From the NCBI GenBank assembly GCA_015272515.1, contig JACYLN010000141.1, positions 1 through 64,000 on the forward strand: 64,000 nucleotides of DNA. Reading direction: 5' to 3'. Position numbers and translations under genes: made by a program. The notes beneath the pieces were generated by a model. The model was not told where the DNA came from. It saw only the letters and a program-made list of their open reading frames with translations, and searched no databases. The stretch comes from Leptolyngbyaceae cyanobacterium C42_A2020_001 (GTDB taxonomy: Bacteria; Cyanobacteriota; Cyanobacteriia; Leptolyngbyales; Leptolyngbyaceae). The first letter of the stretch is position 1. Each line of letters starts with the position of its first letter. Below are positions 1 through 64,000 of the stretch, in pieces.

Positions 1-11
1 TTTGATTCTGA

Positions 12-36
12 TACCCCGTCCGCTTGCGGCGGGGTA
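12..36. terminator. GC-rich hairpin, probable terminator of a gene left of the window
   Basis: The sequence TACCCCG-T-CCGC pairs with GCGGCGGGGTA across a two-base TT loop, leaving one bulged T, and is followed by a moderately T-rich stretch. The stem of about 11 bp is strong. It lies before the first gene of the window, so it most likely ends transcription coming from the left. The T-run after it is weak, so it could also be a repeat hairpin. Confidence 0.5.
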
Positions 37-142
37 GTTCATTTCTGAAATTTTGCTCTGTTCGCGTTTCCATCTCTTGTCAAATAATCGTTGGATGGTT
101 CAGCATGGTGTTCAGATTGTTTTGTTACCGTCACGAACCACT

Positions 143-949
143 ATGCGATCGCTGATTTTATCCCTTGCTCTCACAGGTTTAGCCACCCCTGCTGTTGCCG
201 CGACCTGTGAAGAAAGCTTTCAGAAAAAAGGAGACTTTCTCAATGGTGCTGCCTTTGCCGCACGGGTGCAGGTTGAAGGGTTATCCGTAGAAGGAGCCTT
301 TTCCCAATTGCGTCCTATTCTGGCTCGCGAAGGCATCAAAACGCTCAGCACCGATGTGAATACAGGTGTGATGAAAGCCGAAAATCCTGCAACGCCTTTT
401 CAGCGGGCTTTACCCATTGATGTGTTTGCTTCGGTGGATGGTAAAGTCCTGAACGTTGAGATGGTTTTTACCCTGCCAGGTGGCGTAACTGCCCGCAGAG
501 AAACGGTGAAAAAATATCTGTGTGGTGCGCTTAATCAAATCGTGCCACCAAAAACAGCGACGGTTGAAACCCCATCTGCTAACGCCAATGCTCCAGCAGT
601 TGATATTGATGCGAACACATTGGCGAAACAAGTCAAAGACTCGGCAGATAATCCCGCTCGAATTCGGTTGAACTTTATTGGCAAGACTTTTCGAGTTAAT
701 GGAAAAGTCGCCAATATTGTAGATAATGATGGCGCTTACACCGTGTCGTTTGATAGCGCCCCTCCTGGCACGGGCAACCCTTCCAGGGAAAAAGCGAATC
801 GGACGACGATTGTGTGTGCGATGGCAAAGAATCAGGATGCTGCTGTTGCCGCATTGCAGATGAATCAAGCAGCGACATTAGTGGGTCGCTTCCAACGTTT
901 CGACAAACAATCCAATTCCATCACGTTGCAGGATTGCCGCGATCGCTAA
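143..949 (+). CDS. Secreted protein with C-terminal OB-fold-like (tRNA_anti-like) domain
   Basis: The ORF track opens at 53, but the ATG at 143 gives a clean signal peptide (MRSLILSLALTGLATPAVAA) ending at an AxA-type cleavage site, so that start is preferred and the product is 268 aa. After the signal peptide comes a region of about 110 residues without a recognised family. The C-terminal ~100 residues (NPARIRLNFIGKTFRVNGKV onward) have the layout of the tRNA_anti-like OB-fold family, with short beta strands and an internal Cys that could pair with the Cys close to the C-terminus. The protein is probably periplasmic. It converges on the next gene, with only 17 bp between stop codons. Ligand and function are unknown; the OB-fold call is by pattern only. 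Confidence 0.7.
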   Translation: MRSLILSLALTGLATPAVAATCEESFQKKGDFLNGAAFAARVQVEGLSVEGAFSQLRPILAREGIKTLSTDVNTGVMKAENPATPFQRALPIDVFASVDGKVLNVEMVFTLPGGVTARRETVKKYLCGALNQIVPPKTATVETPSANANAPAVDIDANTLAKQVKDSADNPARIRLNFIGKTFRVNGKVANIVDNDGAYTVSFDSAPPGTGNPSREKANRTTIVCAMAKNQDAAVAALQMNQAATLVGRFQRFDKQSNSITLQDCRDR

Positions 950-966
950 AATTCCATTCTTAAACA

Positions 967-1359
967 TTACTGGGTGGTAAAGCGGTAACCCGTGTATTGT
1001 TCACCTTCGTATAAAACCACCACCCAGGTATCCCGTTCAAAATCGAGTGGGTAAGCTTCTCGTTGTGCGGTTGCGCCCGCTCGAATTTGTAAATCGGGTA
1101 GTTTGCAATATGGCTCTTTCACAATCTCGCGAATGCGCTGCTTTTTGTCGCCTTCAGAAACGGTCAGCAGTTGAGCTACCTGCGTTTTAGAAAGCGCCGC
1201 TTCTGATTTCAAAATCTCCTGACAAGAAGCAGTGAAACTCCGACGACTGCTGAATGTTGGCAGTCCATACATATCTAGCAACATCCCCAACGCCAGCAGC
1301 ACCGTTCCACCAATAATGGCGCGTCGGGGGAGTTTTCCTAGCAGTTGACTCGCACTCAT
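967..1359 (-). CDS. Hypothetical membrane-anchored protein
   Basis: A 130-residue protein not assigned to a family. Residues ~13-32 (IIGGTVLLALGMLLDMYGLP) form one hydrophobic segment that can serve as signal anchor. The rest is soluble with two cysteines (SCQEIL and EPYCKLP) that could form a disulfide if exported. The C-terminus (DTWVVVLYEGEQYTGYRF) looks like a short beta hairpin. It lies 94 bp downstream of the larger unknown gene on the same strand and may be co-transcribed with it. No function is proposed. Confidence 0.6.
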   Translation of the reverse strand: MSASQLLGKLPRRAIIGGTVLLALGMLLDMYGLPTFSSRRSFTASCQEILKSEAALSKTQVAQLLTVSEGDKKQRIREIVKEPYCKLPDLQIRAGATAQREAYPLDFERDTWVVVLYEGEQYTGYRFTTQ

Positions 1360-1453
1360 TGATTTGCCCTTTAGTTAATCCATAATTCTGAGTTTTTGAA
1401 GGCGATGCGGTACGCTGCGCGAACACATCCTGCGTTTGGCTAATCTGAACTTT

Positions 1454-2674
1454 TTAGAAGAATTTACCGCCGATAAACAGCCCCAACATCACCAGAAAGA
1501 GTCGGTAAAACGGTACCCACCCCGTTTTGGGAACAAACAACGCCAGAAAAATTGCTAACGCTGCGGGTGCAATCATCATTAGCGTGAAAACGGGAGACAG
1601 GAACGGTAAGGAGGATAGCAAGTGATGGGAGGCAAGCCGAGCGATCGCAGCAATTCCCACCCAGACCACCGCATCTTTCAGGCGCTCCATGGGTTCCTCT
1701 GGCAGTTCAAAAAAGCGCCAGAGGGGTAACCGCCGCAGATGAGACAGAGATCGCCGAACAACAGGTTCAAACGGTGGCTGCTCGTAGGATTGACGCTGAT
1801 AGGATTGGCGTTCGTAAGTCTGCTGCCGGGGGCGATCGCGAGATGATTCCGATTGCCCGTAGGATTGCTCCTGGCTCACCAGTTGCCGCAACTCCTCATT
1901 GGCACGCCATGCTTCATAATCGTACCGCTGGCGCACCGGATCGAAGGGATTTGGGTGATGTGGGTGAGGCTGGGGATAGGAGTAAGCGGAGGGTTGAGGA
2001 TAGGACTGTTCCGATGGTTGAGGATAACTACGATCACGATAACCAGTTTGACGATGGGGTGGCGCAGGTGGCGTATCAGCCTCGTCCATCATCAACTCTA
2101 ACTGCGAAAGGCGTTGCCGAATTCGCTTCGCCTGTTGTTTCAAGTCGTCTGTCGCTTCTTGCTCCAGGGAGGTTTGCAGATCATCTGGCTGAAATTTGGG
2201 CGATCGCATTTGCTGTTGAATTGATGCAGGATCGACTTCTGCACCAAACGACATCGCCTGAGATTGCTCCATCCAGGCTTTTTTGCGGGCACGTTCTACC
2301 AAAATCTGATTGATCCGATCTGCCAGGTCTTCCAGGTGTTGCAGTTCATCCGCAAAGGGTTGATGCTTTGGCGATTGAGGTGGACGGTATGAAGCTGCGG
2401 GTTTAGACTTGTTGGCAGCAGCCCGACTTTTTCCCGACCCAGATTGCTTCCGTTTGGTGGACGATCGCGGCGTTAGGGGATCTTCCGCAATACTACCGAG
2501 TGCCGCTTGAGGTGATTGTGAAGCTGAACGCTGCTTCATCGGCATCGGCACAACGTTCGCCTCTTCCTCCAACGGCATCTCATCCTGATCAGCGATCGGA
2601 TAAGGTTGCTGCGCTAAATTGTGCGAGACTGGATAGGACTGGGGAGGTTGTCTGCGGGCTTGATGTTCTTCCAT
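1454..2674 (-). CDS. Hypothetical Pro/Gln-rich protein with C-terminal membrane segments
   Basis: This 406-residue protein begins with a long, low-complexity stretch rich in Pro, Gln, Ser and Tyr (repeated SYPQP-type tracts around residues 215-240). Two amphipathic helices likely to form coiled coils lie at about 105-140 (LQHLEDLADRINQILVERAR) and 170-200 (DDLKQQAKRIRQRLSQLELM). The last ~70 residues contain two or three hydrophobic segments, including VFTLMMIAPAALAIFLALFV. This suggests a disordered cytoplasmic N-terminus tethered to a membrane. The architecture occurs in unassigned cyanobacterial proteins; I do not recognise a function. Frequent HIP1 sites show that it is native in composition. 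Confidence 0.6.
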   Translation of the reverse strand: MEEHQARRQPPQSYPVSHNLAQQPYPIADQDEMPLEEEANVVPMPMKQRSASQSPQAALGSIAEDPLTPRSSTKRKQSGSGKSRAAANKSKPAASYRPPQSPKHQPFADELQHLEDLADRINQILVERARKKAWMEQSQAMSFGAEVDPASIQQQMRSPKFQPDDLQTSLEQEATDDLKQQAKRIRQRLSQLELMMDEADTPPAPPHRQTGYRDRSYPQPSEQSYPQPSAYSYPQPHPHHPNPFDPVRQRYDYEAWRANEELRQLVSQEQSYGQSESSRDRPRQQTYERQSYQRQSYEQPPFEPVVRRSLSHLRRLPLWRFFELPEEPMERLKDAVVWVGIAAIARLASHHLLSSLPFLSPVFTLMMIAPAALAIFLALFVPKTGWVPFYRLFLVMLGLFIGGKFF

Positions 2675-2802
2675 TGAGAAAAACCGCCTAATCTAACGGG
2701 GGATTCACAGCACCACTGAGCAGAACCCAGAGTGGTACTAGTGTACTATAACAGATTAGACGTGGTTTAGAAACTATTGATTGCTCTTCCGCTTCTTTGA
2801 TA

Positions 2803-3603
2803 TCAGTTTTTTGCTGGGGCCGGCTGCAATCGGGCAGTTTGCAGTCCGTCTTGAAAGGTGCTGGCAATGTTGGGCAACCCGACCTGGTTTAACAGGGCAG
2901 CGAGATCTTCACGGACGGCAGAGTTTTTGGGATCGGTGGCGTTGGCACTGGACAAGATAGCAATTGCGTCGTACCACATCCCAGCTTCGGCATATAGGCG
3001 AGCGCGAACCTGATCAGATCGGGTGGAAGCGATCGCTTTCCCCAATTCGTTGGTTATCGGCACTCGCTGCACCCAACCTTGAGCGTAAATATCTTGGGAA
3101 CGGCGATTAGGATTGCAAATGACGGCGATTGACCAACGATAGTCTTTATCAGCAATCAAGTCGGGCGTGGTTGTTGGCAACTCAACTTTGACAATACCTT
3201 TGGCGTTAGGTTGCACCGTTTTTACCGCCAATGGTTTATTGACTCCTGGTTCCACTAGCGTAAACTCAGCCGATTTTGCGCCTACTAAGTAGGCCATGAA
3301 GGTTGGGCGTGGTGATGCGGTTAGCCCCACATGATTATCTGGAACGAGGGGTAGGATGGTGACGCGGTTGAACTTGTCGCAGCCGCGAGAACCTGTCCCC
3401 GCAGTCCGGATGGCGCGTTTGAGTTTGGGTGGTTTGTAGCTAATGCCTCTGCTCTGTTGGGCAAAGGCTGAAGGGGTGAGTTCCAATCCACTCAGGCGGG
3501 CAAACGAGGATTGAGTCTCAACCGGGAGGACGGCGATCGCTTGCAGACCGACTGCCAATGCAGATGCGGTTGCCATTGCGGGAACGGTGCGAAATCTTAC
3601 CAT
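2803..3603 (-). CDS. DUF928 domain-containing secreted protein
   Basis: A 266-residue protein with an N-terminal signal-like segment (residues ~8-28), then the DUF928 pattern: the basic RGISYKPPKLKRAIRTAGTG stretch, a single Cys (SRGCDKFN), 'LVPDNHVGLTASPRPTF' with the characteristic T..P.P.F/W core, and a helical C-terminal part. DUF928 proteins are found mainly in cyanobacteria and, as here, tend to sit beside CHASE2 cyclases and large haemagglutinin-like exoproteins; their biochemical role is unknown. It is the last gene of a minus-strand run (CHAT protein, haemagglutinin, CHASE2 cyclase, DUF928), 128 bp after the cyclase. Family assignment is confident; the role as an accessory envelope protein is inference. 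Confidence 0.85.
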   Translation of the reverse strand: MVRFRTVPAMATASALAVGLQAIAVLPVETQSSFARLSGLELTPSAFAQQSRGISYKPPKLKRAIRTAGTGSRGCDKFNRVTILPLVPDNHVGLTASPRPTFMAYLVGAKSAEFTLVEPGVNKPLAVKTVQPNAKGIVKVELPTTTPDLIADKDYRWSIAVICNPNRRSQDIYAQGWVQRVPITNELGKAIASTRSDQVRARLYAEAGMWYDAIAILSSANATDPKNSAVREDLAALLNQVGLPNIASTFQDGLQTARLQPAPAKN

Positions 3604-3731
3604 AGGGGGTCTCCGGTCTGTTAGCGGTTATAGGGGGCTACGCTGAAACGGTAAACGAATCGGAACTAAGCGATGGAACATAACTTTAAAGATGTGGATC
3701 GATGCACCGTGCCACTTATTATTCTGGCTTG

Positions 3732-5669
3732 TCAACCTAAAATATGCGAGTCCTCAGGTACATCAGTTTTTAATGATTCCAACAAGATTTGATAAATTTT
3801 CGTAGTTTCCGAGCGCCCTTTCAGTTGTACATTTGCGATGAATTGATGCGGGAAGCGATTTTGTACATAGTTGTAGGTGTTTTCATTGATCAAAATTCGG
3901 CAAATACCGAGTCCCAACGTTTTATCAAAGCTTTCTAACCGAGATGCAATGTTGACACTGTCGCCGATAGTGGTGTAGTCGAGCCGTTGTTCGCCGCCCA
4001 AACTTCCCGTCACAACCAATCCTGTGGCAATGCCAACCCGCATACTCACCGTCGGGCGACCTTGACTTTCCCATTTTTGGTTCAAGGCGTTCAAAATATG
4101 CGCCATTTCAACGGCACAACCAACTGCCTGAACCGCATCCTGGGCAATTTCGGCTTCGCTGGTGCGGGGGATGGGAACCCCAAACACTGCCATGATGCAA
4201 TCGCCAATGAATTTGTCTACAATGCCGCCGTTTTCGAGTACTGCTTGAGTCATCGCTTCCATGTATTCGTTCAGCCAAGACATCAACACTTCTGGGCTGG
4301 TACGTTCAGATACAGTGGTGAAGTCTTTAATATCGGAAAACAAGACGGTTGCGGTCATTCTGCGCCCAGTTAATCGCCCTTGTTGCAATAGTTGGTCGCG
4401 ATCGCGCCAGATGGCTTCAGCAATTTTGGGAGAGACGTGCCGCCCAAAAATGTTCATAATAGTCTGGCGTTCGGCGTGTTCCAGGTAAGCAATGTAGCTG
4501 GTAATCAGTCCAGTAGACGTTAACAGCGCCAGCACCGCCGGAACAATCGGAATCCACCATCCCGCCAAAAATGCCAGATAACTAGCCGCCACCAGGCTAC
4601 TTGCCAGCAATAGAATGCCGCCAATTGCCCAGCGGGGTGCGCGCGCGCTCCAGGCTAAAATTGTGCCAACGGTTGCCCAGGCGATAATCCACACCATTTC
4701 TTGCCAATCTTGCCAGCCCTGAATTCCAGTACGCCCATCTAAGGTAGAGCTCAAAATTTGACTTGCAAGATTTGCCTGAATTTCTACACCTGCCATTGTT
4801 TCGGGTGTGGTGATGGAGTTACCGCTGTAGGGTGTGTAGAAAAAATCTTTGATGCTGGTGGCGGTGGGTCCGATTAGCACGATGCGATCGCGCATCAGGT
4901 TAGCCGGAATATTACCATTCAGTACCTCCATCAAGGAAACCGTCTGAAAGCTATTAGCAGGACCGCGGTAGTTCAGCAAAATCTGATATTCACCATCATC
5001 GGCTTTGATGTAAGCTCCGTCGTTTGCCTGAAATTTGGGAAACACGGCTTGTTTAAACTTGAGATAGTCAGTAGCAGGATCGGCTTCTGCCAAAATGTTT
5101 TGCTTTTCCAGGTAAAGCCGTGCCAATCGCAAGCCCAGGGTTTCTTGAGCATCTTCGCCGATAAACAAAATCACCCGCCGCACTTTGCCATCTCCATCCT
5201 GTACCACGTCGTTTGAAGCGACCTGATTAAGTTGCTTCAGTACGGGTGGCGGCGCAACGGGCACATTTTTGATGCCGCCCCGGTTCTCAATGCCAATCAA
5301 GTTGGGTGTTGTTTTGAAGAGGTTGACCAATTCGGAGTGTCCGGGTTCTACGGGAAAATCCCGGTACAGATCCAACCCGATCGCGACCGGTTGCTGCTGT
5401 TTAATGCGTTGAATCAGCCGTGCCAGGGTGGCATCATCCAGGGGCCAGCGGCGAGTTTTTCGCAGGTCGTCTTCATTCACGCCCACAATCACGATGCGCG
5501 GATCGGCGGCTTCTGACGGGCGCGATCGCATCAACTGGTCAAACGCCATCCACTCGTAGGGTTGGAGTGCTCCGGAGAGGCGCAACAAAATCACCAATCC
5601 TGCCGCCGTTGGAACCGTCGTCCAGATTCCCCGCCATTCCCAAATTCGCTTGAATATCATTTTGGGCAT
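3732..5669 (-). CDS. CHASE2-domain adenylate/guanylate cyclase
   Basis: A 645-residue membrane receptor cyclase. After one N-terminal membrane segment (~17-32) comes an extracytoplasmic CHASE2 sensor (~45-320; it includes RIVIVGVNEDDL and RDRIVLIGPTATSIKDFFYTPY), then three membrane segments (~325-395), and a class III nucleotide cyclase domain (~435-620). Visible catalytic elements are both metal-binding aspartates (LFSDIKDFT and DKFIGDCIMAVFG), the substrate Lys in DKFIGD, and the transition-state Asn and Arg in IGDSVNIASRLES. The Lys/Thr pair favours ATP, so cAMP is the likely product. Such receptors couple an unknown periplasmic cue to cAMP. It lies between the haemagglutinin-like exoprotein and DUF928. 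Confidence 0.93.
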   Translation of the reverse strand: MPKMIFKRIWEWRGIWTTVPTAAGLVILLRLSGALQPYEWMAFDQLMRSRPSEAADPRIVIVGVNEDDLRKTRRWPLDDATLARLIQRIKQQQPVAIGLDLYRDFPVEPGHSELVNLFKTTPNLIGIENRGGIKNVPVAPPPVLKQLNQVASNDVVQDGDGKVRRVILFIGEDAQETLGLRLARLYLEKQNILAEADPATDYLKFKQAVFPKFQANDGAYIKADDGEYQILLNYRGPANSFQTVSLMEVLNGNIPANLMRDRIVLIGPTATSIKDFFYTPYSGNSITTPETMAGVEIQANLASQILSSTLDGRTGIQGWQDWQEMVWIIAWATVGTILAWSARAPRWAIGGILLLASSLVAASYLAFLAGWWIPIVPAVLALLTSTGLITSYIAYLEHAERQTIMNIFGRHVSPKIAEAIWRDRDQLLQQGRLTGRRMTATVLFSDIKDFTTVSERTSPEVLMSWLNEYMEAMTQAVLENGGIVDKFIGDCIMAVFGVPIPRTSEAEIAQDAVQAVGCAVEMAHILNALNQKWESQGRPTVSMRVGIATGLVVTGSLGGEQRLDYTTIGDSVNIASRLESFDKTLGLGICRILINENTYNYVQNRFPHQFIANVQLKGRSETTKIYQILLESLKTDVPEDSHILG

Positions 5670-5738
5670 TAATAAAGCACTCCAATCTGAAAATTCATTT
5701 TAGAGAATTTTTCCAGCCCGGTGTGTATCAATTTACGG

Positions 5739-8700
5739 CTAAAACCCACACACTAAATCGTGAGCTTTAACAACCGCTGCCAGTTGGGGATGAGTTCCCA
5801 ACACCACTCTGCCGTCTGGTGTCCGAATGAATCCTTGTGCTTCTTGAACAGGATCACCCGGTTTCCAGGAAAGATGGGGGGTGGAGACAGGGGGGAGTTT
5901 GTTGGGATCAGCCCCCTGGTTCAAAGATTGGGGGGGATCCGTGCTCACCGGGCGCACGGGCGCAACATTATATCGCCCTACTGCCTGACTATAAGGAGTC
6001 CGCGCTAGCCCACCTGTACCCGTCACCAGGAAGCTACTGCGTCCGCTGGTGCGCCGTGCCAAACAACTTCCAGCCACCACCTGCTCAGAACTGACAAACT
6101 CATCTTCGAGAGAGGAGAAAGAGTTTTGGATGAAGCTGATGTCGGGAATTTGCACCGTACCGCTAATGCCAAACACTGAAGATGAGGAGATATCCACCCG
6201 ACCATTGCCGCGAAATCGGGACAAGTCTGACCCAGGATTGCGTCCTACGTTAGCAAATAGATCAGCGATGAAGATGAGCGCGTCGATCGTGATATTGCCG
6301 CCATCGCCAAAGCGAGCATTTGCCAGAATGTCACTGTCTTCAAAGGCGAAGAACCGTTCTTGCGATCGAATGGTGATGTCACCACCGCCGCCTGCCCCAT
6401 CGGAAACGCTGCTGCTGACAAGACTGCCTCGGTTGAACAGAATGTCTCTGGCGGAGATGGTAACTTGCCCGCCGCCGCCCTGCTCGGATGAGGCAGAAAT
6501 TTCGCCGTTGCTCACCCGCAGGCGATCGCGCAGGTTAATGGTAATTGAGCCAGCATTTCCGGTAGCCGTGCTGCGGCTGGTGATGCGGCTACCGTCCGTC
6601 AAAAATAGGGAATTGGCAGAGAGGGTAATTCTTCCGGCATTGCCTGTGCCAGAGGAAGAAGTGGAAATTTCTGCCCCATTTTGAATGGTCAGGTCATTGC
6701 GAACTGTCAATTGAATGTTGCCGCCCGTGCCAGAGACCGTATCAGCAGTGAGTTTGCCGCCCGTATCCAGGGTTGCCGTCCGTGCCCGAACCTCTAGATT
6801 GCCAGCGCTGCCCGTTCCCGTACTGCTGACGGTTGCCTGCGCTCCGTTCTGGATCAGCAATTGATTGGTGGCGATCGCTAAACTCCCCGCATCTCCGCTG
6901 GCCGAAGACCGAGCTGCTAACCGTCCGCCTCCATCGAGCACCACTCGCTGGCTGGCATTCACAGCTAAAATTCCGCCTGCCCCGCTGCCTTCCGTTGAAG
7001 CAGACACTTCAGCGCTGTTCAATACGCTCAACTGCTGCGTATTAATTGTCAACCGGCCTCCGGCTCCTGCCGCTTTGGTCGTAACCGAGACTTCGGCACC
7101 GTCTTGTACCAAAAGCTGGGGTGTGGCGATCGTCAAGTCGCCCGCCCGTCCCTCTCCCTGACTCTGCGCCAAAACGCCGCTGGGGTTGGTACCCCTGCCC
7201 GATACTACCACCCGTTCACTAGCCGCCACACTCATATTGCCTGCGGCTCCGCTGCCACTGGTTGAACTCACCAGTTGCCCGCCTGTGAGCAGTTCCAATT
7301 CCCCCGTCCGAATCGCAATTTCGCCACCCGTGCCTGTGCCGCCTTCTACAGCCGTACTAATCCGACTATCCGTTTTGACGCTGAGAGAGCCGCTTCCGGT
7401 ATCAATGGCAATGGTGCCACCTTGTCCGCTGGCAGAGGTTTTGGCGTTGATCGTTGAACGATCGCTCAACAGGATAGTGGGAGCCGTAACCGCGACATTG
7501 CCGCCGTTGCCTAACCCGTTTGTGCTGGCATCGATTTCGCTGTTGCCGCTGAGTGCCACCAAATTGCCGCCGCGCACGGTAATGGTGCCGCCCTGCCCAG
7601 TGGCGTTTTCGGCAACGGTAGTGCGAAGGGCGCTGTCGTTTTCCAGGGAGACGCGATCGCTGGCTTCCACCAAAATGTTGGCACCCAAAATGGAACCCGT
7701 GCTGTCTGCATTCAGACGAAAGTTGTTGAGGGTGACATTCGTGCCGCGAATTACCGCGCCGCCTGCGTGACCTGTGTTGTCTGGGAAGGTGTCTGTAAAA
7801 AATTCGCCACCCAACAGGTAAACATATCCGGCAGTTGCCTGCGCTGCAATACTACCCGTTGCGCCCGTGCCAAAAGCTGCCACATCAATGGTGGAGTCTA
7901 GCGAAGTGAGTGATCTCCCAGTGAGGGTTACCGTTCCAGCAATGCCCGCTCCGTTCGTTGTGGCAAAAATGTCGCTGCCAGTTAGAGTCAGGTCGCCGCG
8001 CGGAGCCGTTATTATCAGATTTCCGGCTGCACCGTTGCCCACAGTGTCTGTGTACAAGCTGCTATTGGTGAGGGCGATCGCGCCATTGGTAGCAGTCAAG
8101 ATCACATTGCCGCCGTTGCCGTCGCCGTTTAGAACTCCAGCATCTAGCGTTGCGCTGGTGATTGCAAGACTTCCTCCCGTTAAATTAATGAATCCGGCGG
8201 AACCTGTGGCCGTGTCGCCAAATGCGGAAGTATCCAAAAAGCTGTCTGGCTCAAGGGTGATGCTGCCGTTGTTGGCGGCTTGAACCGAAATGTTGCCAGC
8301 ATTGCCGGATGCCAGGGAGGAAGCAAACACCGAAGCTCCTGCTCCCACAGACACGGATTGCCCCGAAATCACAATATTGCCACCATCGCCGCTACCAAAG
8401 GTGCTGCTGTTGAGTTCTTGATTGGCTGCGATCGCAACGGTGCTGCCACTGCTGAGAGTGATCGCTCCACCGCCGCCCAACCGGCCGCCATCCGCCAAAA
8501 TGCTGCCCACTGTGAGATTGCGATTGGCGGACAGAAAAACAGTGCCGCCGCTACCCCCGTCTTCCAACAAAACGCGAGTGCTGAGAACACTGGCAGATGT
8601 GTCAATTGCGCCGCGATCGCTAACGATGCGAAGAGTGCCACCGTTGCCTAAGGATGAAGCAGCGTCGATGTCTCCGGTAGTGGTGATGTCCAGGTTAGCG

Positions 8701-10757
8701 TTCAAATTTACCGCCCCACCCGTGCCTGTGCCGTCTGCAAAGGTAGCGATCGCCCCGGTGACAATGCCGTTCCCAGCCGTAACGCTGACCGCTCCCCCAT
8801 TGCCGTTGGTGGACGAAGCATCGATCGCGCCAACGGTAATATTGCCCTGAGCCGCTGTTAAAGTGACCGCTCCACCATTACCCGTTGCGCCCGTGGAAAA
8901 CGTGTTGATTGCCGTGGCAGAAACGCCGCCCCGCCCGTTGAGCGAAACTGCTCCGCCATTGCCTGTGCTGGATGAGGTATCGATCGTGCCCACTGCGATT
9001 GCGCCGTTGGATGTAAGCTGAAGCGCTGCGCCTGTAAAGTCTCCCAGGGTAATGTTGCCAGGTGATTGCACGGAAAATAATCCACCCGTGTTAATGCCGA
9101 TGTTGGTGGTGACTGCGCCGTTAAGGCTGGTAACGCTGAGATTGCCCGCACTTTGTAGCAGGCTGTCAGGGCTGGTTTGCGCCTGGATATCCACTCCGGC
9201 ATTGCCACGAATCAAAAGATCGCCACTCGTGCTGGCAATAAAGGGACTGTCGGCGCGATCGCGAATTTGCAGCACCCCCGTTGCTGATAGAAACAAATCG
9301 TTTGCCGCTTGCAGTTGGCTGCGCTGGAGTGTGGCATTGCCCCCCGCCGCGATCGCCAGTCCACCCGTGGTACTTACCAACACACTATCCGCCAGTTGCA
9401 AATTTCTCGTTGCAGACAGCAAGACATTGCCCGTGGCGTTTAACTGGCTACCCGTAAGCGAAACCGTATTGCCAGAAAATGTTGCCGCGTCGCCATTGGT
9501 AAACACGCCATTCGCCGCGATCGCGCCACTGCTATTTACCGTAATATTTCCGGTGGTTTGGATGGAACTGGTAGAGTTTGTTAGTGCGTTGATCGTGACA
9601 CCCTGCGTCCCCTGAATCAGCAAATTACCCCCCACAGTTGCATTAAATGGATTTGCAAGAGTGTCTTGAATTTGCACGGTGTTTTGTGCCAATAGCGATA
9701 GATTGCCCGTGGTTGTGAGTTGGCTTGCTGTCAGGTTGAGATTATTAGCGGCAAACAGGCTAGCCGTTTGGGCAGTGGCTTGCTGAACCGTGACGTTACC
9801 CGCTAAAGCATTCACTGTCAAAATGCCGTTGGGTGCCAGCAATTGCCCGATGCTATTAATCGAGTTGCCGCGTAACGTCAGGTCTTGCCCTGATTGAATA
9901 TCTCCTGCATTGGCGATGACATTGCTATTGAGAAATATAGTTTGTCCAGCTTGAATACTGCCCTGATTACTAATCGTACCTGCGGATGCAGTGAGAGATT
10001 GTCCAACTTGAATTGTTCCCTGATTGCTAACTGTGATTGCATTCAGGGTCAAATTCTGTCCTGCTAATAAGCTTCCAGTATTGGCAACTGTATTTGCAGC
10101 GAGTCTGATGTTTTGTCCAGCTTGCACTGTTCCCGAATTTGCGATCGCATTCCCAATCAGTGTGACATTTGTTCCAGCTTGCAAATTTGCCTGATTCGTG
10201 ACATTTGCCAGAGCGTTCAAAAAGGTTGCTTCTGGCTGAACAGCAACCAACGTACTTGGAACAGCCAGATTGGCACTGAATACCCCATTTTCCAACGTAA
10301 TAGCGCTAGATGTGCTGGCAACAAATGAGCCTTGCACATCTAAACTAGCACCGGGACCAAACACAATCCCCGCAGGGTTGAGCAAATACAGATTGGCAGG
10401 TCCTAATACGCCCAATCTGCCCAGGATATTGGAGGGATTGCCGCCCGTGACGCGAGTGAGGATATTGGTAACTCCATCTGGATTGGCAAAATAAACCCCT
10501 CGACCAGCCGCCACATTAAACTCTTGAAAGCTGTGAAACAGGTTGAAGCCCCGTACAGCACCACCCCCAATCACGTTGCTGGGAAAGCCGCCAATGGTTT
10601 GATCTACAGGATCGACCGTAGATTGCTCGATTCCCAAACTGGTATCTGCTGCAAGTTGTGCCTGAGCGGGTAACCCAATCGCGGCGATCGCCCCCAGCAT
10701 CAAACCGCCCGCCACCCGCGATCGCCAGCCCCCACGGGAGCATCCATACCTCGTCAT
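5739..10757 (-). CDS. Large exoprotein with filamentous haemagglutinin N-terminal (TPS) domain
   Basis: A predicted 1672-residue secreted protein. I prefer the ATG at 10757 over the track's start at 10811: a consensus AGGAGG lies about nine bases upstream, and the signal peptide (RVAGGLMLGAIAAIGLPAQAQ) follows directly. Residues ~35-160 form a two-partner-secretion domain (NILTRVTGGNPSNILG, YLLNPAGIVFGPGA). The rest is a long beta-helix of degenerate repeats of the 'GNGGAVSLN...GNITVGAIDAS' type, rich in Gly, Asn, Thr and Ser. The C-terminal ~130 residues are less repetitive and end in LVCGF. Its TpsB pore (ShlB/FhaC type) is not in this window. It starts 37 bp after the CHAT gene. Adhesin or surface-layer role is inferred. 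Confidence 0.9.
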   Translation of the reverse strand: MTRYGCSRGGWRSRVAGGLMLGAIAAIGLPAQAQLAADTSLGIEQSTVDPVDQTIGGFPSNVIGGGAVRGFNLFHSFQEFNVAAGRGVYFANPDGVTNILTRVTGGNPSNILGRLGVLGPANLYLLNPAGIVFGPGASLDVQGSFVASTSSAITLENGVFSANLAVPSTLVAVQPEATFLNALANVTNQANLQAGTNVTLIGNAIANSGTVQAGQNIRLAANTVANTGSLLAGQNLTLNAITVSNQGTIQVGQSLTASAGTISNQGSIQAGQTIFLNSNVIANAGDIQSGQDLTLRGNSINSIGQLLAPNGILTVNALAGNVTVQQATAQTASLFAANNLNLTASQLTTTGNLSLLAQNTVQIQDTLANPFNATVGGNLLIQGTQGVTINALTNSTSSIQTTGNITVNSSGAIAANGVFTNGDAATFSGNTVSLTGSQLNATGNVLLSATRNLQLADSVLVSTTGGLAIAAGGNATLQRSQLQAANDLFLSATGVLQIRDRADSPFIASTSGDLLIRGNAGVDIQAQTSPDSLLQSAGNLSVTSLNGAVTTNIGINTGGLFSVQSPGNITLGDFTGAALQLTSNGAIAVGTIDTSSSTGNGGAVSLNGRGGVSATAINTFSTGATGNGGAVTLTAAQGNITVGAIDASSTNGNGGAVSVTAGNGIVTGAIATFADGTGTGGAVNLNANLDITTTGDIDAASSLGNGGTLRIVSDRGAIDTSASVLSTRVLLEDGGSGGTVFLSANRNLTVGSILADGGRLGGGGAITLSSGSTVAIAANQELNSSTFGSGDGGNIVISGQSVSVGAGASVFASSLASGNAGNISVQAANNGSITLEPDSFLDTSAFGDTATGSAGFINLTGGSLAITSATLDAGVLNGDGNGGNVILTATNGAIALTNSSLYTDTVGNGAAGNLIITAPRGDLTLTGSDIFATTNGAGIAGTVTLTGRSLTSLDSTIDVAAFGTGATGSIAAQATAGYVYLLGGEFFTDTFPDNTGHAGGAVIRGTNVTLNNFRLNADSTGSILGANILVEASDRVSLENDSALRTTVAENATGQGGTITVRGGNLVALSGNSEIDASTNGLGNGGNVAVTAPTILLSDRSTINAKTSASGQGGTIAIDTGSGSLSVKTDSRISTAVEGGTGTGGEIAIRTGELELLTGGQLVSSTSGSGAAGNMSVAASERVVVSGRGTNPSGVLAQSQGEGRAGDLTIATPQLLVQDGAEVSVTTKAAGAGGRLTINTQQLSVLNSAEVSASTEGSGAGGILAVNASQRVVLDGGGRLAARSSASGDAGSLAIATNQLLIQNGAQATVSSTGTGSAGNLEVRARTATLDTGGKLTADTVSGTGGNIQLTVRNDLTIQNGAEISTSSSGTGNAGRITLSANSLFLTDGSRITSRSTATGNAGSITINLRDRLRVSNGEISASSEQGGGGQVTISARDILFNRGSLVSSSVSDGAGGGGDITIRSQERFFAFEDSDILANARFGDGGNITIDALIFIADLFANVGRNPGSDLSRFRGNGRVDISSSSVFGISGTVQIPDISFIQNSFSSLEDEFVSSEQVVAGSCLARRTSGRSSFLVTGTGGLARTPYSQAVGRYNVAPVRPVSTDPPQSLNQGADPNKLPPVSTPHLSWKPGDPVQEAQGFIRTPDGRVVLGTHPQLAAVVKAHDLVCGF

Positions 10758-10794
10758 GCCTGTTGCCTCCTGTAAGGGCGAAATCGCAGTGTCA

Positions 10795-13575
10795 TCACAT
10801 CCAGTTACCAATCAAAATAAAGGACGACCAAACAGCGGGATGGTTGTAGTTAATGTCCTGGATGAGTTTTTTCTGCGCCCGCTGTAACGCTTCGGCTTTG
10901 GTAGTTCCAGGCTTGAGCAATTGCGTGTAAAACTCCTCCACCAGCGGCACCGTCGCTTCATCATTGATAAACCAGAGCGTTGCCATGGCACTTTTTACCC
11001 CAGCTCTGACTGCTAATCCGGCGATTCCTAAGGCCGATCGCTCATCGCCCGCTGCCGTTTGACACGCACTCAAGGTCAGCAGTTCCACAGGTTGAAGGTT
11101 TTGCCGAGTTTGCAGCACTTCATCTAGTTTGTCGATGGTGATGCGATCGCGGTACGTCAGCAAAAATGTGCTGGCTGCATCGCCGCCAAACTTACCGTGG
11201 GTTGCCATGTGCACAATGGGATAGCGTTTCCCTTGCAGGCGATCGCGCACCCCCTTCAGCGTAAAATCTTGATCCAGCAGTTTCGTGCCACCTAAAAGGT
11301 GATGCACCTCTTTGACTTCAACTTCCACATTGGGCAGGGCGGAAAATGGCGGCTGTTCCAGGGTTAGCCCCACGGCCAAAGCATTGAGGTTGCGACGATC
11401 CAATGAGCGACGACTGGTGAGGTTGAGGCTAGGGGTGGTGGCAATGGGATACTTCTCAACCAAAAATTGCTGACCATCGTGCAAAGCTGCCATGGGCACT
11501 TTCCGCAGCACCCCATCATTCACAAACACCAGCGTTGATGGTTGGATGGCACTCAAATCAGTTTCTAGAGGACGAATCAGCGCATTGTAAATTGCCTGAG
11601 CTTCAACCAAATACTCATCGGTTGAGCGTTTTTCTAGCAACGACCGGAGTTGATCGATTTGGGTTTGTAACGAGATGCGGGTCGAAATCGCGGGTTTACC
11701 GTTCACCGTAAGCTGGATGGGATATTTCTTTAATCTGCCATTGGGCGATCGCAACAGCAAATAACTCCGATCTTCCAGAACAACGGAATAGACCACCACT
11801 GCATTGGGGTCAATCGCGCTGTGAATGGAAGCTTGCCCCGGTGCTATTCTCTGTTCGGCGGCGATCCCGTCTTTGGCAACTTGAACACATTCATCCCCAA
11901 AAAAGTTTTGCAGTTCTGCCAGTTTCAGCAACTCCAGCACATCCAATACTTTCTCCAAATTGGGTGAGTTGGTTGTCTGAGAGGCAGATGCGACAGGTAA
12001 AGATTTCAAGCCAGCGCTAGAGGCAACTGGGGAAGGTGTGTTGGCTCTAGATTCATCAACCGTTAGCAACAGCCCGATCAGTTCTCGATAGACAGGTTCC
12101 ACAGAATCGCGAAAATCGAACTGGAGATCTTTGCTGGCAGCGATAATATCACTGCGAATGGTTTGCAGAGTGGCGATCGCTTGATCATAGGCTGCGATCG
12201 CCGAATTCAATTGTCCCGTTGCTTTCAAAAGTCGTCCGCTTTGCCATTGCCAGCGATACAAACTATCGGCGGCATTTGCGCCTTGTGCTGTGAACTGTGC
12301 CTTCCGAGTGAGGGCGATCGCGGCATCATATTGCTGATTTAGTTCATACAGATGCCCCAACGTGCCCAAGGCAAATGACTCAGAGCGGGGATCTTTCACC
12401 AGGCGCGCGATCGCCAGCGCCCGTTCCAGAATTGGTTTTAACACTGCAATTTCTGGTTTCTGCGATCGCGTATCTGCATTCTGGATCAAACTATTCGCCA
12501 AACTGATGTAGCCAAAGGCTTTGTCTTGAGAATCGGGTTTTGCCTCAAGCTGCGCCAGAAGTTGAGTGTGATTGGGAGGAATGGGTGATTTGGCATCGGC
12601 AAATGGCTTTACAACCATTGGTTGGGCTGGCTGCCCGGCAATAACAGGAGAACTGAACACGCCTGCAACATTAAGCTGGGCACAGGTAAGTTCGGGCAAG
12701 ACGGGAATTGGAGTTGATGGCGGCAAGTTCTTAAGCAGGCGATCGAGGTTGAGCAGAGCTTTGGGTTCGGTTGCGCCCGTCTCTTGCTGGCTCACAGTGA
12801 CGCTTTGCTGGTAAGCCGCCAGGGCAACTCGCACATTCTGGTCTGCCAACTGCTCCAGCATCGTCGCTTCTGGGGTTTCACCTTCCAATCTGGCAGCCCT
12901 TGCCTGATACCGCAATTGCTCTGCCCGACTGACAAACACATTTCCCAAGTTATTCAGGGCTGTGGCAATGTAAGGGGTGTGGTTGAGCTGACACGCCAGT
13001 ATCAAACTTTGTTGATTAGCAGCCAGGGCACCCTCGTACTCGCCCAATGCCCAGCGCGCACTCCCAATCGCCCCCTGTGCTGCTGCTTCGGTAGGTAAAT
13101 CTTGCGCCTTTTGTGCCAGCGCGATCGCGGACTCCGCCCGTTCCACCGCCACCTGATGCTGTCCCAAATCGCTGTATGCCTGCGCCTGTTCGGTGACCAA
13201 TTGGGCAATCGCCGCATCATCTGCCAGTGAACGATCGCTGCGATAAAGCTGAATCGCCGCCTCCCATTGAGCGATCGCCCGATCCAGCTTGCCAATTTGG
13301 CGATACGCCTGCCCCAGATTGGTCAATAAGATGACGCGATCGCGGGGATCGGTCACTTGAGTTAGAGCGCGTTCCCACTCGACGATCGCGGCGGCAAATC
13401 GTCCTGCTTGATATTGCTGGAGACCTTGATCAGCAAGAGCAAACCGAATAACAGAGGGAGTACGGGCCTGAACGGTGATCGTCCATCCTCCCCAACAACC
13501 CAACCACAAGCTAACCAGGAACCCCAATCCAAACAAAAGCGATCGGCGTAACCGACCTTGCTTAATCCGCGACAT
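10795..13575 (-). CDS. CHAT domain-containing TPR protein
   Basis: A 926-residue protein with an N-terminal hydrophobic segment (LLFGLGFLVSLWLGCWGG, ~12-30) that may export or anchor it. Several TPR-like helical repeats follow (~50-290 and ~350-480). The C-terminal ~280 residues are a CHAT caspase-like peptidase domain with a His (VHMATHGKFGG) and a Cys (LLTLSACQTA) in the right order and spacing for the catalytic dyad. CHAT proteases are separase/caspase relatives. In cyanobacteria they often lie next to haemagglutinin-type exoproteins, as here (37 bp to the next start), where processing of the exoprotein is an attractive but unproven role. It is the first gene of the minus-strand run. Confidence 0.9.
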   Translation of the reverse strand: MSRIKQGRLRRSLLFGLGFLVSLWLGCWGGWTITVQARTPSVIRFALADQGLQQYQAGRFAAAIVEWERALTQVTDPRDRVILLTNLGQAYRQIGKLDRAIAQWEAAIQLYRSDRSLADDAAIAQLVTEQAQAYSDLGQHQVAVERAESAIALAQKAQDLPTEAAAQGAIGSARWALGEYEGALAANQQSLILACQLNHTPYIATALNNLGNVFVSRAEQLRYQARAARLEGETPEATMLEQLADQNVRVALAAYQQSVTVSQQETGATEPKALLNLDRLLKNLPPSTPIPVLPELTCAQLNVAGVFSSPVIAGQPAQPMVVKPFADAKSPIPPNHTQLLAQLEAKPDSQDKAFGYISLANSLIQNADTRSQKPEIAVLKPILERALAIARLVKDPRSESFALGTLGHLYELNQQYDAAIALTRKAQFTAQGANAADSLYRWQWQSGRLLKATGQLNSAIAAYDQAIATLQTIRSDIIAASKDLQFDFRDSVEPVYRELIGLLLTVDESRANTPSPVASSAGLKSLPVASASQTTNSPNLEKVLDVLELLKLAELQNFFGDECVQVAKDGIAAEQRIAPGQASIHSAIDPNAVVVYSVVLEDRSYLLLRSPNGRLKKYPIQLTVNGKPAISTRISLQTQIDQLRSLLEKRSTDEYLVEAQAIYNALIRPLETDLSAIQPSTLVFVNDGVLRKVPMAALHDGQQFLVEKYPIATTPSLNLTSRRSLDRRNLNALAVGLTLEQPPFSALPNVEVEVKEVHHLLGGTKLLDQDFTLKGVRDRLQGKRYPIVHMATHGKFGGDAASTFLLTYRDRITIDKLDEVLQTRQNLQPVELLTLSACQTAAGDERSALGIAGLAVRAGVKSAMATLWFINDEATVPLVEEFYTQLLKPGTTKAEALQRAQKKLIQDINYNHPAVWSSFILIGNWM

Positions 13576-13824
13576 GACAGTGACGATTCAGTTACCTTTA
13601 ACCCTGATCAAAATGCCAATCCTACACCCTGAGGAGGATTGTTTATTTCTTCATTTTCAGGTACAGCATGAGTTGTGTGTGTGTGAAATCAATGAATATT
13701 CTCTAGCGACAATGATGCCTTAATAAATCAGCGAAGACAATACAGAATCTGGGTGAGAAACAATCCATGCTTGACCCGAGCACCGCTCAAAGTTAGCATA
13801 GATATTAGTGATTTAGTATGAACC

Positions 13825-13902
13825 GTGATTCGTCAGCAGTTTCCTTTCAACTCTCTTCACAGCCTGCTGCTGGGGCTGCTGCTGCGCCTTGCGCGCAAAT
13901 AA
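13825..13902 (+). CDS. Putative leucine-rich leader peptide of leuA
   Basis: A 25-codon frame starting with GTG and ending TAA encodes a peptide with eight leucines, including LLLGLLL specified by six CTG codons around one GGG. It lies 260 bp upstream of a 2-isopropylmalate synthase on the same strand, which is where ribosome-mediated leucine attenuation would place a leader peptide. No strong Shine-Dalgarno sequence is visible. A competing frame starts at ATG 13818 and reads the same run as alanines (36 codons, ending 13928). The assignment rests on leucine content plus context; conservation has not been tested. Confidence 0.45.
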   Translation: MIRQQFPFNSLHSLLLGLLLRLARK

Positions 13903-14051
13903 TCTTCACACTACACACAAGTTTTTAGCATTTCGCCAGTTTGAGCATTCACGTTCATTCAGTTGCGTCTGAGTGCGATCGCTCAACGAAGCCGCTTTGC
14001 TCTTGCTAAGAAGCGCAAATTTAATCCAGTGGAATAGTCATCGAGAGTATA

Positions 14052-14080
14052 GATGGGTTACGGCTATCGCCTAACCCATC
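14052..14080. repeat. Perfect 9-bp inverted repeat with extended stem upstream of leuA
   Basis: GATGGGTTA and TAACCCATC flank an 11-base core, in which GGC and GCC can pair further, giving a 12-bp stem with one bulged C. It lies between the leucine-rich frame and leuA. The same 'GGATGGGTTA' palindrome type is dispersed in many cyanobacterial intergenic regions. No T-run follows, so it is not a classical intrinsic terminator, though it could still act as an attenuator structure. Confidence 0.6.
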
Positions 14081-14161
14081 CTACAAAACTCCCCCACACA
14101 CCATACCCCACACCCTATTCCCCCATTCCCCATTCCCGCATTTCAAAAGGAAAAACTAATC

Positions 14162-15862
14162 ATGTTGAAGCATCCTGCTGGTAAGTATCAACCGTTTGCA
14201 CCCGTGAATTTGTGCGATCGCACCTGGGTCAACCAAACCATTACCCAACCTCCGATCTGGCTCAGTACGGATTTGCGCGACGGCAACCAGGCATTGATTG
14301 AACCAATGAACGTTCAGCGCAAGTTGCAACTATTTCAAATGCTGGTCAAGCTTGGGTTTCAAGAAATTGAAGTGGCGTTTCCCTCTGCCTCCTCAACCGA
14401 TTTTGATTTTGTCCGGTTGTTGATTGAGCAGCAGTTGATCCCGGAAACCGTTACCATTCAGGTCTTGACCCAGGCACGGGAAGATTTGATCCGCCGCACG
14501 TTTGAGTCATTGCAAGGAGCGAAGCGGGCGATTGTACATGTTTATAACGCTACATCGCCGGTGTTTCGACGGGTGGTGTTTGGGCGCGATCGCCTCGGCA
14601 CCATTGATCTTGCTGTTTCTGCTGCCCGGTTGATCAAGCATCTGGCAGCCGAGCATCCCGAAACCGATTGGCACTTTCAGTATTCGCCCGAAACCTTCAC
14701 GGCAACTGAATTGGATTTTGCCAAAGATATTTGCGATGCGGTGACCGAGGTCTGGCAACCAACCCCGCACCATAAAGTGATTCTCAACTTGCCCGCCACG
14801 GTTGAAGTGGCAACGCCCAATATCTTTGCCGATCAGGTGGAATGGATGCATCGCCACCTGGCACGACGGGATAGTGTGATTATCAGCGTTCATCCCCACA
14901 ACGATCGCGGCTGTGCGATCGCGGCGGCTGAACTTGCCCAACTGGCAGGAGCCGAACGGATTGAAGGCTGTTTGTTTGGCAATGGCGAACGCACAGGCAA
15001 CGTGGATCTGGTGACGTTGGCGCTCAACCTCTACACGCAAGGCATCCATCCCGGATTGGATTTTTCGCAGATCAACGATGTTGCCAGAACCATTGAAGAT
15101 TGCACCCAACTGCCTATCCATCCCCGCCATCCTTACGTGGGTGACCTGGTATTCACTGCCTTTTCTGGCTCCCATCAAGACGCGATCAAAAAAGGGTTTG
15201 CGGTACAACAGCCCGATGCCTTGTGGGAGGTGCCCTATTTACCGCTTGATCCGGCAGATGTGGGGCGCACCTATGAGTCGGTGGTGCGGGTCAACAGCCA
15301 ATCGGGTAAGGGTGGAATTGCCTTTTTACTGGAGCGCGAGTGCGGGCTGGTATTACCCCGTCGCTTGCAGATTGAATTTAGCCAGGTGGTGCAGCAGGTG
15401 ATGGATGATCTGGGCAAAGAGTTGACCGCCCAGGATTTGTGGCGCTTGTTTGAGCAGGAATATTTGCAGGCAACGTCTCCCCTGAAATATGTTGAGCATC
15501 ACAGCTCAAAAGTGTTGGATGGAGACGCGATCGCGGTGACGCTGCAACTTCAGCAGCAACCGATTGTCATTCAGGGGCAGGGCAATGGCCCGATTGATGC
15601 CTTTATCCATGCGTTGGGACTGACTATTCGAGTTCACCAATACGAGGAGCGATCGCTGGAACAGGGCAGTAACGCCAAAGCGGTTGCCTTTGTGGAATTG
15701 GTCGCTGAGTTTGCCCAAAGTCCGCTGCATGGCGTTGGCATTCACACCAACATTGTTACAGCCTCGATTCTGGCAGTCCTTAGCGCCATCAATCGCGGTT
15801 TGCAGAAAATGGCTCAATCCCAGCAAGTCCAGGTACTCCAACCTTTGACAAAGATGAAGTAA
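14162..15862 (+). CDS. leuA: 2-isopropylmalate synthase (actinobacterial/fungal type)
   Basis: LeuA condenses acetyl-CoA with 2-oxoisovalerate, the first committed step of leucine synthesis. The 566-residue protein shows the catalytic TIM-barrel pattern [15 protein letters not shown] near residue 36, [31 protein letters not shown] (metal-binding His pair) and [12 protein letters not shown], then [13 protein letters not shown] and VNSQSGKGG. The last ~110 residues form the leucine-binding regulatory domain. These strings match the long LeuA type of Mycobacterium and yeast rather than the enteric type. ATG 14162 follows an AAGGA motif ten bases upstream. Upstream lie a leucine-rich mini-ORF and a hairpin, so attenuation is possible. 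No other leu gene is nearby. Confidence 0.93.
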
Positions 15863-15998
15863 TCCTGATTTAACCAGTGATAGAGACACATTCTTTGCCC
15901 CCACACCCCCTCCGGAGGGGCTTTCAGTTACAGCAAAAGACTCAGGTTGGACAGATTAGAGAGTTCAACCCCAGTCTTTGCTCCAAGCAGGGAATCCC

Positions 15999-16060
15999 TT
16001 GCGGGGGGTGCGGGGGAGTGAGTCCCCCACGAAGCGGGGGGGCGGGGGGAAGCCCCCCGG
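15999..16060. repeat. GC-rich palindromic intergenic repeat
   Basis: The 350-bp spacer between leuA and the LD-carboxypeptidase gene holds a cassette of consecutive G runs and two hairpins: GGGGGA-gtgag-TCCCCC at 16012-16028 and GGGGGG-aag-CCCCCC at 16044-16058. Similar GC-rich palindromic cassettes are dispersed in cyanobacterial spacers. The short ORF across it (15877-16101) is a by-product of the G/C runs and is not counted as a gene. It may hinder read-through from leuA. Confidence 0.55.
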
Positions 16061-16169
16061 TAGAGTTTGTGGGTTTAAGTCGAGATCTGTGTACACAGTA
16101 GCTTGATAAGGGGAACTGAAGGGGATCTCAATCTGTAGCGTGTCGAAATCAAATCGGTATTAACTTCCA

Positions 16170-16198
16170 TGATGGCAACGGCTATAATAGCCTATTCA
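16170..16198 (+). promoter_or_regulatory. Sigma-70-type promoter of the LD-carboxypeptidase gene
   Basis: TTAACT, 17 bases, then a perfect TATAAT. The predicted start of transcription is about eight bases before the ATG at 16214, which would leave a very short leader. The -10 box sits inside a small palindrome (GGCTA-taa-TAGCC). Confidence 0.55.
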
Positions 16199-16213
16199 TT
16201 GGTGTTCTAACCC

Positions 16214-17290
16214 ATGCATCCTCTGTTCCACTCCCTGCCTTCTCGTCGCCGCTTTTTGCAAGGCGGAATTGCCACCACCCTGCCTCTTGCCTTCAGCGCT
16301 AAGCAAGCCGCGATCGCCCAATCTCAGCCCATTCTGAAACCACCCATTTTGCGTCCAGGAGACACGGTGGGCATGGTTGCACCTGCCAGCAACGCCTACG
16401 AGCCAGACGAAATCCAGATCGCTAAAGAAACAATGGAACTGTACGGTTTCAAAGTTGTGTTAGGGCGCAACATCAACGCTCAAAATGGCTATCTAGCGGG
16501 TAGCGATGCCCAGCGAGCAGCGGATCTTAACGAGATGTTTCGCCGTCCTGAGGTGCGCGGCATTGTCACTTTTTCTGGCGGGTATGGGTGCAGTCGCATC
16601 CTGTCCCTATTGGACTACGAGCAAATGCAGCGATCGCCCAAAGTAGTGGTTGGGCATAGCGACATCACTGCGCTCCTGATTGGCATTTATCAAAAGACAG
16701 GCATGATTACCTTTCATGGATCTTCCGGGCTGACGGGGGTAGGCGACTACGCCATGGAGCACTTTCGCCGCGCCATTATGACCGCCCAACCCATCGGCGC
16801 AATTGCCCAACCACCCAAACCCTCTGAAGGCACAGTAGAGCGCAACAATCGCCTGATCACCATTGTTCCTGGTCGGGCTACAGGTCCATTGATTGGCGGC
16901 AATCTCACCCTGGTTACCAACCTGATTGGCACCCCCTTTGAACCCGATACGCGCGGCAAAATTCTATTTCTAGAAGACATTGGCGAGGAGCCTTACCGCA
17001 TCGATCGCATGTTGACGCAGTTGTGGCTCGCCGGAAAACTGCAAGATGCGGCTGGGATTGCTCTAGGGCGTTTTGTGGATTGTTATCCCAAAGAGTTTCG
17101 ACCATCGTTTTTCCAAACCATCAGCCTGGAAAATGTCTTGCGCGATCGCCTCGAACCCCTGGGCAAACCTACCCTTTACAATCTGATGTTTGGGCACGTT
17201 CGCGAAAATGCCGTTTTGCCCATCGGCGCGATCGCCACCCTGGATGCCACCGCCAAAACCCTCACCGTCAACGAAAACGCCGTGAAATAG
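16214..17290 (+). CDS. LD-carboxypeptidase (S66 family, muramoyltetrapeptide carboxypeptidase)
   Basis: This 358-residue enzyme would remove the terminal D-alanine from peptidoglycan tetrapeptides, a recycling or remodelling step. The N-terminus carries a twin-arginine-like export signal (SRRRFLQGGIATTLPLAFSA), so it probably acts in the periplasm rather than in the cytosol as in E. coli LdcA. Family marks are PGDTVGMVAPAS near residue 50, FSGGYGCSRILSLLDY, VVVGHSDITALLIG, which carries the candidate nucleophile region, a GGNLTLVTNLIGTPFEPDT stretch, and FGHVRENAVLPIGA with the conserved His. A consensus promoter lies just upstream. It converges on an L,D-transpeptidase gene, so two peptidoglycan-tailoring enzymes stand next to each other. 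Confidence 0.9.
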   Translation: MHPLFHSLPSRRRFLQGGIATTLPLAFSAKQAAIAQSQPILKPPILRPGDTVGMVAPASNAYEPDEIQIAKETMELYGFKVVLGRNINAQNGYLAGSDAQRAADLNEMFRRPEVRGIVTFSGGYGCSRILSLLDYEQMQRSPKVVVGHSDITALLIGIYQKTGMITFHGSSGLTGVGDYAMEHFRRAIMTAQPIGAIAQPPKPSEGTVERNNRLITIVPGRATGPLIGGNLTLVTNLIGTPFEPDTRGKILFLEDIGEEPYRIDRMLTQLWLAGKLQDAAGIALGRFVDCYPKEFRPSFFQTISLENVLRDRLEPLGKPTLYNLMFGHVRENAVLPIGAIATLDATAKTLTVNENAVK

Positions 17291-17345
17291 GGATTTTATG
17301 GTAGTTCTCTCCCTATATTCATTCCCCCACCCGCCAATAGACTCT

Positions 17346-18023
17346 CTACTTCACCACCTTCACTTCAATTCCTAAACTCACCTTGTTAAATAATTCTTCG
17401 ATGTCTTTGTTGTACATCCGAATACAGCCATGCGATGCTGCCGTACCAACCGACTTAGGATTGGGTGTACCGTGAAACCCAATCCAGTTTTTGCCATCCG
17501 TCCAAAACCCGATCCAGTAACGACCTAGTGGATTTTCGGGATCGCCACCCGGAATCGAAATCCCCTTTTTCAAGGGGTGCAACCAGGTAGGATTGCGAAA
17601 CATTTGCTTGACTTTATAGGTGCCCACAGGCGTTTCCCATCCAGGACGACCCACCGCGATCGGGTAGCTCTTGATCACCGTTCCTCCCCGATAAACCGTG
17701 ACTCGCCGCCGACTCAGCTTAATTTCCAGCCGGAGCGGAAGCTGATTGAGGCGAAAAGGTTCTTCATGATAAAGCGGTTGAGATTTACTGGGATTAGAGC
17801 TAGGTAAATCCAGATCAGAATCCGCAGGAACGGGAGACACAACTCCAGGCAAAAGTTCAGGAGCTAGTTCCAGGGGAGTCACCGGAACAATCACAGGAGT
17901 AGACAACTCAGGTTGCAGCGATGGTGCTGTTGCGTGGGTGATTTGAGACTGAACAGCTTCAGGAGACACAAATGCTCCAACGATGAGAAAGCTGGTAAAG
18001 GAAATCGTGCGCTGCAATATCAT
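17346..18023 (-). CDS. L,D-transpeptidase (YkuD family)
   Basis: YkuD-family enzymes form 3-3 cross-links in peptidoglycan or attach proteins to it, using a catalytic cysteine. The active-site pattern is complete: HGTPN, then SHGCIRM with His and Cys. The catalytic domain takes up roughly the last 130 residues (LEIKLSRRRVTVYRGG onward), and a Pro/Val-rich linker precedes it. The track starts at 18059, but the ATG at 18023 begins right at a signal sequence (MILQRTISFTSFLIVGAF), so 225 aa is preferred. It lies convergent to the LD-carboxypeptidase, 55 bp between stops. The enzyme is expected in the periplasm. Confidence 0.9.
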   Translation of the reverse strand: MILQRTISFTSFLIVGAFVSPEAVQSQITHATAPSLQPELSTPVIVPVTPLELAPELLPGVVSPVPADSDLDLPSSNPSKSQPLYHEEPFRLNQLPLRLEIKLSRRRVTVYRGGTVIKSYPIAVGRPGWETPVGTYKVKQMFRNPTWLHPLKKGISIPGGDPENPLGRYWIGFWTDGKNWIGFHGTPNPKSVGTAASHGCIRMYNKDIEELFNKVSLGIEVKVVK

Positions 18024-18127
18024 GATTACCGGATCAGGCGTTCTCTCACACTTCATCAACTATAGAGTAACCTCTGATTCGTTGAATAGTGACTTAAGAC
18101 AGAATTCTGAAGTCCAGAAAATCCTGT

Positions 18128-18829
18128 TTAACCTGTGTGAGATTTCAATTCCGAACGAGTTAAGGTTGCCTGTTTGCGGCGGCGCGATCGCCAAAACAAC
18201 CCCATTAAACCTAGAGCAACCGCACTTCCCGCAATTTCCGAAGGTTCCGGTACAGCCTCGCCCTCGCAAGAAGCTGGATCACGTTCACAGGGAGTTTCAC
18301 CGGGAGGCTTGTCGGGCAAAAGTGTATAGCTTACTTTTCCAGCCTTTTTTGTTGGATCGTCTGCATCTCCAATGCCCAAAAATCCCATAAAGAAGAAATC
18401 ACCCAAAATTGAGAAACTAATGGGCGAAGTGGGAGGCAGCACAATCAGGCTCAATACGTAGGGACTAAGCGTAGTATTCTCACGCTCTGGATAATAGTAA
18501 ACAGCAGGAAAACTCTGACCACTGGTGAAATAATCAGCATCACTTTGCTCGTTATAGGTCTGATTCAAAAAGGTGAATGAGAGCGTCAGTGCGCTTTGAG
18601 CAGGAGTCGCACATAGACGAGGGGATGCAGACGAACAGCGCACCAGTTTAGAATCATCAAACTTGAAGTTGCCTCGATAAATGCCACCTGCATAAGGACC
18701 CTGATCAATGGTTACTTCAAATGCATAGTTCAGGATTGCTGCCTCAACGGGGGATGCTTCAACTGCTACAACCAAAGCAGTTACCCCTGCGGCAGCCGCA
18801 ATTAACGATTTCAGTGCAGGTCTTGCCAT
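18128..18829 (-). CDS. PEP-CTERM sorting-domain protein
   Basis: A 233-residue exported protein with an N-terminal signal peptide (~8-28, LIAAAAGVTALVVAVEASPVEA). The middle is beta-rich and includes YAFEVTIDQGPYAGGIYRGNFKFDDS, a layout common among cyanobacterial PEP-CTERM proteins. The C-terminal tail has VPEPSE, a hydrophobic stretch (IAGSAVALGLMGLF) and a basic RSRRRK cluster, which is the PEP-CTERM signal; the extra ~12 residues after the basic cluster are a little longer than usual. Its sorting enzyme (exosortase) is not in the window. Function is unknown. It lies 104 bp upstream of the L,D-transpeptidase on the same strand. Confidence 0.8.
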   Translation of the reverse strand: MARPALKSLIAAAAGVTALVVAVEASPVEAAILNYAFEVTIDQGPYAGGIYRGNFKFDDSKLVRCSSASPRLCATPAQSALTLSFTFLNQTYNEQSDADYFTSGQSFPAVYYYPERENTTLSPYVLSLIVLPPTSPISFSILGDFFFMGFLGIGDADDPTKKAGKVSYTLLPDKPPGETPCERDPASCEGEAVPEPSEIAGSAVALGLMGLFWRSRRRKQATLTRSELKSHTG

Positions 18830-19349
18830 GAACTCCTCATCAAATTAAACCAATTGAGCTGGAAATTTAGTTCAGCAATGCAGGGAACAGGTACGACTTC
18901 AGAGAAACCTTAGAATTCAAAGTCTCCAGAGATAGACTCTCTTAAGAGATGTACGCACGCCATTGAGAGATGGATGCAATGTTGGTTAGTAGATGAGTGC
19001 CCCTTTTGAACAGACGTGGATACTCTGACAAAGGTTCCACGTAATTTCTAGATCAGGACTTCACAGGAAACTAGAGGTGATCCGGTAAAGTATGCAGGTT
19101 TGTCATTAGTCAATAGAGAGGCTAGCTGAATTCTGATTCCCCTGACCAGTACTTTCACTTAGACTTCATCAAGACTGCACAGGAATCTTGCCTTAAACGA
19201 ATTGGGTTTGAGGGGAATCGGCTGGGGTATGTCAATAAAGTCGGGCTGTTCTTCTGAGGAAGCCGTTCAAGCATTTTTTCCGGACTCCGCCTCGAAACTT
19301 CATATCTTCATCAAAAGTTCCATCCGAAATATACCCAATTTCGCTGTAT

Positions 19350-19378
19350 TAGTATTACAATACTACTTCTGTAGTATT
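19350..19378. promoter_or_regulatory. Overlapping palindromes resembling BlaI/CopY-type operators
   Basis: Two perfect inverted repeats share a half-site: TAGTATT-ac-AATACTA (19350-19365) and AATACTAC-ttct-GTAGTATT (19359-19378). The second resembles the TACTACA-TGTAGTA operators bound by BlaI/MecI/CopY-type winged-helix repressors. They lie 250 bp upstream of the ABC exporter start. A repressor gene of this family is not in the window, so the link is inference. Confidence 0.4.
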
Positions 19379-19470
19379 AGAGGTTCTTTTACAGCGATCG
19401 CGCTTGTAAAAGAAAAAAACTGTCAAACACACGCTGGTTGAGGGGAAAACTGGCAAAAATAGGCTGATCA

Positions 19471-19493
19471 ATGCAAGCACTCTGAGCTTGCAT
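19471..19493. other. 8-bp hairpin followed by a short T-run
   Basis: ATGCAAGC and GCTTGCAT flank a seven-base loop, then CGTTTTG. It could terminate a short leader or small RNA starting near the palindromes upstream of the ABC exporter. The T-run is short and no riboswitch class is recognised. Confidence 0.35.
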
Positions 19494-19629
19494 CGTTTTG
19501 TATTGAATTTAGGGTGATCATCGCCCTATCAACACGTTTTCAACAAGCACGCAGCAGTGACTTCTAAGCTGCTCTTGCCGATCCTGGTGACTCTGAAGGC
19601 TGGTATCGGTTGTCGTTAGGAGGAGACCC

Positions 19630-21447
19630 ATGGCAAAGTTTCAGGATATTATCTACTACTACCGCAAATACTGGCTTGTATCGCTCCTTAGCTGTGCGGC
19701 GATGAGTGTCTTTGAGATTATTGACCTGTTTGTTCCCTATGCGATCGGTCAAATTCTCAATGTCCTCTCAAATCAGGCGCTCGATCGCCCTGTGCAAGCG
19801 GTGGTAGACGCGATCGCCCACCTGACCAAACAACCCGCAGAAAAACCACTCTCGCTACTCGTATTACTCTTTCTGATTTTTCTCGTATCCGTTGGGCGAG
19901 CACCTGTCCAACCCTGGCTGGGTCCCTGGTTTTTCTGGGATACTGCTCTCCGCGCCCGCCGTGATCATGCCCGCAACTCACTCGAAAAAATTCTCACCTT
20001 ACCACTGGAATTTTACGACGAAAACAATCCAGGACGGATTGCTGCCCGTGTTGCCAGAGGTCTCTCCAACCATATGTGGACCTATCCCGAAATTACGGGA
20101 CAAATGTTTCCCAAACTGTTTCGAGTCATTGGCATTTTTCTCGTTATCTGGCTGATTCAATGGCAAATTGCCCTGCTGTTGCTGCTGTCCTTTGTCAGTA
20201 TCATCGCGTTCAGCGTATCAGGCTTAACCAAGCTAGCGAAACAAGAAGAACAGCTCGAAAAATACATGGAGAACACGGAGAGCCGCACCTCGGAAATTAT
20301 TACCAACATCAAGACGGTGAAAGCATTTGCCACCGAATCCCAGGAACTTAATCGTCAAAAAGAACGGTTAGAACGGGAGTTCAAAGTGGTGGTCTATCGC
20401 ATTCACAAAGGCTACGTCACTTTGGGCACTCTAGAGCGCACTATCGTTCAGTCCTGTGTGTTTCTGGTGTTGGCGTGTACGCTCTGGGCAGCAGTCCAAA
20501 ATCAAATTTCCATTGGGCATTTCATCACCATCTTGACAGTTTCTAGCATGGCGTATGCCGAAGTTGAACCCATTAGCCAACTGGCAGAAATCTTTGCTCG
20601 TCGGTATGCATCCATGATCCGATTCCACGAATTGATGCAACTTCCAGCCGGGCAAGATGCCGGAAATCTGGTGGTTGATCCAGAAACGGCTCCAGCTTAT
20701 CAATTCACGGGCAAAGTAGAGTTATCTCATTTAACGTTCAGCTACAATCCAGGTCGTCCCGTATTGCAAAACATCAACCTTTTGATAGAGCCATACCAAA
20801 CAGTGGCATTAGTGGGGCGTTCTGGTTCGGGTAAATCAACGCTGGTGAAGCTCCTGTTTCGCTATTTTGAGCCAGATAGTGGGGCAGTGTTGATTGATGG
20901 TCAGGATATTCGTCGGCTCGATGTAACAGCCTATCGCAAACGGTTGGCGATCGTGCACCAAGAAGTGGATATTTTCAACGGTTCACTGTTGGATAATCTG
21001 ACTTACGGCAACCCTAGCGCCACATTTGAAGAAGTGGTAGAAGCGTGCAAGATTGCCCAAGCAGATGAATTTATTCGCCAAATGCCCAAAGGCTATGCAA
21101 CGACTGTAGGGGAGCGGGGAGTGCGCCTCTCCGGCGGGCAGCGGCAGCGGATCGGGATTGCACGTGCGCTGATTATGAACCCGGATGTGCTGATTTTTGA
21201 TGAGGCAACTTCCAGTCTGGATTATGAATCGGAACGGGCAATTCAGCTTGCGATGCGATCTATTCTTGGTACCCGCACCCTGATCATCATTGCTCACCGT
21301 TTGAGTACCGTTCGTGAAGCTGACAAAATCGTGGTGATGGACAAGGGACACATCACCGAAATTGGAAGCCATGCAGAATTGTTGAATCGGGGCGGAATTT
21401 ACCAACGCCTACACTCCTTGCAGGAAACAGGAGAATTGTTGGCGTAG
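19630..21447 (+). CDS. ABC transporter, fused permease and ATPase (exporter type)
   Basis: A 605-residue half-transporter of the MsbA/lipid-drug exporter type. Residues ~15-320 hold a six-helix type 1 membrane domain, although the loop after the first pair is unusually long (ALDRPVQAVVDAIAHLTKQP). The ATPase domain (~350-595) has Walker A GRSGSGKST, signature LSGGQRQRIGIARAL, Walker B VLIFDEATSSLD and the switch His in IIAHRLSTV. It would work as a homodimer or with a partner encoded elsewhere; the substrate cannot be read from the sequence. A GGAGGAG motif lies just before the ATG. Overlapping palindromes upstream could mediate repression. Confidence 0.9.
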   Translation: MAKFQDIIYYYRKYWLVSLLSCAAMSVFEIIDLFVPYAIGQILNVLSNQALDRPVQAVVDAIAHLTKQPAEKPLSLLVLLFLIFLVSVGRAPVQPWLGPWFFWDTALRARRDHARNSLEKILTLPLEFYDENNPGRIAARVARGLSNHMWTYPEITGQMFPKLFRVIGIFLVIWLIQWQIALLLLLSFVSIIAFSVSGLTKLAKQEEQLEKYMENTESRTSEIITNIKTVKAFATESQELNRQKERLEREFKVVVYRIHKGYVTLGTLERTIVQSCVFLVLACTLWAAVQNQISIGHFITILTVSSMAYAEVEPISQLAEIFARRYASMIRFHELMQLPAGQDAGNLVVDPETAPAYQFTGKVELSHLTFSYNPGRPVLQNINLLIEPYQTVALVGRSGSGKSTLVKLLFRYFEPDSGAVLIDGQDIRRLDVTAYRKRLAIVHQEVDIFNGSLLDNLTYGNPSATFEEVVEACKIAQADEFIRQMPKGYATTVGERGVRLSGGQRQRIGIARALIMNPDVLIFDEATSSLDYESERAIQLAMRSILGTRTLIIIAHRLSTVREADKIVVMDKGHITEIGSHAELLNRGGIYQRLHSLQETGELLA

Positions 21448-21481
21448 AAATGGAAAAGGGGAAATGGGGATAGGGTTAGAT

Positions 21482-21500
21482 GGGTGGGTGAGTGGGTGGG
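21482..21500 (+). other. Canonical G-quadruplex motif
   Basis: GGGTGGGTGAGTGGGTGGG has four runs of three G with loops of 1, 5 and 1 bases. It lies 35 bp after the ABC exporter stop codon, in a purine-rich spacer that then turns pyrimidine-rich. It might slow polymerase or mRNA decay; no function is shown. Confidence 0.5.
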
Positions 21501-21691
21501 TCAATCTAAAATCTTCTCCCCATACCTGATGCCCTAAACCCCTTACTCTCCCTCTCTCCCTTGTCTCCCTTCCATCTTCAGACAGAATGTTAAGGAAGTC
21601 TGATAGAAGGTGGGTAAGAAGGACGTTATCATCCAAAGTAATGCTCTTAACGAGCTGTGAATGTGTCGCCTCAGGGCAACCTGTGATTTGA

Positions 21692-22810
<1,119 letters not shown>

Positions 22811-22827
22811 AGGTGGATCATTCAAAA

Positions 22828-23160
22828 ATGGATCAATACTACAAGCCAGAGCACTTACCAAATTTTGGCAAGATCGGTGAAGGAAACCCGGAACTCGCAG
22901 ACAAATTTTTTGCGTATTACGGAGCGGTATTTGCAGAGGGTGCCCTTTCCACCCGTGAAAAAGCATTAATCGCGCTGGCGGTTGCTCATACGGTGCAGTG
23001 CCCTTATTGCATCGACGCTTACAGTAAAGAGTGTTTACAGCAGGGAGCAGACCTGGAACAAATGACAGAAACCGTTCACGTTGCAACGGCAATTCGAGGG
23101 GGAGCTTCACTGATTCATGGATTGCAGATGCTTGATCAGGTTAAGCAACTGGGAATGTAA
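22828..23160 (+). CDS. AhpD/CMD-like peroxidase family protein (arsenosugar-associated type)
   Basis: A 110-residue carboxymuconolactone decarboxylase/AhpD-fold protein with the redox motif CPYCIDAYSKEC (CxxC followed by a His-less helix) at ~54-65 and the family core STREKALIALAVAHTVQ. The N-terminus MDQYYKPEHLPNFGKIGEGN resembles the subgroup annotated as arsenosugar biosynthesis-associated peroxidase-like, usually found with arsM/arsS, which are not in this window. Such proteins act as small thiol-dependent peroxidases or alkylhydroperoxidase partners. ATG 22828 fits the family start better than the in-frame GTG at 22813. It follows the CorC-like gene by 17 bp and overlaps the convergent glycosyltransferase by 20 bp. 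Confidence 0.8.
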   Translation: MDQYYKPEHLPNFGKIGEGNPELADKFFAYYGAVFAEGALSTREKALIALAVAHTVQCPYCIDAYSKECLQQGADLEQMTETVHVATAIRGGASLIHGLQMLDQVKQLGM

Positions 23161-24304
23161 GGGGTGGTGGGAGCGCAGGTGACTCCTTACCCAGGGGAAG
23201 CGGTTGATCAGCTAGCAAATGCGCGATCGCTTTGACAAATTCTCCTTGCTTAAAGTAATTCTCCAGAATGCGACGGGCATTCGTGATGATGCGAGCCGCT
23301 TCATCAGGATTGTGTAAATAATAACTACACGTCTCCTCCAGATCCGAAAAATCCCACTCTATCGGCACATAGGTTTCATTTGGGTAATAAATACTGGGTG
23401 CCGTGTCAATGTGCTCCATTCTGGGTTTTACCAGCAGACAGTGATTGCAAACGGCTTCATAATCGCGCCAAGTCGTCTCACCCCACCCAAAGGGGCTAAC
23501 CACAATCCGGCTTCGCTCAATCTCATCCTGATAACGTTCTTTAGAAACCGTTCGCCGCTCTGGATACTCACCGCTTACAGCCAAGCGATATTTGGCACCC
23601 AACCGCTTTACTGCCTCAACCGCAACCATCCGGTAGTCGGTGTACCAATTGTGCGAATCATGGATAGAACCATAGGAAACATGACAAAAAACATCGATAT
23701 TCTTAGGCTTACGCCGTAGCTTTCGATGCTTCACTTTCCACCATAGGGGTTGAAACAAAGTTCTTTCATACTCTCTTCCAGTGACCACGTTCCAGCCCGT
23801 CGCGATTCGATGCTCATATCCTTGTGGAATCGCTGAACTAACTGACCAATCGCGCAAGTCAAAGCCCCACTCTTTGGCTAAGTAGTCTGTAATAACTGTT
23901 CCACCCAGCAGGGGTTGCCGATATTTTTGAATATCCTTAAGCCGCTGATACTTCAGGAAACGGTCCACGTAGGGCAACACTCCAAAGAATCGACTACTGA
24001 CTTGATCCCAAGGGTCAATAAAAAAGATTTTTCGATTCGGGTGAAGTGCACGGATAGTTTTTAGAGCTTGGAGCACTTGGTCTGGGTTTTCTCGCCAATC
24101 TGGACGGATAAATAGAACATCAACGTCTGGATCGACCCGCTTACATGCCTGCGTAATTTCCGCAATGGAAACTGCCTGAATGTGTCTAAATGTGAAGCCT
24201 AAAATCTGGGATAGGCGTTTGCGATTTACAAAGAATGGATCAAGTTGAACGGCAGCAATCCTGTCAATACGGGGGTCAGCATTGCCAATAATGAATGCTT
24301 TCAT
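23141..24304 (-). CDS. Glycosyltransferase, family 1-like
   Basis: A 387-residue protein assigned to glycosyltransferases of the GT-B fold by its C-terminal signature: WRDYEAVCNHCLLVKPRME, then SIYYPNETYVPIEWDFSDLEETCSYYLHNPDEAARI and a final helix. That pattern matches the spore-protein/exopolysaccharide 'Glyco_trans_1_2' type, with the E of 'DYE' as nucleotide-sugar contact. The N-terminal half begins MKAFIIGNADPRIDRIAAVQ, a Rossmann-like start. The ATG at 24304 is preferred over the track's GTG at 24316. Donor and acceptor are unknown. Its 3' end overlaps the convergent AhpD-like gene by 20 bp. No polysaccharide gene cluster surrounds it. Confidence 0.7.
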   Translation of the reverse strand: MKAFIIGNADPRIDRIAAVQLDPFFVNRKRLSQILGFTFRHIQAVSIAEITQACKRVDPDVDVLFIRPDWRENPDQVLQALKTIRALHPNRKIFFIDPWDQVSSRFFGVLPYVDRFLKYQRLKDIQKYRQPLLGGTVITDYLAKEWGFDLRDWSVSSAIPQGYEHRIATGWNVVTGREYERTLFQPLWWKVKHRKLRRKPKNIDVFCHVSYGSIHDSHNWYTDYRMVAVEAVKRLGAKYRLAVSGEYPERRTVSKERYQDEIERSRIVVSPFGWGETTWRDYEAVCNHCLLVKPRMEHIDTAPSIYYPNETYVPIEWDFSDLEETCSYYLHNPDEAARIITNARRILENYFKQGEFVKAIAHLLADQPLPLGKESPALPPPLTFPVA

Positions 24305-24857
24305 AGGGTGATGCACAAAAATCTGAAGACAACGCGATCGCCTTACCCTGATTTGTAAACGTGTTTTGTTTTAGCTAAAAAAACAGCAGATGCCTTGACG
24401 AAGAAAAAACAACGAGGTGATTACGGAAGTTTAACCAATTTATTCGCCTTGTGTAATCCCTGCTTTGATAGGTGTCGTTGCATGACCATTAGGGAGAGAC
24501 CGCAGTTCATCGCTGCTTCACCCAGTTTTCTAAGTACCTTCACAGTGGCCAAATCTCAGATAAACCCTTGAAAGCCTTATTTCAAAGTAGTTTCTTCCGT
24601 TTAGCGAGAATGAAGCGTATGAGAAGGAAGAAATTCTCGAAGCAGATTAAATACGAGTACTGCAAAATTTAGACAACTTTTCTCAAGAAATCTTAACAAA
24701 GACAGAGGTGATCTGGATTTGTGAGGTTGTGATGAAATTTGGGTAACCTAAATGCAAAGCGACCCTATCAATCTTTTGTTAGCAACTAAAAGGTGTTAGG
24801 GCTGCTGGGATTTTTGGGTAAAACCAGCGTTGACACTAGAGGCATAGGAGTCATCCT
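24305..24857. other. 550-bp intergenic region between divergent genes
   Basis: No ORF with family features was found. The region contains an AT-rich near-palindrome (TGTTTT-agct-AAAAaaACA, about 24367-24385) and the promoters of the glycosyltransferase (left) and the TPR gene (right). Nothing else is recognised. Confidence 0.55.
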
Positions 24858-25964
24858 GTGAGTCAAACAATGAATATGGAAGCGGTTGAAGTAGACAGTA
24901 TTGTTCAGCAGAGCTTTGAATTGAGTTTACAGGGACAGTATGAAGCTGCGATCGCTGCGCTGAACCGGGTGCTTGAGTTGCAACCAGATGTTTGGGACGT
25001 TTGGGTAGAAAAGGGTAAAGTGTTGCACGGCTTGGGGCAACTTGAGGAAGCGATCGCCTGCTTTGAACGCGCGATCGAACTCCAGCCAGATACGGCAATT
25101 TCTCATTACAGTCTCGGTTGGACAAGTTACTCACTTGGAAACTATGAAGCCGCCGCTGGAAGTTTCCAAACCGTATTAGAGCTAGATCCAGATTTTCCTG
25201 ATACTCACTACAGTCTGGGATTAACGCTTTATGCATCTGGTCAGTATGAAGCGGCTATTGGCTATTTGCGTCGGGCATTAGAGAAGCGGGGAGATTGCGC
25301 TGATGCCTGGTACTGTCAGGGTTTTTGCCTGTATGCTACCCACCGCTACGAAGGTGCGGTTCAACATTTCAATCATGTGCTGGAGTTGCAGCCAGATTAT
25401 CAGGAAGCTTATGTAGGACGGGGTGACGCACTTAAGGAATTGGGAGACTTTGAGGCGGCAATCTCTAGTTACAACAAAGCACTGGAGATAAGCCCAGAGG
25501 ATGCTGAAATTTTGTTCCGTCGGGCAATTTGCCTGAAGCAATTGGGACGGCAGGAGGAGTCACTTCATAGTTTCCAGCAGGTGGTTGAGTTAAATCCTGC
25601 TCATTGGGAAGCCTGGTATGGGCAGGCAGGTGCTCAACTGAAGTTAGGTGATTTTGAGGCGGCGATCGCCAGCTATGAGCAGGTTCTTGCGTTGAACCCC
25701 AACTCTTATGAATCCTGGTTTAATCGAGGGGTCGCATTGAAAAACCTGAATCGCCCAGCCGAAGCCGTTGCTAGCTACGACAAAGCGTTGGAACTTCGCC
25801 CTCATGATCATCGAGCCTGGAATAATCGGGGGGGAGTACTCGTTAGCATGGGCTGTTTAGCAGACGCGATCGCCTGCTTCGACAAAGTTTTGGAACTCAA
25901 TCCAAACGACACTAAAGCGCAACAAAACCGTGCAGCCCTCCAGAAGCGCCTGGATGCCAGTTAA
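24858..25964 (+). CDS. Tetratricopeptide repeat protein
   Basis: A 368-residue protein made almost entirely of about ten 34-residue TPR units (for example YEAAIAALNRVLELQPDVWD and LEEAIACFERAIELQPDTAI). The repeats form a superhelical scaffold for protein-protein contacts. There is no signal peptide or enzymatic domain, so it is presumably cytoplasmic. AGGAG at 24846-24850 sits seven bases before the GTG at 24858, which supports that start rather than the ATG at 24870. It stands alone between a long spacer and convergent genes. The partner is unknown. Confidence 0.88.
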   Translation: MSQTMNMEAVEVDSIVQQSFELSLQGQYEAAIAALNRVLELQPDVWDVWVEKGKVLHGLGQLEEAIACFERAIELQPDTAISHYSLGWTSYSLGNYEAAAGSFQTVLELDPDFPDTHYSLGLTLYASGQYEAAIGYLRRALEKRGDCADAWYCQGFCLYATHRYEGAVQHFNHVLELQPDYQEAYVGRGDALKELGDFEAAISSYNKALEISPEDAEILFRRAICLKQLGRQEESLHSFQQVVELNPAHWEAWYGQAGAQLKLGDFEAAIASYEQVLALNPNSYESWFNRGVALKNLNRPAEAVASYDKALELRPHDHRAWNNRGGVLVSMGCLADAIACFDKVLELNPNDTKAQQNRAALQKRLDAS

Positions 25965-26027
25965 AGCGTTGCCTTAGGGAACACAAACTCTCATTCCCCC
26001 ATCCCCTATCTTCCCATTCCCCATTCT

Positions 26028-26453
26028 CTATTTCTCGCCTGATTCCTGGCAAACATACTTCCATAGAGGATGGCTTGGGCCCTGTTTGCGGATGCGAAGG
26101 ACGGCTTCTTCCAGGCGGCGCTGATCCCGTTTGGGTACACCAAATAGGATGTTGCGGCTTTGCCAAACCAGGATCGACGTTGTTACAGCGACGCAGAAGA
26201 ACAAGCCCAGCGCTGGAACAGGATGAAAGTGAAATCCATAATAAACAGATGCCCAGGTGAAATACTCCAACATTAGTGAAATTGGGTAACGCAAGCCCCA
26301 CAGACTCAGTGTGCCAACCGTTAGCCACAGCACGCCCGCAAACAGCCACCGTCCCCCTACCGTGAGATGATGCAAACGCATAACTTGTTGCTGAAAAGTC
26401 GCGTCCATTTCAACGGCAGCGTTAAACGAGGAGTGATCTGGTGGCTGATTCAT
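26028..26453 (-). CDS. Small two-helix membrane protein
   Basis: A 141-residue protein with two or three hydrophobic segments (GGRWLFAGVLWLTVGTLSLWG at ~33-53, LEYFTWASVYYGF and ALGLFFCVAVTTSILVW at ~80-97), flanked by a hydrophilic N-terminus and a basic C-terminal helix (RRLEEAVLRIRKQ). It starts 40 bp after secF on the same strand and could be transcribed with the pdhB-secD-secF genes. No family is recognised; a membrane accessory role is a guess. Confidence 0.65.
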   Translation of the reverse strand: MNQPPDHSSFNAAVEMDATFQQQVMRLHHLTVGGRWLFAGVLWLTVGTLSLWGLRYPISLMLEYFTWASVYYGFHFHPVPALGLFFCVAVTTSILVWQSRNILFGVPKRDQRRLEEAVLRIRKQGPSHPLWKYVCQESGEK

Positions 26454-26492
26454 TGAGTACCCATCACTAAAACGTTAATGAGTCTATCTCGA

Positions 26493-27485
26493 TCATGCTT
26501 CATCAGAGCGAGGCATAACATCACCCAGAGAGGGCGACATAGCAGCGGTTGCATAAGCTTTACCAGTGCGTTCTCGCCACAACGCCAACAGCGTACTGGC
26601 AATGAAAATGCTGGAATAAGCTCCCGCAGCAAAACCGATAATCAACGCCAGTGCAAAGTTTTTTAAGGTTTCGCCACCAAACAGCATAATGGAAACCAGG
26701 CTGAGCAATGTGGTCATCGTGGTATTGATGGAACGCGTTAGGGTTTGATTCACCGCTTCATCCACGATGTCGTTAATGTGCCGTTCGGGGTTTAGGGTAA
26801 TGGTTTCGCGGATGCGATCGTAAATTACAACCGTATCATTAACCGAAAAGCCAACAATGGTGAGTAGTGCCACGATAAACAGGGAATCAACTTCGGTGCC
26901 AAACACCAACCCCAAAATGGCGAAAATCCCGACCGTAATCAAGACATCGTGCAGCAGGGCGACGAGTGAAAAAACAGCGTAGTCTAACTGGAATCTCAGA
27001 CTTAGGTAAATCGTGATGCCCACAAAAGACACCAGTAATGCCAGTAGACCGGAGCTAAAAAGCTGTTGCCCAATCACCGGACCAACTGTATCGATCTGAG
27101 TTTTCGTGATATCGAATGTACCCAGTTTCTCGCTTAACGCCGTTTGCAACCTGGTACGCTGTTCTCCAGATAAAGGAGAGGTGCGGATCGTAACTCCTAC
27201 CTGTTTGCCGGAGCGATCAGTAATTGCTTGAATACTGCTACTCCCTAATCCTTCGGTTGCCAGCACTTCACGGGCAGCAGCAATGTCGATGGGTTGGTCG
27301 CAGTTATTGACTTTGGGACAGTCCAACTCAAATTGGAGGCGAGTCCCACCCACAAAATCTAAACTGGGACGGAGCGGTGCGCCGTATCGTTGCCAGGATA
27401 TCAACATGGCGACAATCCCAGCCAAAATGACCGCAGAGGAAATCGCCCACCAAAGTTTTCGTTGCCGAATGACTTGAAGCTTCAT
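26493..27485 (-). CDS. secF: Protein-export membrane protein SecF
   Basis: SecF joins SecD in the complex that uses the proton-motive force to aid late steps of Sec-dependent export. The 330-residue protein has an N-terminal membrane segment ([20 protein letters not shown]), the P1-head region ([15 protein letters not shown]), and five further membrane segments in the C-terminal half. The conserved [20 protein letters not shown] stretch and [12 protein letters not shown] are present. It begins 10 bp after secD and follows the usual secD-secF order. In cyanobacteria the complex can act in plasma and thylakoid membranes. Confidence 0.97.
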
Positions 27486-27495
27486 GGAATTTTGC

Positions 27496-28917
27496 CTACG
27501 CCTCCACCTTCGTTCCTTTCAAATTGGGACAGTAGTATTCGGGCTTACGCAACCCTTGAAAACTGATGGCATAGAGCATTAAGGTGCGGCTGCAAGTTAC
27601 GGCTGTGAACATACTGATGACCACACCAATTCCAAGAGTGAGGGCAAATCCTTTGACCAGACCCGCACCCAGAAAAAAGAGTGCCAAACAGGCAATGACA
27701 GTGGTGACGTTACTATCAAGAATGCTGGAGAAAGCTCGGTAGAAGCCAGCCTCGACTGAACGGTACAAGCTTTTTCCGGCTCGTAGTTCTTCTCTGGTGC
27801 GCTCAAAAATCAGGACGTTGGCATCTACTGCCATGCCAATGCTGAGAATGAAGCCAGCGATGCCTGGGAGGGTGAGGGTGACTCCTAGCAGAACAAACAC
27901 TGCAAAGGTCAGGATGGCATAAATAATCAGAGCAAGGTCGGCGATCGCGCCAGGAAGCCGATAGTAAAGCACCATAAACACCAACACCAGCAACAATCCA
28001 CCGATCGCTGCGTAGATACTGCGTTGAATGCTGTCTCGTCCCAACGTTGCGCCCACCGTCCGGTTTTCTACAATTTCAACCGGGAATGGTAAAGAACCTC
28101 CGCGTAATTGAATTGCCAGTTCGTTGGCGCTTTGAGCTGTGAAGTTACCTTGAATTACGGCATTTCCGCCTGTGATTCCGGTTTGAGCGTGTTCAACGCC
28201 TACCACCGGGGAGCTAATTAAGCGATTGTCTAGAAAGATGCCAAGAGTTCGCCCGGTGCCTGCCAGACTCTTTGTAAGATCGGCAAACAGCTTTGCGCCC
28301 TGACCATCAAATTGCAGGGTCACGTTCCAGTCATTTGAAACAGAGGAGGCTGGCTGCGTTCCAGCATTCGTCAAATTATCACCAGTTAGACCCGTCTTTT
28401 CGTATAGTTGGTCATACAGTGCAGTCAGTTGCTTTTGCTTCTCTTGAATGGCTGCTTGATTTGCAGCGATCGCAGTCAACTCTCCAGACTTCTTCAGCGC
28501 AGCTTGTTTAGCTTCAAGCTCTGCCAGTTCGCCCGCTCGTACCGCTACCTGCGTTCGTACTTCTGGTTTAGACAATTCGCGACGAAAATCTAATTGAGCC
28601 GTTCCACCCAGGATCCGCTCCGCCTCTTGGGGGTCGCTGACACCCGGCAATTGCACCAAAATTTGATCTTTGCCCGCTGGCACCACGAGCGATTCCGAAA
28701 CCCCCAGTTCGTTGACTCGTCCTTCAATGACTTTAAGGACGGCATTCAAGTCTTCCTGAGTAATCTCTTGCTTTTTCTCAGTCGGTTTCACCTGAACTGT
28801 GAGTTGAGAGCCACCCCGCAAATCCAAGCCTAACTGAGTCGGGAGCGTGAAAATCACCCCGATCGCGCCTGCCACCAATGCCGCAATCAGGATCAAAAGC
28901 AACCGTTGTCTTCCCAT
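27496..28917 (-). CDS. secD: Protein translocase subunit SecD
   Basis: The 473-residue partner of SecF. An N-terminal membrane segment ([20 protein letters not shown]) is followed by [17 protein letters not shown], the P1 domain with the [13 protein letters not shown] and [16 protein letters not shown] motifs, and a C-terminal six-helix region containing [32 protein letters not shown], where the DANVLIFER block carries a conserved Asp. The P1 region holds an insertion of Lys/Ala-rich helix ([15 protein letters not shown]), common in cyanobacterial SecD. It follows pdhB by 75 bp on the same strand, a neighbourhood seen in other cyanobacteria. Confidence 0.97.
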
Positions 28918-28992
28918 ACTGTGACCCTTGTAACAAAGGTTATGATAGCGCTTTCAGATGAGTGTGAGAGTTGAAAATCACCCTTCACGCTT

Positions 28993-29976
28993 TTAAAGTT
29001 GCCCATCTACTATCTTCTTCACGGCTTCTGCGATTTGCTGAGGTTGCACAATCGTCAAACTTTCTAGCGTGCCATTGTAAGGGGTGGGGATGTCTTGGGA
29101 TGACAGGCGAATTACCGGGGCATCCAGTTCATCAAAGAAGCGATCGTTGATGGAAGCCACAATTTCGGCACCAATGCCACCCGTTCGCATACATTCTTCC
29201 ACCACAACCACGCGATGGGTTTTGCAAATTGATGTACCAATCGTGTCAAAATCCAGCGGCTTCAGCGACAACAAATCGATAACTTCTGGGTCATAGCCCT
29301 CTTTCTCAAGCGTTTTAGCTGCCTGCACTGTGTGATGGCGCATTCGAGAATAGGTGAGGACAGTGACATCGTTACCTGGACGGACGACCTCTGCCTTGTC
29401 TAGCGGTAAATAGTATTCCTCGTCGGGTAGATTCTCTTTGAGGTTATAGAGTAATACGTGTTCAAAGAATAGAACTGGGTTATCATCCCGGATGGCAGAC
29501 TTTAACAATCCTTTTGCGTTGTAAGGGGTAGAACATGCGACGATTTTTAGCCCCGGAACTGCCTGGAAGTAAGCTTCTAGCCGCTGGGAGTGCTCGGCTC
29601 CTAACTGCCGCCCAACCCCACCAGGTCCTCGAATCACGACTGGAATCTTAAAGTTGCCGCCAGAGGTATATCGCAGCATCCCAGCGTTGTTGGCAATCTG
29701 GTTAAACGCCAGTAGCAAAAAGCCCATGTTCATGCCTTCGATAATCGGGCGTAAACCCGTCATCGCTGCGCCAACTGCCATTCCGGTAAAGCTGTTCTCT
29801 GCGATTGGAGTATCCAACAAACGCAATTCACCATACTTTTTGTAGAGATCTTTGGTGACCTTATAGGAACCCCCGTAGTGCCCTACATCTTCACCCATGA
29901 CCAATACAGTCGGATCTTTCGCCATTTCCTCATCGATCGCTTCACGGAGGGCATTGAAGAGAAGGGTTTCTGCCAT
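28993..29976 (-). CDS. pdhB: Pyruvate dehydrogenase E1 component, beta subunit
   Basis: The beta subunit of the alpha2beta2 E1 enzyme, which decarboxylates pyruvate with thiamine diphosphate. The 327-residue length is normal. It opens with [32 protein letters not shown] and includes [41 protein letters not shown] and [17 protein letters not shown], all typical of cyanobacterial and plastid E1-beta. The alpha subunit and E2/E3 are elsewhere, as is usual in cyanobacteria. It heads a minus-strand group with secD and secF. Confidence 0.97.
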
Positions 29977-30193
29977 TAGTTCCTCAATTACTCAAAACCA
30001 ATCATCCATTTTAGATCACAGAGATGCAATTACCAAGATTCAGCAATCTAAAATTCTCAGCCCATACCCCATACCCCGCATCCTTTACTCCGTACCCCAT
30101 CACCTCCCTCCTACCTGCCGCCCCTCCACAAAAGTTCTTAAGTACCCAACGCTCTCTGTTACAATAGCTGCGTTGTTCAGCCGGATAGCATCG

Positions 30194-30697
30194 TTGAGTC
30201 AGTCCATCAACATTCCAAAAGTCGATGATTTTCTGCAAGAGTTAGCGACAATCCAGCAAACAGGCTCTAAGCGAATTGCGTTGCTGGGATCTCGTCATGT
30301 GCCGATTACTCATCAGAAGCTCATCGAAATTATGAGTTATGCCCTCGTTCTGGAAGGCAATCGACTGATTACGTCAGGAGCCACTGGCGCAAATCTAGCG
30401 GCAATTCGGGGTGCAATGCGGGCAGATCCCTCTTTATTGACGGTGATTTTGCCACAAAGCTTGGAGCGTCAGCCCCGTGAATCGCGTGAGCAACTCGAAC
30501 AGGTCATGCATCTGGTTGAGAATCCCGACAATGACACGCTTTCACTGGCAGAAGCTAGTGCGATTTGCAATCAGGAAATTGTTTCTCGATGCCAGCAGTT
30601 AATTTGTTTTGCGTTCCACGACAGCGGTACGCTGCTCAAAACGTGTCAAGAAGCTGAAGAGCAGCGAAAAATTGTGACTTTGTTTTACTTTGACTAA
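30194..30697 (+). CDS. DprA/Smf-related 'DNA recombination-mediator protein A' family protein
   Basis: A Rossmann-fold protein of the DprA/SLOG superfamily. The track starts at 29897, but that extension is a C/T-rich spacer and runs back into pdhB on the other strand; the TTG at 30194 (SQSINIPKVDDFLQELATIQ) gives 167 aa and fits the family. Marks are KRIALLGSRHVPITHQ, then LVLEGNRLITSGATGANLAAIRGAMRADP, the GSR...SGA...G pattern shared with DprA, and QLICFAFHDSGTLLKTCQEA near the end. DprA loads RecA on single-stranded DNA, but this short protein lacks the winged-helix part, so a nucleotide- or DNA-binding role is inference. Confidence 0.75.
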   Translation: MSQSINIPKVDDFLQELATIQQTGSKRIALLGSRHVPITHQKLIEIMSYALVLEGNRLITSGATGANLAAIRGAMRADPSLLTVILPQSLERQPRESREQLEQVMHLVENPDNDTLSLAEASAICNQEIVSRCQQLICFAFHDSGTLLKTCQEAEEQRKIVTLFYFD

Positions 30698-30716
30698 TAG
30701 GGTTTGTTAAAACTTA

Positions 30717-31289
30717 TTACTTAGAAATATACCGAGCGGTTGCCTTTTTAAGTACACGAAAATAGATAGCAAAGGTTGAAAGCGCGATCGCTACATACGC
30801 GATCGCATAGGAAAGATTGACATAACACAAAATAACAAACGGGACGAGCGTTGTTACAAGCGAAAAGAAACCTAAAAATGCTCTAAACGTCATTCGATAG
30901 CTATCAATTAGTTTGATTTCTTTTTCAAGATTTAAATTAAAAACTTTTGAAGAATCCCGTTCTTTCAGTTCTTTTCTAATTTCTTCCTCATAGCCTTGTA
31001 GGTTGTCTGCAAAGAAAATAATAAATGATTGTTTGACTAAATTCCAAAATCCGATAACTGCAATAATTAGCAGCAAACTTAAAAAACCAAGAAACAAAAG
31101 CCCACTGTAATCAATTCTGGGATTTGCCAATATAATCACGTCTACAACGGGCTTCCAAAGCGCGATCGTTGCCCCAATTACCCCCATCAATTTAAAATCT
31201 TCAAAAGCGCTTTTAATATATTCTTCGGCTTTTTCATTCAACCGTACGTACTCTTTATAAAGATAATCCAATCGTTGCTCGGTGGTCAT
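30717..31289 (-). CDS. Hypothetical multi-pass membrane protein
   Basis: A 190-residue protein with an N-terminal helix rich in Glu and Lys (RLDYLYKEYVRLNEKAEEYI) and four likely membrane segments: GVIGATIALWKPVVDVIIL, LLFLGFLSLLLIIAVIGF, FLGFFSLVTTLVPFVILCYV and IAYVAIALSTFAIYF. A Lys/Glu-rich loop (EEEIRKELKERDSSKVFNLNLEKEIK) separates the two pairs. The gene is more A/T-rich than its neighbours, though HIP1 octamers occur near its 3' end. It converges on the DprA-like gene. No family recognised; the layout recalls small membrane effectors but nothing specific supports that. Confidence 0.6.
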   Translation of the reverse strand: MTTEQRLDYLYKEYVRLNEKAEEYIKSAFEDFKLMGVIGATIALWKPVVDVIILANPRIDYSGLLFLGFLSLLLIIAVIGFWNLVKQSFIIFFADNLQGYEEEIRKELKERDSSKVFNLNLEKEIKLIDSYRMTFRAFLGFFSLVTTLVPFVILCYVNLSYAIAYVAIALSTFAIYFRVLKKATARYISK

Positions 31290-31327
31290 AAATGAGATGT
31301 AGATTCAACTCTATTAAAAATAGTCCT

Positions 31328-32101
31328 TTAAAAATGCTCTTTCATCCCTCGCAGGCGGGTAAAAGTTTGAACTTCATTGTTCGCTTTAGTAACCATTTGC
31401 AAATGTTTATCATCCCAACGTAAGAATGGATTGGTGCGTTTTTCGATACCCAAGTTTGCAGGAATGGTTGCTTCAGAGCGATCGCGCATTGCCTTCACTT
31501 CTACAAAACGCTGCTGCAAGTCGCGATTATCAACATCCACCGTTAGAGCAAATTGCAGGTTTTTGAGTGTGTACTCATGGGCACACCAAACCCGTGTGCT
31601 GTCTGGAAGGTTGCGGAGTTTGTCAAGCGACCTGATCATCTGGGCAGGCGTGCCCTCAAATAAACGACCACAGCCACCAGAAAATAGCGTATCGCCGCAA
31701 AATAAATCGCCCATCTCATCCGCCTGAACAGGTGCGAAGTAGTAAGCAATGTGGGCGCGAGTGTGACCCGGAACAAAAAAAACTTCGGCAACGCGATCGC
31801 CAAACGTGACGCGATCGCCCTCCTGCAAAAACACCTGCTGCCCCGGAATCCTACCTCGGTCTTCAGCCCCTCCATAAATCACTGCACCTGGAAACGAGCG
31901 TAGTAATTGAGTGTTCCCGCCTACATGATCAGCATGATGATGGGTGTTGAAGATCGCTATCAGGTTTGCGCCCAACTCATCCAATGTACGAAGAACGGGT
32001 GTGGCATCGGCTGGATCAACGACTGCCGCAATTTGCTGTTCTGGCTCATGCAACAAAAAGATGTAGTTGTCAGACAAGGCTGGAAGCCGATGGATTTTCA
32101 T
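31328..32101 (-). CDS. gloB: Hydroxyacylglutathione hydrolase (glyoxalase II)
   Basis: Hydrolyses S-lactoylglutathione to D-lactate and glutathione, the second step of methylglyoxal detoxification. The 257-residue metallo-beta-lactamase protein has [11 protein letters not shown] at ~52-62 for the two metals, further ligands in [12 protein letters not shown] and [18 protein letters not shown], and [13 protein letters not shown]. The C-terminal glutathione-binding part has RTNPFLRWD with the conserved Arg/Asn region. Length and motif order are normal. The start [17 protein letters not shown] is typical of the family. Confidence 0.95.
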
Positions 32102-32215
32102 AAAGCTTTGAGAAAGATTTGAGAAATTTTCTGTGTGCTGTGGATACAGCTAAACTCCACAGGGCATGATTGAATATAAACGAAAGGTTAAGAATCAGGG
32201 TGTTACGGATACAAT

Positions 32216-32428
32216 ATGCGCTCAGCATCTAATGGAATCAATAAAACTAATTCCTCTATCCAAGATACTGTCAGGCGAATTATTTCGTCTGGTCAAATAA
32301 CTCGCCATGAGCATCTAGCACTGACCTCGGCATTGTTGTCGAATCAGCACGTTACGGATGAGGACCGATTACAGATCAACCAGGTTATAGAGCATACCCA
32401 ATTGGGCAAGCTCAAGCTGGTGAATTAA
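32216..32428 (+). CDS. Small conserved cyanobacterial protein
   Basis: A 70-residue hydrophilic protein (IQDTVRRIISSGQITRHEHL ... DEDRLQINQVIEHTQLGKLKLV). I recognise the pattern from many cyanobacterial genomes, where short proteins of the same length and motif order (a Q-I-T-R helix, 'L.SALLS', 'I..V.E..Q.G.L.V') are annotated only as hypothetical. It is predicted to be two or three helices with no membrane segment. It stands alone between gloB (divergent) and the chelatase gene (convergent). Confidence 0.7.
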   Translation: MRSASNGINKTNSSIQDTVRRIISSGQITRHEHLALTSALLSNQHVTDEDRLQINQVIEHTQLGKLKLVN

Positions 32429-32461
32429 GCAAACGGCTAAATTAACTGATTTGTCGGTCTA

Positions 32462-33637
32462 TTAATGGTGATGTCCGTGCCCGTTGTGATGATGGTGGTG
32501 ATCATCATGATGGTGGTGATGATGCCCGTGTTGATGAGAATGGACGACTGCTAAACCTGGGTTGACAGAGAGCGCCTGTTCTGAAAGCAGGGCATTAATC
32601 TGTGGAACTGCCCATTCTGCCGCCATTTTGAGGAATTGAGGGTTGTCGTTGACGCATTCCATCTGCACAAACGTCACTTCAGAGTGTTTGCGTTGCAGTG
32701 CTTCAACGATGTGTTCCACATCCAGCAGAGTTTCATGATTTTCGGTAGCAAAGCCAATCGGCATGAAGACGATCGCTTTAGCACCCAGTTCAATCAGGTT
32801 CTTTGCAGCAAGTTCTGCATTGGGCTGAGTCCACTCAATTAGGGGCGTTTGGTGGTTTAGCCAACCAACGGAAATCAGCGGGTAGCGATGGATCAGGCGA
32901 TCGCGCACTAGCTCATACAGTGCCTGGCTTTCGTCGATCCCTGAGGTAAAGCCTTTTGCTTTGTGGGGGCAACCATGATTCATCAACACAATGCCAATGC
33001 GAGACGGGAGATGGGAGGCAGCCAGTTCTGTGTGGATTTTTTCTTCTACAAGCTGCGCCATTAAATCGATGTAGGCAGGTTCGTTGAAGAACGACGGAAT
33101 GTAGCGGATGCCTTTGACCCAGTGTTCACCGTCATCCGTCAGTTTTTCCAGAGCTTTATTAACTTGCTCAACTGCGATGCCGCTGGTGAAAATTGAGTCC
33201 ACCACCAGCAGGGGATAGATCAGTAACCGTTGGAAGCCTTCTGCTTTGATTTCGGTTAACACTTGTTCGGGCAAAAAGGGCGCGCAGAAGTTGAAGGCTT
33301 TGAATACTTTGACGCGATCGCCCCAGGTTTCTTGAAGATTCTGTTCAATCCCGGCGCGTTGCCGCTCGAAAATGGCGTTATGGGGCGAAATAAAATTGCC
33401 GTGCTGATGGCTCCACTCGTGGAGATCAAAAACCGCCAACAGTTTTGCCAACGGTGGATAGATCCAGGTGGGAACTGGCGCAAACTTTGCCGTCAGCAGG
33501 TTGAGTGCCTGTTCGTTGTAATTGGCAAAATCGTCGTAGCTTTCAACCTCGCCGTAGCCCATGAGCAAAACGGCAACGCGATCGTCTGTAGCAGATGCGT
33601 CAACGGAGGTCTGGAGTTTTTCTGGGGTTGCAACCAC
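32462..33637 (-). CDS. Ferrochelatase-like class II chelatase with His-rich C-terminal tail
   Basis: A 391-residue homologue of ferrochelatase (HemH/CbiX superfamily). The two half-domains are visible: LLMGYGEVESYDDFANYNEQ near residue 24 and LMNHGCPHKAKGFTSG near ~222, with the candidate catalytic His, and GFATENHETLLDVEHIVEAL near ~300, matching the His-Glu motif of ferrochelatase (DHIETL). The protein differs from canonical cyanobacterial HemH in sequence and lacks its C-terminal chlorophyll-binding (CAB) helix. Instead, the last ~30 residues are HSHQHGHHHHHHDD...HHHHHNGHGHHH, a metal-binding tail seen on nickel or cobalt handling proteins. The metal and tetrapyrrole substrate are unresolved: ferrochelatase, sirohydrochlorin or cobalto-chelatase are possible. 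Confidence 0.75.
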   Translation of the reverse strand: MVATPEKLQTSVDASATDDRVAVLLMGYGEVESYDDFANYNEQALNLLTAKFAPVPTWIYPPLAKLLAVFDLHEWSHQHGNFISPHNAIFERQRAGIEQNLQETWGDRVKVFKAFNFCAPFLPEQVLTEIKAEGFQRLLIYPLLVVDSIFTSGIAVEQVNKALEKLTDDGEHWVKGIRYIPSFFNEPAYIDLMAQLVEEKIHTELAASHLPSRIGIVLMNHGCPHKAKGFTSGIDESQALYELVRDRLIHRYPLISVGWLNHQTPLIEWTQPNAELAAKNLIELGAKAIVFMPIGFATENHETLLDVEHIVEALQRKHSEVTFVQMECVNDNPQFLKMAAEWAVPQINALLSEQALSVNPGLAVVHSHQHGHHHHHHDDHHHHHNGHGHHH

Positions 33638-33772
33638 GTCAAATTCCTCGATTCAAGTTCTAACTCAGACAATAATCTTCTAAGGAGACTGCAAATTGGA
33701 GTATCTTTCTTGCGTTAGATTCACAGTTAAGCTCTAGGGTAACATCCCCTCCAGGGGGATGAGTCTGTTTCT

Positions 33773-34336
33773 ATGAACGCGATCGCTGTTTGTCCTGGTT
33801 TTCATCCTGCTGCGCTTACCCATCGGTTTGTGGAGCAGCTTCAAACCGTTTTACCCGCAAATGACTCATTGTTTGTATTCCCAGTGGAGCGCTATCAGGC
33901 ATATTCGGGTGTTGATATTCTGCGCTTTTTGCACGAACAGCTCAGTCGGCAAGCTCCAGATTTATGGCTAAAAACTCCCATTACTTTTGTTGGGTTTAGC
34001 GCTGGAGTGGTGGGGGCAATGGGGGCAGCGATCGCACTTGAACTGATGGGCGGTCGGGTGAATGCTCTGTTTGCGCTAGATGGTTGGGGTGTGCCGATAG
34101 CAGGACGCTTTCCCGTGCATCGTCTCAGCCATGATTACGTCACCCATTGGAGTTCGGCGATTTTGGGTGCAGGACTGGACAGTTTTTACGCGGATCCTGG
34201 TGTGGATCACCTGGAACTGTGGCGATCGCCTCAAACAGTTTCAGGTCAATGGGTATCTGCAAACACAACAAAAGCTTCTCAATCCACGACCGCCCTTGAA
34301 TTTCTAGCCTACTGGTTACACCAATACGAGCAATAA
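33773..34336 (+). CDS. Small alpha/beta-hydrolase-like protein
   Basis: A 187-residue protein with an alpha/beta hydrolase layout: AIAVCPGFHPAAL at the N-terminus (oxyanion-loop-like), a nucleophile elbow GFSAGVVGAM at ~83-92, DGWGVPI in the acid region and a late VDHLELWRSP with a candidate catalytic His. The length is short for the fold, so the cap domain is missing. It has no signal peptide. The substrate is unknown. The gene diverges from the chelatase gene by 135 bp and precedes the convergent exchanger. Confidence 0.65.
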   Translation: MNAIAVCPGFHPAALTHRFVEQLQTVLPANDSLFVFPVERYQAYSGVDILRFLHEQLSRQAPDLWLKTPITFVGFSAGVVGAMGAAIALELMGGRVNALFALDGWGVPIAGRFPVHRLSHDYVTHWSSAILGAGLDSFYADPGVDHLELWRSPQTVSGQWVSANTTKASQSTTALEFLAYWLHQYEQ

Positions 34337-34498
34337 GTAGCTGGGCGAAATTAAATATAAAACAACGGAGGCTGAGTTGCGACACGAAACCCAACGCCCG
34401 CAATTGCACCTTCCTACTTAGCACCTCCCACTCAAACTAAACGCCACCCCATATTCCCAACCTCTATACCCATCTGCACAGGCATGAGAGGGATCAAC

Positions 34499-35632
34499 TT
34501 AAGTAACCGTTTCTAAGACTGGATGGAAGTAGAATGCCAACCCCAAAATGACGTAGGTTGCCAGCAGTAGAGTGCCTTCCAACCAATTTGATCGCCCATC
34601 GGAACTAATGGAGTTAGTAATCAGCACAGCAACCGCGACCGCGACCAGCTCAAACGGGTTGAAGTTCAAATCCATCGGTTTACCTAATACCCAACCGGAG
34701 ATCACCAGCACTGGAGCGACAAACAGGGCAATTTGCAAACTGGAGCCAACTGCCACCGACACTGCCAAATCCATTTTGTTTTTCATGGCAACGGTGACAG
34801 CGGTGGCGTGTTCTGCTGCATTACCCACGATGGGTAGCAAAATCACGCCTGTAAACAGCGCTGTTAACCCCAGTTGAGCTGTTGCTTCTTCTAACGTTTC
34901 GACTAACAATTCAGACTCATACGCCACTAGCAGTGTTGATACCAGCAACACACCTGTCCACAGCCAGAGATTGGGTTTGTGCACTACGTCACCCTCTAAA
35001 TTATCCCCCGCCAAATTGGCATCAGCGAGTTCAAGTTCTGACTCTGTTTCAGCGATCCCAGCGTCATACAAGTAGGTATGCGTTCGCATCGAAAACAAGA
35101 GCGTCAACAGATAAACCCCTATCAGCACAAACGCGACTGCAACGGAGAAAACTTGCATAATAGACGCTTGCAATCCGTTAGAGCTGAATTCAACAGCAGT
35201 CGGTAGCAGCAGCGCGATGACTGCTAGATTCATGGAGGATGCGTTCACCCGTGCCACAATCGGTTGAAATTCCTGCTCTTTGTAGCGCAACCCGCCGAGG
35301 AACATGGACAAGCCCATGACCAGCAGCAAGTTGCCAATAATTGACCCGGTCAGGCTGGCTTTGACAACTTCTACCAATCCGGCATTGAGGGCAACTAGAG
35401 CAATGATCAACTCAGTGGCGTTGCCAAAGGTGGCGTTCATTAATCCGCCGAGGGTTGGACCGGCCACAACTGCAATCTCTTCGGTTGCGGTTCCCATCCA
35501 CGCTGCTAAGGGCAGAATGGCGATCGCAGCCGTAACAAATACAACAACCGATCCCCAGTGCAGGAAATGCGCCGCGATCGAAATAGGAATGAAGACCAGC
35601 AATCCATAAAAAATCAGTTTTTTCGCCGCCAT
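34499..35632 (-). CDS. cax: Calcium/proton exchanger (CaCA family)
   Basis: A 377-residue membrane antiporter using the proton gradient to move Ca2+ (or another divalent cation) out of the cytoplasm. About eleven hydrophobic segments form two homologous halves, each with a conserved alpha-repeat: GGLMNATFGNATELIIALVAL (~57-77) and LPIVGNAAEHATAVTVAMKNKMDLAVSVAVGSSLQIALF (~265-300); the two acidic residues in the GNATE/GNAAEH motifs are the transport residues. An acidic stretch (AETESELELADANLAGDNLEGDV) lies between halves. It stands alone with convergent neighbour on the 3' side. Confidence 0.93.
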   Translation of the reverse strand: MAAKKLIFYGLLVFIPISIAAHFLHWGSVVVFVTAAIAILPLAAWMGTATEEIAVVAGPTLGGLMNATFGNATELIIALVALNAGLVEVVKASLTGSIIGNLLLVMGLSMFLGGLRYKEQEFQPIVARVNASSMNLAVIALLLPTAVEFSSNGLQASIMQVFSVAVAFVLIGVYLLTLLFSMRTHTYLYDAGIAETESELELADANLAGDNLEGDVVHKPNLWLWTGVLLVSTLLVAYESELLVETLEEATAQLGLTALFTGVILLPIVGNAAEHATAVTVAMKNKMDLAVSVAVGSSLQIALFVAPVLVISGWVLGKPMDLNFNPFELVAVAVAVLITNSISSDGRSNWLEGTLLLATYVILGLAFYFHPVLETVT

Positions 35633-36146
35633 ACAACCGTCAAAAGAGACAACATTTATTTCGCTTCAAAGAAGCATACTGGAGTTCTCATTAAAATTAT
35701 TCCCATAAGTTTTGTTTCCGTTTCTTACACAATCCCAAAGACTTGTTGTGATCTCTTTACTTTCCATTAAACAGGCTTAAGATTTGCGGTTGAATTCAAA
35801 GAGACTACGCTGAGATTGAATGGTTAATTGGAAATAAGGCTGATTGATTCACAAGTAACAGAGTTTTAGAAAAATCTGCATACTTGATTAAGACTTGACC
35901 CAAACACCACCAGAGCGAGTAAAGTTTTCAGGCTTAGTAGAATGCTCGTCGAGCTTCTAAGCTCTTCTAAGCTATAGTGATTGATTTTCCTGCATTGCTA
36001 GGGATTCTGACTAAACAGATTTTTTTGACGAGAAATAGCGAGTGGTTTGGCAAGAATTGCCTGAATGTTCCAGCAATTCTGCGCTGGTTGGCTGCGTTGG
36101 TTTGTTTCCGCGTTTATTGCATTTTGTTGTTTCAAAAACTTCTCAC
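35633..36146. other. 515-bp intergenic region upstream of the GH57 gene
   Basis: Divergent spacer between the exchanger and the GH57 gene. It includes a short direct repeat (CTTCTAAGCTCTTCTAAGCTA, 35952-35972) overlapping a possible -10 box (TATAGT). No gene-like frame apart from the in-frame extension of the GH57 gene to 36042, which I consider untranslated. Confidence 0.5.
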
Positions 36147-38837
36147 ATGACTTCTTCTGATCTTCAACGTTTCCATGAGTCGTTCAATACTTCGGCTCGT
36201 GCCGAAGCGCCCCATCAGCAAGACACCTCCAATTTGTCTCATGGGACGGTTGCAACCATTGCTGCGGGAAGTGATCCCATCCAAACGGCGAAGGGTGTGT
36301 ATGTGGTCATTCATGGACACTTCTACCAACCGCCCCGCGAAAATCCTTATCTAGACGCGATCGAGCGGCAACCCAGTGCCCATCCGTTTCATGACTGGAA
36401 TGAGCGAATTCACCACGAATGCTACCGTCCCAACGCGTTTGCCCGGATCGTCAACGATCGCGAAGAGGTGATGGGGATCGTTAACAACTACGAGTATCTC
36501 AGCTTTAACTTTGGGCCAACACTCTTAAGCTGGCTAGAGCGCTACGACGTTGAAACTTACCAGCGCATTCTGGAAGCAGACCGCAAGAGTTGCAACCGCT
36601 TGAATGGGCACGGCAACGCGATCGCCCAGGTGTATAACCACATCATCCTGCCCCTGGCCAGCGATCGCGATAAACTTACCCAAATTCGCTGGGGTAAAGA
36701 AGACTTCCGCTCTCGGTTTGGGCGTGATCCTGAAGGCATGTGGCTGGCGGAGACAGCGGTAGACTATCCCACGCTGGAAGCACTGGCTGCGGAAGGGATC
36801 AAGTTCATCATCCTGGCACCCTCTCAAGCGCAGCGTTGCCGTCCCCTGCCCACCCACGACGATCCCCATCCCGACTGGCATGAAGTTGGTGGTAGCCAGA
36901 TCGATCCCACCCGTCCCTATCGATGTTTCTTAAATGGGAATAGCAACACTCCCTACATCGACATCTTTTTCTACGATGGGCCGATCTCTCGCGATATGGG
37001 GTTTGACAGCGCCCTGTCAAATGCTCATCATTTTGCCGGGCGGTTAGGGCAGGCAGTGCGAGGGGATCAACGCCCGGCGCAGTTAATCGCTGTTGCCACG
37101 GATGGCGAAACCTTTGGGCATCACAAGGGCGGCACGGAGAAATGTCTGGCCTACAGCTTTACTAGAGAGCTTCCCCAGCGAGGTTGGACGGTGACCAACT
37201 TTGCCCATTACCTGTCTATTAACGCGCCTGCTTGGGAAGTAGAACTCAAGCCAATCACTGCTTGGAGCTGTAGCCACGGGGTCGATCGCTGGCAGGATGA
37301 CTGCGGCTGTGGTGGTGGGCTATGGCATCAAAAATGGCGGCGACCTTTGCGAGATGCGCTGAACTGGCTGCGAGATCAGCTAGTACGAGTGTATGAAGAA
37401 GCGGCCAGCAAACTGTTGCAAGATCCCTGGAAAGCGCGTGATCAGTACATTCAGGTGATGCGCGATCGCTCCGTTAGCAATGTCAGCCAGTTTCTGGAAC
37501 GGCATCAGCTTCATATTTTGAACGCGACTGAACGAGTGGATGCCCTGCGACTGCTGGAGATGCAGCGCCACAGTATGCTGATGTTCACCAGTTGCGGCTG
37601 GTTTTTTGAAGAAATTTCCCGTCCGGAGGGGGTACAAATTCTGCGCTACGCAGCCCGGGCGCTGGAATTGGCGGGCGATGTCACAGGCATTCGCCTGGAA
37701 GAGGCATTCATCAAACAGTTGGAGGCGGCTCCCAGTAATGTGGAGATCTTTGGCCACGGGGCTACGGTGTATCGCCAATTAGTTTATTCTGCCCAAATTT
37801 CTCTAGAACAGGTGGCGGCTCATTATGCCATTAGCTCTCTGTTTACCACCCACGCACGAGAACAGCGAGTGTATTGCTATACGGCGCATCAGTCCGACTA
37901 TCAGTTGCAACGAATTGGCTCAATGACGCTGGCGATCGGGCGGTTGCAGTTGATCTCCGAAGTGACTCGTGAAACGGCCGATTTTGCCTTTGCCGTGTTG
38001 CATCTGGGCGGGTGGGATTTCCACTGCTGCATTCAGCCGTTCTCTGGGCGACGCGACTACAGCGAAATGAAAGACGACTTGTTTGAAGCGCTGAAGCAGG
38101 CAAGTTCCGCCCACATCATCCTGGCAATGAATCGTCGCTTTGGGGATCAATCCTTTAGCCTGCAAAGCCTGTTTGCGGAGGAACGCCATCGCATCATGCG
38201 CTTGTTGACCCAGGGTACGCTCAACCGTTTAGCACAACTTTACACTCAGGTTTACCGTGATAATTACGGAGTGTTAATGGCATTCCAGCGAGATGATTTG
38301 GCTGTGCCGCAGGAAATGCAGGTGGCGGCGGAAGTGGCGTTGAGTCACCGGATGTTGCTGTCGCTAAGAGCATTGGAACAGGAAAGTAGCGATCTGTCGT
38401 CTACTGCTAATCGAGCCGGGTTGGATCATCTGGCAGAATTGGAAGCGATCGCCACTGAAGCCAATCACATGCGTTGCCAGTTGGATGTACCCGAAGCCCG
38501 ACAAACTTTGGAACGGCTGATTCTTCAGGTGCTGCGCCATCTGCTGTATGAATTTGACCCCACCATGCTGTACGCAGACCTGGCTCGTGTTGAACGACTC
38601 CTTAGTCTAGGGCAACAAATGAACTTAAGCCTGTCGTTGGCGAAGGCACAAGAATTGTATTTTGCCTGCTTAAACGATTGGCTGATCCCAGAATGCTTAA
38701 AGTGGGCAGCTCACGAACAGGGTGATCTTGAGCCATCTAACGAGACTAGAATCAGCCTGCCTTACCTGCGATCGCTCCTGAAACTGGGACAGCTTCTGGC
38801 GATAGATGTAGACGGTTGGTTGGCACAACTATCATAG
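36147..38837 (+). CDS. GH57-type glycoside hydrolase with DUF3536 domain
   Basis: A large protein of the GH57/DUF3536 family, probably an alpha-glucan-active enzyme. ATG 36147 (MTSSDLQRFHESFNTS) is preferred over the track's 36042 and gives 896 aa. The N-terminal catalytic barrel has VIHGHFYQPPRENPY (motif with HxH-type histidines), GMWLAETAVDYPTLEALA with the nucleophile Glu, and DGETFGHHKGGTEKCLAY with the acid/base Asp. The C-terminal half (~420-896) is DUF3536, all helical. The substrate is not determined; glycogen or other alpha-glucans are likely. The Rof-like gene begins 29 bp downstream on the same strand. Confidence 0.9.
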   Translation: MTSSDLQRFHESFNTSARAEAPHQQDTSNLSHGTVATIAAGSDPIQTAKGVYVVIHGHFYQPPRENPYLDAIERQPSAHPFHDWNERIHHECYRPNAFARIVNDREEVMGIVNNYEYLSFNFGPTLLSWLERYDVETYQRILEADRKSCNRLNGHGNAIAQVYNHIILPLASDRDKLTQIRWGKEDFRSRFGRDPEGMWLAETAVDYPTLEALAAEGIKFIILAPSQAQRCRPLPTHDDPHPDWHEVGGSQIDPTRPYRCFLNGNSNTPYIDIFFYDGPISRDMGFDSALSNAHHFAGRLGQAVRGDQRPAQLIAVATDGETFGHHKGGTEKCLAYSFTRELPQRGWTVTNFAHYLSINAPAWEVELKPITAWSCSHGVDRWQDDCGCGGGLWHQKWRRPLRDALNWLRDQLVRVYEEAASKLLQDPWKARDQYIQVMRDRSVSNVSQFLERHQLHILNATERVDALRLLEMQRHSMLMFTSCGWFFEEISRPEGVQILRYAARALELAGDVTGIRLEEAFIKQLEAAPSNVEIFGHGATVYRQLVYSAQISLEQVAAHYAISSLFTTHAREQRVYCYTAHQSDYQLQRIGSMTLAIGRLQLISEVTRETADFAFAVLHLGGWDFHCCIQPFSGRRDYSEMKDDLFEALKQASSAHIILAMNRRFGDQSFSLQSLFAEERHRIMRLLTQGTLNRLAQLYTQVYRDNYGVLMAFQRDDLAVPQEMQVAAEVALSHRMLLSLRALEQESSDLSSTANRAGLDHLAELEAIATEANHMRCQLDVPEARQTLERLILQVLRHLLYEFDPTMLYADLARVERLLSLGQQMNLSLSLAKAQELYFACLNDWLIPECLKWAAHEQGDLEPSNETRISLPYLRSLLKLGQLLAIDVDGWLAQLS

Positions 38838-38866
38838 GGCGTTGTCGAAGTGTATGAGGTTTGCTC

Positions 38867-39112
38867 ATGGATGCTTACACCCCTGTTAGCTGCGATTTTC
38901 ATGATGAGTTGGAGGCGATCGCAACCCTGCATCAAACCTGCCGGATCGTTTACCGCACGGAGGCAAATGCCACCAACGAAATCTCAGGGCAGATTGTGGA
39001 TGTGTATGCATCCAATCATGCAGATTACGCAAAATTGGATGATGGAACCGTCATCCGATTGGATCAAATTGTCTCCGTGAACGATAAGCCCGTTTCTTTC
39101 TCCTGTGATTGA
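38867..39112 (+). CDS. Rof/YaeO-like protein (Rho-binding antiterminator family)
   Basis: An 81-residue protein starting at ATG 38867 (DAYTPVSCDFHDELEAIATL). It matches the Rof family: 'YTPVSCDFHDELEA', 'VYRTEANATNEISGQIVDVYA', and 'KLDDGTVIRLDQIVSVND' form the Sm-like beta barrel. In E. coli, Rof (YaeO) inhibits Rho-dependent termination; cyanobacteria lack a typical Rho factor in most genomes, so the cyanobacterial relatives probably do something else. The GH57 gene precedes it by 29 bp on the same strand, suggesting cotranscription. Confidence 0.75.
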   Translation: MDAYTPVSCDFHDELEAIATLHQTCRIVYRTEANATNEISGQIVDVYASNHADYAKLDDGTVIRLDQIVSVNDKPVSFSCD

Positions 39113-39272
39113 CCGAGTTAGATCAGAGGTAGAGGGAAAAATCAGTGCTGAGGAACGAGGATTATGTAACTCCGGAAACCTCACCTCGCCTACGGCACCC
39201 CCTGTGTCCACACAAATCATCTAACCTCCCCCAAACCCCTCTCCGACACGGAAAGGGGCTTTGATTCCGGCT

Positions 39273-39295
39273 CCCCTTCCCTCGCAGGGAAGGGG
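39273..39295. repeat. Perfect 10-bp hairpin repeat
   Basis: CCCCTTCCCT-cgc-AGGGAAGGGG, followed by 'gatgggggttaggttctagagg'. It lies 160 bp after the Rof-like stop and immediately before the 21-bp array. The form 'CCCTTCCCTxGCAGGGAAGGGG..GTTAGGTT' is a familiar dispersed repeat of cyanobacterial spacers and could terminate the GH57-rof transcript. Confidence 0.6.
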
Positions 39296-39313
39296 ATGGG
39301 GGTTAGGTTCTAG

Positions 39314-39670
39314 AGGTTTTGAGTTAAATGAACGTTCCAAACCGGACGATTCCTGCTCTGAACTCCAACCACCAAGTTCTGACGTGGAAACTTCGAGTTC
39401 AAAGGTCGAGCGATCGCGTTCTGAACTCGGAGTTTTTCGTCTTAAACCGGAAATGTCGCGTTCTGAACTCGGAGTTTCTCATTTCAAACTGAAAATGTCG
39501 CGTTCCAAACTCCATGTTTCGAGTTGTGAAGTGGAGATTTCGAGTTCAGAGGTCAAATCGTCGTGTTCTGAACTGCACATTTCTCGTTTGAAACTGAAGC
39601 GATCAGAGTTGAAATGCGATCGTCCGGGTTCAAACGAGAAATCAACGAGGTTATGTTTTGAAGGGTCGTG
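39314..39670. repeat. Degenerate 21-bp tandem repeat array, 17 units
   Basis: Exactly 17 consecutive 21-base units with a consensus close to TTCtgAACTcgaaatTTCgcG, in strict register from 39314 to 39670 (for example TTCTGAACTCGGAGTTTTTCG at 39419, again with small changes at 39461). Because the period is a multiple of three, one frame stays open (ORF 39261-39671) and reads as heptads of the form S-x-S-E-L-x-V. The frame has no good start and opens inside a palindrome. I treat it as a tandem repeat rather than a gene. Confidence 0.85.
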
Positions 39671-39721
39671 ACAGACTCAAGAGTCTGCTTTTAGTGCAGA
39701 TAAAATGAAGGGACTGTCACG
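39667..39721. repeat. Nested inverted repeats between the 21-bp array and xisH
   Basis: CGTGACAG (39667-39674) pairs with CTGTCACG (39714-39721). Nested inside is CAGACTC-aa-GAGTCTG (39672-39687), followed by a short T-run. It may be a terminator or a cruciform-forming mobile repeat just upstream of the broken xisH. Confidence 0.5.
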
Positions 39722-39729
39722 GCTTGTCT

Positions 39730-40249
39730 ATGTCTGCCAAAGATGTCTTTCATGAGTCTGTTAAACACGCCCTTCAGAAAGAAAACTGGATAATATAGCT
39801 TTGGTCAGAACGCTTAGGACAGGAAAAAGTGGCAAAGCCAATGCTGGGTAGGCGTTCTGACTCGCCATAGCCACGTTACAGATGGCTACGGCTATAACTC
39901 ACGATCCACTAATTCTGGAGTTTAGTACGGAAGATCGGCTCAAGATTGATTTGGCAGCGGAACGGCTTTTAGCAGCAGAGCGGGATCAACAGAAAATAGC
40001 AGTGGAGGTAAAAAGCTTTCTCAGTGAATCAGCCCTTTTTGATTTTCATCTAGCACTGGGACAGTTTTTGAACTACCGGTTGGCTCTCAACATGCTGGAA
40101 CCAGACCGATACCTCTACTTAGCGGTGCCGATTTCTGCCTATGACTCGTTTTTCTCGCGATCTTTTCCTCAAGCTGCTTGGCAGAGTACCACTTGAAATT
40201 GTTGGTATATGACCCCGTCAACGAGGTGATTGTGCAATGGATCGATTAA
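39730..40249 (+). pseudogene. xisH: xisH pseudogene, disrupted by a MITE and a frameshift
   Basis: XisH was named for control of fdxN-element excision in heterocystous cyanobacteria, but is widespread and has an endonuclease-like fold. Here the N-terminus (MSAKDVFHESVKHALQKENW) is interrupted after codon 22 by a 99-bp insert. If one copy of a TA duplication and the insert are removed, the frame reads ENWIITHDPLILEFSTEDRL and continues DLAAERLLAAERDQQKIAVE, the XisH core. A second lesion follows near 40185: the frame ends in AAWQSTT, while the correct C-terminus (YHLKLLVYDPVNEVIVQWID) is in another frame and stops at 40249. The end overlaps xisI, as in intact pairs. It is very likely non-functional. 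Confidence 0.85.
39796..39894. mobile_element. 99-bp MITE inserted in xisH with TA target duplication
   Basis: The insert begins TAGCTTTGGTCAGAACGC and ends ATGGCTACGGCTA; TA lies on both sides (39794-39795 and 39895-39896), and removing insert plus one TA restores the xisH frame. Ends match only over TAGC(C). Internal inverted repeats are GTCAGAACGC (39804-39813) with GCGTTCTGAC (39852-39861), and ATAGCC with GGCTAT at the right end. The TA duplication points to an IS630/mariner-type transposase acting in trans. Confidence 0.75.
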
Positions 40250-40554
40250 CTCAGTACCGTGACGCCGTTCGCACTCAGGGTAAGCCTGCGAACGGCGACA
40301 TTGAGGTGCAATTACTGTTTGACCCTGAACGCGATCATTATCAACTGGTTGATTTAGGGTGGGATGGGCAGCGCCGAATCTATAACTGCGTAATCCATCT
40401 TGATATTCGAGATGGCAAGGTTTGGATTCAGCGCAATCAAACCGATGAGCGCATTGCCGAACAATTGATTGCTTTAGGAGTGGCACGAGCAGACATCATT
40501 CTGGGACTTCAACCCCCCAATCTGCGACAGTACACTGAGTACGGAGTTGCGTAG
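40237..40554 (+). CDS. xisI: XisI family protein
   Basis: A 105-residue protein that matches XisI, the regular partner of XisH: DRLTQYRDAVRTQGKPANGD, VQLLFDPERDHYQLVDLGWDGQRRIYNCVIHLDIRDGKVWIQRNQTD, and a C-terminal LGVARADIILGLQPPNLRQYTEYGVA. Its ATG overlaps the xisH stop by 13 bases, as in a coupled pair. In Anabaena, XisH and XisI are needed along with XisF for excision of the fdxN element; most copies stand far from any such element, so the general role is unknown. It is intact although the neighbouring xisH is broken. Confidence 0.9.
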   Translation: MDRLTQYRDAVRTQGKPANGDIEVQLLFDPERDHYQLVDLGWDGQRRIYNCVIHLDIRDGKVWIQRNQTDERIAEQLIALGVARADIILGLQPPNLRQYTEYGVA

Positions 40555-40667
40555 GATCAAAACGACTCCCCACAAATCCTTAATCAGCAATCTCAAATCC
40601 TTCTCCCGCCTCCCCCATCTCTCAAAATCTGCCTTAAGATGGGAAAGCTCATTAGTCTGTCGATGTT

Positions 40668-41570
40668 ATGGAATCGCAATCCTCTCGCTCCCGCTCTGCT
40701 GAAGCTTTTTCAATGGATGATTTTGCCAAAGCGTTAGAAGGCTTTGACTACGAGTTCCAGCGGGGGCAAATCGTTCGGGGAAAGGTGGTGAGTTATGACA
40801 CGAACGGCGTGTACGTGGATATTGGCGCAAAATCACTTGCCTTTGTGCCAGAGCAAGAAGTGAGCATTAAAGGTGTGAAAGAGCTTTCGGCCGTTTTGCC
40901 GCAGGATGAAGAAGCCGAATTTTTGATTGTGCGGGAGCAAGATGCGGATGGACAGGTGACGCTCTCGCTGAAACAGTTGGAGATTCGCAAAGCCTGGGAT
41001 CGGTTGGCAGACGTGCAGGAGAGCAATCAGAGTTTGTCGGTGCGGGTCACGGGCACGAATAAAGGCGGTGTAACGGTGGATGTACAGGGAGTGCGGGGCT
41101 TTATTCCGCGATCGCACCTGGTAGAACGCGACAACCTGGAAGCGCTGGTGAAAACTACTCTAACGGCAACCATCATTGAATTGAATCAAGAAAAGGGCAA
41201 ACTGGTTCTCTCCAATCGGTTAGCCAGTCGCTCAGCCGCCTTTAGTCAGCTTGAAATTGGACAACTAGTGGAAGGTGCCATCAGTGGCATCAAGCCCTTT
41301 GGTGTGTTTGTGGATATGAACGGCACCAGCGGCTTGTTGCACATCAATCAGATCAGCCAGAAATACATTGAGTCGCTGGCAAAAGTGTTTCAGGTGGGGC
41401 AACCGATCAAAGCTATGATTGTCAACCTGGATGAAGGACAGGGGCGAATTTCCCTTTCTACAAAAGTGCTGGAAAACTTCCCCGGTGAAATGCTGGAAAG
41501 CATGGAAACCGTAATGGCAGAAGCGAGCGATCGCGAATCTCGCGCTAGAAAAGCGATTTTAGGCGAATGA
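40668..41570 (+). CDS. S1 RNA-binding domain protein (Rps1b-like)
   Basis: A 300-residue protein of three S1 domains: ~33-100 (GQIVRGKVVSYDTNGVYVDIGAKSLAFVP), ~120-180 (SVRVTGTNKGGVTVDVQGVRGFIPRSHL) and ~198-268 (GQLVEGAISGIKPFGVFVDMNGTSGLLHINQIS). The third is the best match to consensus. Cyanobacteria encode a short S1 ribosomal protein (Rps1a, ~330 aa) and a similar paralogue (Rps1b, ~305 aa); length and N-terminus here suggest Rps1b. It binds mRNA, supporting translation initiation. ATG 40668 is preceded by a C/T-rich spacer. It has no obvious operon partner. Confidence 0.85.
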   Translation: MESQSSRSRSAEAFSMDDFAKALEGFDYEFQRGQIVRGKVVSYDTNGVYVDIGAKSLAFVPEQEVSIKGVKELSAVLPQDEEAEFLIVREQDADGQVTLSLKQLEIRKAWDRLADVQESNQSLSVRVTGTNKGGVTVDVQGVRGFIPRSHLVERDNLEALVKTTLTATIIELNQEKGKLVLSNRLASRSAAFSQLEIGQLVEGAISGIKPFGVFVDMNGTSGLLHINQISQKYIESLAKVFQVGQPIKAMIVNLDEGQGRISLSTKVLENFPGEMLESMETVMAEASDRESRARKAILGE

Positions 41571-41670
41571 ACCAATCCCATGTCGAGCGTGTCGCCGGCT
41601 AGATCCGCGATCGCAGCAAGACTGGAATAATGTAGAAGAAAATTTGTCAGACGTTGGGGAGCACATATCG

Positions 41671-42567
41671 GTGTCTTTCAGCATTTTTGACCTGTTCTGG
41701 GTTTTTCTGATCATTTCTTCGCTGCAACCTGTGTTGCAGCGTCGTCAGGTTGCATCTCGCAGGCTGCAAACCCTCAAAGCTTTTGAGCGAGAACGCAAGA
41801 GCCGCGTTATTCTGCTCATTCATCGCCAAGAATCCTTAAGCTTGTTGGGCATTCCCCTTTCCCGCTACATCACCATCGAAGATTCCGAACAAGTCCTGCG
41901 GGCAATTCGGCTCACCCCTCCCGATACTCCCATCGATTTGATTTTGCACACACCGGGCGGCTTAGTTCTGGCAACCGAGCAAATCGCCAGAGCGCTGATC
42001 CGCCATCCGGCAAAAGTCACAGTATTTGTGCCCCACTATGCTATGAGCGGCGGCACCATGCTGGCTCTCGCTGCCGATGAAATTGTGATGGATGCCAACG
42101 CTGTTTTAGGTCCAGTCGATCCGCAACTGGGCAACTTCCCAGCCGCCAGCATTCTGAATGTGGTGCAAGAGAAGCCGATTGAAAGAATCGATGATCAAAC
42201 CCTGATCATGGCGGATCTGTCGCGCAAGGCAATCAAACAGGTGCAGCGCTTCGTCAGAACCTTGCTGCAAGATGACATTCCCAAGCAGAAAGTACCGCTC
42301 GAAAAAATCGATCTGATTATTGAAACCTTAACCACCGGACAGGTTACCCACGACTATCCGATCACGGTAGAAGAAGCCACAGGGCTGGGTTTGCCGATCA
42401 CCGTGGGTTTGCCCCTCAGCATTTATGACTTGATGGAACTCTATCCCCAACCCCAGGGAGGCAGACCATCGGTGCAATATATCCCCATGCCCTACGCTCC
42501 CCGTCCTGCCTTGCCAGAACCCAAAGGCAGACCCCTGCCCGAAGCAGATTCCGTTTCAGGACGTTAG
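41671..42567 (+). CDS. SDH-type Clp-fold serine protease (SppA-related)
   Basis: A 298-residue protein of the serine dehydrogenase proteinase (SDH_sah) family, membrane-anchored Clp-fold enzymes related to SppA. It has one N-terminal membrane segment (SIFDLFWVFLIISSLQPVLQ), then LILHTPGGLVLATEQIARAL and YAMSGGTMLALAADEIVMD with the nucleophile Ser, then LGPVDPQLGNFPAASIL. GTG 41671 is preferred since GGGGAG sits nine bases upstream; the track start is TTG 41644. The end is proline-rich. A role in membrane protein or signal peptide turnover is family-based inference. The next gene starts 3 bp after its stop. Confidence 0.85.
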   Translation: MSFSIFDLFWVFLIISSLQPVLQRRQVASRRLQTLKAFERERKSRVILLIHRQESLSLLGIPLSRYITIEDSEQVLRAIRLTPPDTPIDLILHTPGGLVLATEQIARALIRHPAKVTVFVPHYAMSGGTMLALAADEIVMDANAVLGPVDPQLGNFPAASILNVVQEKPIERIDDQTLIMADLSRKAIKQVQRFVRTLLQDDIPKQKVPLEKIDLIIETLTTGQVTHDYPITVEEATGLGLPITVGLPLSIYDLMELYPQPQGGRPSVQYIPMPYAPRPALPEPKGRPLPEADSVSGR

Positions 42568-42570
42568 CCT

Positions 42571-43314
42571 GTGGGGATTGATTTTTGGGTCAAAACCAGC
42601 GGCACTTGGGTAAATGTGGTAGCAGTATTATTGGGAACGACCGTGGGAATGCTGCTGCGAGGACGCTTACCAGCCCGCATGATGCTGGTAATTACCCAGG
42701 GTGTGGGATTGCTGACGCTGTTTCTTGGCTTCACGATGGCGGCAAATCTGACCAAAGCCCAGGCTGGGATTGTGGACGGTATCGTTTTGGGGTTAGTGAC
42801 CCTGGTGGTAGGTGGGCTGCTGGGTGAATGGTGGCGGATTGAAGACGGACTCGCACAGATCGGCGATCGCCTCAAGAAGCAGTTCAGCGGCGGCAGTGGC
42901 TTCACTGAGGGATTCGTTGCTGCTAGCCTGCTATTCTGCGTTGGACCCATGACCCTGCTTGGTTGTCTCAGCAATGGATTGACTGGAGACAATCGCCTGC
43001 TGCTACTCAAATCCACAATGGATGGGCTGGTTGCGATCGCCTTCACCAGCAGTTTTGGCATCGGCGTTGGCTTTTCAGTACTACCGATTTTGTTCTATCA
43101 AGGTGGGCTATCACTGCTGGCAGGCTTACTCGCCCAAATCATTCCCAATCCAGCCACCTCGCCTCCCATTCTGCTAGCCACCGGAGTTGGCGGTTTAATG
43201 ATTGTTGGTATCGGCATTAATCTGTTGGACTTGACCAAAATTCGAGTTGCCGCATTTTTGCCTGCGTTATTGCTTGCACCTCTCTTCTACTGGTTAGGCA
43301 GTTTGACTAGCTAG
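42571..43314 (+). CDS. DUF554 family membrane protein
   Basis: A 247-residue protein with six or seven membrane segments rich in Gly, for example VVAVLLGTTVGMLLRGRLP, QGVGLLTLFLGFTMA and GGLMIVGIGINLLDL. The order matches DUF554 (YqgA-type) proteins, whose function is unknown; some have been proposed to be transporters. The gene uses a GTG start three bases after the protease stop, so the two are probably cotranscribed. Its end overlaps the end of the convergent DCC gene by 4 bp. Confidence 0.85.
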   Translation: MGIDFWVKTSGTWVNVVAVLLGTTVGMLLRGRLPARMMLVITQGVGLLTLFLGFTMAANLTKAQAGIVDGIVLGLVTLVVGGLLGEWWRIEDGLAQIGDRLKKQFSGGSGFTEGFVAASLLFCVGPMTLLGCLSNGLTGDNRLLLLKSTMDGLVAIAFTSSFGIGVGFSVLPILFYQGGLSLLAGLLAQIIPNPATSPPILLATGVGGLMIVGIGINLLDLTKIRVAAFLPALLLAPLFYWLGSLTS

Positions 43315-43718
43315 AGTTTGCAATCCGACACGCACGCCGGATACTTAGGTTGATACGTCGAATTACGTTTGCCAAACAGGATGTAGCGGTTATCTCGAAC
43401 TTGTTCATAGATGCTATCGCCACTTGCCTTTAAACCCGGCAACGCCCGATAAGCAGACACAAACACCTCTCCCAGGGGCAGCAAATTTCCAATTTCTTCA
43501 GCCGCGTCACTGCCCTGCCACCGCTTCTCCGGTGCAATCTTATCCACTAAAATCATGCCCATTTCGCAATCTTGCGCGGTAATTCCTAACTTCCTAAGAT
43601 TCACTTCATCTTGCATTGGAATGTAGGAAAACTGCCGCCCTTTATCCAGGGTTTCTAACAATTGCACCAACGTAACGCACAAATTGCAATTACCATCGTA
43701 GATAACGTAGTAACTCAT
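43311..43718 (-). CDS. DCC family thiol-disulfide oxidoreductase-like protein (DUF393)
   Basis: A 135-residue thioredoxin-like protein. The family motif D-x2-C-x2-C is YDGNCNLC at residues 7-14. Further marks are FSYIPMQDEVNLRKLGIT, a conserved LPLGEVFVSAYRALPGL, and VRDNRYILFGKR. A C-terminal extension with two more Cys (YPACVSDCKL) is a common feature of the cyanobacterial type. Redox activity is suggested by CxxC but substrates are unknown. Convergent with the DUF554 gene, overlapping by 4 bp. Confidence 0.85.
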   Translation of the reverse strand: MSYYVIYDGNCNLCVTLVQLLETLDKGRQFSYIPMQDEVNLRKLGITAQDCEMGMILVDKIAPEKRWQGSDAAEEIGNLLPLGEVFVSAYRALPGLKASGDSIYEQVRDNRYILFGKRNSTYQPKYPACVSDCKL

Positions 43719-44002
43719 AGGAAAGGAAATGGGAGATAGGGGATGGGGTGTAGGGAATCGAGTAAGTACCCTTATATGTTAAGGATTTTTGGGAAATTCG
43801 AGGATTTCGCAAAGGGTATCAACTGAAATCAGATTTCGCCTACCTCCAATTCCCTTCCCCCCGCTTCTTGCCCTTGCCCACCTTCCATCAGTGCCTATTG
43901 CTACAGTCCACAGTCTGGCTCTAACAGACAATGACGGTTTAAGGTCATGCGCTTGTGGTCAGATGAATGCAAATAGGACTATGAGCGTTTGATCGCCCGC
44001 AA

Positions 44003-45724
44003 GTGGTGACCGAGTCGATGTCCTTCTCAGACATGAAATCTAAAATAATCGTTTGTGGCTTAGATGCAACTGGCTACAAAATTTTTCGGTTGTTAAAGCA
44101 GCAGGGAGCCAGAGTTGTAGGGATTCATAACCGCCCACTCCCCGCTGAAGGAGATGATGTTATCATCGGTGACTTGCAAGCAGCAGAAACCCTTCTAGAG
44201 GCGGGAATTCGAGATGCTCAAACCCTGGTTTTGACTGATAGCGAAGATGGGGTGAATTTGGGCGTGCTGATGCAGGCGCGGGTGCTTAACCCTCGTATTC
44301 GGATTATTAATCGACTGTTCAACACAAGTTTGGGCGATCGCCTCGATCACACCTTGCCAGACCACATCACAATGAGCGTGGCGGCGTTGGCGGCTCCAAT
44401 TTTTGCATTTTCTGCCTTAGGGAGTGCAGCCATTGGGCAACTCAAACTATCTAACCAAACCTGGCCCATCCACCAAATTCACATTAACGAAACCCATCCC
44501 TGGCGCGGACGGTCCCTTACAGATCTGTGGGACGATCGCGACCGAATGTTAATCTACTACCTTCCTGCTCACGGGCGAATGGATTTGGTAAGTGCTGTGA
44601 TCAGTGAGCAGCCTTTGCAGGTGGGCGATCGCTTAATTGTGGGAACAAAACCTAGAATTAAAACGGCTCCGCAGCGATCGCTCTCGCAACAATTGGCGAA
44701 GTTGGCAACTGGATTTAGTTACCTGCGGCAGCACAGTCAGGCGCTGTTAGGAAGCACGCTGTTGCTCCTGTTGATCATTCTGTTTTCTGCGCTGATTTAC
44801 ATTTCCAACACGTTTGACAAATCATTAATTGATGCGCTGTATTTTTCCGTCAGCATGATTACAGGTGCAGGAGACAGTTTGATCAGTGTTGGACCAGCAT
44901 CCGATAGTCTGAAGATATTTACGGTATTCACAATGCTGGTAGGAGCCGCGATCGTCGGTTTATCCTACGCCCTGCTGAATGATTTTATCTTGGGCACCCG
45001 CTTCGATCGCTTTTGGGAAGCCGCTCGCATTCCCCATCGCAATCACTTCATCATCTGTGGCTTGGGCGGGTTAGGAATGCAAATCGTTCAGCACCTCCGC
45101 AGTTGCGGTCATGAAGTTGTCGTGATTGAAAAAGATCCCAACTGCCGCTTTCTCGCATCGGTGCGGGCACAAAAAATCCCAGTAATTCAAGGCGACACCA
45201 CCCTGCCAACCTCACTCAAATCAGCCAATCTTGAAAACGCTCAAGCGTTGTTAGCAGTAACCAGCACCGACGCGGTCAACCTGGAAACTGCCCTTAATGC
45301 CAAAGGATTAAACCCTAAAGTCCCTGTCATCGTGCGCTACCAAGATCCAGAGTTTGCCTGGATGGCGCAACTGGTGTTTGATTTCGATGCGGTTTTGAGT
45401 CCAGCCGAATTGGTGGCTCCGGCATTTGCGGCGGCGGCATTAGGCGGACGGGTGTTGGGTAACGGGATGACCGCAGATAGCCTCTGGGTGGCAATGGCAA
45501 CCATGATCACGCCTTCTCACCCTTTTTGTGGCACACGAGTGAAGGACGCAGCAATATCATGGGATTTTGTGCCTCTCTATATTGAAACCAATTCACAAAC
45601 AATTCACGGCTGGAATTTGCTAGATATGTGCCTCAGCGCAGGCGACGTTCTTTATATGACAATGCCTGCAACCCAGCTAGAACAGCTATGGCAAGCAGCT
45701 CCGTCACCGCTGCGCTCTGCCTGA
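44003..45724 (+). CDS. NAD-binding (TrkA-N) ion channel protein
   Basis: A 573-residue protein with two TrkA-N/RCK-like domains flanking a two-helix channel core. The first RCK domain (~14-140) opens KIIVCGLDATGYKIFRLLKQQGARVVG; the second (~350-500) has HFIICGLGGLGMQIVQHLRSCGHEVVVIE, both with GxGxxG-like turns. Between them, TM segments at ~250-272 and ~310-330 enclose a pore helix with DALYFSVSMITGAGDSLISVG. TGAGD replaces the usual TVGYG/TVGFG filter, so ion selectivity is uncertain. Start could also be ATG 44018, giving 568 aa. It is presumably a regulated cation channel in the plasma membrane. Confidence 0.85.
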   Translation: MVTESMSFSDMKSKIIVCGLDATGYKIFRLLKQQGARVVGIHNRPLPAEGDDVIIGDLQAAETLLEAGIRDAQTLVLTDSEDGVNLGVLMQARVLNPRIRIINRLFNTSLGDRLDHTLPDHITMSVAALAAPIFAFSALGSAAIGQLKLSNQTWPIHQIHINETHPWRGRSLTDLWDDRDRMLIYYLPAHGRMDLVSAVISEQPLQVGDRLIVGTKPRIKTAPQRSLSQQLAKLATGFSYLRQHSQALLGSTLLLLLIILFSALIYISNTFDKSLIDALYFSVSMITGAGDSLISVGPASDSLKIFTVFTMLVGAAIVGLSYALLNDFILGTRFDRFWEAARIPHRNHFIICGLGGLGMQIVQHLRSCGHEVVVIEKDPNCRFLASVRAQKIPVIQGDTTLPTSLKSANLENAQALLAVTSTDAVNLETALNAKGLNPKVPVIVRYQDPEFAWMAQLVFDFDAVLSPAELVAPAFAAAALGGRVLGNGMTADSLWVAMATMITPSHPFCGTRVKDAAISWDFVPLYIETNSQTIHGWNLLDMCLSAGDVLYMTMPATQLEQLWQAAPSPLRSA

Positions 45725-45762
45725 CCTAACTGTTTACCGTTACAAGTTAATAAGGATGCTCG

Positions 45763-46059
45763 TTATGCTGACGCAAGAGGAATTCTACGATAGGCAATTT
45801 GAGCGGGTTCTGCCTCTTGGGGTGAAAGAGGCATCTCAGAATGAAGCTGAGAATCTGCCATATCTCGAATCAGAGTGGTTCTAGAACTGATGTAATCGTA
45901 AAGTTCGCAAACTTCCTCACCATTCAACAAAATTCTTTTAGACACGCGTTGCAGCAGCAATCGAACTAATCCTGTGTCAGTTAGGGAAAGCAAGTGCATC
46001 GTTTGAGTTTCTTCAATCACCGACCAGATTAGACGTATCATGGATGGATCTAGTCTCAT
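45763..46059 (-). CDS. Hypothetical small protein
   Basis: A protein of 98 aa from ATG 46059, which AGGAGGTG precedes at a good distance, rather than the track's start at 46068. The sequence (IRLIWSVIEETQTMHLLSLTDTGLVRLLLQRV, LNGEEVCELYDYISSRTTLIRDMA) is predicted to be mainly helical, without membrane segments or Cys. Similar proteins with the 'LW.VIE..Q...LL.L.D..LV..LL..V' pattern are found in cyanobacteria as hypothetical proteins. It converges on the TrkA-N channel gene. Confidence 0.65.
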   Translation of the reverse strand: MRLDPSMIRLIWSVIEETQTMHLLSLTDTGLVRLLLQRVSKRILLNGEEVCELYDYISSRTTLIRDMADSQLHSEMPLSPQEAEPAQIAYRRIPLASA

Positions 46060-46243
46060 TCCCTTCACCTCCTCTGCTACAAAGTAAATTTAATAATTTC
46101 TTTAGATTCTTGCTTAATCTGAAGCTGGAGTCTAGTGTTTATTACCTGTTACAACAGTTCTTAATAACTCTCGATAATCTGGAAGATTTATTTACTTGAT
46201 ACAGGTCGGCGATTTTTCAACTATTCGCGAAAAGATATGGTTT

Positions 46244-48643
46244 CTACAAATCGTAGGGAGTTTCCCACTCTGACAGGGTTTGATGAACCTGCTGTGCCTG
46301 TTTGGGAGCTTGAATTTCGTTGAACAGACGGAGGGCGTGTTGAAGATGGGTGGTGCGCTGTTCGCGATCGCCCATGCGGTGATAGGTCAACCCCAACTGA
46401 TAATAGGCTTCTGCCAGGTCACATTTTGCCCCAATTTTGTCGAGGAGTTGGATGGCGTTGGTATGGTAACAAAGCGCTGCTTCAAAGTCTTGTTGCTCTC
46501 GATGCAGTTGAGCAATGCCGTGTAGAGCTTTGGCTCGAATTTGGGTGAAGTGGTTCTCCTCAGATAAAAGAATGGTGTTTTGGTAGTACTGAAAGGCTTC
46601 TTCTAAGCGACCCAGGTTGCGATAGGTAGAACCCAAAAACAGCAGGCTATACCCTCTTCCCCAAAAGGTTATTTTTGTGCTGGGATGCAATCGCGCGATC
46701 GCCTGGTTGGCAAAGTGAATGGCTGTCTCAGTTTGGCTCAGGCGTGAGTTTAAGTAGGCTAAACAGCAGAGGGAATAGGTAATGTATTCCTGATAGTCAT
46801 CGCTTGTCTCAGCCAGAGGAATGACGCTATGGAAAACCGCGATCGCCTCTTCTAGTTCTCCCAAATCTCTCAGGCACAGCCCTCGGTTAAACAGGGCGGC
46901 AATTCTCAGCTTTTCCAGATCAAACTGCTCGGCAATCTGGCTAGCCTGGTCATGACAGTTCAACGCTTGATGCAAACTGCCTGCTAAACGGTAGATGTAG
47001 CCGAGGAGAATGTAGAGCGCGCCTAGACGATAGTCGGGAGTGACGTTGTTAATTACGCCCGTGATGGCAGCAATCATCTGCTGCAACAACCCCAGACGGT
47101 AGAATAGCCAGCCCAGTGGCAATCCTTCTCCCCAGCGACTGTTTCTGACATCGGTCAACACGTCGCAGGCACGTTCGTAGTCGTGGATTTCCAGGTAGTG
47201 ATAGTAGGCTTCGAGAATGCAGATGGCATCATCTACGGTTTCAACAATTTGGACGCTATCCATCCAATATTCCGCTGCCGTGCGATTCGTCAGTTCCCAA
47301 ACATCACTCTGCCGCAACCGCGCGATCGCTTCTCCCCGAATGACCGGGTGCAGCCAGTATTTGCCTCGACGAACTTCAATCAGCGATCGATCTTGTAAAG
47401 CACGAATGATCGAACGGCGCTGCTCTTTGGGAGTATCCCACAACAGACAGTTCACACCCTCAACAGGGATGTAATGCACGTCTTGATAGCGGTAACAACC
47501 CAGCCGACACAGCAGTTGATAGACTTCTGGATTGGAGTTTTGCAGGCGATTGAATTGGCTGACTACCAGATCTTTGAGTTCGGGTTCGCTGAGCAAATCC
47601 TGGTTGTTGTCTTGCCAAAAGGCTTCTATGTCGCCATCAAAATCTTGCAAAATCACGCCACTAAAGAGTTTCATGGCTTTGGCGTTGCCTCCGTAGGCAG
47701 TACACATAGCGGCGATCGCGGGAGACTCAGAATCTAACCCACGATTTTTGAAAAACTGTCGCCATGCTTGCTCATCCAATCCTTCTAGTAAATAACGCTC
47801 AACGCTAACACTAGATTCGCATAACCGTTCGCGGCTGGTAATCAGCGTCACAGAGCGCACGCTGGAGTCAGATAGGGCACGCAGTAGATCCACATAGGGG
47901 CGGTGTTCTTCAATGAATTTGCCGTGTTTGTCGAGGGCAGATTCCAGATTGTCGATCAGAATGCCGACCCGTTGATGTTCGTCGCGCAGTTTACGTTTGA
48001 GTCGTTCCAGATTAATGCCAAAATCCCGTCCAGGTTCTTCATTAAAGTCGCGTCGGAGCCATTCCTCAACTACACTTTCCACCAGAGTAATGTTACGGCG
48101 TTCGGCTGCCATCCAGAGTTCCAGGCAACAGTCAAACCCCTGAGTTTTGAAGTATTTACGTGCCAAAGTCGTTTTGCCGCGCCCGCCTTCGCCCTGAATC
48201 AGGATGATGCGGTTTCCCTGAGCAATCTTTTCGTTGAGATGGGCGATCGCGCCTTCGCGCCCAATAAAGTTTGGATCGACCTCATGAGTTGTTGGTGTTA
48301 CGGTGACCGAGCCAAACCCATTATTCACAGAAGCAAGGTTGATTGTCCGCTCCTCTAACTCTTGGGGCGAGTTTCCACTCATCGAGGCTTGATAACGCTC
48401 CAACGCCGCCCGAAAATTTGTTTTGGTCACCCGCTCACCCAAAATTTCTGTGAGCAGCCTGAACAGGTTTGCGCCCTCTTCTTTAACGTAAGCTTCGGCG
48501 TAGCCTAATCTTTCGGCAATTGCGTCATAGGTTTCTCCTTCCCACGAACCTCGAAAAACAGCGGCTCTCAGATCACTTAAGTGTTCACTTGTTGCATTGA
48601 GAACCAGCCGATCTACCAGTTGTAAACTTTCTTCGGCACCCAT
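46244..48643 (-). CDS. vMAP-type STAND ATPase: HTH-like N-terminus, NB-ARC, TPR
   Basis: A roughly 799-residue STAND protein. ATG 48643 (MGAEESLQLVDRLVL) is preferred to TTG 48661. Residues ~5-85 are the HTH-like N-terminal domain of vWA-MoxR-associated proteins (FRGSWEGETYDAIAERLGY, then LFRLLTEILGERVTKTNF). The NB-ARC ATPase (~125-400) has FIGREGAIAHL, P-loop GEGGRGKTTLARKYF, and Walker B-like RVGILIDNLESAL. The last ~350 residues are TPR-like repeats (LEEAIAVFHSVIPLAETSDD and others). Such proteins are thought to sense a ligand and oligomerise, in some cases in phage defence; no effector domain is visible, so the output is unknown. Confidence 0.82.
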   Translation of the reverse strand: MGAEESLQLVDRLVLNATSEHLSDLRAAVFRGSWEGETYDAIAERLGYAEAYVKEEGANLFRLLTEILGERVTKTNFRAALERYQASMSGNSPQELEERTINLASVNNGFGSVTVTPTTHEVDPNFIGREGAIAHLNEKIAQGNRIILIQGEGGRGKTTLARKYFKTQGFDCCLELWMAAERRNITLVESVVEEWLRRDFNEEPGRDFGINLERLKRKLRDEHQRVGILIDNLESALDKHGKFIEEHRPYVDLLRALSDSSVRSVTLITSRERLCESSVSVERYLLEGLDEQAWRQFFKNRGLDSESPAIAAMCTAYGGNAKAMKLFSGVILQDFDGDIEAFWQDNNQDLLSEPELKDLVVSQFNRLQNSNPEVYQLLCRLGCYRYQDVHYIPVEGVNCLLWDTPKEQRRSIIRALQDRSLIEVRRGKYWLHPVIRGEAIARLRQSDVWELTNRTAAEYWMDSVQIVETVDDAICILEAYYHYLEIHDYERACDVLTDVRNSRWGEGLPLGWLFYRLGLLQQMIAAITGVINNVTPDYRLGALYILLGYIYRLAGSLHQALNCHDQASQIAEQFDLEKLRIAALFNRGLCLRDLGELEEAIAVFHSVIPLAETSDDYQEYITYSLCCLAYLNSRLSQTETAIHFANQAIARLHPSTKITFWGRGYSLLFLGSTYRNLGRLEEAFQYYQNTILLSEENHFTQIRAKALHGIAQLHREQQDFEAALCYHTNAIQLLDKIGAKCDLAEAYYQLGLTYHRMGDREQRTTHLQHALRLFNEIQAPKQAQQVHQTLSEWETPYDL

Positions 48644-48970
48644 TGAGGCGTTGCGTATCAATTTTTCTCAATCTAACCTACCCTTTCCAACTTTTTCCAA
48701 CCCTTTTAAGAAGGATTTTTGAGGAGCAGCAGTTTTGGCGCACTAAAGTTCCAACCTAAACCTACGGTCAATAGATGCATTCCTCAGTAATTTAGGAATA
48801 GAAGATCACCCGTTTGTATTAACCCAGTAGGATTCATCATCTACTAGCCCTCATCCTTCTGAATTCTGTTCTGGTTGATTTGTTGTAAATTTTCCGTCTG
48901 GGTGCAAACGGTTTGTCGGCTGAGGAGACAGGCTCACCATTTTCTCCACATAATTTAGGAGGTTAAATCC

Positions 48971-49429
48971 ATGCCTTCATTAAGCCCCCAACGATTCCAA
49001 CCCGCTCAAGCGAACAATTCTGCTCTACTGGCAAATTCCCAATCCTCCCTGAAAGACGACGAAATTGCCTTATTGACTGAGCAACTTAAGGCAATGCATT
49101 CTGCGAATCAGCAAATGCAGGCACAACTGCAACGTTTGCAGCAACAACTCAACGAACGCGATCGCCCCGTTGCACCCACACGCCCCATCCAAATTTCGAC
49201 CGAAAGCGCCAGCGATTACAGCACGGTTGTTCGGTTGGGTTTCAAAGCCTTGAAATGGTTATTTTTGTTTCTGATTGGCTTTTCTATCGCTTGCGTTGTG
49301 TCAGCCAGTTTGCAAGCACCACAAGTGCTAGAAACATTAACCAGTCTGATGTCAATGATTTTGGCTCCGCTGATAGTTCTGACTTTGTGCGTCATGGTTG
49401 CAGCGGCAATTTTAGAATCGTTGAAATAG
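48971..49429 (+). CDS. Small coiled-coil membrane protein
   Basis: A 152-residue protein. The N-terminal half is Gln-rich and coiled-coil-like ([30 protein letters not shown], ~32-60). Two membrane segments follow ([22 protein letters not shown] and [23 protein letters not shown]). TTAGGAGG lies ten bases before the ATG, a strong ribosome-binding site. It is not part of an operon: an α/β-hydrolase gene converges 12 bp on. No family was recognised. Confidence 0.7.
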
Positions 49430-49441
49430 GGTATTTCCGCT

Positions 49442-50437
49442 TCACGTCCAAAACCGAGTCTTCAGGATTTGCACGCGGGAGTTGGTTGCCTGCATCGGCA
49501 CTCGACCCCGCGCAACACACTCCCACATGTGGTCAAACACCAGTCCAGAATTGCCTGATGGATCGGTTAAAAAATAGCCGTGCCCCACCGGATTGTCATA
49601 CACGTTGTTGAAGTCGCCGCAGTCAAGCGCGAAAACGTTGCGGGGAGTATTGGCGATGCGTTCAGGTCCGGTGTGACCCATGCGGCGGGCAGTCACACTC
49701 ATATTTGCAACTTTGCTGGCACGCATGGCAAGGTCATCGGCGGCAAAGTAAACCACGACATTGCGAGACCCGTGGGCGATGTATTCGCCTTGCTGACCAA
49801 AGTCGAGGGTGTTGTTGGAAACATCCGCTGCTGCCATGAAAATATTGCGAAAGATCAGGGGAAACCCTCGTGGTTGAAAGTATTCAATGGTGCGGGCGAT
49901 CGCTCCACGCAATACTCGGTTTCCCATTGAGTGGGCAATCAGATTAATCGGTTTGGTACAGGGGTCGTCTAAGGTGCTGTTGCCCTCTCGCCAGCCCAAA
50001 AACTTTTCAAACATACGGGCATAGGCAATGTCACTGGCATCTGCCGCAATCTGGTCATCGTAATAATCTTTCACTGCGCCCAGATCGGCATCACAGGGCC
50101 AGATCAGCGGCACCACCAAAATTTCGCCATTTGCTTTGCGGTCAAATAGCGCTTGCAAGTTGCCAGCCGTGGGAAAGATGGCGGGTTCCGGTAATGCGGA
50201 ATAACCATGCAGAAATAACACGATTTGCTTGGCGGGTGACGCTTTTAGCTCACTAAAAAAAGCACGATTGCCAATTTCCACATAGTTATTAGAATCAGTG
50301 CGACGGCAGAAATAGATCGATTGCTCCGCCTGGTTATTTTCTAAGTCAAAGTTGATTTGGCGGGGCAGTGTGTAAGAGCCGTCTGGGTTAACAGGGGTGG
50401 GGCCTTCTTTTAAGACTCGATTGGTAGCAAACAGCAT
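49442..50437 (-). CDS. DUF900-type alpha/beta hydrolase
   Basis: A 331-residue protein with a DUF900 alpha/beta-hydrolase core: KQIVLFLHGYSALPEPAIF near residue 72, INLIAHSMGNRVLRGAI (nucleophile Ser in HSMG, ~170), FMAAADVSNNT in the acid region and VGHGYFLTDPSG, which carries a candidate catalytic His. DUF900 proteins are predicted lipase/esterase-like enzymes of unknown substrate. No signal peptide. The gene converges on the coiled-coil gene and lies 93 bp upstream of, or after, the kinase run on the same strand. Confidence 0.8.
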   Translation of the reverse strand: MLFATNRVLKEGPTPVNPDGSYTLPRQINFDLENNQAEQSIYFCRRTDSNNYVEIGNRAFFSELKASPAKQIVLFLHGYSALPEPAIFPTAGNLQALFDRKANGEILVVPLIWPCDADLGAVKDYYDDQIAADASDIAYARMFEKFLGWREGNSTLDDPCTKPINLIAHSMGNRVLRGAIARTIEYFQPRGFPLIFRNIFMAAADVSNNTLDFGQQGEYIAHGSRNVVVYFAADDLAMRASKVANMSVTARRMGHTGPERIANTPRNVFALDCGDFNNVYDNPVGHGYFLTDPSGNSGLVFDHMWECVARGRVPMQATNSRVQILKTRFWT

Positions 50438-50530
50438 TTTAAACAGATTCCAAACGAACGCCCCTGTTATAACTCACATATTCCTTAGAAAGAGGGAATG
50501 TTGAGGTTTCTTATTGCATTTGTAAGTTCG

Positions 50531-51889
50531 TCAAGATTTGTGTCGCACGATAGGAACACCCAACCATTCACTCAATTCTTCCGCCAACCATTCCAATTCT
50601 TCAGGCGTAAAGTGTCTATGTTTGAGCGAAAAGCGTTGTTGACCAGCATGAATCGTTAGCTGGGTTACCCAGAAAACAACTCCACGCTCAAATTGGTACT
50701 CTCCAACGTAATAGAGATGAATTGCGGAAATTGCCTGCACTGGAGCAGAGCGGCGACGCAGATAATCGCCAGATGAGCTGCCCAAAAACCCACTCAACAG
50801 GGAGATTCGCTGTTCGTCGATTTGCAAGCGATCGCGCTTCAGCAGCAGAATAGCCGTGAGGGGAATGATGATAAATAGGATGACTCCAAACAAGCCCGAA
50901 AGAACGGTTGACGTGACGTTAAGAACTTGTCCAACGCAAACAGGAATCAAGACAGAGAGAAAGCCCAGCAGGTAATAGCCTAGATTGCGTCGGGGAAAGA
51001 AGACTGTGAAGCTGGAAGGCGTTTTGTGGACAACCAGATCGCTGAGGGGCATTGGGTTGTCTGGGGTGGCGGGTGCTGGACGCATTTGGGGAAACCGCAG
51101 CGATCGCAGGGCGGTTTCGGCAGAATCCAACCGTTGATCTAAGGCTGGTTGCGTCAACCATTGCAGCCAGCAGGCAAAACTGGAAGTTATCTGGGCATAC
51201 TTCTCAAACTGAATCTGAAAATTCGTTTGTGGTAGTTCGGTGGGATGCCGACCTGTGATCAAAAAAATCAGGGTTGCACCGAGGCTGTAAAGGTCAGAGG
51301 CGGGGGTGACCCGTCCTCCAAACTGCTCTGGCGGCATATAGCCATAGGTGCCCACAACGGTAATCGTGCCACCCTCCTGAGCCACCAGATTTTGCACAGA
51401 GCCAAAATCCACCAGATAAACTTGCCCTGGCGAGTTGCCAGAGCGGTTGGTTAATAAGATGTTGCTGGGCTTGATATCCCGATGAATCACGGGTGGCGTG
51501 TGGCTGTGCAGGTAGATCAAAATCTCCAACAAAGCGTCTGCCAGTTGTTTCACCTCATATTCGCTAAAGCTGCGTCCGGCTTTGAGGTGGTCTTCTAGCG
51601 ATCGCCCTTCCACGTAGCTCTGCACCAGTGCAAAGCCTTTGCCATCCGGTTCATCCAGTTCCAGATAATCCAGATAACGGGGAATCGCCGGATGGGAGAG
51701 GGATTCCAGCGTTTTGGCTTCTCGCTCAAACAGCTTTAGATCTTGCCAATCAAATTCATCCCCCAGTAGCAACACTTTGATCACCACCCATTCATCGGTC
51801 TGGGTGTCTTTTGCCAGCAAGGTTCGTCGTCCCGTTTGCCGACCCAGCGATCGCTCCACGTCGTATCGGTTGGCAAGGCGTTGAGGCAT
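50531..51889 (-). CDS. Membrane-associated serine/threonine protein kinase
   Basis: A 452-residue Hanks-type kinase. The kinase domain (~8-270) has a Gly-rich loop (RSLGRQTGRRTLLA), the ATP Lys (WVVIKVLLLG), HRDIKPSNILL, DFGS in place of DFG-x, and GTYGYMPPEQFGG. After an ~30-residue linker are two membrane segments (~305-330, ~340-365) and a C-terminal PH-like region of beta strands. Lacks extracytoplasmic PASTA domains. AAGGAG seven bases upstream of the ATG supports the start. The gene is downstream of a closely similar kinase, with 12 bp between them, so they probably form one operon. Confidence 0.93.
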   Translation of the reverse strand: MPQRLANRYDVERSLGRQTGRRTLLAKDTQTDEWVVIKVLLLGDEFDWQDLKLFEREAKTLESLSHPAIPRYLDYLELDEPDGKGFALVQSYVEGRSLEDHLKAGRSFSEYEVKQLADALLEILIYLHSHTPPVIHRDIKPSNILLTNRSGNSPGQVYLVDFGSVQNLVAQEGGTITVVGTYGYMPPEQFGGRVTPASDLYSLGATLIFLITGRHPTELPQTNFQIQFEKYAQITSSFACWLQWLTQPALDQRLDSAETALRSLRFPQMRPAPATPDNPMPLSDLVVHKTPSSFTVFFPRRNLGYYLLGFLSVLIPVCVGQVLNVTSTVLSGLFGVILFIIIPLTAILLLKRDRLQIDEQRISLLSGFLGSSSGDYLRRRSAPVQAISAIHLYYVGEYQFERGVVFWVTQLTIHAGQQRFSLKHRHFTPEELEWLAEELSEWLGVPIVRHKS

Positions 51890-51901
51890 TCGTTTGCTCC
51901 T

Positions 51902-53212
51902 TCACTTTTGGCGACTGCGTTTCTCATACCAGCGGGCAATGGATTGGCTGATTACGCCCATTGAGATTCCAGCGATCGCGGCGGGCACGATTCCCAGAAT
52001 TATTAGGAGATAAAGCGGTTCGAGATAGACAGTTTTGAAAATGAAATTGGCAATGAAGGCGTAATTGAGGCTGACGCAAGCCACCCCACTAACTAGGCTA
52101 ATAAACCAGCGATGGCGACGGGGGTTCGTTAGTGGAAAGAAAAATAATCGGGTCAAAATACCAACAATGAATCCATTTAGAACCCCCAATCCAAACCCCC
52201 ACACTGCCCCAACAAAAGCTCCTGTCATCATGCCCCAGACGAGGGTGTCAGGTACGATCATTACTGTATAAATGCCGCTGTAAATGCAGCCTGCAATGGT
52301 GCCCATTGCGCTACTACGCCAAAGTGCATTCCAGAAAAGGCTACCAGTCGAGAGGTGCTTTGAGGGAACAGTGGTGGGTTTAACAGTTGTCTGCTTAATC
52401 AGAGCAGGATTATCTAATGCGGCTAGAGCAAGTTGAGCTGAGGCAAAGCGCTGTTCTAAATTGAGATGAGTCATGCGCTTGAGCCAGGTAGCAAAGGTGG
52501 GAGTGACCTGCGCGAGATGCTCAAATTTAAGCTGCAAGCCTTCTTGGGGTAGATCGGCGGGGTGCGTTCCGGTGAGCAGGGCGATCGCGGTGGCACCCAA
52601 CGCATACAGATCGGAGGCAGGGCAGGCAATGCCCCCAAACTGCTCCGGTGGCATATAGCCGTAGGTGCCCACCACAGTCACCGTTCTGCCCTCGCGGGTG
52701 GCTAAAGTTTGCACGGAGCCAAAATCCACCAGGTAAACCTCGTCTCCCGCTAACAAAATGTTGCTGGGTTTGAGGTCACGGTGAATTACAGGGGGTTGGC
52801 GATCGTGCAGGTAATCCAGAATTTGTAACAGTTCTCGACATAGCGTTTTAACTGTAGCTTCCCGAAATGTTCGCCCTGCTTGCAAGTCATCTTCCAACGA
52901 CGACGCATCAATGTAGGTTTGCACCAGCACAAACCCTTTGCTCGCACCCTCATCAAACTCAAACGAGTCTAAATAAGCTGGAATTGCTGAGTGGGAAAGC
53001 GCTTGCAGAATTTCAGCCTCTCGCTCAAACAGGCGAATATCATCCCAGGAAATGTCTTTGTTGAAGGTTAGCCGTTTGACAACTACCTGCTCTTGAGTTT
53101 GTAAGTCTTGTGCTAAAAACGTCTGTCGTCCAGCTTTTTTCCCTAAACACTGCTGGATTTTGTAGCGCCCCTGTAAAATCTCAGATGGCTGATCGTTTTG
53201 GCTCTGGGTCAT
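51902..53212 (-). CDS. Serine/threonine protein kinase with C-terminal membrane region
   Basis: A 436-residue Hanks-type kinase, paralogous to the next gene. Kinase residues are visible: VVVKRLTF (ATP Lys), HRDLKPSNILL, VDFGSVQ and GTYGYMPPEQFGG, with the domain ending near 275. The C-terminal part has three or four membrane segments (VWGMMTGAFVGAVWGFGLGVLNGFIVGILT and AFIANFIFKTVYLEPLYLLIILGIVPAAIAG). No sensor domain faces outward. It is the first of two tandem kinases, so it may have arisen with its partner by duplication and divergence of the C-terminal region. Confidence 0.93.
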   Translation of the reverse strand: MTQSQNDQPSEILQGRYKIQQCLGKKAGRQTFLAQDLQTQEQVVVKRLTFNKDISWDDIRLFEREAEILQALSHSAIPAYLDSFEFDEGASKGFVLVQTYIDASSLEDDLQAGRTFREATVKTLCRELLQILDYLHDRQPPVIHRDLKPSNILLAGDEVYLVDFGSVQTLATREGRTVTVVGTYGYMPPEQFGGIACPASDLYALGATAIALLTGTHPADLPQEGLQLKFEHLAQVTPTFATWLKRMTHLNLEQRFASAQLALAALDNPALIKQTTVKPTTVPSKHLSTGSLFWNALWRSSAMGTIAGCIYSGIYTVMIVPDTLVWGMMTGAFVGAVWGFGLGVLNGFIVGILTRLFFFPLTNPRRHRWFISLVSGVACVSLNYAFIANFIFKTVYLEPLYLLIILGIVPAAIAGISMGVISQSIARWYEKRSRQK

Positions 53213-53512
53213 GCGTTCCAGCGGTGGCAGTGGTCACGGTGTTGTTTAGAGCGGATACACCAGCAAAACACAAATTCCAGAAGAATCTGGCAGTTAATTA
53301 GGGGACTTCCTAATAGATTGATAGCAGTATTTTACTTCTCCGCGGAAAAAGTATTGTCATATACGGTTTCCAAATCCTGATAACTATATCTCCGGCATCA
53401 TCCATCTTAAGTTTGGTTTTGATATTGTTTGTTAGCTATACATTGAGTGTGATCGCATTACGTTCCTAAGCATTTAAACTCTTTTTAAGAGAAGCTTATT
53501 CATAAAAAATCC
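53213..53512. other. 300-bp A/T-rich intergenic region
   Basis: Lies between divergent genes (kinase and zinc-ribbon protein). It contains a small palindrome CTCTT-ttt-AAGAG near 53478. No ORF of interest. It must hold both promoters; no consensus boxes are convincing. Confidence 0.5.
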
Positions 53513-53761
53513 ATGCCAAATTGTCTTTACTGTTCCAATAAGTTACTCCGTCATATTCAAAATTCTCAGCCTTATTGGTTTTGTCGATATTGTTGGCGAA
53601 AAGTTCCTTTAATAGAACCTGAGAGAGAGTCAAAAATCTCCTGTTATTCAGTACAAATTAGTCAGTCACTGAGTGTAACGTCAGTTTTATTGTCTTCAAA
53701 AAGAACTAGTGTGGCGGGCAGTGACCCATCGTTGTCAGATACATTTTCTAAACTTTTTTAA
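53513..53761 (+). CDS. Small zinc-ribbon-like protein
   Basis: An 82-residue protein with CxxC (CLYCSN) at residues 4-7 and a second pair (WFCRYCWRKV) at ~24-27, spaced as in a small zinc ribbon. The remaining C-terminal part is rich in Ser and unstructured. Such 'PNCxYCxN' proteins occur near signalling genes in cyanobacteria as unassigned small proteins. Its stop codon overlaps the AGGAGG of the next gene, so the two are translationally coupled. Confidence 0.6.
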   Translation: MPNCLYCSNKLLRHIQNSQPYWFCRYCWRKVPLIEPERESKISCYSVQISQSLSVTSVLLSSKRTSVAGSDPSLSDTFSKLF

Positions 53762-53774
53762 GGAGGCTCTTCTC

Positions 53775-54008
53775 ATGAATCTTGAAAATCAATCAAAAGC
53801 AATCAGCGATCTTGAATACGATCTGTTGACAGTTTTGAAGAATAAAGCTGAAGCTGTTCAAATGTACGATGTGTATGTACAAGATGCTCAAAAAGCAAAC
53901 TCTCAACCCTGTGTAGAAATTCTACAAAAGTTGAAGCAAACTGATCTTGAGCAAGTTCAAGAACTTCGACACCATTTGCAAGAAGTCATGCAAACAGGAA
54001 GGATGTAA
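53775..54008 (+). CDS. Small helical hypothetical protein
   Basis: A 77-residue protein starting at ATG 53775, eight bases after AAGGAGG; the track's start at 53709 is upstream of that. The sequence is acidic and helical (ISDLEYDLLTVLKNKAEAVQMYDVYVQDA, then VEILQKLKQTDLEQVQELRHHLQEVM) and recalls small four-helix or ferritin-like two-helix proteins, but no family is recognised. It follows the zinc-ribbon protein and precedes the CdaR-like regulator by 171 bp. Confidence 0.7.
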   Translation: MNLENQSKAISDLEYDLLTVLKNKAEAVQMYDVYVQDAQKANSQPCVEILQKLKQTDLEQVQELRHHLQEVMQTGRM

Positions 54009-54179
54009 CCTGTTACAGGCTTTTATGCCTAATCCTCTGAGTTCCTTAAAGACTCGGAGGATTAAGTTACGCCATTATTGTCAGATAAAAAACTGTGATC
54101 CTGCCTGGGACAGATGCTTTATATCTATAACTTAATTAAAAATTATCCGTAGCTCAATCTCCCTTCGCCTGGTCGTTCT

Positions 54180-55403
54180 ATGATCGTTCATGGTACTCGA
54201 GTGACGAGTGTATCTAGTCGGTTTATCGAAATTTCTCACAGTATTGCTGACCGAATCTCAAATCTCCTCAATGCATCTGTATTTATAATTGACGAGAAGG
54301 GAATTTTAATTACAAGTAGTGAGCCTTTTGGAGTTGAAACATCCTCTGCTTTAAGAGGCCGTGCAGCATCTTTAGAAAATCTTTTAAGAATTCCAATCCA
54401 TTACAAAACTGAGACGGGAGAAATTGTCGTTGGCCCATCTCTAAATCAGGAGCCAATTCCTTCTAAGATTGCCCAGGCATTGGTTGAGCTAGTCATCGAT
54501 CAAACGACCAGTAATCAGGAAAAAAACACCGATAAAAGCAACCTAAAAAATCAATTTATTAATGATTTATTACATGGGTGTATTGCGGACGAGGAAGTTG
54601 CTTTGAGTAATGCAAGGCAGTTGGGAATGGACTTAACGCCTCCGAGGGCAGTGATTTTAGTTGATGCATCATCTTATGTTCTGAGTAGCAATGATTCACC
54701 GTTTCAAGATTTAAAGGCAGAACAGCAACGCAAAACGAGAGATATTATTCGTATTATTGTTAACTTTTTTCATCTTCCAAATGATACGATTTGCGCTGAT
54801 TTGGGACAAGGTGAAGTGTGTGTTTTAAAGGCTAGTGACACTAAGAATTTGGGACTTTGGGCGCAGTGCCACAACGACTCTAAAGGCTTAAGTTCTTCTT
54901 GGGCAAATTTAGCTGCGCTTAAACGAGCAGCGGATGCGTTACTCATCCGTTTACGTGATGAAACGATGACTGCGATCGATATCGGGATTGGTCGATATCA
55001 TCCCGGAGTTGCGGGGTTAGCGCGGTCTTATGAAGATGCACGCGCGGCGCTATCGTTAGGAAGCCGTTTTCAAGGGCATAACCAAGTTCATTGCTTAGGT
55101 GAGTTAGGAATTGCCGCCTTTGTGGGCGTAGCCGATGAAACAACAAAAGTCGATTTAGCTAAATATTTGCTCAGCCCACTTGACCATGAAAGTGAACTAT
55201 TTACAACGCTGGACGCTTTTTTTGCCGAGAATTGCTGCCCTTCATCAACTGCTCGACGATTGTCAATTCATCGCAACACCTTGAGCTATCGGCTGGATAA
55301 GATTTTTTCTCTCACAGGGCTAGAACCGAGAAAGTTTGATGATGCTGTGCAGATGCGCCTCTGCCTGTTGCTGCGATCGCTCCAAACAACAGCAGAACAT
55401 TAG
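54180..55403 (+). CDS. CdaR/PucR-like transcriptional regulator
   Basis: A 407-residue regulator with the CdaR layout: an N-terminal putative sugar-diacid recognition domain (~10-130, RISNLLNASVFIIDEKGILITSS), a middle region (LKNQFINDLLHGCIADEEVALSNARQLGMDLTPPRAVILVD) resembling the degenerate GGDEF-like part, and a C-terminal HTH_30 domain (~340-400, CCPSSTARRLSIHRNTLSYRLDKI). In E. coli, CdaR activates glucarate/glycerate use; in this organism the ligand and targets are unknown and no sugar-acid genes are nearby. ATG 54180 is used. Confidence 0.85.
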   Translation: MIVHGTRVTSVSSRFIEISHSIADRISNLLNASVFIIDEKGILITSSEPFGVETSSALRGRAASLENLLRIPIHYKTETGEIVVGPSLNQEPIPSKIAQALVELVIDQTTSNQEKNTDKSNLKNQFINDLLHGCIADEEVALSNARQLGMDLTPPRAVILVDASSYVLSSNDSPFQDLKAEQQRKTRDIIRIIVNFFHLPNDTICADLGQGEVCVLKASDTKNLGLWAQCHNDSKGLSSSWANLAALKRAADALLIRLRDETMTAIDIGIGRYHPGVAGLARSYEDARAALSLGSRFQGHNQVHCLGELGIAAFVGVADETTKVDLAKYLLSPLDHESELFTTLDAFFAENCCPSSTARRLSIHRNTLSYRLDKIFSLTGLEPRKFDDAVQMRLCLLLRSLQTTAEH

Positions 55404-55733
55404 TTCTATTTGGTCAATGCTTTATCCATAGCAGGTAATCGTGTAAGCCAAAAAGAATGGGAGCAACTGCTACCTTTGGGCGAAGCAACCAGAATGAGCT
55501 GTTTAGTATGATTATGGTAATGTTTGCTGATGCGGGTAGCAATCAGCACCTAACTGTCTCACGATTGCAACTGTTGGCATCGAGGGTTTGCTGGTGTCTA
55601 ATGTTGAAGGATGAGCAAAGATCTTATCGATAAAGGCTCTAATTTTACTATCTGAGCCATTCTTACAATTGAACCAAAGTTTTAATGTTCGTTTCTAAGT
55701 GAACATGTTTTGTTGAGAAAAAACGATTACGGA
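55404..55733. other. 330-bp intergenic region
   Basis: No ORF of note, no obvious repeat. It likely holds the promoter of the hybrid kinase gene. A TTG-initiated in-frame extension (from 55710) of that gene is not favoured. Confidence 0.5.
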
Positions 55734-56966
55734 ATGTTTAGGATTTTGATTGTCGATGATGATGTTGTTGATCGGTTAGCAGTTCGCCGTGCTCTTACAA
55801 AAGCTGGGATTCAGTTTGAGTTGTCGGAGGCAAAGAACTGTGCTGAAGCGATCGCATTCGTTCAAAATCAGCCTTCCGACTGTGTCTTTCTTGACTACTG
55901 TTTGCCCGACGGTGATGGACTCTCACTCATCCAGCAGGTTCGTCGATTGGGCATTAATGTTCCCTTGATTGTGCTAACTGGGCAAGGAGATGAGCAGATT
56001 GCTGTTGATTTAATGAAAGCTGGCGCAACTGATTATTTAGCAAAGTCTCGTGTTTTACCTGAACGTTTACTACAGGTAATCCATAGCGCTGTTCGAGTGT
56101 ATCAAGCTGAGTGTGAAGCCGATCAAGCCAACCAGCGCTTGAGAGAAACAAATGAACTCTTGATTCGCAAAAATCAGGAACTAGAGCTTCAACGGCAACA
56201 AATTCACCTACAAAATTTGAAACTATTAGAGAGTTCCCGGCTAAAATCGCAATTTTTAGCCACCATGTCGCACGAGTTGCGAACTCCATTAAACGTCATT
56301 ATTGGGTTTTCTCAACTGCTATTGCGCCCGGCAAAAGGAGTGACCGATCCGCATCAAAAAGATATTGTTGAGCGAATTCTTAATAACGGAAAACATTTGC
56401 TGATGTTGCTCAATGAAATCTTGGACTTTTCTAAACTCGAAGCTGGGCAATTAGAAGTTAAACCCAGAACTTTTAATCTAGAAAAAGTAGTGAGGCTTGC
56501 AGTATCTGAGGTGCGATTGCTCGCGGACGAAAAGCAATTAGCCTTAGAGATTGTTGGCGACTTAAAGCAATCCGAAATATTCAACGATCCCGAACGACTC
56601 CGCCAAATTTTAATGAACTTGCTCTCGAATGCTGTTAAGTTCACGTCTGATGGGAGAGTTTGGGTAGAGATTACAGAGCCGACTCCAGACAGTGTTGAGA
56701 TCGCCATTTGTGATACAGGAATGGGCATTGATCCAGCCGATATCAACTTTATTTTTGAGCCGTTCCGTCAGATAGACCAAACCATCACCCGAAAGCATAC
56801 GGGCACGGGCTTGGGTTTAGCAATCACAAAATCTTTAGTCCAAATGATGCACGGTAAAATTACAGTTGAAAGTCAGCTTGGTCGGGGGTCTGTTTTTCGA
56901 GTGCGGATTCCTCGCTCCATTGCGTTGCAAGAAACGTTTGAGTCAATTCCGCTTTATTCATCTTGA
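55734..56966 (+). CDS. Response regulator-histidine kinase hybrid (receiver first)
   Basis: A 410-residue protein starting at ATG 55734 (MFRILIVDDDVVDRLAVRR). An N-terminal receiver (~1-120) has the acidic pocket DDD and the phospho-acceptor in CVFLDYCLPDGDG. A coiled linker (~125-175, QANQRLRETNELLIRKNQEL) leads to HisKA with MSHELRTPL (phospho-His) and an HATPase_c domain with NLLSNAVKFTSDG, DTGMGIDP and GTGLGLAI. No membrane segment, so it is a soluble kinase taking its input through the receiver. The partial gene at the window's end resembles its first 90 residues. Confidence 0.93.
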   Translation: MFRILIVDDDVVDRLAVRRALTKAGIQFELSEAKNCAEAIAFVQNQPSDCVFLDYCLPDGDGLSLIQQVRRLGINVPLIVLTGQGDEQIAVDLMKAGATDYLAKSRVLPERLLQVIHSAVRVYQAECEADQANQRLRETNELLIRKNQELELQRQQIHLQNLKLLESSRLKSQFLATMSHELRTPLNVIIGFSQLLLRPAKGVTDPHQKDIVERILNNGKHLLMLLNEILDFSKLEAGQLEVKPRTFNLEKVVRLAVSEVRLLADEKQLALEIVGDLKQSEIFNDPERLRQILMNLLSNAVKFTSDGRVWVEITEPTPDSVEIAICDTGMGIDPADINFIFEPFRQIDQTITRKHTGTGLGLAITKSLVQMMHGKITVESQLGRGSVFRVRIPRSIALQETFESIPLYSS

Positions 56967-57067
56967 GTAAAGTTCTGTATCAAAACTCACCCTTATGACA
57001 GAGCATTTCTTACTACTTTAGAAATAAGATAAAGTGGCTTGTGTCGTAAAACCTTTACTATTTACAT

Positions 57068-58198
57068 ATGTCGGCCCATAGAAACCGCATTAACCATGTT
57101 TTGGTGGTTGATGATATATATGACAATTTGATCTTAATTGAAAGCATTTTAGAGGATGAGGGATATCGAATTAATTTAGCAACTGATGGTTTTAGTGCCT
57201 TAGCTACAATTGAACAAGACCCACCGGATTTAGTGCTATTGGATGTGATGATGCCCGAAATGCACGGGTATGAAGTGACACGGCGAATTCGTCAAAATGA
57301 GAAATTGTCTTATATTCCAATTTTATTGGTAACGGCCCATGACCAAACGAGTGCAGTAGAAGGGCTAGATGCCGGAGCCGATGATTTTATCCGCAAGCCA
57401 TTTGATACAGATGAACTGTTGGCAAGGGTGCGATCGCTATTGCGATTAAAACACAGCATTGATGAGCGGGAAGAGATGCTTCGCCAACGGGAAGATTTCG
57501 TTTCCCGATTAACGCACGACTTGCGAATTCCGTTAGTAGCGGCGGATCGGATGCTTCATTTGTTTCTACAAGAAGCCTACTGTCCACTTTCAGACGATAT
57601 GAAAGAAGCCGTTGGTGTAGTGATTCGGAATAATCAAAATCTCTTACAAATGGTGAACACGCTGTTAGAAGTGTATCGCCATGAGGCAGGGCAGAAAAAG
57701 CTAACGCTAGTACCCTGCGATGTCAAAGAAATTTGTCAAGAAATTGTACAAGAACTGAATCCTTTAGCTTGGGAAAAAGAACTGGCGATCGTATTGCTTT
57801 CTCCTGCAAACCCTGAATCAAAGGATGAACCAATTCAAATCTTAGCGGATCGCTTAGAGTTGCGTCGAGTTTTCTCAAACCTGCTTGGAAATGCAATTAA
57901 ATTCACTGATCAAGGTTCAATCAACGTTTCAATTGTGAAAGCACCACCTAAAGATAAAACCCTTTCCTCTAAAGACTGGGTTGCTATTTCGGTACGCGAT
58001 ACAGGATCGGGTATTCCTCCTGAAGATCAAGCTGTCATCTTTGAACGCTTTCGCCAAGGTCGAAATCGCAGGGCAGATAGTGGTTTGGGACTGTATCTAA
58101 CTCGCCGCATTGTGGAAGCCCATCAAGGATTTATCACAGTTGAATCTAAGGTAGGTCAGGGGAGTGTGTTTACCGTGTATTTACCTGCGAATCCATAA
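57068..58198 (+). CDS. Response regulator-histidine kinase hybrid
   Basis: A 376-residue protein that couples a receiver (~8-125; VVDDIYDNLILIE, VLLDVMMPEMHG with the phospho-Asp, KPFDTDELLARV) to a histidine kinase: RLTHDLRIPLVAADRM carries the phospho-His, and the ATPase part shows NLLGNAIKFTDQG, DTGSGIPPED and GLGLYLTRRIVEAH. Without a membrane segment, it is probably cytosolic. It follows another hybrid kinase by 101 bp on the same strand; they could form a short phosphorelay. Confidence 0.93.
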   Translation: MSAHRNRINHVLVVDDIYDNLILIESILEDEGYRINLATDGFSALATIEQDPPDLVLLDVMMPEMHGYEVTRRIRQNEKLSYIPILLVTAHDQTSAVEGLDAGADDFIRKPFDTDELLARVRSLLRLKHSIDEREEMLRQREDFVSRLTHDLRIPLVAADRMLHLFLQEAYCPLSDDMKEAVGVVIRNNQNLLQMVNTLLEVYRHEAGQKKLTLVPCDVKEICQEIVQELNPLAWEKELAIVLLSPANPESKDEPIQILADRLELRRVFSNLLGNAIKFTDQGSINVSIVKAPPKDKTLSSKDWVAISVRDTGSGIPPEDQAVIFERFRQGRNRRADSGLGLYLTRRIVEAHQGFITVESKVGQGSVFTVYLPANP

Positions 58199-58263
58199 AC
58201 GCGATCGCAGAAACGGTTTGTGATTCCATTTCTGCGATCACTGCGTTCATTAGGTTTTAGGGG

Positions 58264-59127
58264 TTACCCATTGACGACGCTGCCACCATTCGGGTGCAAA
58301 ATTTGCCCCGTCATGTAAGAGGAGTCTTCGGAGGCTAGAAAAACATAACTTGGAGCAACTTCTTCCGGTTGTCCTGCTCGCTGCATGGGAACTTGCTTAC
58401 CGAAGCTCTCTACCTTTTCTTCGGGGAAGGTAGAAGGAATTAAGGGAGTCCAAATTGGGCCAGGTGCAACACCATTCACCCGAATTCCTTTTTCCACAAG
58501 AGATTGAGAGAGCGATCGCGTAAATGCAACAATTGCGCCCTTTGTTGCCGAGTAATCCAGCAATTGTGGATTTCCCTTATAAGCTGTTACGGAAGTAGTG
58601 TTAATGATGCTACTGCCTTGTTTGAGGTGTGGTAAAACTGCTTTTGTCAGAAAAAACATACTAAATATATTTGTTCTGAACGTTTTTTCAAGCTGTTCTG
58701 CGGTAATTTTCTCGATGCTTTCTTGGGGATGTTGCTCAGCCGCATTGTTCACCAAAATGTCTAACTTGCCAAAGGTTTTAACAGCTTGCTGAACTGCTTC
58801 TCGGCAAAATGATTCGTCCCCAATGTCGCCCCGAATTGTTAAGCAACGTCGTCCTTCCTGCTCAACCAACTTCTTTGTTTTGTTAGCATCCTCATCTTCA
58901 TTCAAATAAACGATCGCCACGTCTGCCCCTTCTTTGGCAAACAAGACCGCAACAGAACGACCAATTCCGCTATCCCCACCTGTGATTAGCGCCACTTTCT
59001 CATTCAGCTTGCCGCTGCCGCGATACTGTCTTGCCTCCGCTTGAGGTGCTGGAGTCATCTGAGATTCAACTCCAGGCTGTTGATCTTGGTGCTGAGGTGG
59101 TTGCTCTTTAAGTCTTGCTTGAACCAT
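58264..59127 (-). CDS. SDR family oxidoreductase (stress-associated type)
   Basis: A 287-residue short-chain dehydrogenase: TGGDSGIGRSVAVLF (NAD(P) glycine motif, ~48-62), NNAAEQHP (~128), an SxnY triad with STSVTAYKG and YSATKGAI (Tyr-xxx-Lys), and a late PGPIWTPLIPSTFPEE. The N-terminal extension (KEQPPQHQDQQPGVESQMTPAPQAEARQYRGSGKLNEKVAL) is typical of the YhdF/YhxC-like group in general-stress regions of bacteria. The substrate is unknown. The gene is on the minus strand, followed by a stress-like gene. Confidence 0.9.
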   Translation of the reverse strand: MVQARLKEQPPQHQDQQPGVESQMTPAPQAEARQYRGSGKLNEKVALITGGDSGIGRSVAVLFAKEGADVAIVYLNEDEDANKTKKLVEQEGRRCLTIRGDIGDESFCREAVQQAVKTFGKLDILVNNAAEQHPQESIEKITAEQLEKTFRTNIFSMFFLTKAVLPHLKQGSSIINTTSVTAYKGNPQLLDYSATKGAIVAFTRSLSQSLVEKGIRVNGVAPGPIWTPLIPSTFPEEKVESFGKQVPMQRAGQPEEVAPSYVFLASEDSSYMTGQILHPNGGSVVNG

Positions 59128-59194
59128 CTTGCCTCCTTGAATTCCCTGTTCTAATGAGCTTATTCGAGAGAGTTAAATGTGAATGTTGATGGAA

Positions 59195-59563
59195 TTACCA
59201 CCAAACTCGCTCACCGTTTTCGTCTACTCGTGCTTGTCGGATTACGTCAGAAATTTCTTCTGCATCCTTGATGTGGTGCAAAGCTTCTTTTTGCCCATCT
59301 GGGTACTCCACTACAAAGTATGTGGGAACAACGATGTGATCGCCTGTAATGTCGGGAGCATCTACAGCAACCTGCTTCGCTTTTTCTTCCAGGGATTTCG
59401 ATTCATCAATGCGATCGCCAGGGTTCAGAGTTAAACTCTTGCCACCCTTATCCATTTCTTCCTGAATCCACTGCTTTTGTTCTGGTTCCACCTGTTCCGG
59501 CTGCATGGGTTGCTTAATGTCAGCCTCACTGTTCTTTAAATTGCTTGCAGAATCTCTGTTCAT
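59195..59563 (-). CDS. Hypothetical soluble protein
   Basis: A 122-residue hydrophilic protein rich in Glu, Gln and Asp (QPEQVEPEQKQWIQEEMDKGG in the first half) with a more folded C-terminal half (GDHIVVPTYFVVEYPDGQKEALHHIKDAEEISDVIRQARVDENGERVWW). No signal peptide, membrane segment or Cys. Its position 67 bp upstream of the SDR gene, on the same strand, suggests cotranscription and perhaps a stress role. No family recognised. Confidence 0.6.
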   Translation of the reverse strand: MNRDSASNLKNSEADIKQPMQPEQVEPEQKQWIQEEMDKGGKSLTLNPGDRIDESKSLEEKAKQVAVDAPDITGDHIVVPTYFVVEYPDGQKEALHHIKDAEEISDVIRQARVDENGERVWW

Positions 59564-59972
59564 AACATCCTTCCTGGTGTAACTTTGCTAAATCGTTGAT
59601 TAACCTATCTTTAACACTAGGAGCGAAACAGAAAGATAACTTCCCACTAAAGAAGTACTCTTAAGCAGTATCTTTCCTGAGTAGATTCTAGAATTCTGCT
59701 GATTTTTTATTTTCAACTTTGTTTGAAAAATTGAAGTTTTTCAAGAATTTAATCGTTCTAAGGTATGAGTTCTATCAACACTTTTTCTTCAGTACACAAT
59801 TTAAGCAAAAAAAGCTTTTCTGAAGTATCTATGCAATCACTCTTTTTTATTTCAAGAACAACTAAATTCTTTCTCTACTTAAAGTAATGACCTGTCCTAA
59901 GAGGGAGTGTACTACCTCCTATCCATGTGACTATTGCAGTATCTACACGTGTGTAGTTATCAGGAGAACAAC
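59564..59972. other. 409-bp A/T-rich divergent promoter region
   Basis: Separates the SDR/hypothetical pair (left) and the hemerythrin gene (right). Short T- and A-runs are frequent. No gene or clear operator was recognised. Confidence 0.5.
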
Positions 59973-61007
59973 ATGGTTACAACCCTAACAGATGCTAAAC
60001 GCGAAGCAATTGCTGAAAAGCTAGCAGAAATGCGAGCTTTACAAAACCTGCTGATTGCGAATGAGCAAAGATTTATTCAAGAATGCAACAACGATGAAAT
60101 CCGCGATCGCTTGCGGAATATGCTGGAAGATGACCAGAAAAACTTAGGCGTACTTGAAACCGTTATTACCCAATACGGAATTCAAGGTAAGCCGAGTAAT
60201 GTGGCTCAAAAAAGTATGCAGGAAATTGAAGGGCTGATGAAGGGGTCTGAACTCAGCTTCTTCAAGAAAGTTGCTCAACATGAACTGCTCAAGCATATGC
60301 AGGTAATGTCTGGTTTGATTGTGCACAAAGCCGCTCAAAAAGTGGGTGCAGATGTAGAGGCAGCGATCACTCCTCTGAACACCGTTAACTTTGAAAACCG
60401 CGCACACCAGGAGCAACTCAAAGGAGTCTTGGAAGTGTTGGGTGTGCTTGAGCTGACTGGAATGGAAGCCGATCAAGGACTGTGGGCGCGAGTGCAGGAT
60501 GCAGTTGCCGCTTTAACGGGTGTGGCTGGCAGTGTGGTTACTCAAAGCAGTGACAAATCTGATATGAACATCCAGGATGTGATTCGGATGGATCACCAAA
60601 AAGCGAACATGCTGTTTATGGAGATTGAGCAAAGCCAAGATCCCCAAAAGATCCAGGAGTACTTTGGTCAACTCTATAAAGACTTGAGCGTCCACGCGTT
60701 GGCAGAAGAACAAGTTGTTTATCCTGCTGTACGCCCATTTTATGGCGCATCTGATACTCAAGAGCTGTATGATGAGCAGTCTCAAATGAAGGTGTTACTG
60801 GATGAGATTAAAGCGCTAAGTCCGGCTTCTTCCGAGTTTAAGAGCAAGGTGAAGCAACTGAAAGACATCGTGATGGATCACGTCCGGCAGGAAGAAAGCA
60901 CCATGTTTGCTGCCATCCGCAACAACTGCAATGCTCAGCAAAGCGAACAATTAGCAACTCAGTTTAAAGAAGCGAAGAAGCAACTTCAAATGAAGGTAGG
61001 TGTATAG
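59973..61007 (+). CDS. Hemerythrin domain-containing protein
   Basis: A 344-residue protein from ATG 59973 (CAGGAG upstream). The N-terminal ~170 residues form a ferritin-like helical bundle of the DUF892/YciF kind (QNLLIANEQRFIQECNNDEIRDRLRNML). The C-terminal ~150 residues (MNIQDVIRMDHQKANMLFMEIEQ, LSVHALAEEQVVYPAVRPFY, IVMDHVRQEESTMF) are an HHE hemerythrin domain: the histidines and glutamates that hold a di-iron centre (H in MDHQK; H..E in SVHALAEEQ; H...E in MDHVRQEES) are all present. Likely roles are O2, NO or iron sensing/handling in stress. Confidence 0.85.
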   Translation: MVTTLTDAKREAIAEKLAEMRALQNLLIANEQRFIQECNNDEIRDRLRNMLEDDQKNLGVLETVITQYGIQGKPSNVAQKSMQEIEGLMKGSELSFFKKVAQHELLKHMQVMSGLIVHKAAQKVGADVEAAITPLNTVNFENRAHQEQLKGVLEVLGVLELTGMEADQGLWARVQDAVAALTGVAGSVVTQSSDKSDMNIQDVIRMDHQKANMLFMEIEQSQDPQKIQEYFGQLYKDLSVHALAEEQVVYPAVRPFYGASDTQELYDEQSQMKVLLDEIKALSPASSEFKSKVKQLKDIVMDHVRQEESTMFAAIRNNCNAQQSEQLATQFKEAKKQLQMKVGV

Positions 61008-61094
61008 GCTTTCTCAGCCTTACTCAATCAATCGATCTCCGCTGACGGTGAGCAGGCAATTAATTTTGCCTGCTTTTTCATGGGGCGATCGCCC

Positions 61095-61700
61095 CTATCG
61101 TAAAACCAACGGAATTACCTCAACTTGTCCAGGAATGCCTAGATCATATTGGATCAGCGGCGACAGAGTTTTAGACAGCACTGGCATAAATCCCAAGCGC
61201 AGATAAAACTCAGTGAGTTTGGGCAGGCAGGTAAGGTAAAGCGGTTTAGTCGCTTGTTCACCCAGGTAAGAAACCAGGAATGACCCTAATCCTTGACTGC
61301 GCCATCCAGGGACAACGTAAACATCATGAAGCAGAGAATACCGTTGATGCTGCCGTAGTTTGGCACAGGCAATAAGCTGGTTGCGATGCTCAATCACCCA
61401 AAAATTTTCCCACTCACTATGCCAGCTAAGAAATGCTGCCGCTAACACACCTAGCCCAATCACAGTGCCTGGTCCCAGAACCAGGTTCCACAATCGTTGC
61501 AGCCCCAACGTTAATCCTAAATGAATCCCAATTCCGCTCAGCAATCCCCCTGCCAGAATTCGCATCGTCCACTCTGTCTGAGAAACCGGGGGAAGTACCT
61601 CTTGCCTAAACTGGGCTAACAACTCGCGGATTGCAGTTTTATCAGTAGGGCAAGCCGGACGAATGATACATCCAGGAGGTAAGGAGAAGGACACGGTCAT
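61095..61700 (-). CDS. GNAT family N-acetyltransferase with inserted membrane segments
   Basis: A 201-residue protein that has a GNAT acyl-CoA fold interrupted by a hydrophobic hairpin. The first strand/helix is IRPACPTDKTAIRELLAQFRQEV (~12-35); two membrane segments follow (~46-68, MRILAGGLLSGIGIHLGLTLG; ~74-91, LVLGPGTVIGLGVLAAAFLSW). The rest is the acetyl-CoA binding part, VYVVPGWRSQGLGSFLVSYL with the Q/RxxGxG/A-like motif, then LYLTCLPKLTEFYLRLGF. The layout suggests an acetyltransferase fixed to the membrane. The substrate is unknown. It converges on the hemerythrin gene (88 bp between stops). Confidence 0.75.
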   Translation of the reverse strand: MTVSFSLPPGCIIRPACPTDKTAIRELLAQFRQEVLPPVSQTEWTMRILAGGLLSGIGIHLGLTLGLQRLWNLVLGPGTVIGLGVLAAAFLSWHSEWENFWVIEHRNQLIACAKLRQHQRYSLLHDVYVVPGWRSQGLGSFLVSYLGEQATKPLYLTCLPKLTEFYLRLGFMPVLSKTLSPLIQYDLGIPGQVEVIPLVLR

Positions 61701-61820
61701 GAGGTCTTATGAATCCATCTTTTGGGGTAGATTACAAAGTTTTTGTTCGGGAAAGGCTTTTAACTCGCTAGTCTAGATAAAGAGTGCCCACTATGCTAAG
61801 TAAAAGATTCAGTGCCGTTT

Positions 61821-63032
61821 ATGGTTTCAATTTCTCTAAATCCTCTCTTTGTAGATACATCGCGGATTCGAGCTGAGATCCGGACGTTACAACCTCAAAT
61901 TGTAGAATGGCGGCGATCGCTCCATCAAAAGCCAGAACTAGGGTTTCGTGAACTCCTTACTTCTGACTTTGTAGCGCAAAAATTGCAAGAATGGGGAATT
62001 TCTTTCCAAAAGGGGATTGCTAAAACAGGCGTGTTAGCCACTATATCGGGCAATCGTCCAGGGCGGGTGTTTGCCATTCGTGCTGATATGGATGCATTGC
62101 CGATTCAGGAGGAAAACGATGTTCCTTACAAGTCGCAGCATGATGGCGTGATGCACGCCTGTGGACATGATGGACACACCGCGATCGCCCTTGCCACTGC
62201 TTATTATCTGTCGCACCATCGAGATAATTTTGCCGGAACAGTGAAAATCATTTTTCAGCCAGCAGAAGAAGGACTGGGCGGAGCAGAGCCAATGATCGCC
62301 GAGGGAGTGTTAAAAAATCCTGATGTGGAGGCGATCGTCGGTTTGCATTTGTGGAACGTGCTGCCACTGGGAACGGTAGGCGTGCGCGCCGGAGCATTGA
62401 TGGCAGCCGTGGAATGTTTTGAGTTAACGATTCATGGTAAAGGCGGACATGGAGCCATCCCCCAACAAACTATCGATTCGGTGGTTGTCGGCTCTCAGAT
62501 TGTGAGTGCCCTACAAACTATTGTGGCGCGCAACATCGATCCCATTGATTCTGCGGTCGTGACGGTGGGCGAATTTCATGCTGGAACCGCGCATAACGTT
62601 ATTGCCGATACGGCTCACATGACAGGCACTGTCCGCTATTTCAATCCGGCTTACAAGGGCTACTTTGGACAACGCATGGAGCAAATCATCAAAGGAATTT
62701 GCGAGGCGCATGGTGCCACCTATGAATTTAAATATTGGGAGCTGTATCCACCTGTTATGAATGATGGAGCGATCGCCAATCTTGTGCGCTCTGTAGCTGA
62801 AGATGTAGTGGAATCACCACTGGGTATGGTTCCTGAATGTCAAACCATGGGCGGTGAAGACATGTCATTCTTTTTACAAGAAGTGCCCGGTTGCTACTTT
62901 TTTCTTGGGTCTGCTAATGCAGTAAAAGGGCTTGCCTACCCCCATCACCATCCTCGATTTGACTTTGATGAAACAGCCCTGGGAATGGGCGTAGAAATTT
63001 TTGTGCGGTGCGTGGAAGAGTTTTGTCAATAA
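61821..63032 (+). CDS. M20-family amidohydrolase (hippurate/IAA-amino acid hydrolase-like)
   Basis: A 403-residue zinc-dependent hydrolase. ATG 61821 is preferred over GTG 61812. The catalytic domain shows QKPELGFRELLTSDFV, IRADMDALPIQEEND, HACGHDGHTAIALA with metal-binding residues, and FQPAEEGLGGAEPMIAEG with the general-base Glu; the dimerisation domain follows (HGKGGHGAIPQQTIDSV), then MGGEDMSFFLQEVPGCYFFLG and a terminal HHHPRFDFDE. The family includes N-acyl-amino-acid amidohydrolases; actual substrate is unclear. It diverges from the GNAT gene. Confidence 0.93.
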   Translation: MVSISLNPLFVDTSRIRAEIRTLQPQIVEWRRSLHQKPELGFRELLTSDFVAQKLQEWGISFQKGIAKTGVLATISGNRPGRVFAIRADMDALPIQEENDVPYKSQHDGVMHACGHDGHTAIALATAYYLSHHRDNFAGTVKIIFQPAEEGLGGAEPMIAEGVLKNPDVEAIVGLHLWNVLPLGTVGVRAGALMAAVECFELTIHGKGGHGAIPQQTIDSVVVGSQIVSALQTIVARNIDPIDSAVVTVGEFHAGTAHNVIADTAHMTGTVRYFNPAYKGYFGQRMEQIIKGICEAHGATYEFKYWELYPPVMNDGAIANLVRSVAEDVVESPLGMVPECQTMGGEDMSFFLQEVPGCYFFLGSANAVKGLAYPHHHPRFDFDETALGMGVEIFVRCVEEFCQ

Positions 63033-63171
63033 GCTTTTCCCAATCTCGTGTCTCTGGCTATCATTTCTTTAAGCCCCTTCATCCTTTCGGTTGAGGCGGC
63101 TTAGTGGTAATTTTCAATACACTCTTTTAAAGAACATTAAAAAAAGTAAAAATTTACCCACGTTAAAGATC

Positions 63172-63639
63172 ATGGACGACCGGCTCATTAATATTCTTTT
63201 GGTAGAAGATGACGAAGTCGATATTATGAATGTCCGTCGGGCATTCAAAAAAAGCAATATTTCCAATCCACTCTATGTAGCCAACAACGGCTTAGATGCT
63301 TTGCAAATGTTGCGTGGGCAGAGTAACAACCCATCGTCGATCCCTTCCAGCCGCCGCATTATTTTGCTGGATCTAAATATGCCGCGCATGGGTGGGCTGG
63401 AGTTTTTGCAAGAGTTGCGCGCCGATCCGGAGCTAAGAGCCACACCGGTGATTGTGTTAACCACCTCAAATCAAGATCGCGATCGCGTCGAAGCTTATAA
63501 CTTAAACGTAGCAGGGTATATTTTGAAACCTGTTACATTCATTAACTTTGCCGAAGTGATGGCGACTCTCAATAAATATTGGGCGTTGTGTGAATTGCCA
63601 ACCCAACTCAATGGAACGACCCGGTCTTACGCTGAATGA
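63172..63639 (+). CDS. Rcp1-type response regulator
   Basis: A 155-residue stand-alone receiver. ATG 63172 (DDRLINILLVEDDEVDIMNVRRAFKKSNIS) is used, since the upstream extension (63091) is low quality. It has the acidic DD pair, the phospho-Asp in IILLDLNMPRMGG, Thr in VIVLTTSNQ and the KPV Lys. The sequence resembles Rcp1-type regulators, which cyanobacterial phytochrome-like kinases phosphorylate, but no phytochrome is in the window. It is followed at 99 bp by another gene of the hybrid kinase type. Confidence 0.9.
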   Translation: MDDRLINILLVEDDEVDIMNVRRAFKKSNISNPLYVANNGLDALQMLRGQSNNPSSIPSSRRIILLDLNMPRMGGLEFLQELRADPELRATPVIVLTTSNQDRDRVEAYNLNVAGYILKPVTFINFAEVMATLNKYWALCELPTQLNGTTRSYAE

Positions 63640-63737
63640 TGTTATGGAGCTTGGACAACTTTTTATCAGGAATCTAGAAAATCAAGGCTCTGCTCCTGGA
63701 TTTAGGCGAATTGTGATGCACCAAGAGCATAGCTTTT

Positions 63738-64000
63738 ATGGAAGAACCAATTAATATTCTGATTGTAGATGATGATGCGGTTGATCGAATGGCAGTGCAA
63801 CGGGCGTTGCGCTCAGCCAGCGTAGATGTAGTGGTGTCTGAAGCGCAGGATTATGACTCCGCGATCGCGGCATTGAAGGCAGCATCCTTTGATTGTGTCT
63901 TTGCAGACTACCGCCTACCCGACAAAGACGGACTCATCTTAGTACAAGATTTGCGACAGCAAGAAGTTAAAACTCCAATTGTCATGTTAACCGGGCAAGG
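63738..64000 (+). CDS. Response regulator receiver (hybrid kinase), partial at window edge
   Basis: A frame opening at ATG 63738 runs to the window's end without stop; it is not in the ORF track, presumably because it is cut. The visible 87 residues (MEEPINILIVDDDAVDRMAV, phospho-Asp in FADYRLPDKDG, then IVMLTGQG) align well with the N-terminus of the hybrid kinase at 55734. The full protein is therefore likely to be another receiver-histidine kinase, but the part past 64000 is unseen. Confidence 0.85.
   Translation, partial: MEEPINILIVDDDAVDRMAVQRALRSASVDVVVSEAQDYDSAIAALKAASFDCVFADYRLPDKDGLILVQDLRQQEVKTPIVMLTGQ

What the first reader, a model, noticed from the sequence alone, without database searches (positions are those of the whole stretch)
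13825..13902. Leucine-rich mini-ORF upstream of leuA: possible attenuation leader
Seen: a 25-codon GTG-TAA frame, eight leucines of 25 residues, with CTG CTG CTG GGG CTG CTG CTG in the middle, lies 260 bp upstream of leuA on the same strand and is followed by a 12-bp hairpin (14052-14080). Known: leader peptides rich in the end-product amino acid control leu genes in enterics and actinobacteria by ribosome stalling. Inference: leucine attenuation of leuA in a cyanobacterium. Weak points: no Shine-Dalgarno, no terminator T-run, and an ATG frame that reads the run as Ala.
Basis: partly seen in the sequence, partly recalled or inferred. Interest (0 to 1): 0.7.

Follow-up and report, generated by a model that had tools for sequence, protein, structure and literature searches.

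The report
Leucine leader peptide before cyanobacterial leuA
A tiny leucine-rich reading frame in front of a leucine-synthesis gene in this cyanobacterium is real and conserved in front of the same gene in almost every related cyanobacterium that carries it and in several proteobacteria, so it is very probably a leucine sensor that controls the gene, a kind of control that published surveys had not reliably found in cyanobacteria.

Summary
The mini-ORF (13825-13902) is real. It is homologous to a leader found upstream of the orthologous leuA in 57 of 58 cyanobacterial genomes with usable upstream sequence, and in several beta/gammaproteobacteria. The Leu frame is open in 47/47 distinct sequences with synonymous Leu-codon changes; the rival Ala frame is closed in 36/47. 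A motif from its end hits 28 of 390 genomes, once each, always at a leuA. A sigma70-like promoter precedes it in most loci, window included. The ORF's last codons form a short hairpin, more stable than synonymous recodings, kept when the peptide end changes, and usually followed by a T-run; in the window that T-run is degraded.

No downstream terminator or antiterminator could be shown.

Conclusion: a leucine leader peptide acting in cis on a second, proteobacterial-type leuA, most likely by attenuation; the switching step is inferred. Many relatives carry a second leader with a pseudoknot-like RNA next to leuA, resembling the actinobacterial LEU element; the window lacks it. New variant of a known kind.

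The parts
13771..13799 (+). Predicted sigma70-like promoter TTGACC-17-TAGCAT; predicted transcription start near 13806
   Evidence: a TTGAC[C/G]-17/18-TANNAT match at about the same distance (mostly 98-128 nt before the ORF stop) in most leuA loci; best score >=9/12 in 87% of 39 loci against 15% in shuffled sequence. Start site not measured.
13825..13902 (+). Leucine leader ORF (25 codons, GTG start, no SD), here called ORF1
   Evidence: homologous ORF in 57 of 58 usable cyanobacterial genomes; Leu frame open in 47/47 distinct blocks.
13864..13890 (+). Control codons: CTG CTG CTG GGG CTG CTG CTG CGC CTT (LLLGLLLRL)
   Evidence: Leu columns keep Leu through CTG/CTA/CTT/CTC/TTA/TTG changes.
13834..13881 (+). 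Possible hairpin A: CAGCAGTTTC (13834-13843, Gln-Gln codons) with GGGGCTGCTG (13872-13881, Leu run)
   Evidence: this pairing is stronger than in shuffled 5' halves on average (17.1 against 14.5), weak per locus (3 of 31 at p<0.05).
13883..13897 (+). Hairpin B overlapping the last codons: TGCGC-CTTGC-GCGCA
   Evidence: hairpin kept with compensatory forms (TGCGCC/GGCGCA, TGCCC/GGGCA, GCTGCC/GGCAGT, TGCGGC/GCCGCA); more stable than synonymous recodings in 36 of 37 distinct cases (window z -1.39, p 0.09).
13919..13926 (+). AAGTTTTT, a second T-run 17-24 nt after the ORF stop, recurrent in relatives at similar spacing
   Evidence: similar T-run at about 18-30 nt after the stop in roughly half of the non-Leptolyngbya-type loci; function unknown.
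14162..15862 (+). leuA, 2-isopropylmalate synthase of the TIGR00970/PRK03739 type, 566 aa; the presumed target
   Evidence: a separate leuA_bact-type paralogue (TIGR00973, 800 bits) lies on another contig.

Best explanation
The ORF is a leucine leader peptide (a cyanobacterial leuL) at the 5' end of the leuA transcript, acting in cis on leuA according to the supply of charged leucyl-tRNA. Shown by sequence: a promoter-like site upstream of the ORF; selection for a Leu-rich peptide read in one frame; a short hairpin made by the last Leu/Arg codons and the bases next to the stop codon, usually followed by a T-run in relatives; linkage to this leuA only. Inferred: ribosomes that stall on the Leu run when leucine is short sit on the 5' arm of the hairpin, keep it open and let RNA polymerase go on into leuA; when leucine is plentiful the ribosome leaves, the hairpin forms behind the polymerase, and transcription pauses or ends. 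The weakest inferred step is how the hairpin alone gives the right sign: simple geometry says a ribosome close behind the polymerase also masks the hairpin, and no antiterminator partner was found. The confidence given is for a leucine leader that controls leuA in cis; for the exact switching step it would be about 0.4.
For: Homologous ORF upstream of the orthologous leuA in 57 of 58 usable genomes from many families. Motif specificity: 28 of 390 genomes, one hit each, all at leuA, one of them a broken leuA copy. Frame and synonymous Leu codons conserved. Hairpin selected beyond codon needs. T-run of 4 or more within 15 nt after the stop in 62% of loci against 11% of control windows. Conserved promoter-like site just upstream. 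The same leader occurs in front of leuA in beta/gammaproteobacteria; the cyanobacterial LeuA form one group in a LeuA tree, next to a proteobacterial MAG sequence that also has the leader.
Against: No terminator/antiterminator pair between ORF1 and leuA could be shown. The T-run after the hairpin is degraded in the window (TAATCTTCAC). No SD sequence. Transcription, translation and leucine response are untested. A hairpin that overlaps the ORF does not by simple kinetics give higher expression on starvation.
Confidence: 0.72

Rival explanations
1. In this particular genome the leader is a decaying remnant: the leader system works in relatives, but here the T-run after the hairpin is degraded, the second leader/pseudoknot element has been lost, and repeats fill the spacer.
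For: Window tail is TAATCTTCAC instead of TAATTTTTT; element 2 is not found in the window although the same-genus relative G001 has a comparable stretch (read by eye); dispersed repeat in the spacer.
Against: Promoter-like site, start position (QQ at codons 4-5), open frame, Leu run and five of six hairpin pairs are kept; the second T-run AAGTTTTT is kept.
Confidence: 0.15
2. The ORF acts after transcription: a stalled or terminating ribosome changes mRNA stability, or the short terminated transcript or its peptide acts in trans, instead of controlling transcription termination in cis.
For: No conserved antiterminator or downstream structure; variable distance to leuA, about 135 to 840 nt; the T-run after the hairpin is not universal, for example Zoogloea.
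Against: Strict linkage to leuA and conserved position just behind the promoter-like site fit action in cis on transcription.
Confidence: 0.1
3. The conserved feature is only the hairpin plus T-run, an ordinary terminator-like element or pause site; the Leu-rich frame is a by-product of CTG-rich hairpin sequence.
For: The hairpin is kept even where the last residues change.
Against: Leu codons upstream of the hairpin vary synonymously and the frame is open in 47/47 while the other frames are closed in 36/47 and 15/47.
Confidence: 0.02
4. Chance Leu-rich ORF, or the overlapping ATG frame with an Ala run is the real one.
For: The ATG frame exists in the window (13818-13928).
Against: Conservation in 57 of 58 genomes; the Ala frame has stops in 36/47 relatives.
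Confidence: 0.01

Closest known systems
Leader-peptide transcription attenuators of amino acid operons (trp, his, leu, ilv of Enterobacteria; Leu-rich attenuator peptide of Staphylococcus ilvD, PMC5794164)
   Same: Short ORF with a run of codons for the end-product amino acid at the start of the transcript; hairpin overlapping the control codons.
   Different: No separate downstream terminator and antiterminator could be shown; the only recurrent terminator-like hairpin is built from the ORF's own last codons; no SD.
ilvB leaders of Actinobacteria (PMC1262725: short ORFs with Ile/Val/Leu codon runs overlapping candidate terminator hairpins followed by poly-U) and the ilvB-II uORF of Corynebacterium (PMC10272879)
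   Same: Codon run overlapping, or next to, a hairpin followed by a U-run.
   Different: Different gene (leuA), different phylum, unrelated sequence; an antiterminator is proposed for ilvB-II but was not found here.
Actinobacterial LEU element upstream of leuA (PMC1262725)
   Same: Leu-run ORF before leuA; element 2 of relatives also has a pseudoknot-like fold next to leuA.
   Different: The window lacks element 2; in relatives the base stem pairing the Leu run with the leuA ribosome-binding site is not enriched.

Membership tests
Ribosome-mediated amino-acid transcription attenuator | Short conserved coding ORF rich in codons for the end product, upstream of its biosynthetic gene | tested here: met
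Ribosome-mediated amino-acid transcription attenuator | Promoter upstream of the ORF, so that the ORF lies at the transcript's 5' end | tested here: inconclusive
   Consensus promoter-like site in most loci including the window, but no transcription start measured
Ribosome-mediated amino-acid transcription attenuator | Intrinsic terminator between the control codons and the gene | tested here: inconclusive
   Hairpin plus T-run at the ORF end in most relatives; in the window the T-run is degraded; a 5-6 nt spacer separates hairpin and T-run, so it may be a pause hairpin
Ribosome-mediated amino-acid transcription attenuator | Antiterminator that competes with the terminator | tested here: not met
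   the hairpin arm and the Leu run show no more complementarity to the next 100 nt than shuffled sequence
Ribosome-mediated amino-acid transcription attenuator | Expression rises on starvation for that amino acid | not testable with these tools
   Needs an experiment
Actinobacterial LEU element | Leader ORF with Leu run before leuA | tested here: met
Actinobacterial LEU element | Conserved pseudoknot between the leader ORF and the leuA start | tested here: not met
   Not found in the window; a pseudoknot-like element is present in many relatives (element 2)
Actinobacterial LEU element | Base stem pairing the Leu run with the leuA ribosome-binding site | tested here: not met
   element 2 loci: 27% with 5 or more contiguous pairs against 29% shuffled
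Any Rfam leader or riboswitch family | Match above gathering score | tested here: not met
   whole window; 20 related loci; permissive threshold, nothing relevant

The most novel reading that the evidence does not exclude
A single-hairpin leucine attenuator: the leader ORF's own last codons are the terminator or pause hairpin, no antiterminator exists, and the position of the ribosome alone decides. In many relatives it is stacked in tandem with a second leucine leader carrying a pseudoknot that overlaps the leuA start, so that one gene is gated twice by leucine, once in transcription and once in translation; the module is shared by cyanobacteria and proteobacteria.
Probability: 0.3. Interest if true: 0.78.

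Novelty: new variant of a known kind. Interest (0 to 1): 0.62.

Why it matters
[quoted passage not shown] This locus gives a strongly conserved, easily tested example, linked to a patchily distributed second isopropylmalate synthase whose closest relatives outside the phylum are proteobacterial. It also makes a mechanistic question testable: how a leader works when its terminator-like hairpin lies inside the ORF and no antiterminator is seen. The literature check covers open-access papers only; surveys in subscription journals (2004 on proteobacteria, 2010 on bacteria in general, both cited in PMC4833913 or known to me) could not be read.

Tried and rejected
A classical 3:4 terminator downstream of ORF1: none recurrent. 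Antiterminator pairing of the hairpin arm or the Leu run with downstream sequence, or of the hairpin arm with the 5' UTR: no enrichment; a GGGCGCAA/UUGCGCCC match exists in some Leptolyngbya-type leaders only. Rfam matches: none. The Leu-rich frame at 13973-14074 (LLLLRSAN) was considered as a degenerate second leader and not pursued: it does not resemble element 2. A strict peptide pattern in 386 phylum genomes gave only 2 hits because the last residues vary; the relaxed DNA pattern gave 28 in 390 class genomes. An ncbifam call with a bad third reference failed and was repeated without it.

Full report
Observation. The downstream gene is a 2-isopropylmalate synthase of the leuA_yeast/PRK03739 type. 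The same genome has another, leuA_bact-type (TIGR00973) isopropylmalate synthase elsewhere, so this leuA is a second copy, found in 63 of 390 class genomes and in only 2 of 42 genomes of its own family.

Conservation. I collected leuA upstream regions from 60 cyanobacterial genomes by whole-genome search, seven named cyanobacterial records from the species collection (three of them the same as genomes already in the set), and 73 proteobacterial records. Two cyanobacterial genomes have too little upstream sequence. Of the other 58, 57 have a homologous Leu-rich mini-ORF, on the same strand, about 135-840 nt upstream of leuA. The one without it (G053) has the most divergent leuA (54% identity). 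The consensus is roughly M-x-x-QQ-LSL-x-x-x-x-SLLLGLGLLLRLGRK/N-stop; the window has MIRQQFPFNSLHSLLLGLLLRLARK.

Coding signal. In 47 distinct 12-codon blocks the Leu frame never contains a stop, the frame that would read Ala in the window has a stop in 36, and the third frame in 15. Leu columns change among CTG, CTA, CTT, CTC, TTA and TTG. The pattern CTGCTGCGCYTKGSGCGCAAMTAA hits 28 of 390 genomes once each, with no hits of the reversed control; 27 are the leuA loci already known, and the last sits before a broken leuA copy in G574.

Anatomy. A TTGAC[C/G]-17/18-TANNAT promoter-like site lies mostly 98-128 nt before the ORF stop (best score of 9 or more in 87% of 39 loci, 15% after shuffling). 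In the window it is TTGACC-17-TAGCAT at 13771-13799, so the ORF would begin about 20 nt into the transcript. An SD-like 4-mer precedes the ORF in 2 of 54 loci. The last codons form a small hairpin, typically TGCGCC-TTG-GGCGCA, with the stop codon just after it or, in some loci, in its loop. It survives changes of the peptide end through other base pairs: TGCCC/GGGCA, TGCGC/GCGCA, GCTGCC/GGCAGT, TGCGGC/GCCGCA. Native codons make it more stable than synonymous recodings in 36 of 37 distinct cases, median z -1.88, p below 0.05 in 18 (the cases are related, so this is not 37 independent tests). The 15 nt after the stop hold a T-run of 4 or more in 62% of loci against 11% of control windows. In the window the hairpin keeps five pairs, but the T-run has decayed to TAATCTTCAC. 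A second T-run, AAGTTTTT, recurs about 18-30 nt after the stop, window included.

What is absent. No other terminator-like site recurs between the ORF and leuA, and neither the hairpin's 3' arm nor the Leu run is more complementary to the next 100 nt than shuffled sequence. No Rfam family matches.

Origin. In a tree of 109 LeuA proteins the 36 cyanobacterial rows form one group (SH-aLRT 97, quick method, midpoint root), next to a proteobacterial MAG sequence (L091) which itself has a leader ending LGLLLRLARS. Related leaders with the same layout occur in Methylobacillus, Cognatazoarcus, Denitromonas, Zoogloea, Alkanindiges and Acinetobacter records. So the gene and its leader appear to have travelled or descended together; the direction was not determined.

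Second element in relatives. Many cyanobacterial and betaproteobacterial loci carry, just before leuA, another Leu-rich ORF, often with an SD sequence, that runs into a strong helix (GGGUUGUCAGG...CCUGACAGCCC or GGUUGCCGGGC...GUCCGGCAGCC) and in many cyanobacteria ends overlapping the leuA start. A motif in the helix loop (GUGGC) matches a downstream GCCAC, with changed but still complementary versions such as UGCGAC/GUCGCA and UGGCAU/AUGCCA; 71% of 48 loci have 5 or more contiguous pairs against 35% after shuffling, a modest signal because the best match was not always the conserved one. It resembles the actinobacterial LEU element (PMC1262725), but the base stem of that element is not seen. 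The window lacks it.

Mechanism. The conserved unit common to all is promoter-like site, Leu ORF, hairpin at its end, usually T-run. I therefore favour control at the end of ORF1: leucine shortage holds a ribosome on the Leu run and on the 5' arm of the hairpin. I mark this as inference. The known difficulty is that a fast ribosome close behind the polymerase would mask the hairpin too; the sign depends on pausing and timing that sequence cannot show. Overlap of a codon run with a terminator hairpin has been described for actinobacterial ilvB (PMC1262725), where the mode of regulation was reported as unclear.

Verdict. A real leucine leader, conserved and specific; probably an attenuator of a non-classical layout; function in this exact genome is likely but weakened by the degraded T-run.

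Noticed in passing
L053, L081, L082, L165, L139, L135, L134 and others, last ~50-190 nt before leuA: A second conserved element right before leuA in many cyanobacteria and betaproteobacteria: Leu-rich ORF, strong 10-13 bp helix, loop GUGGC complementary to a downstream GCCAC with compensatory variants (pseudoknot-like); not in Rfam; resembles the actinobacterial LEU element. Absent from the window.
   Followed up: partly
window 14053-14084: ATGGGTTACGGCTATCGCCTAACCCATCCTAC is a dispersed inverted repeat: 3 pattern copies in this genome and many diverged copies in relatives; the C-rich stretch that follows (about 14088-14139) also has similar copies elsewhere.
   Followed up: partly
L063-L074, L076, L078, L161-L164, L184, L055, just after the ORF stop: In the Leptolyngbya-type group the leader is followed by a conserved AAANAAAGGCGAAATGCCCTGAATAG with a small covarying hairpin (GGCG/CGCC, GGCC/GGCC, GGCA/TGCC); role unknown.
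   Followed up: partly
L200 (G574): An intact leader ORF in front of a broken copy of leuA, a natural case of the leader outlasting its gene.
   Followed up: no
window 13919-13926 and relatives: AAGTTTTT recurs about 18-30 nt after the leader stop in many loci without a hairpin in front of it; possibly a polymerase pause site.
   Followed up: partly
54 leader ORFs: The leader start codons almost never have an SD-like sequence (2 of 54), whereas the second leader ORF (element 2) often has one.
   Followed up: no
L085, L170: Two leaders (Calothrix sp. NIES-4101, G141) have lost the hairpin end of the ORF although the N-terminal Leu-rich part is kept; they may be decaying.
   Followed up: no
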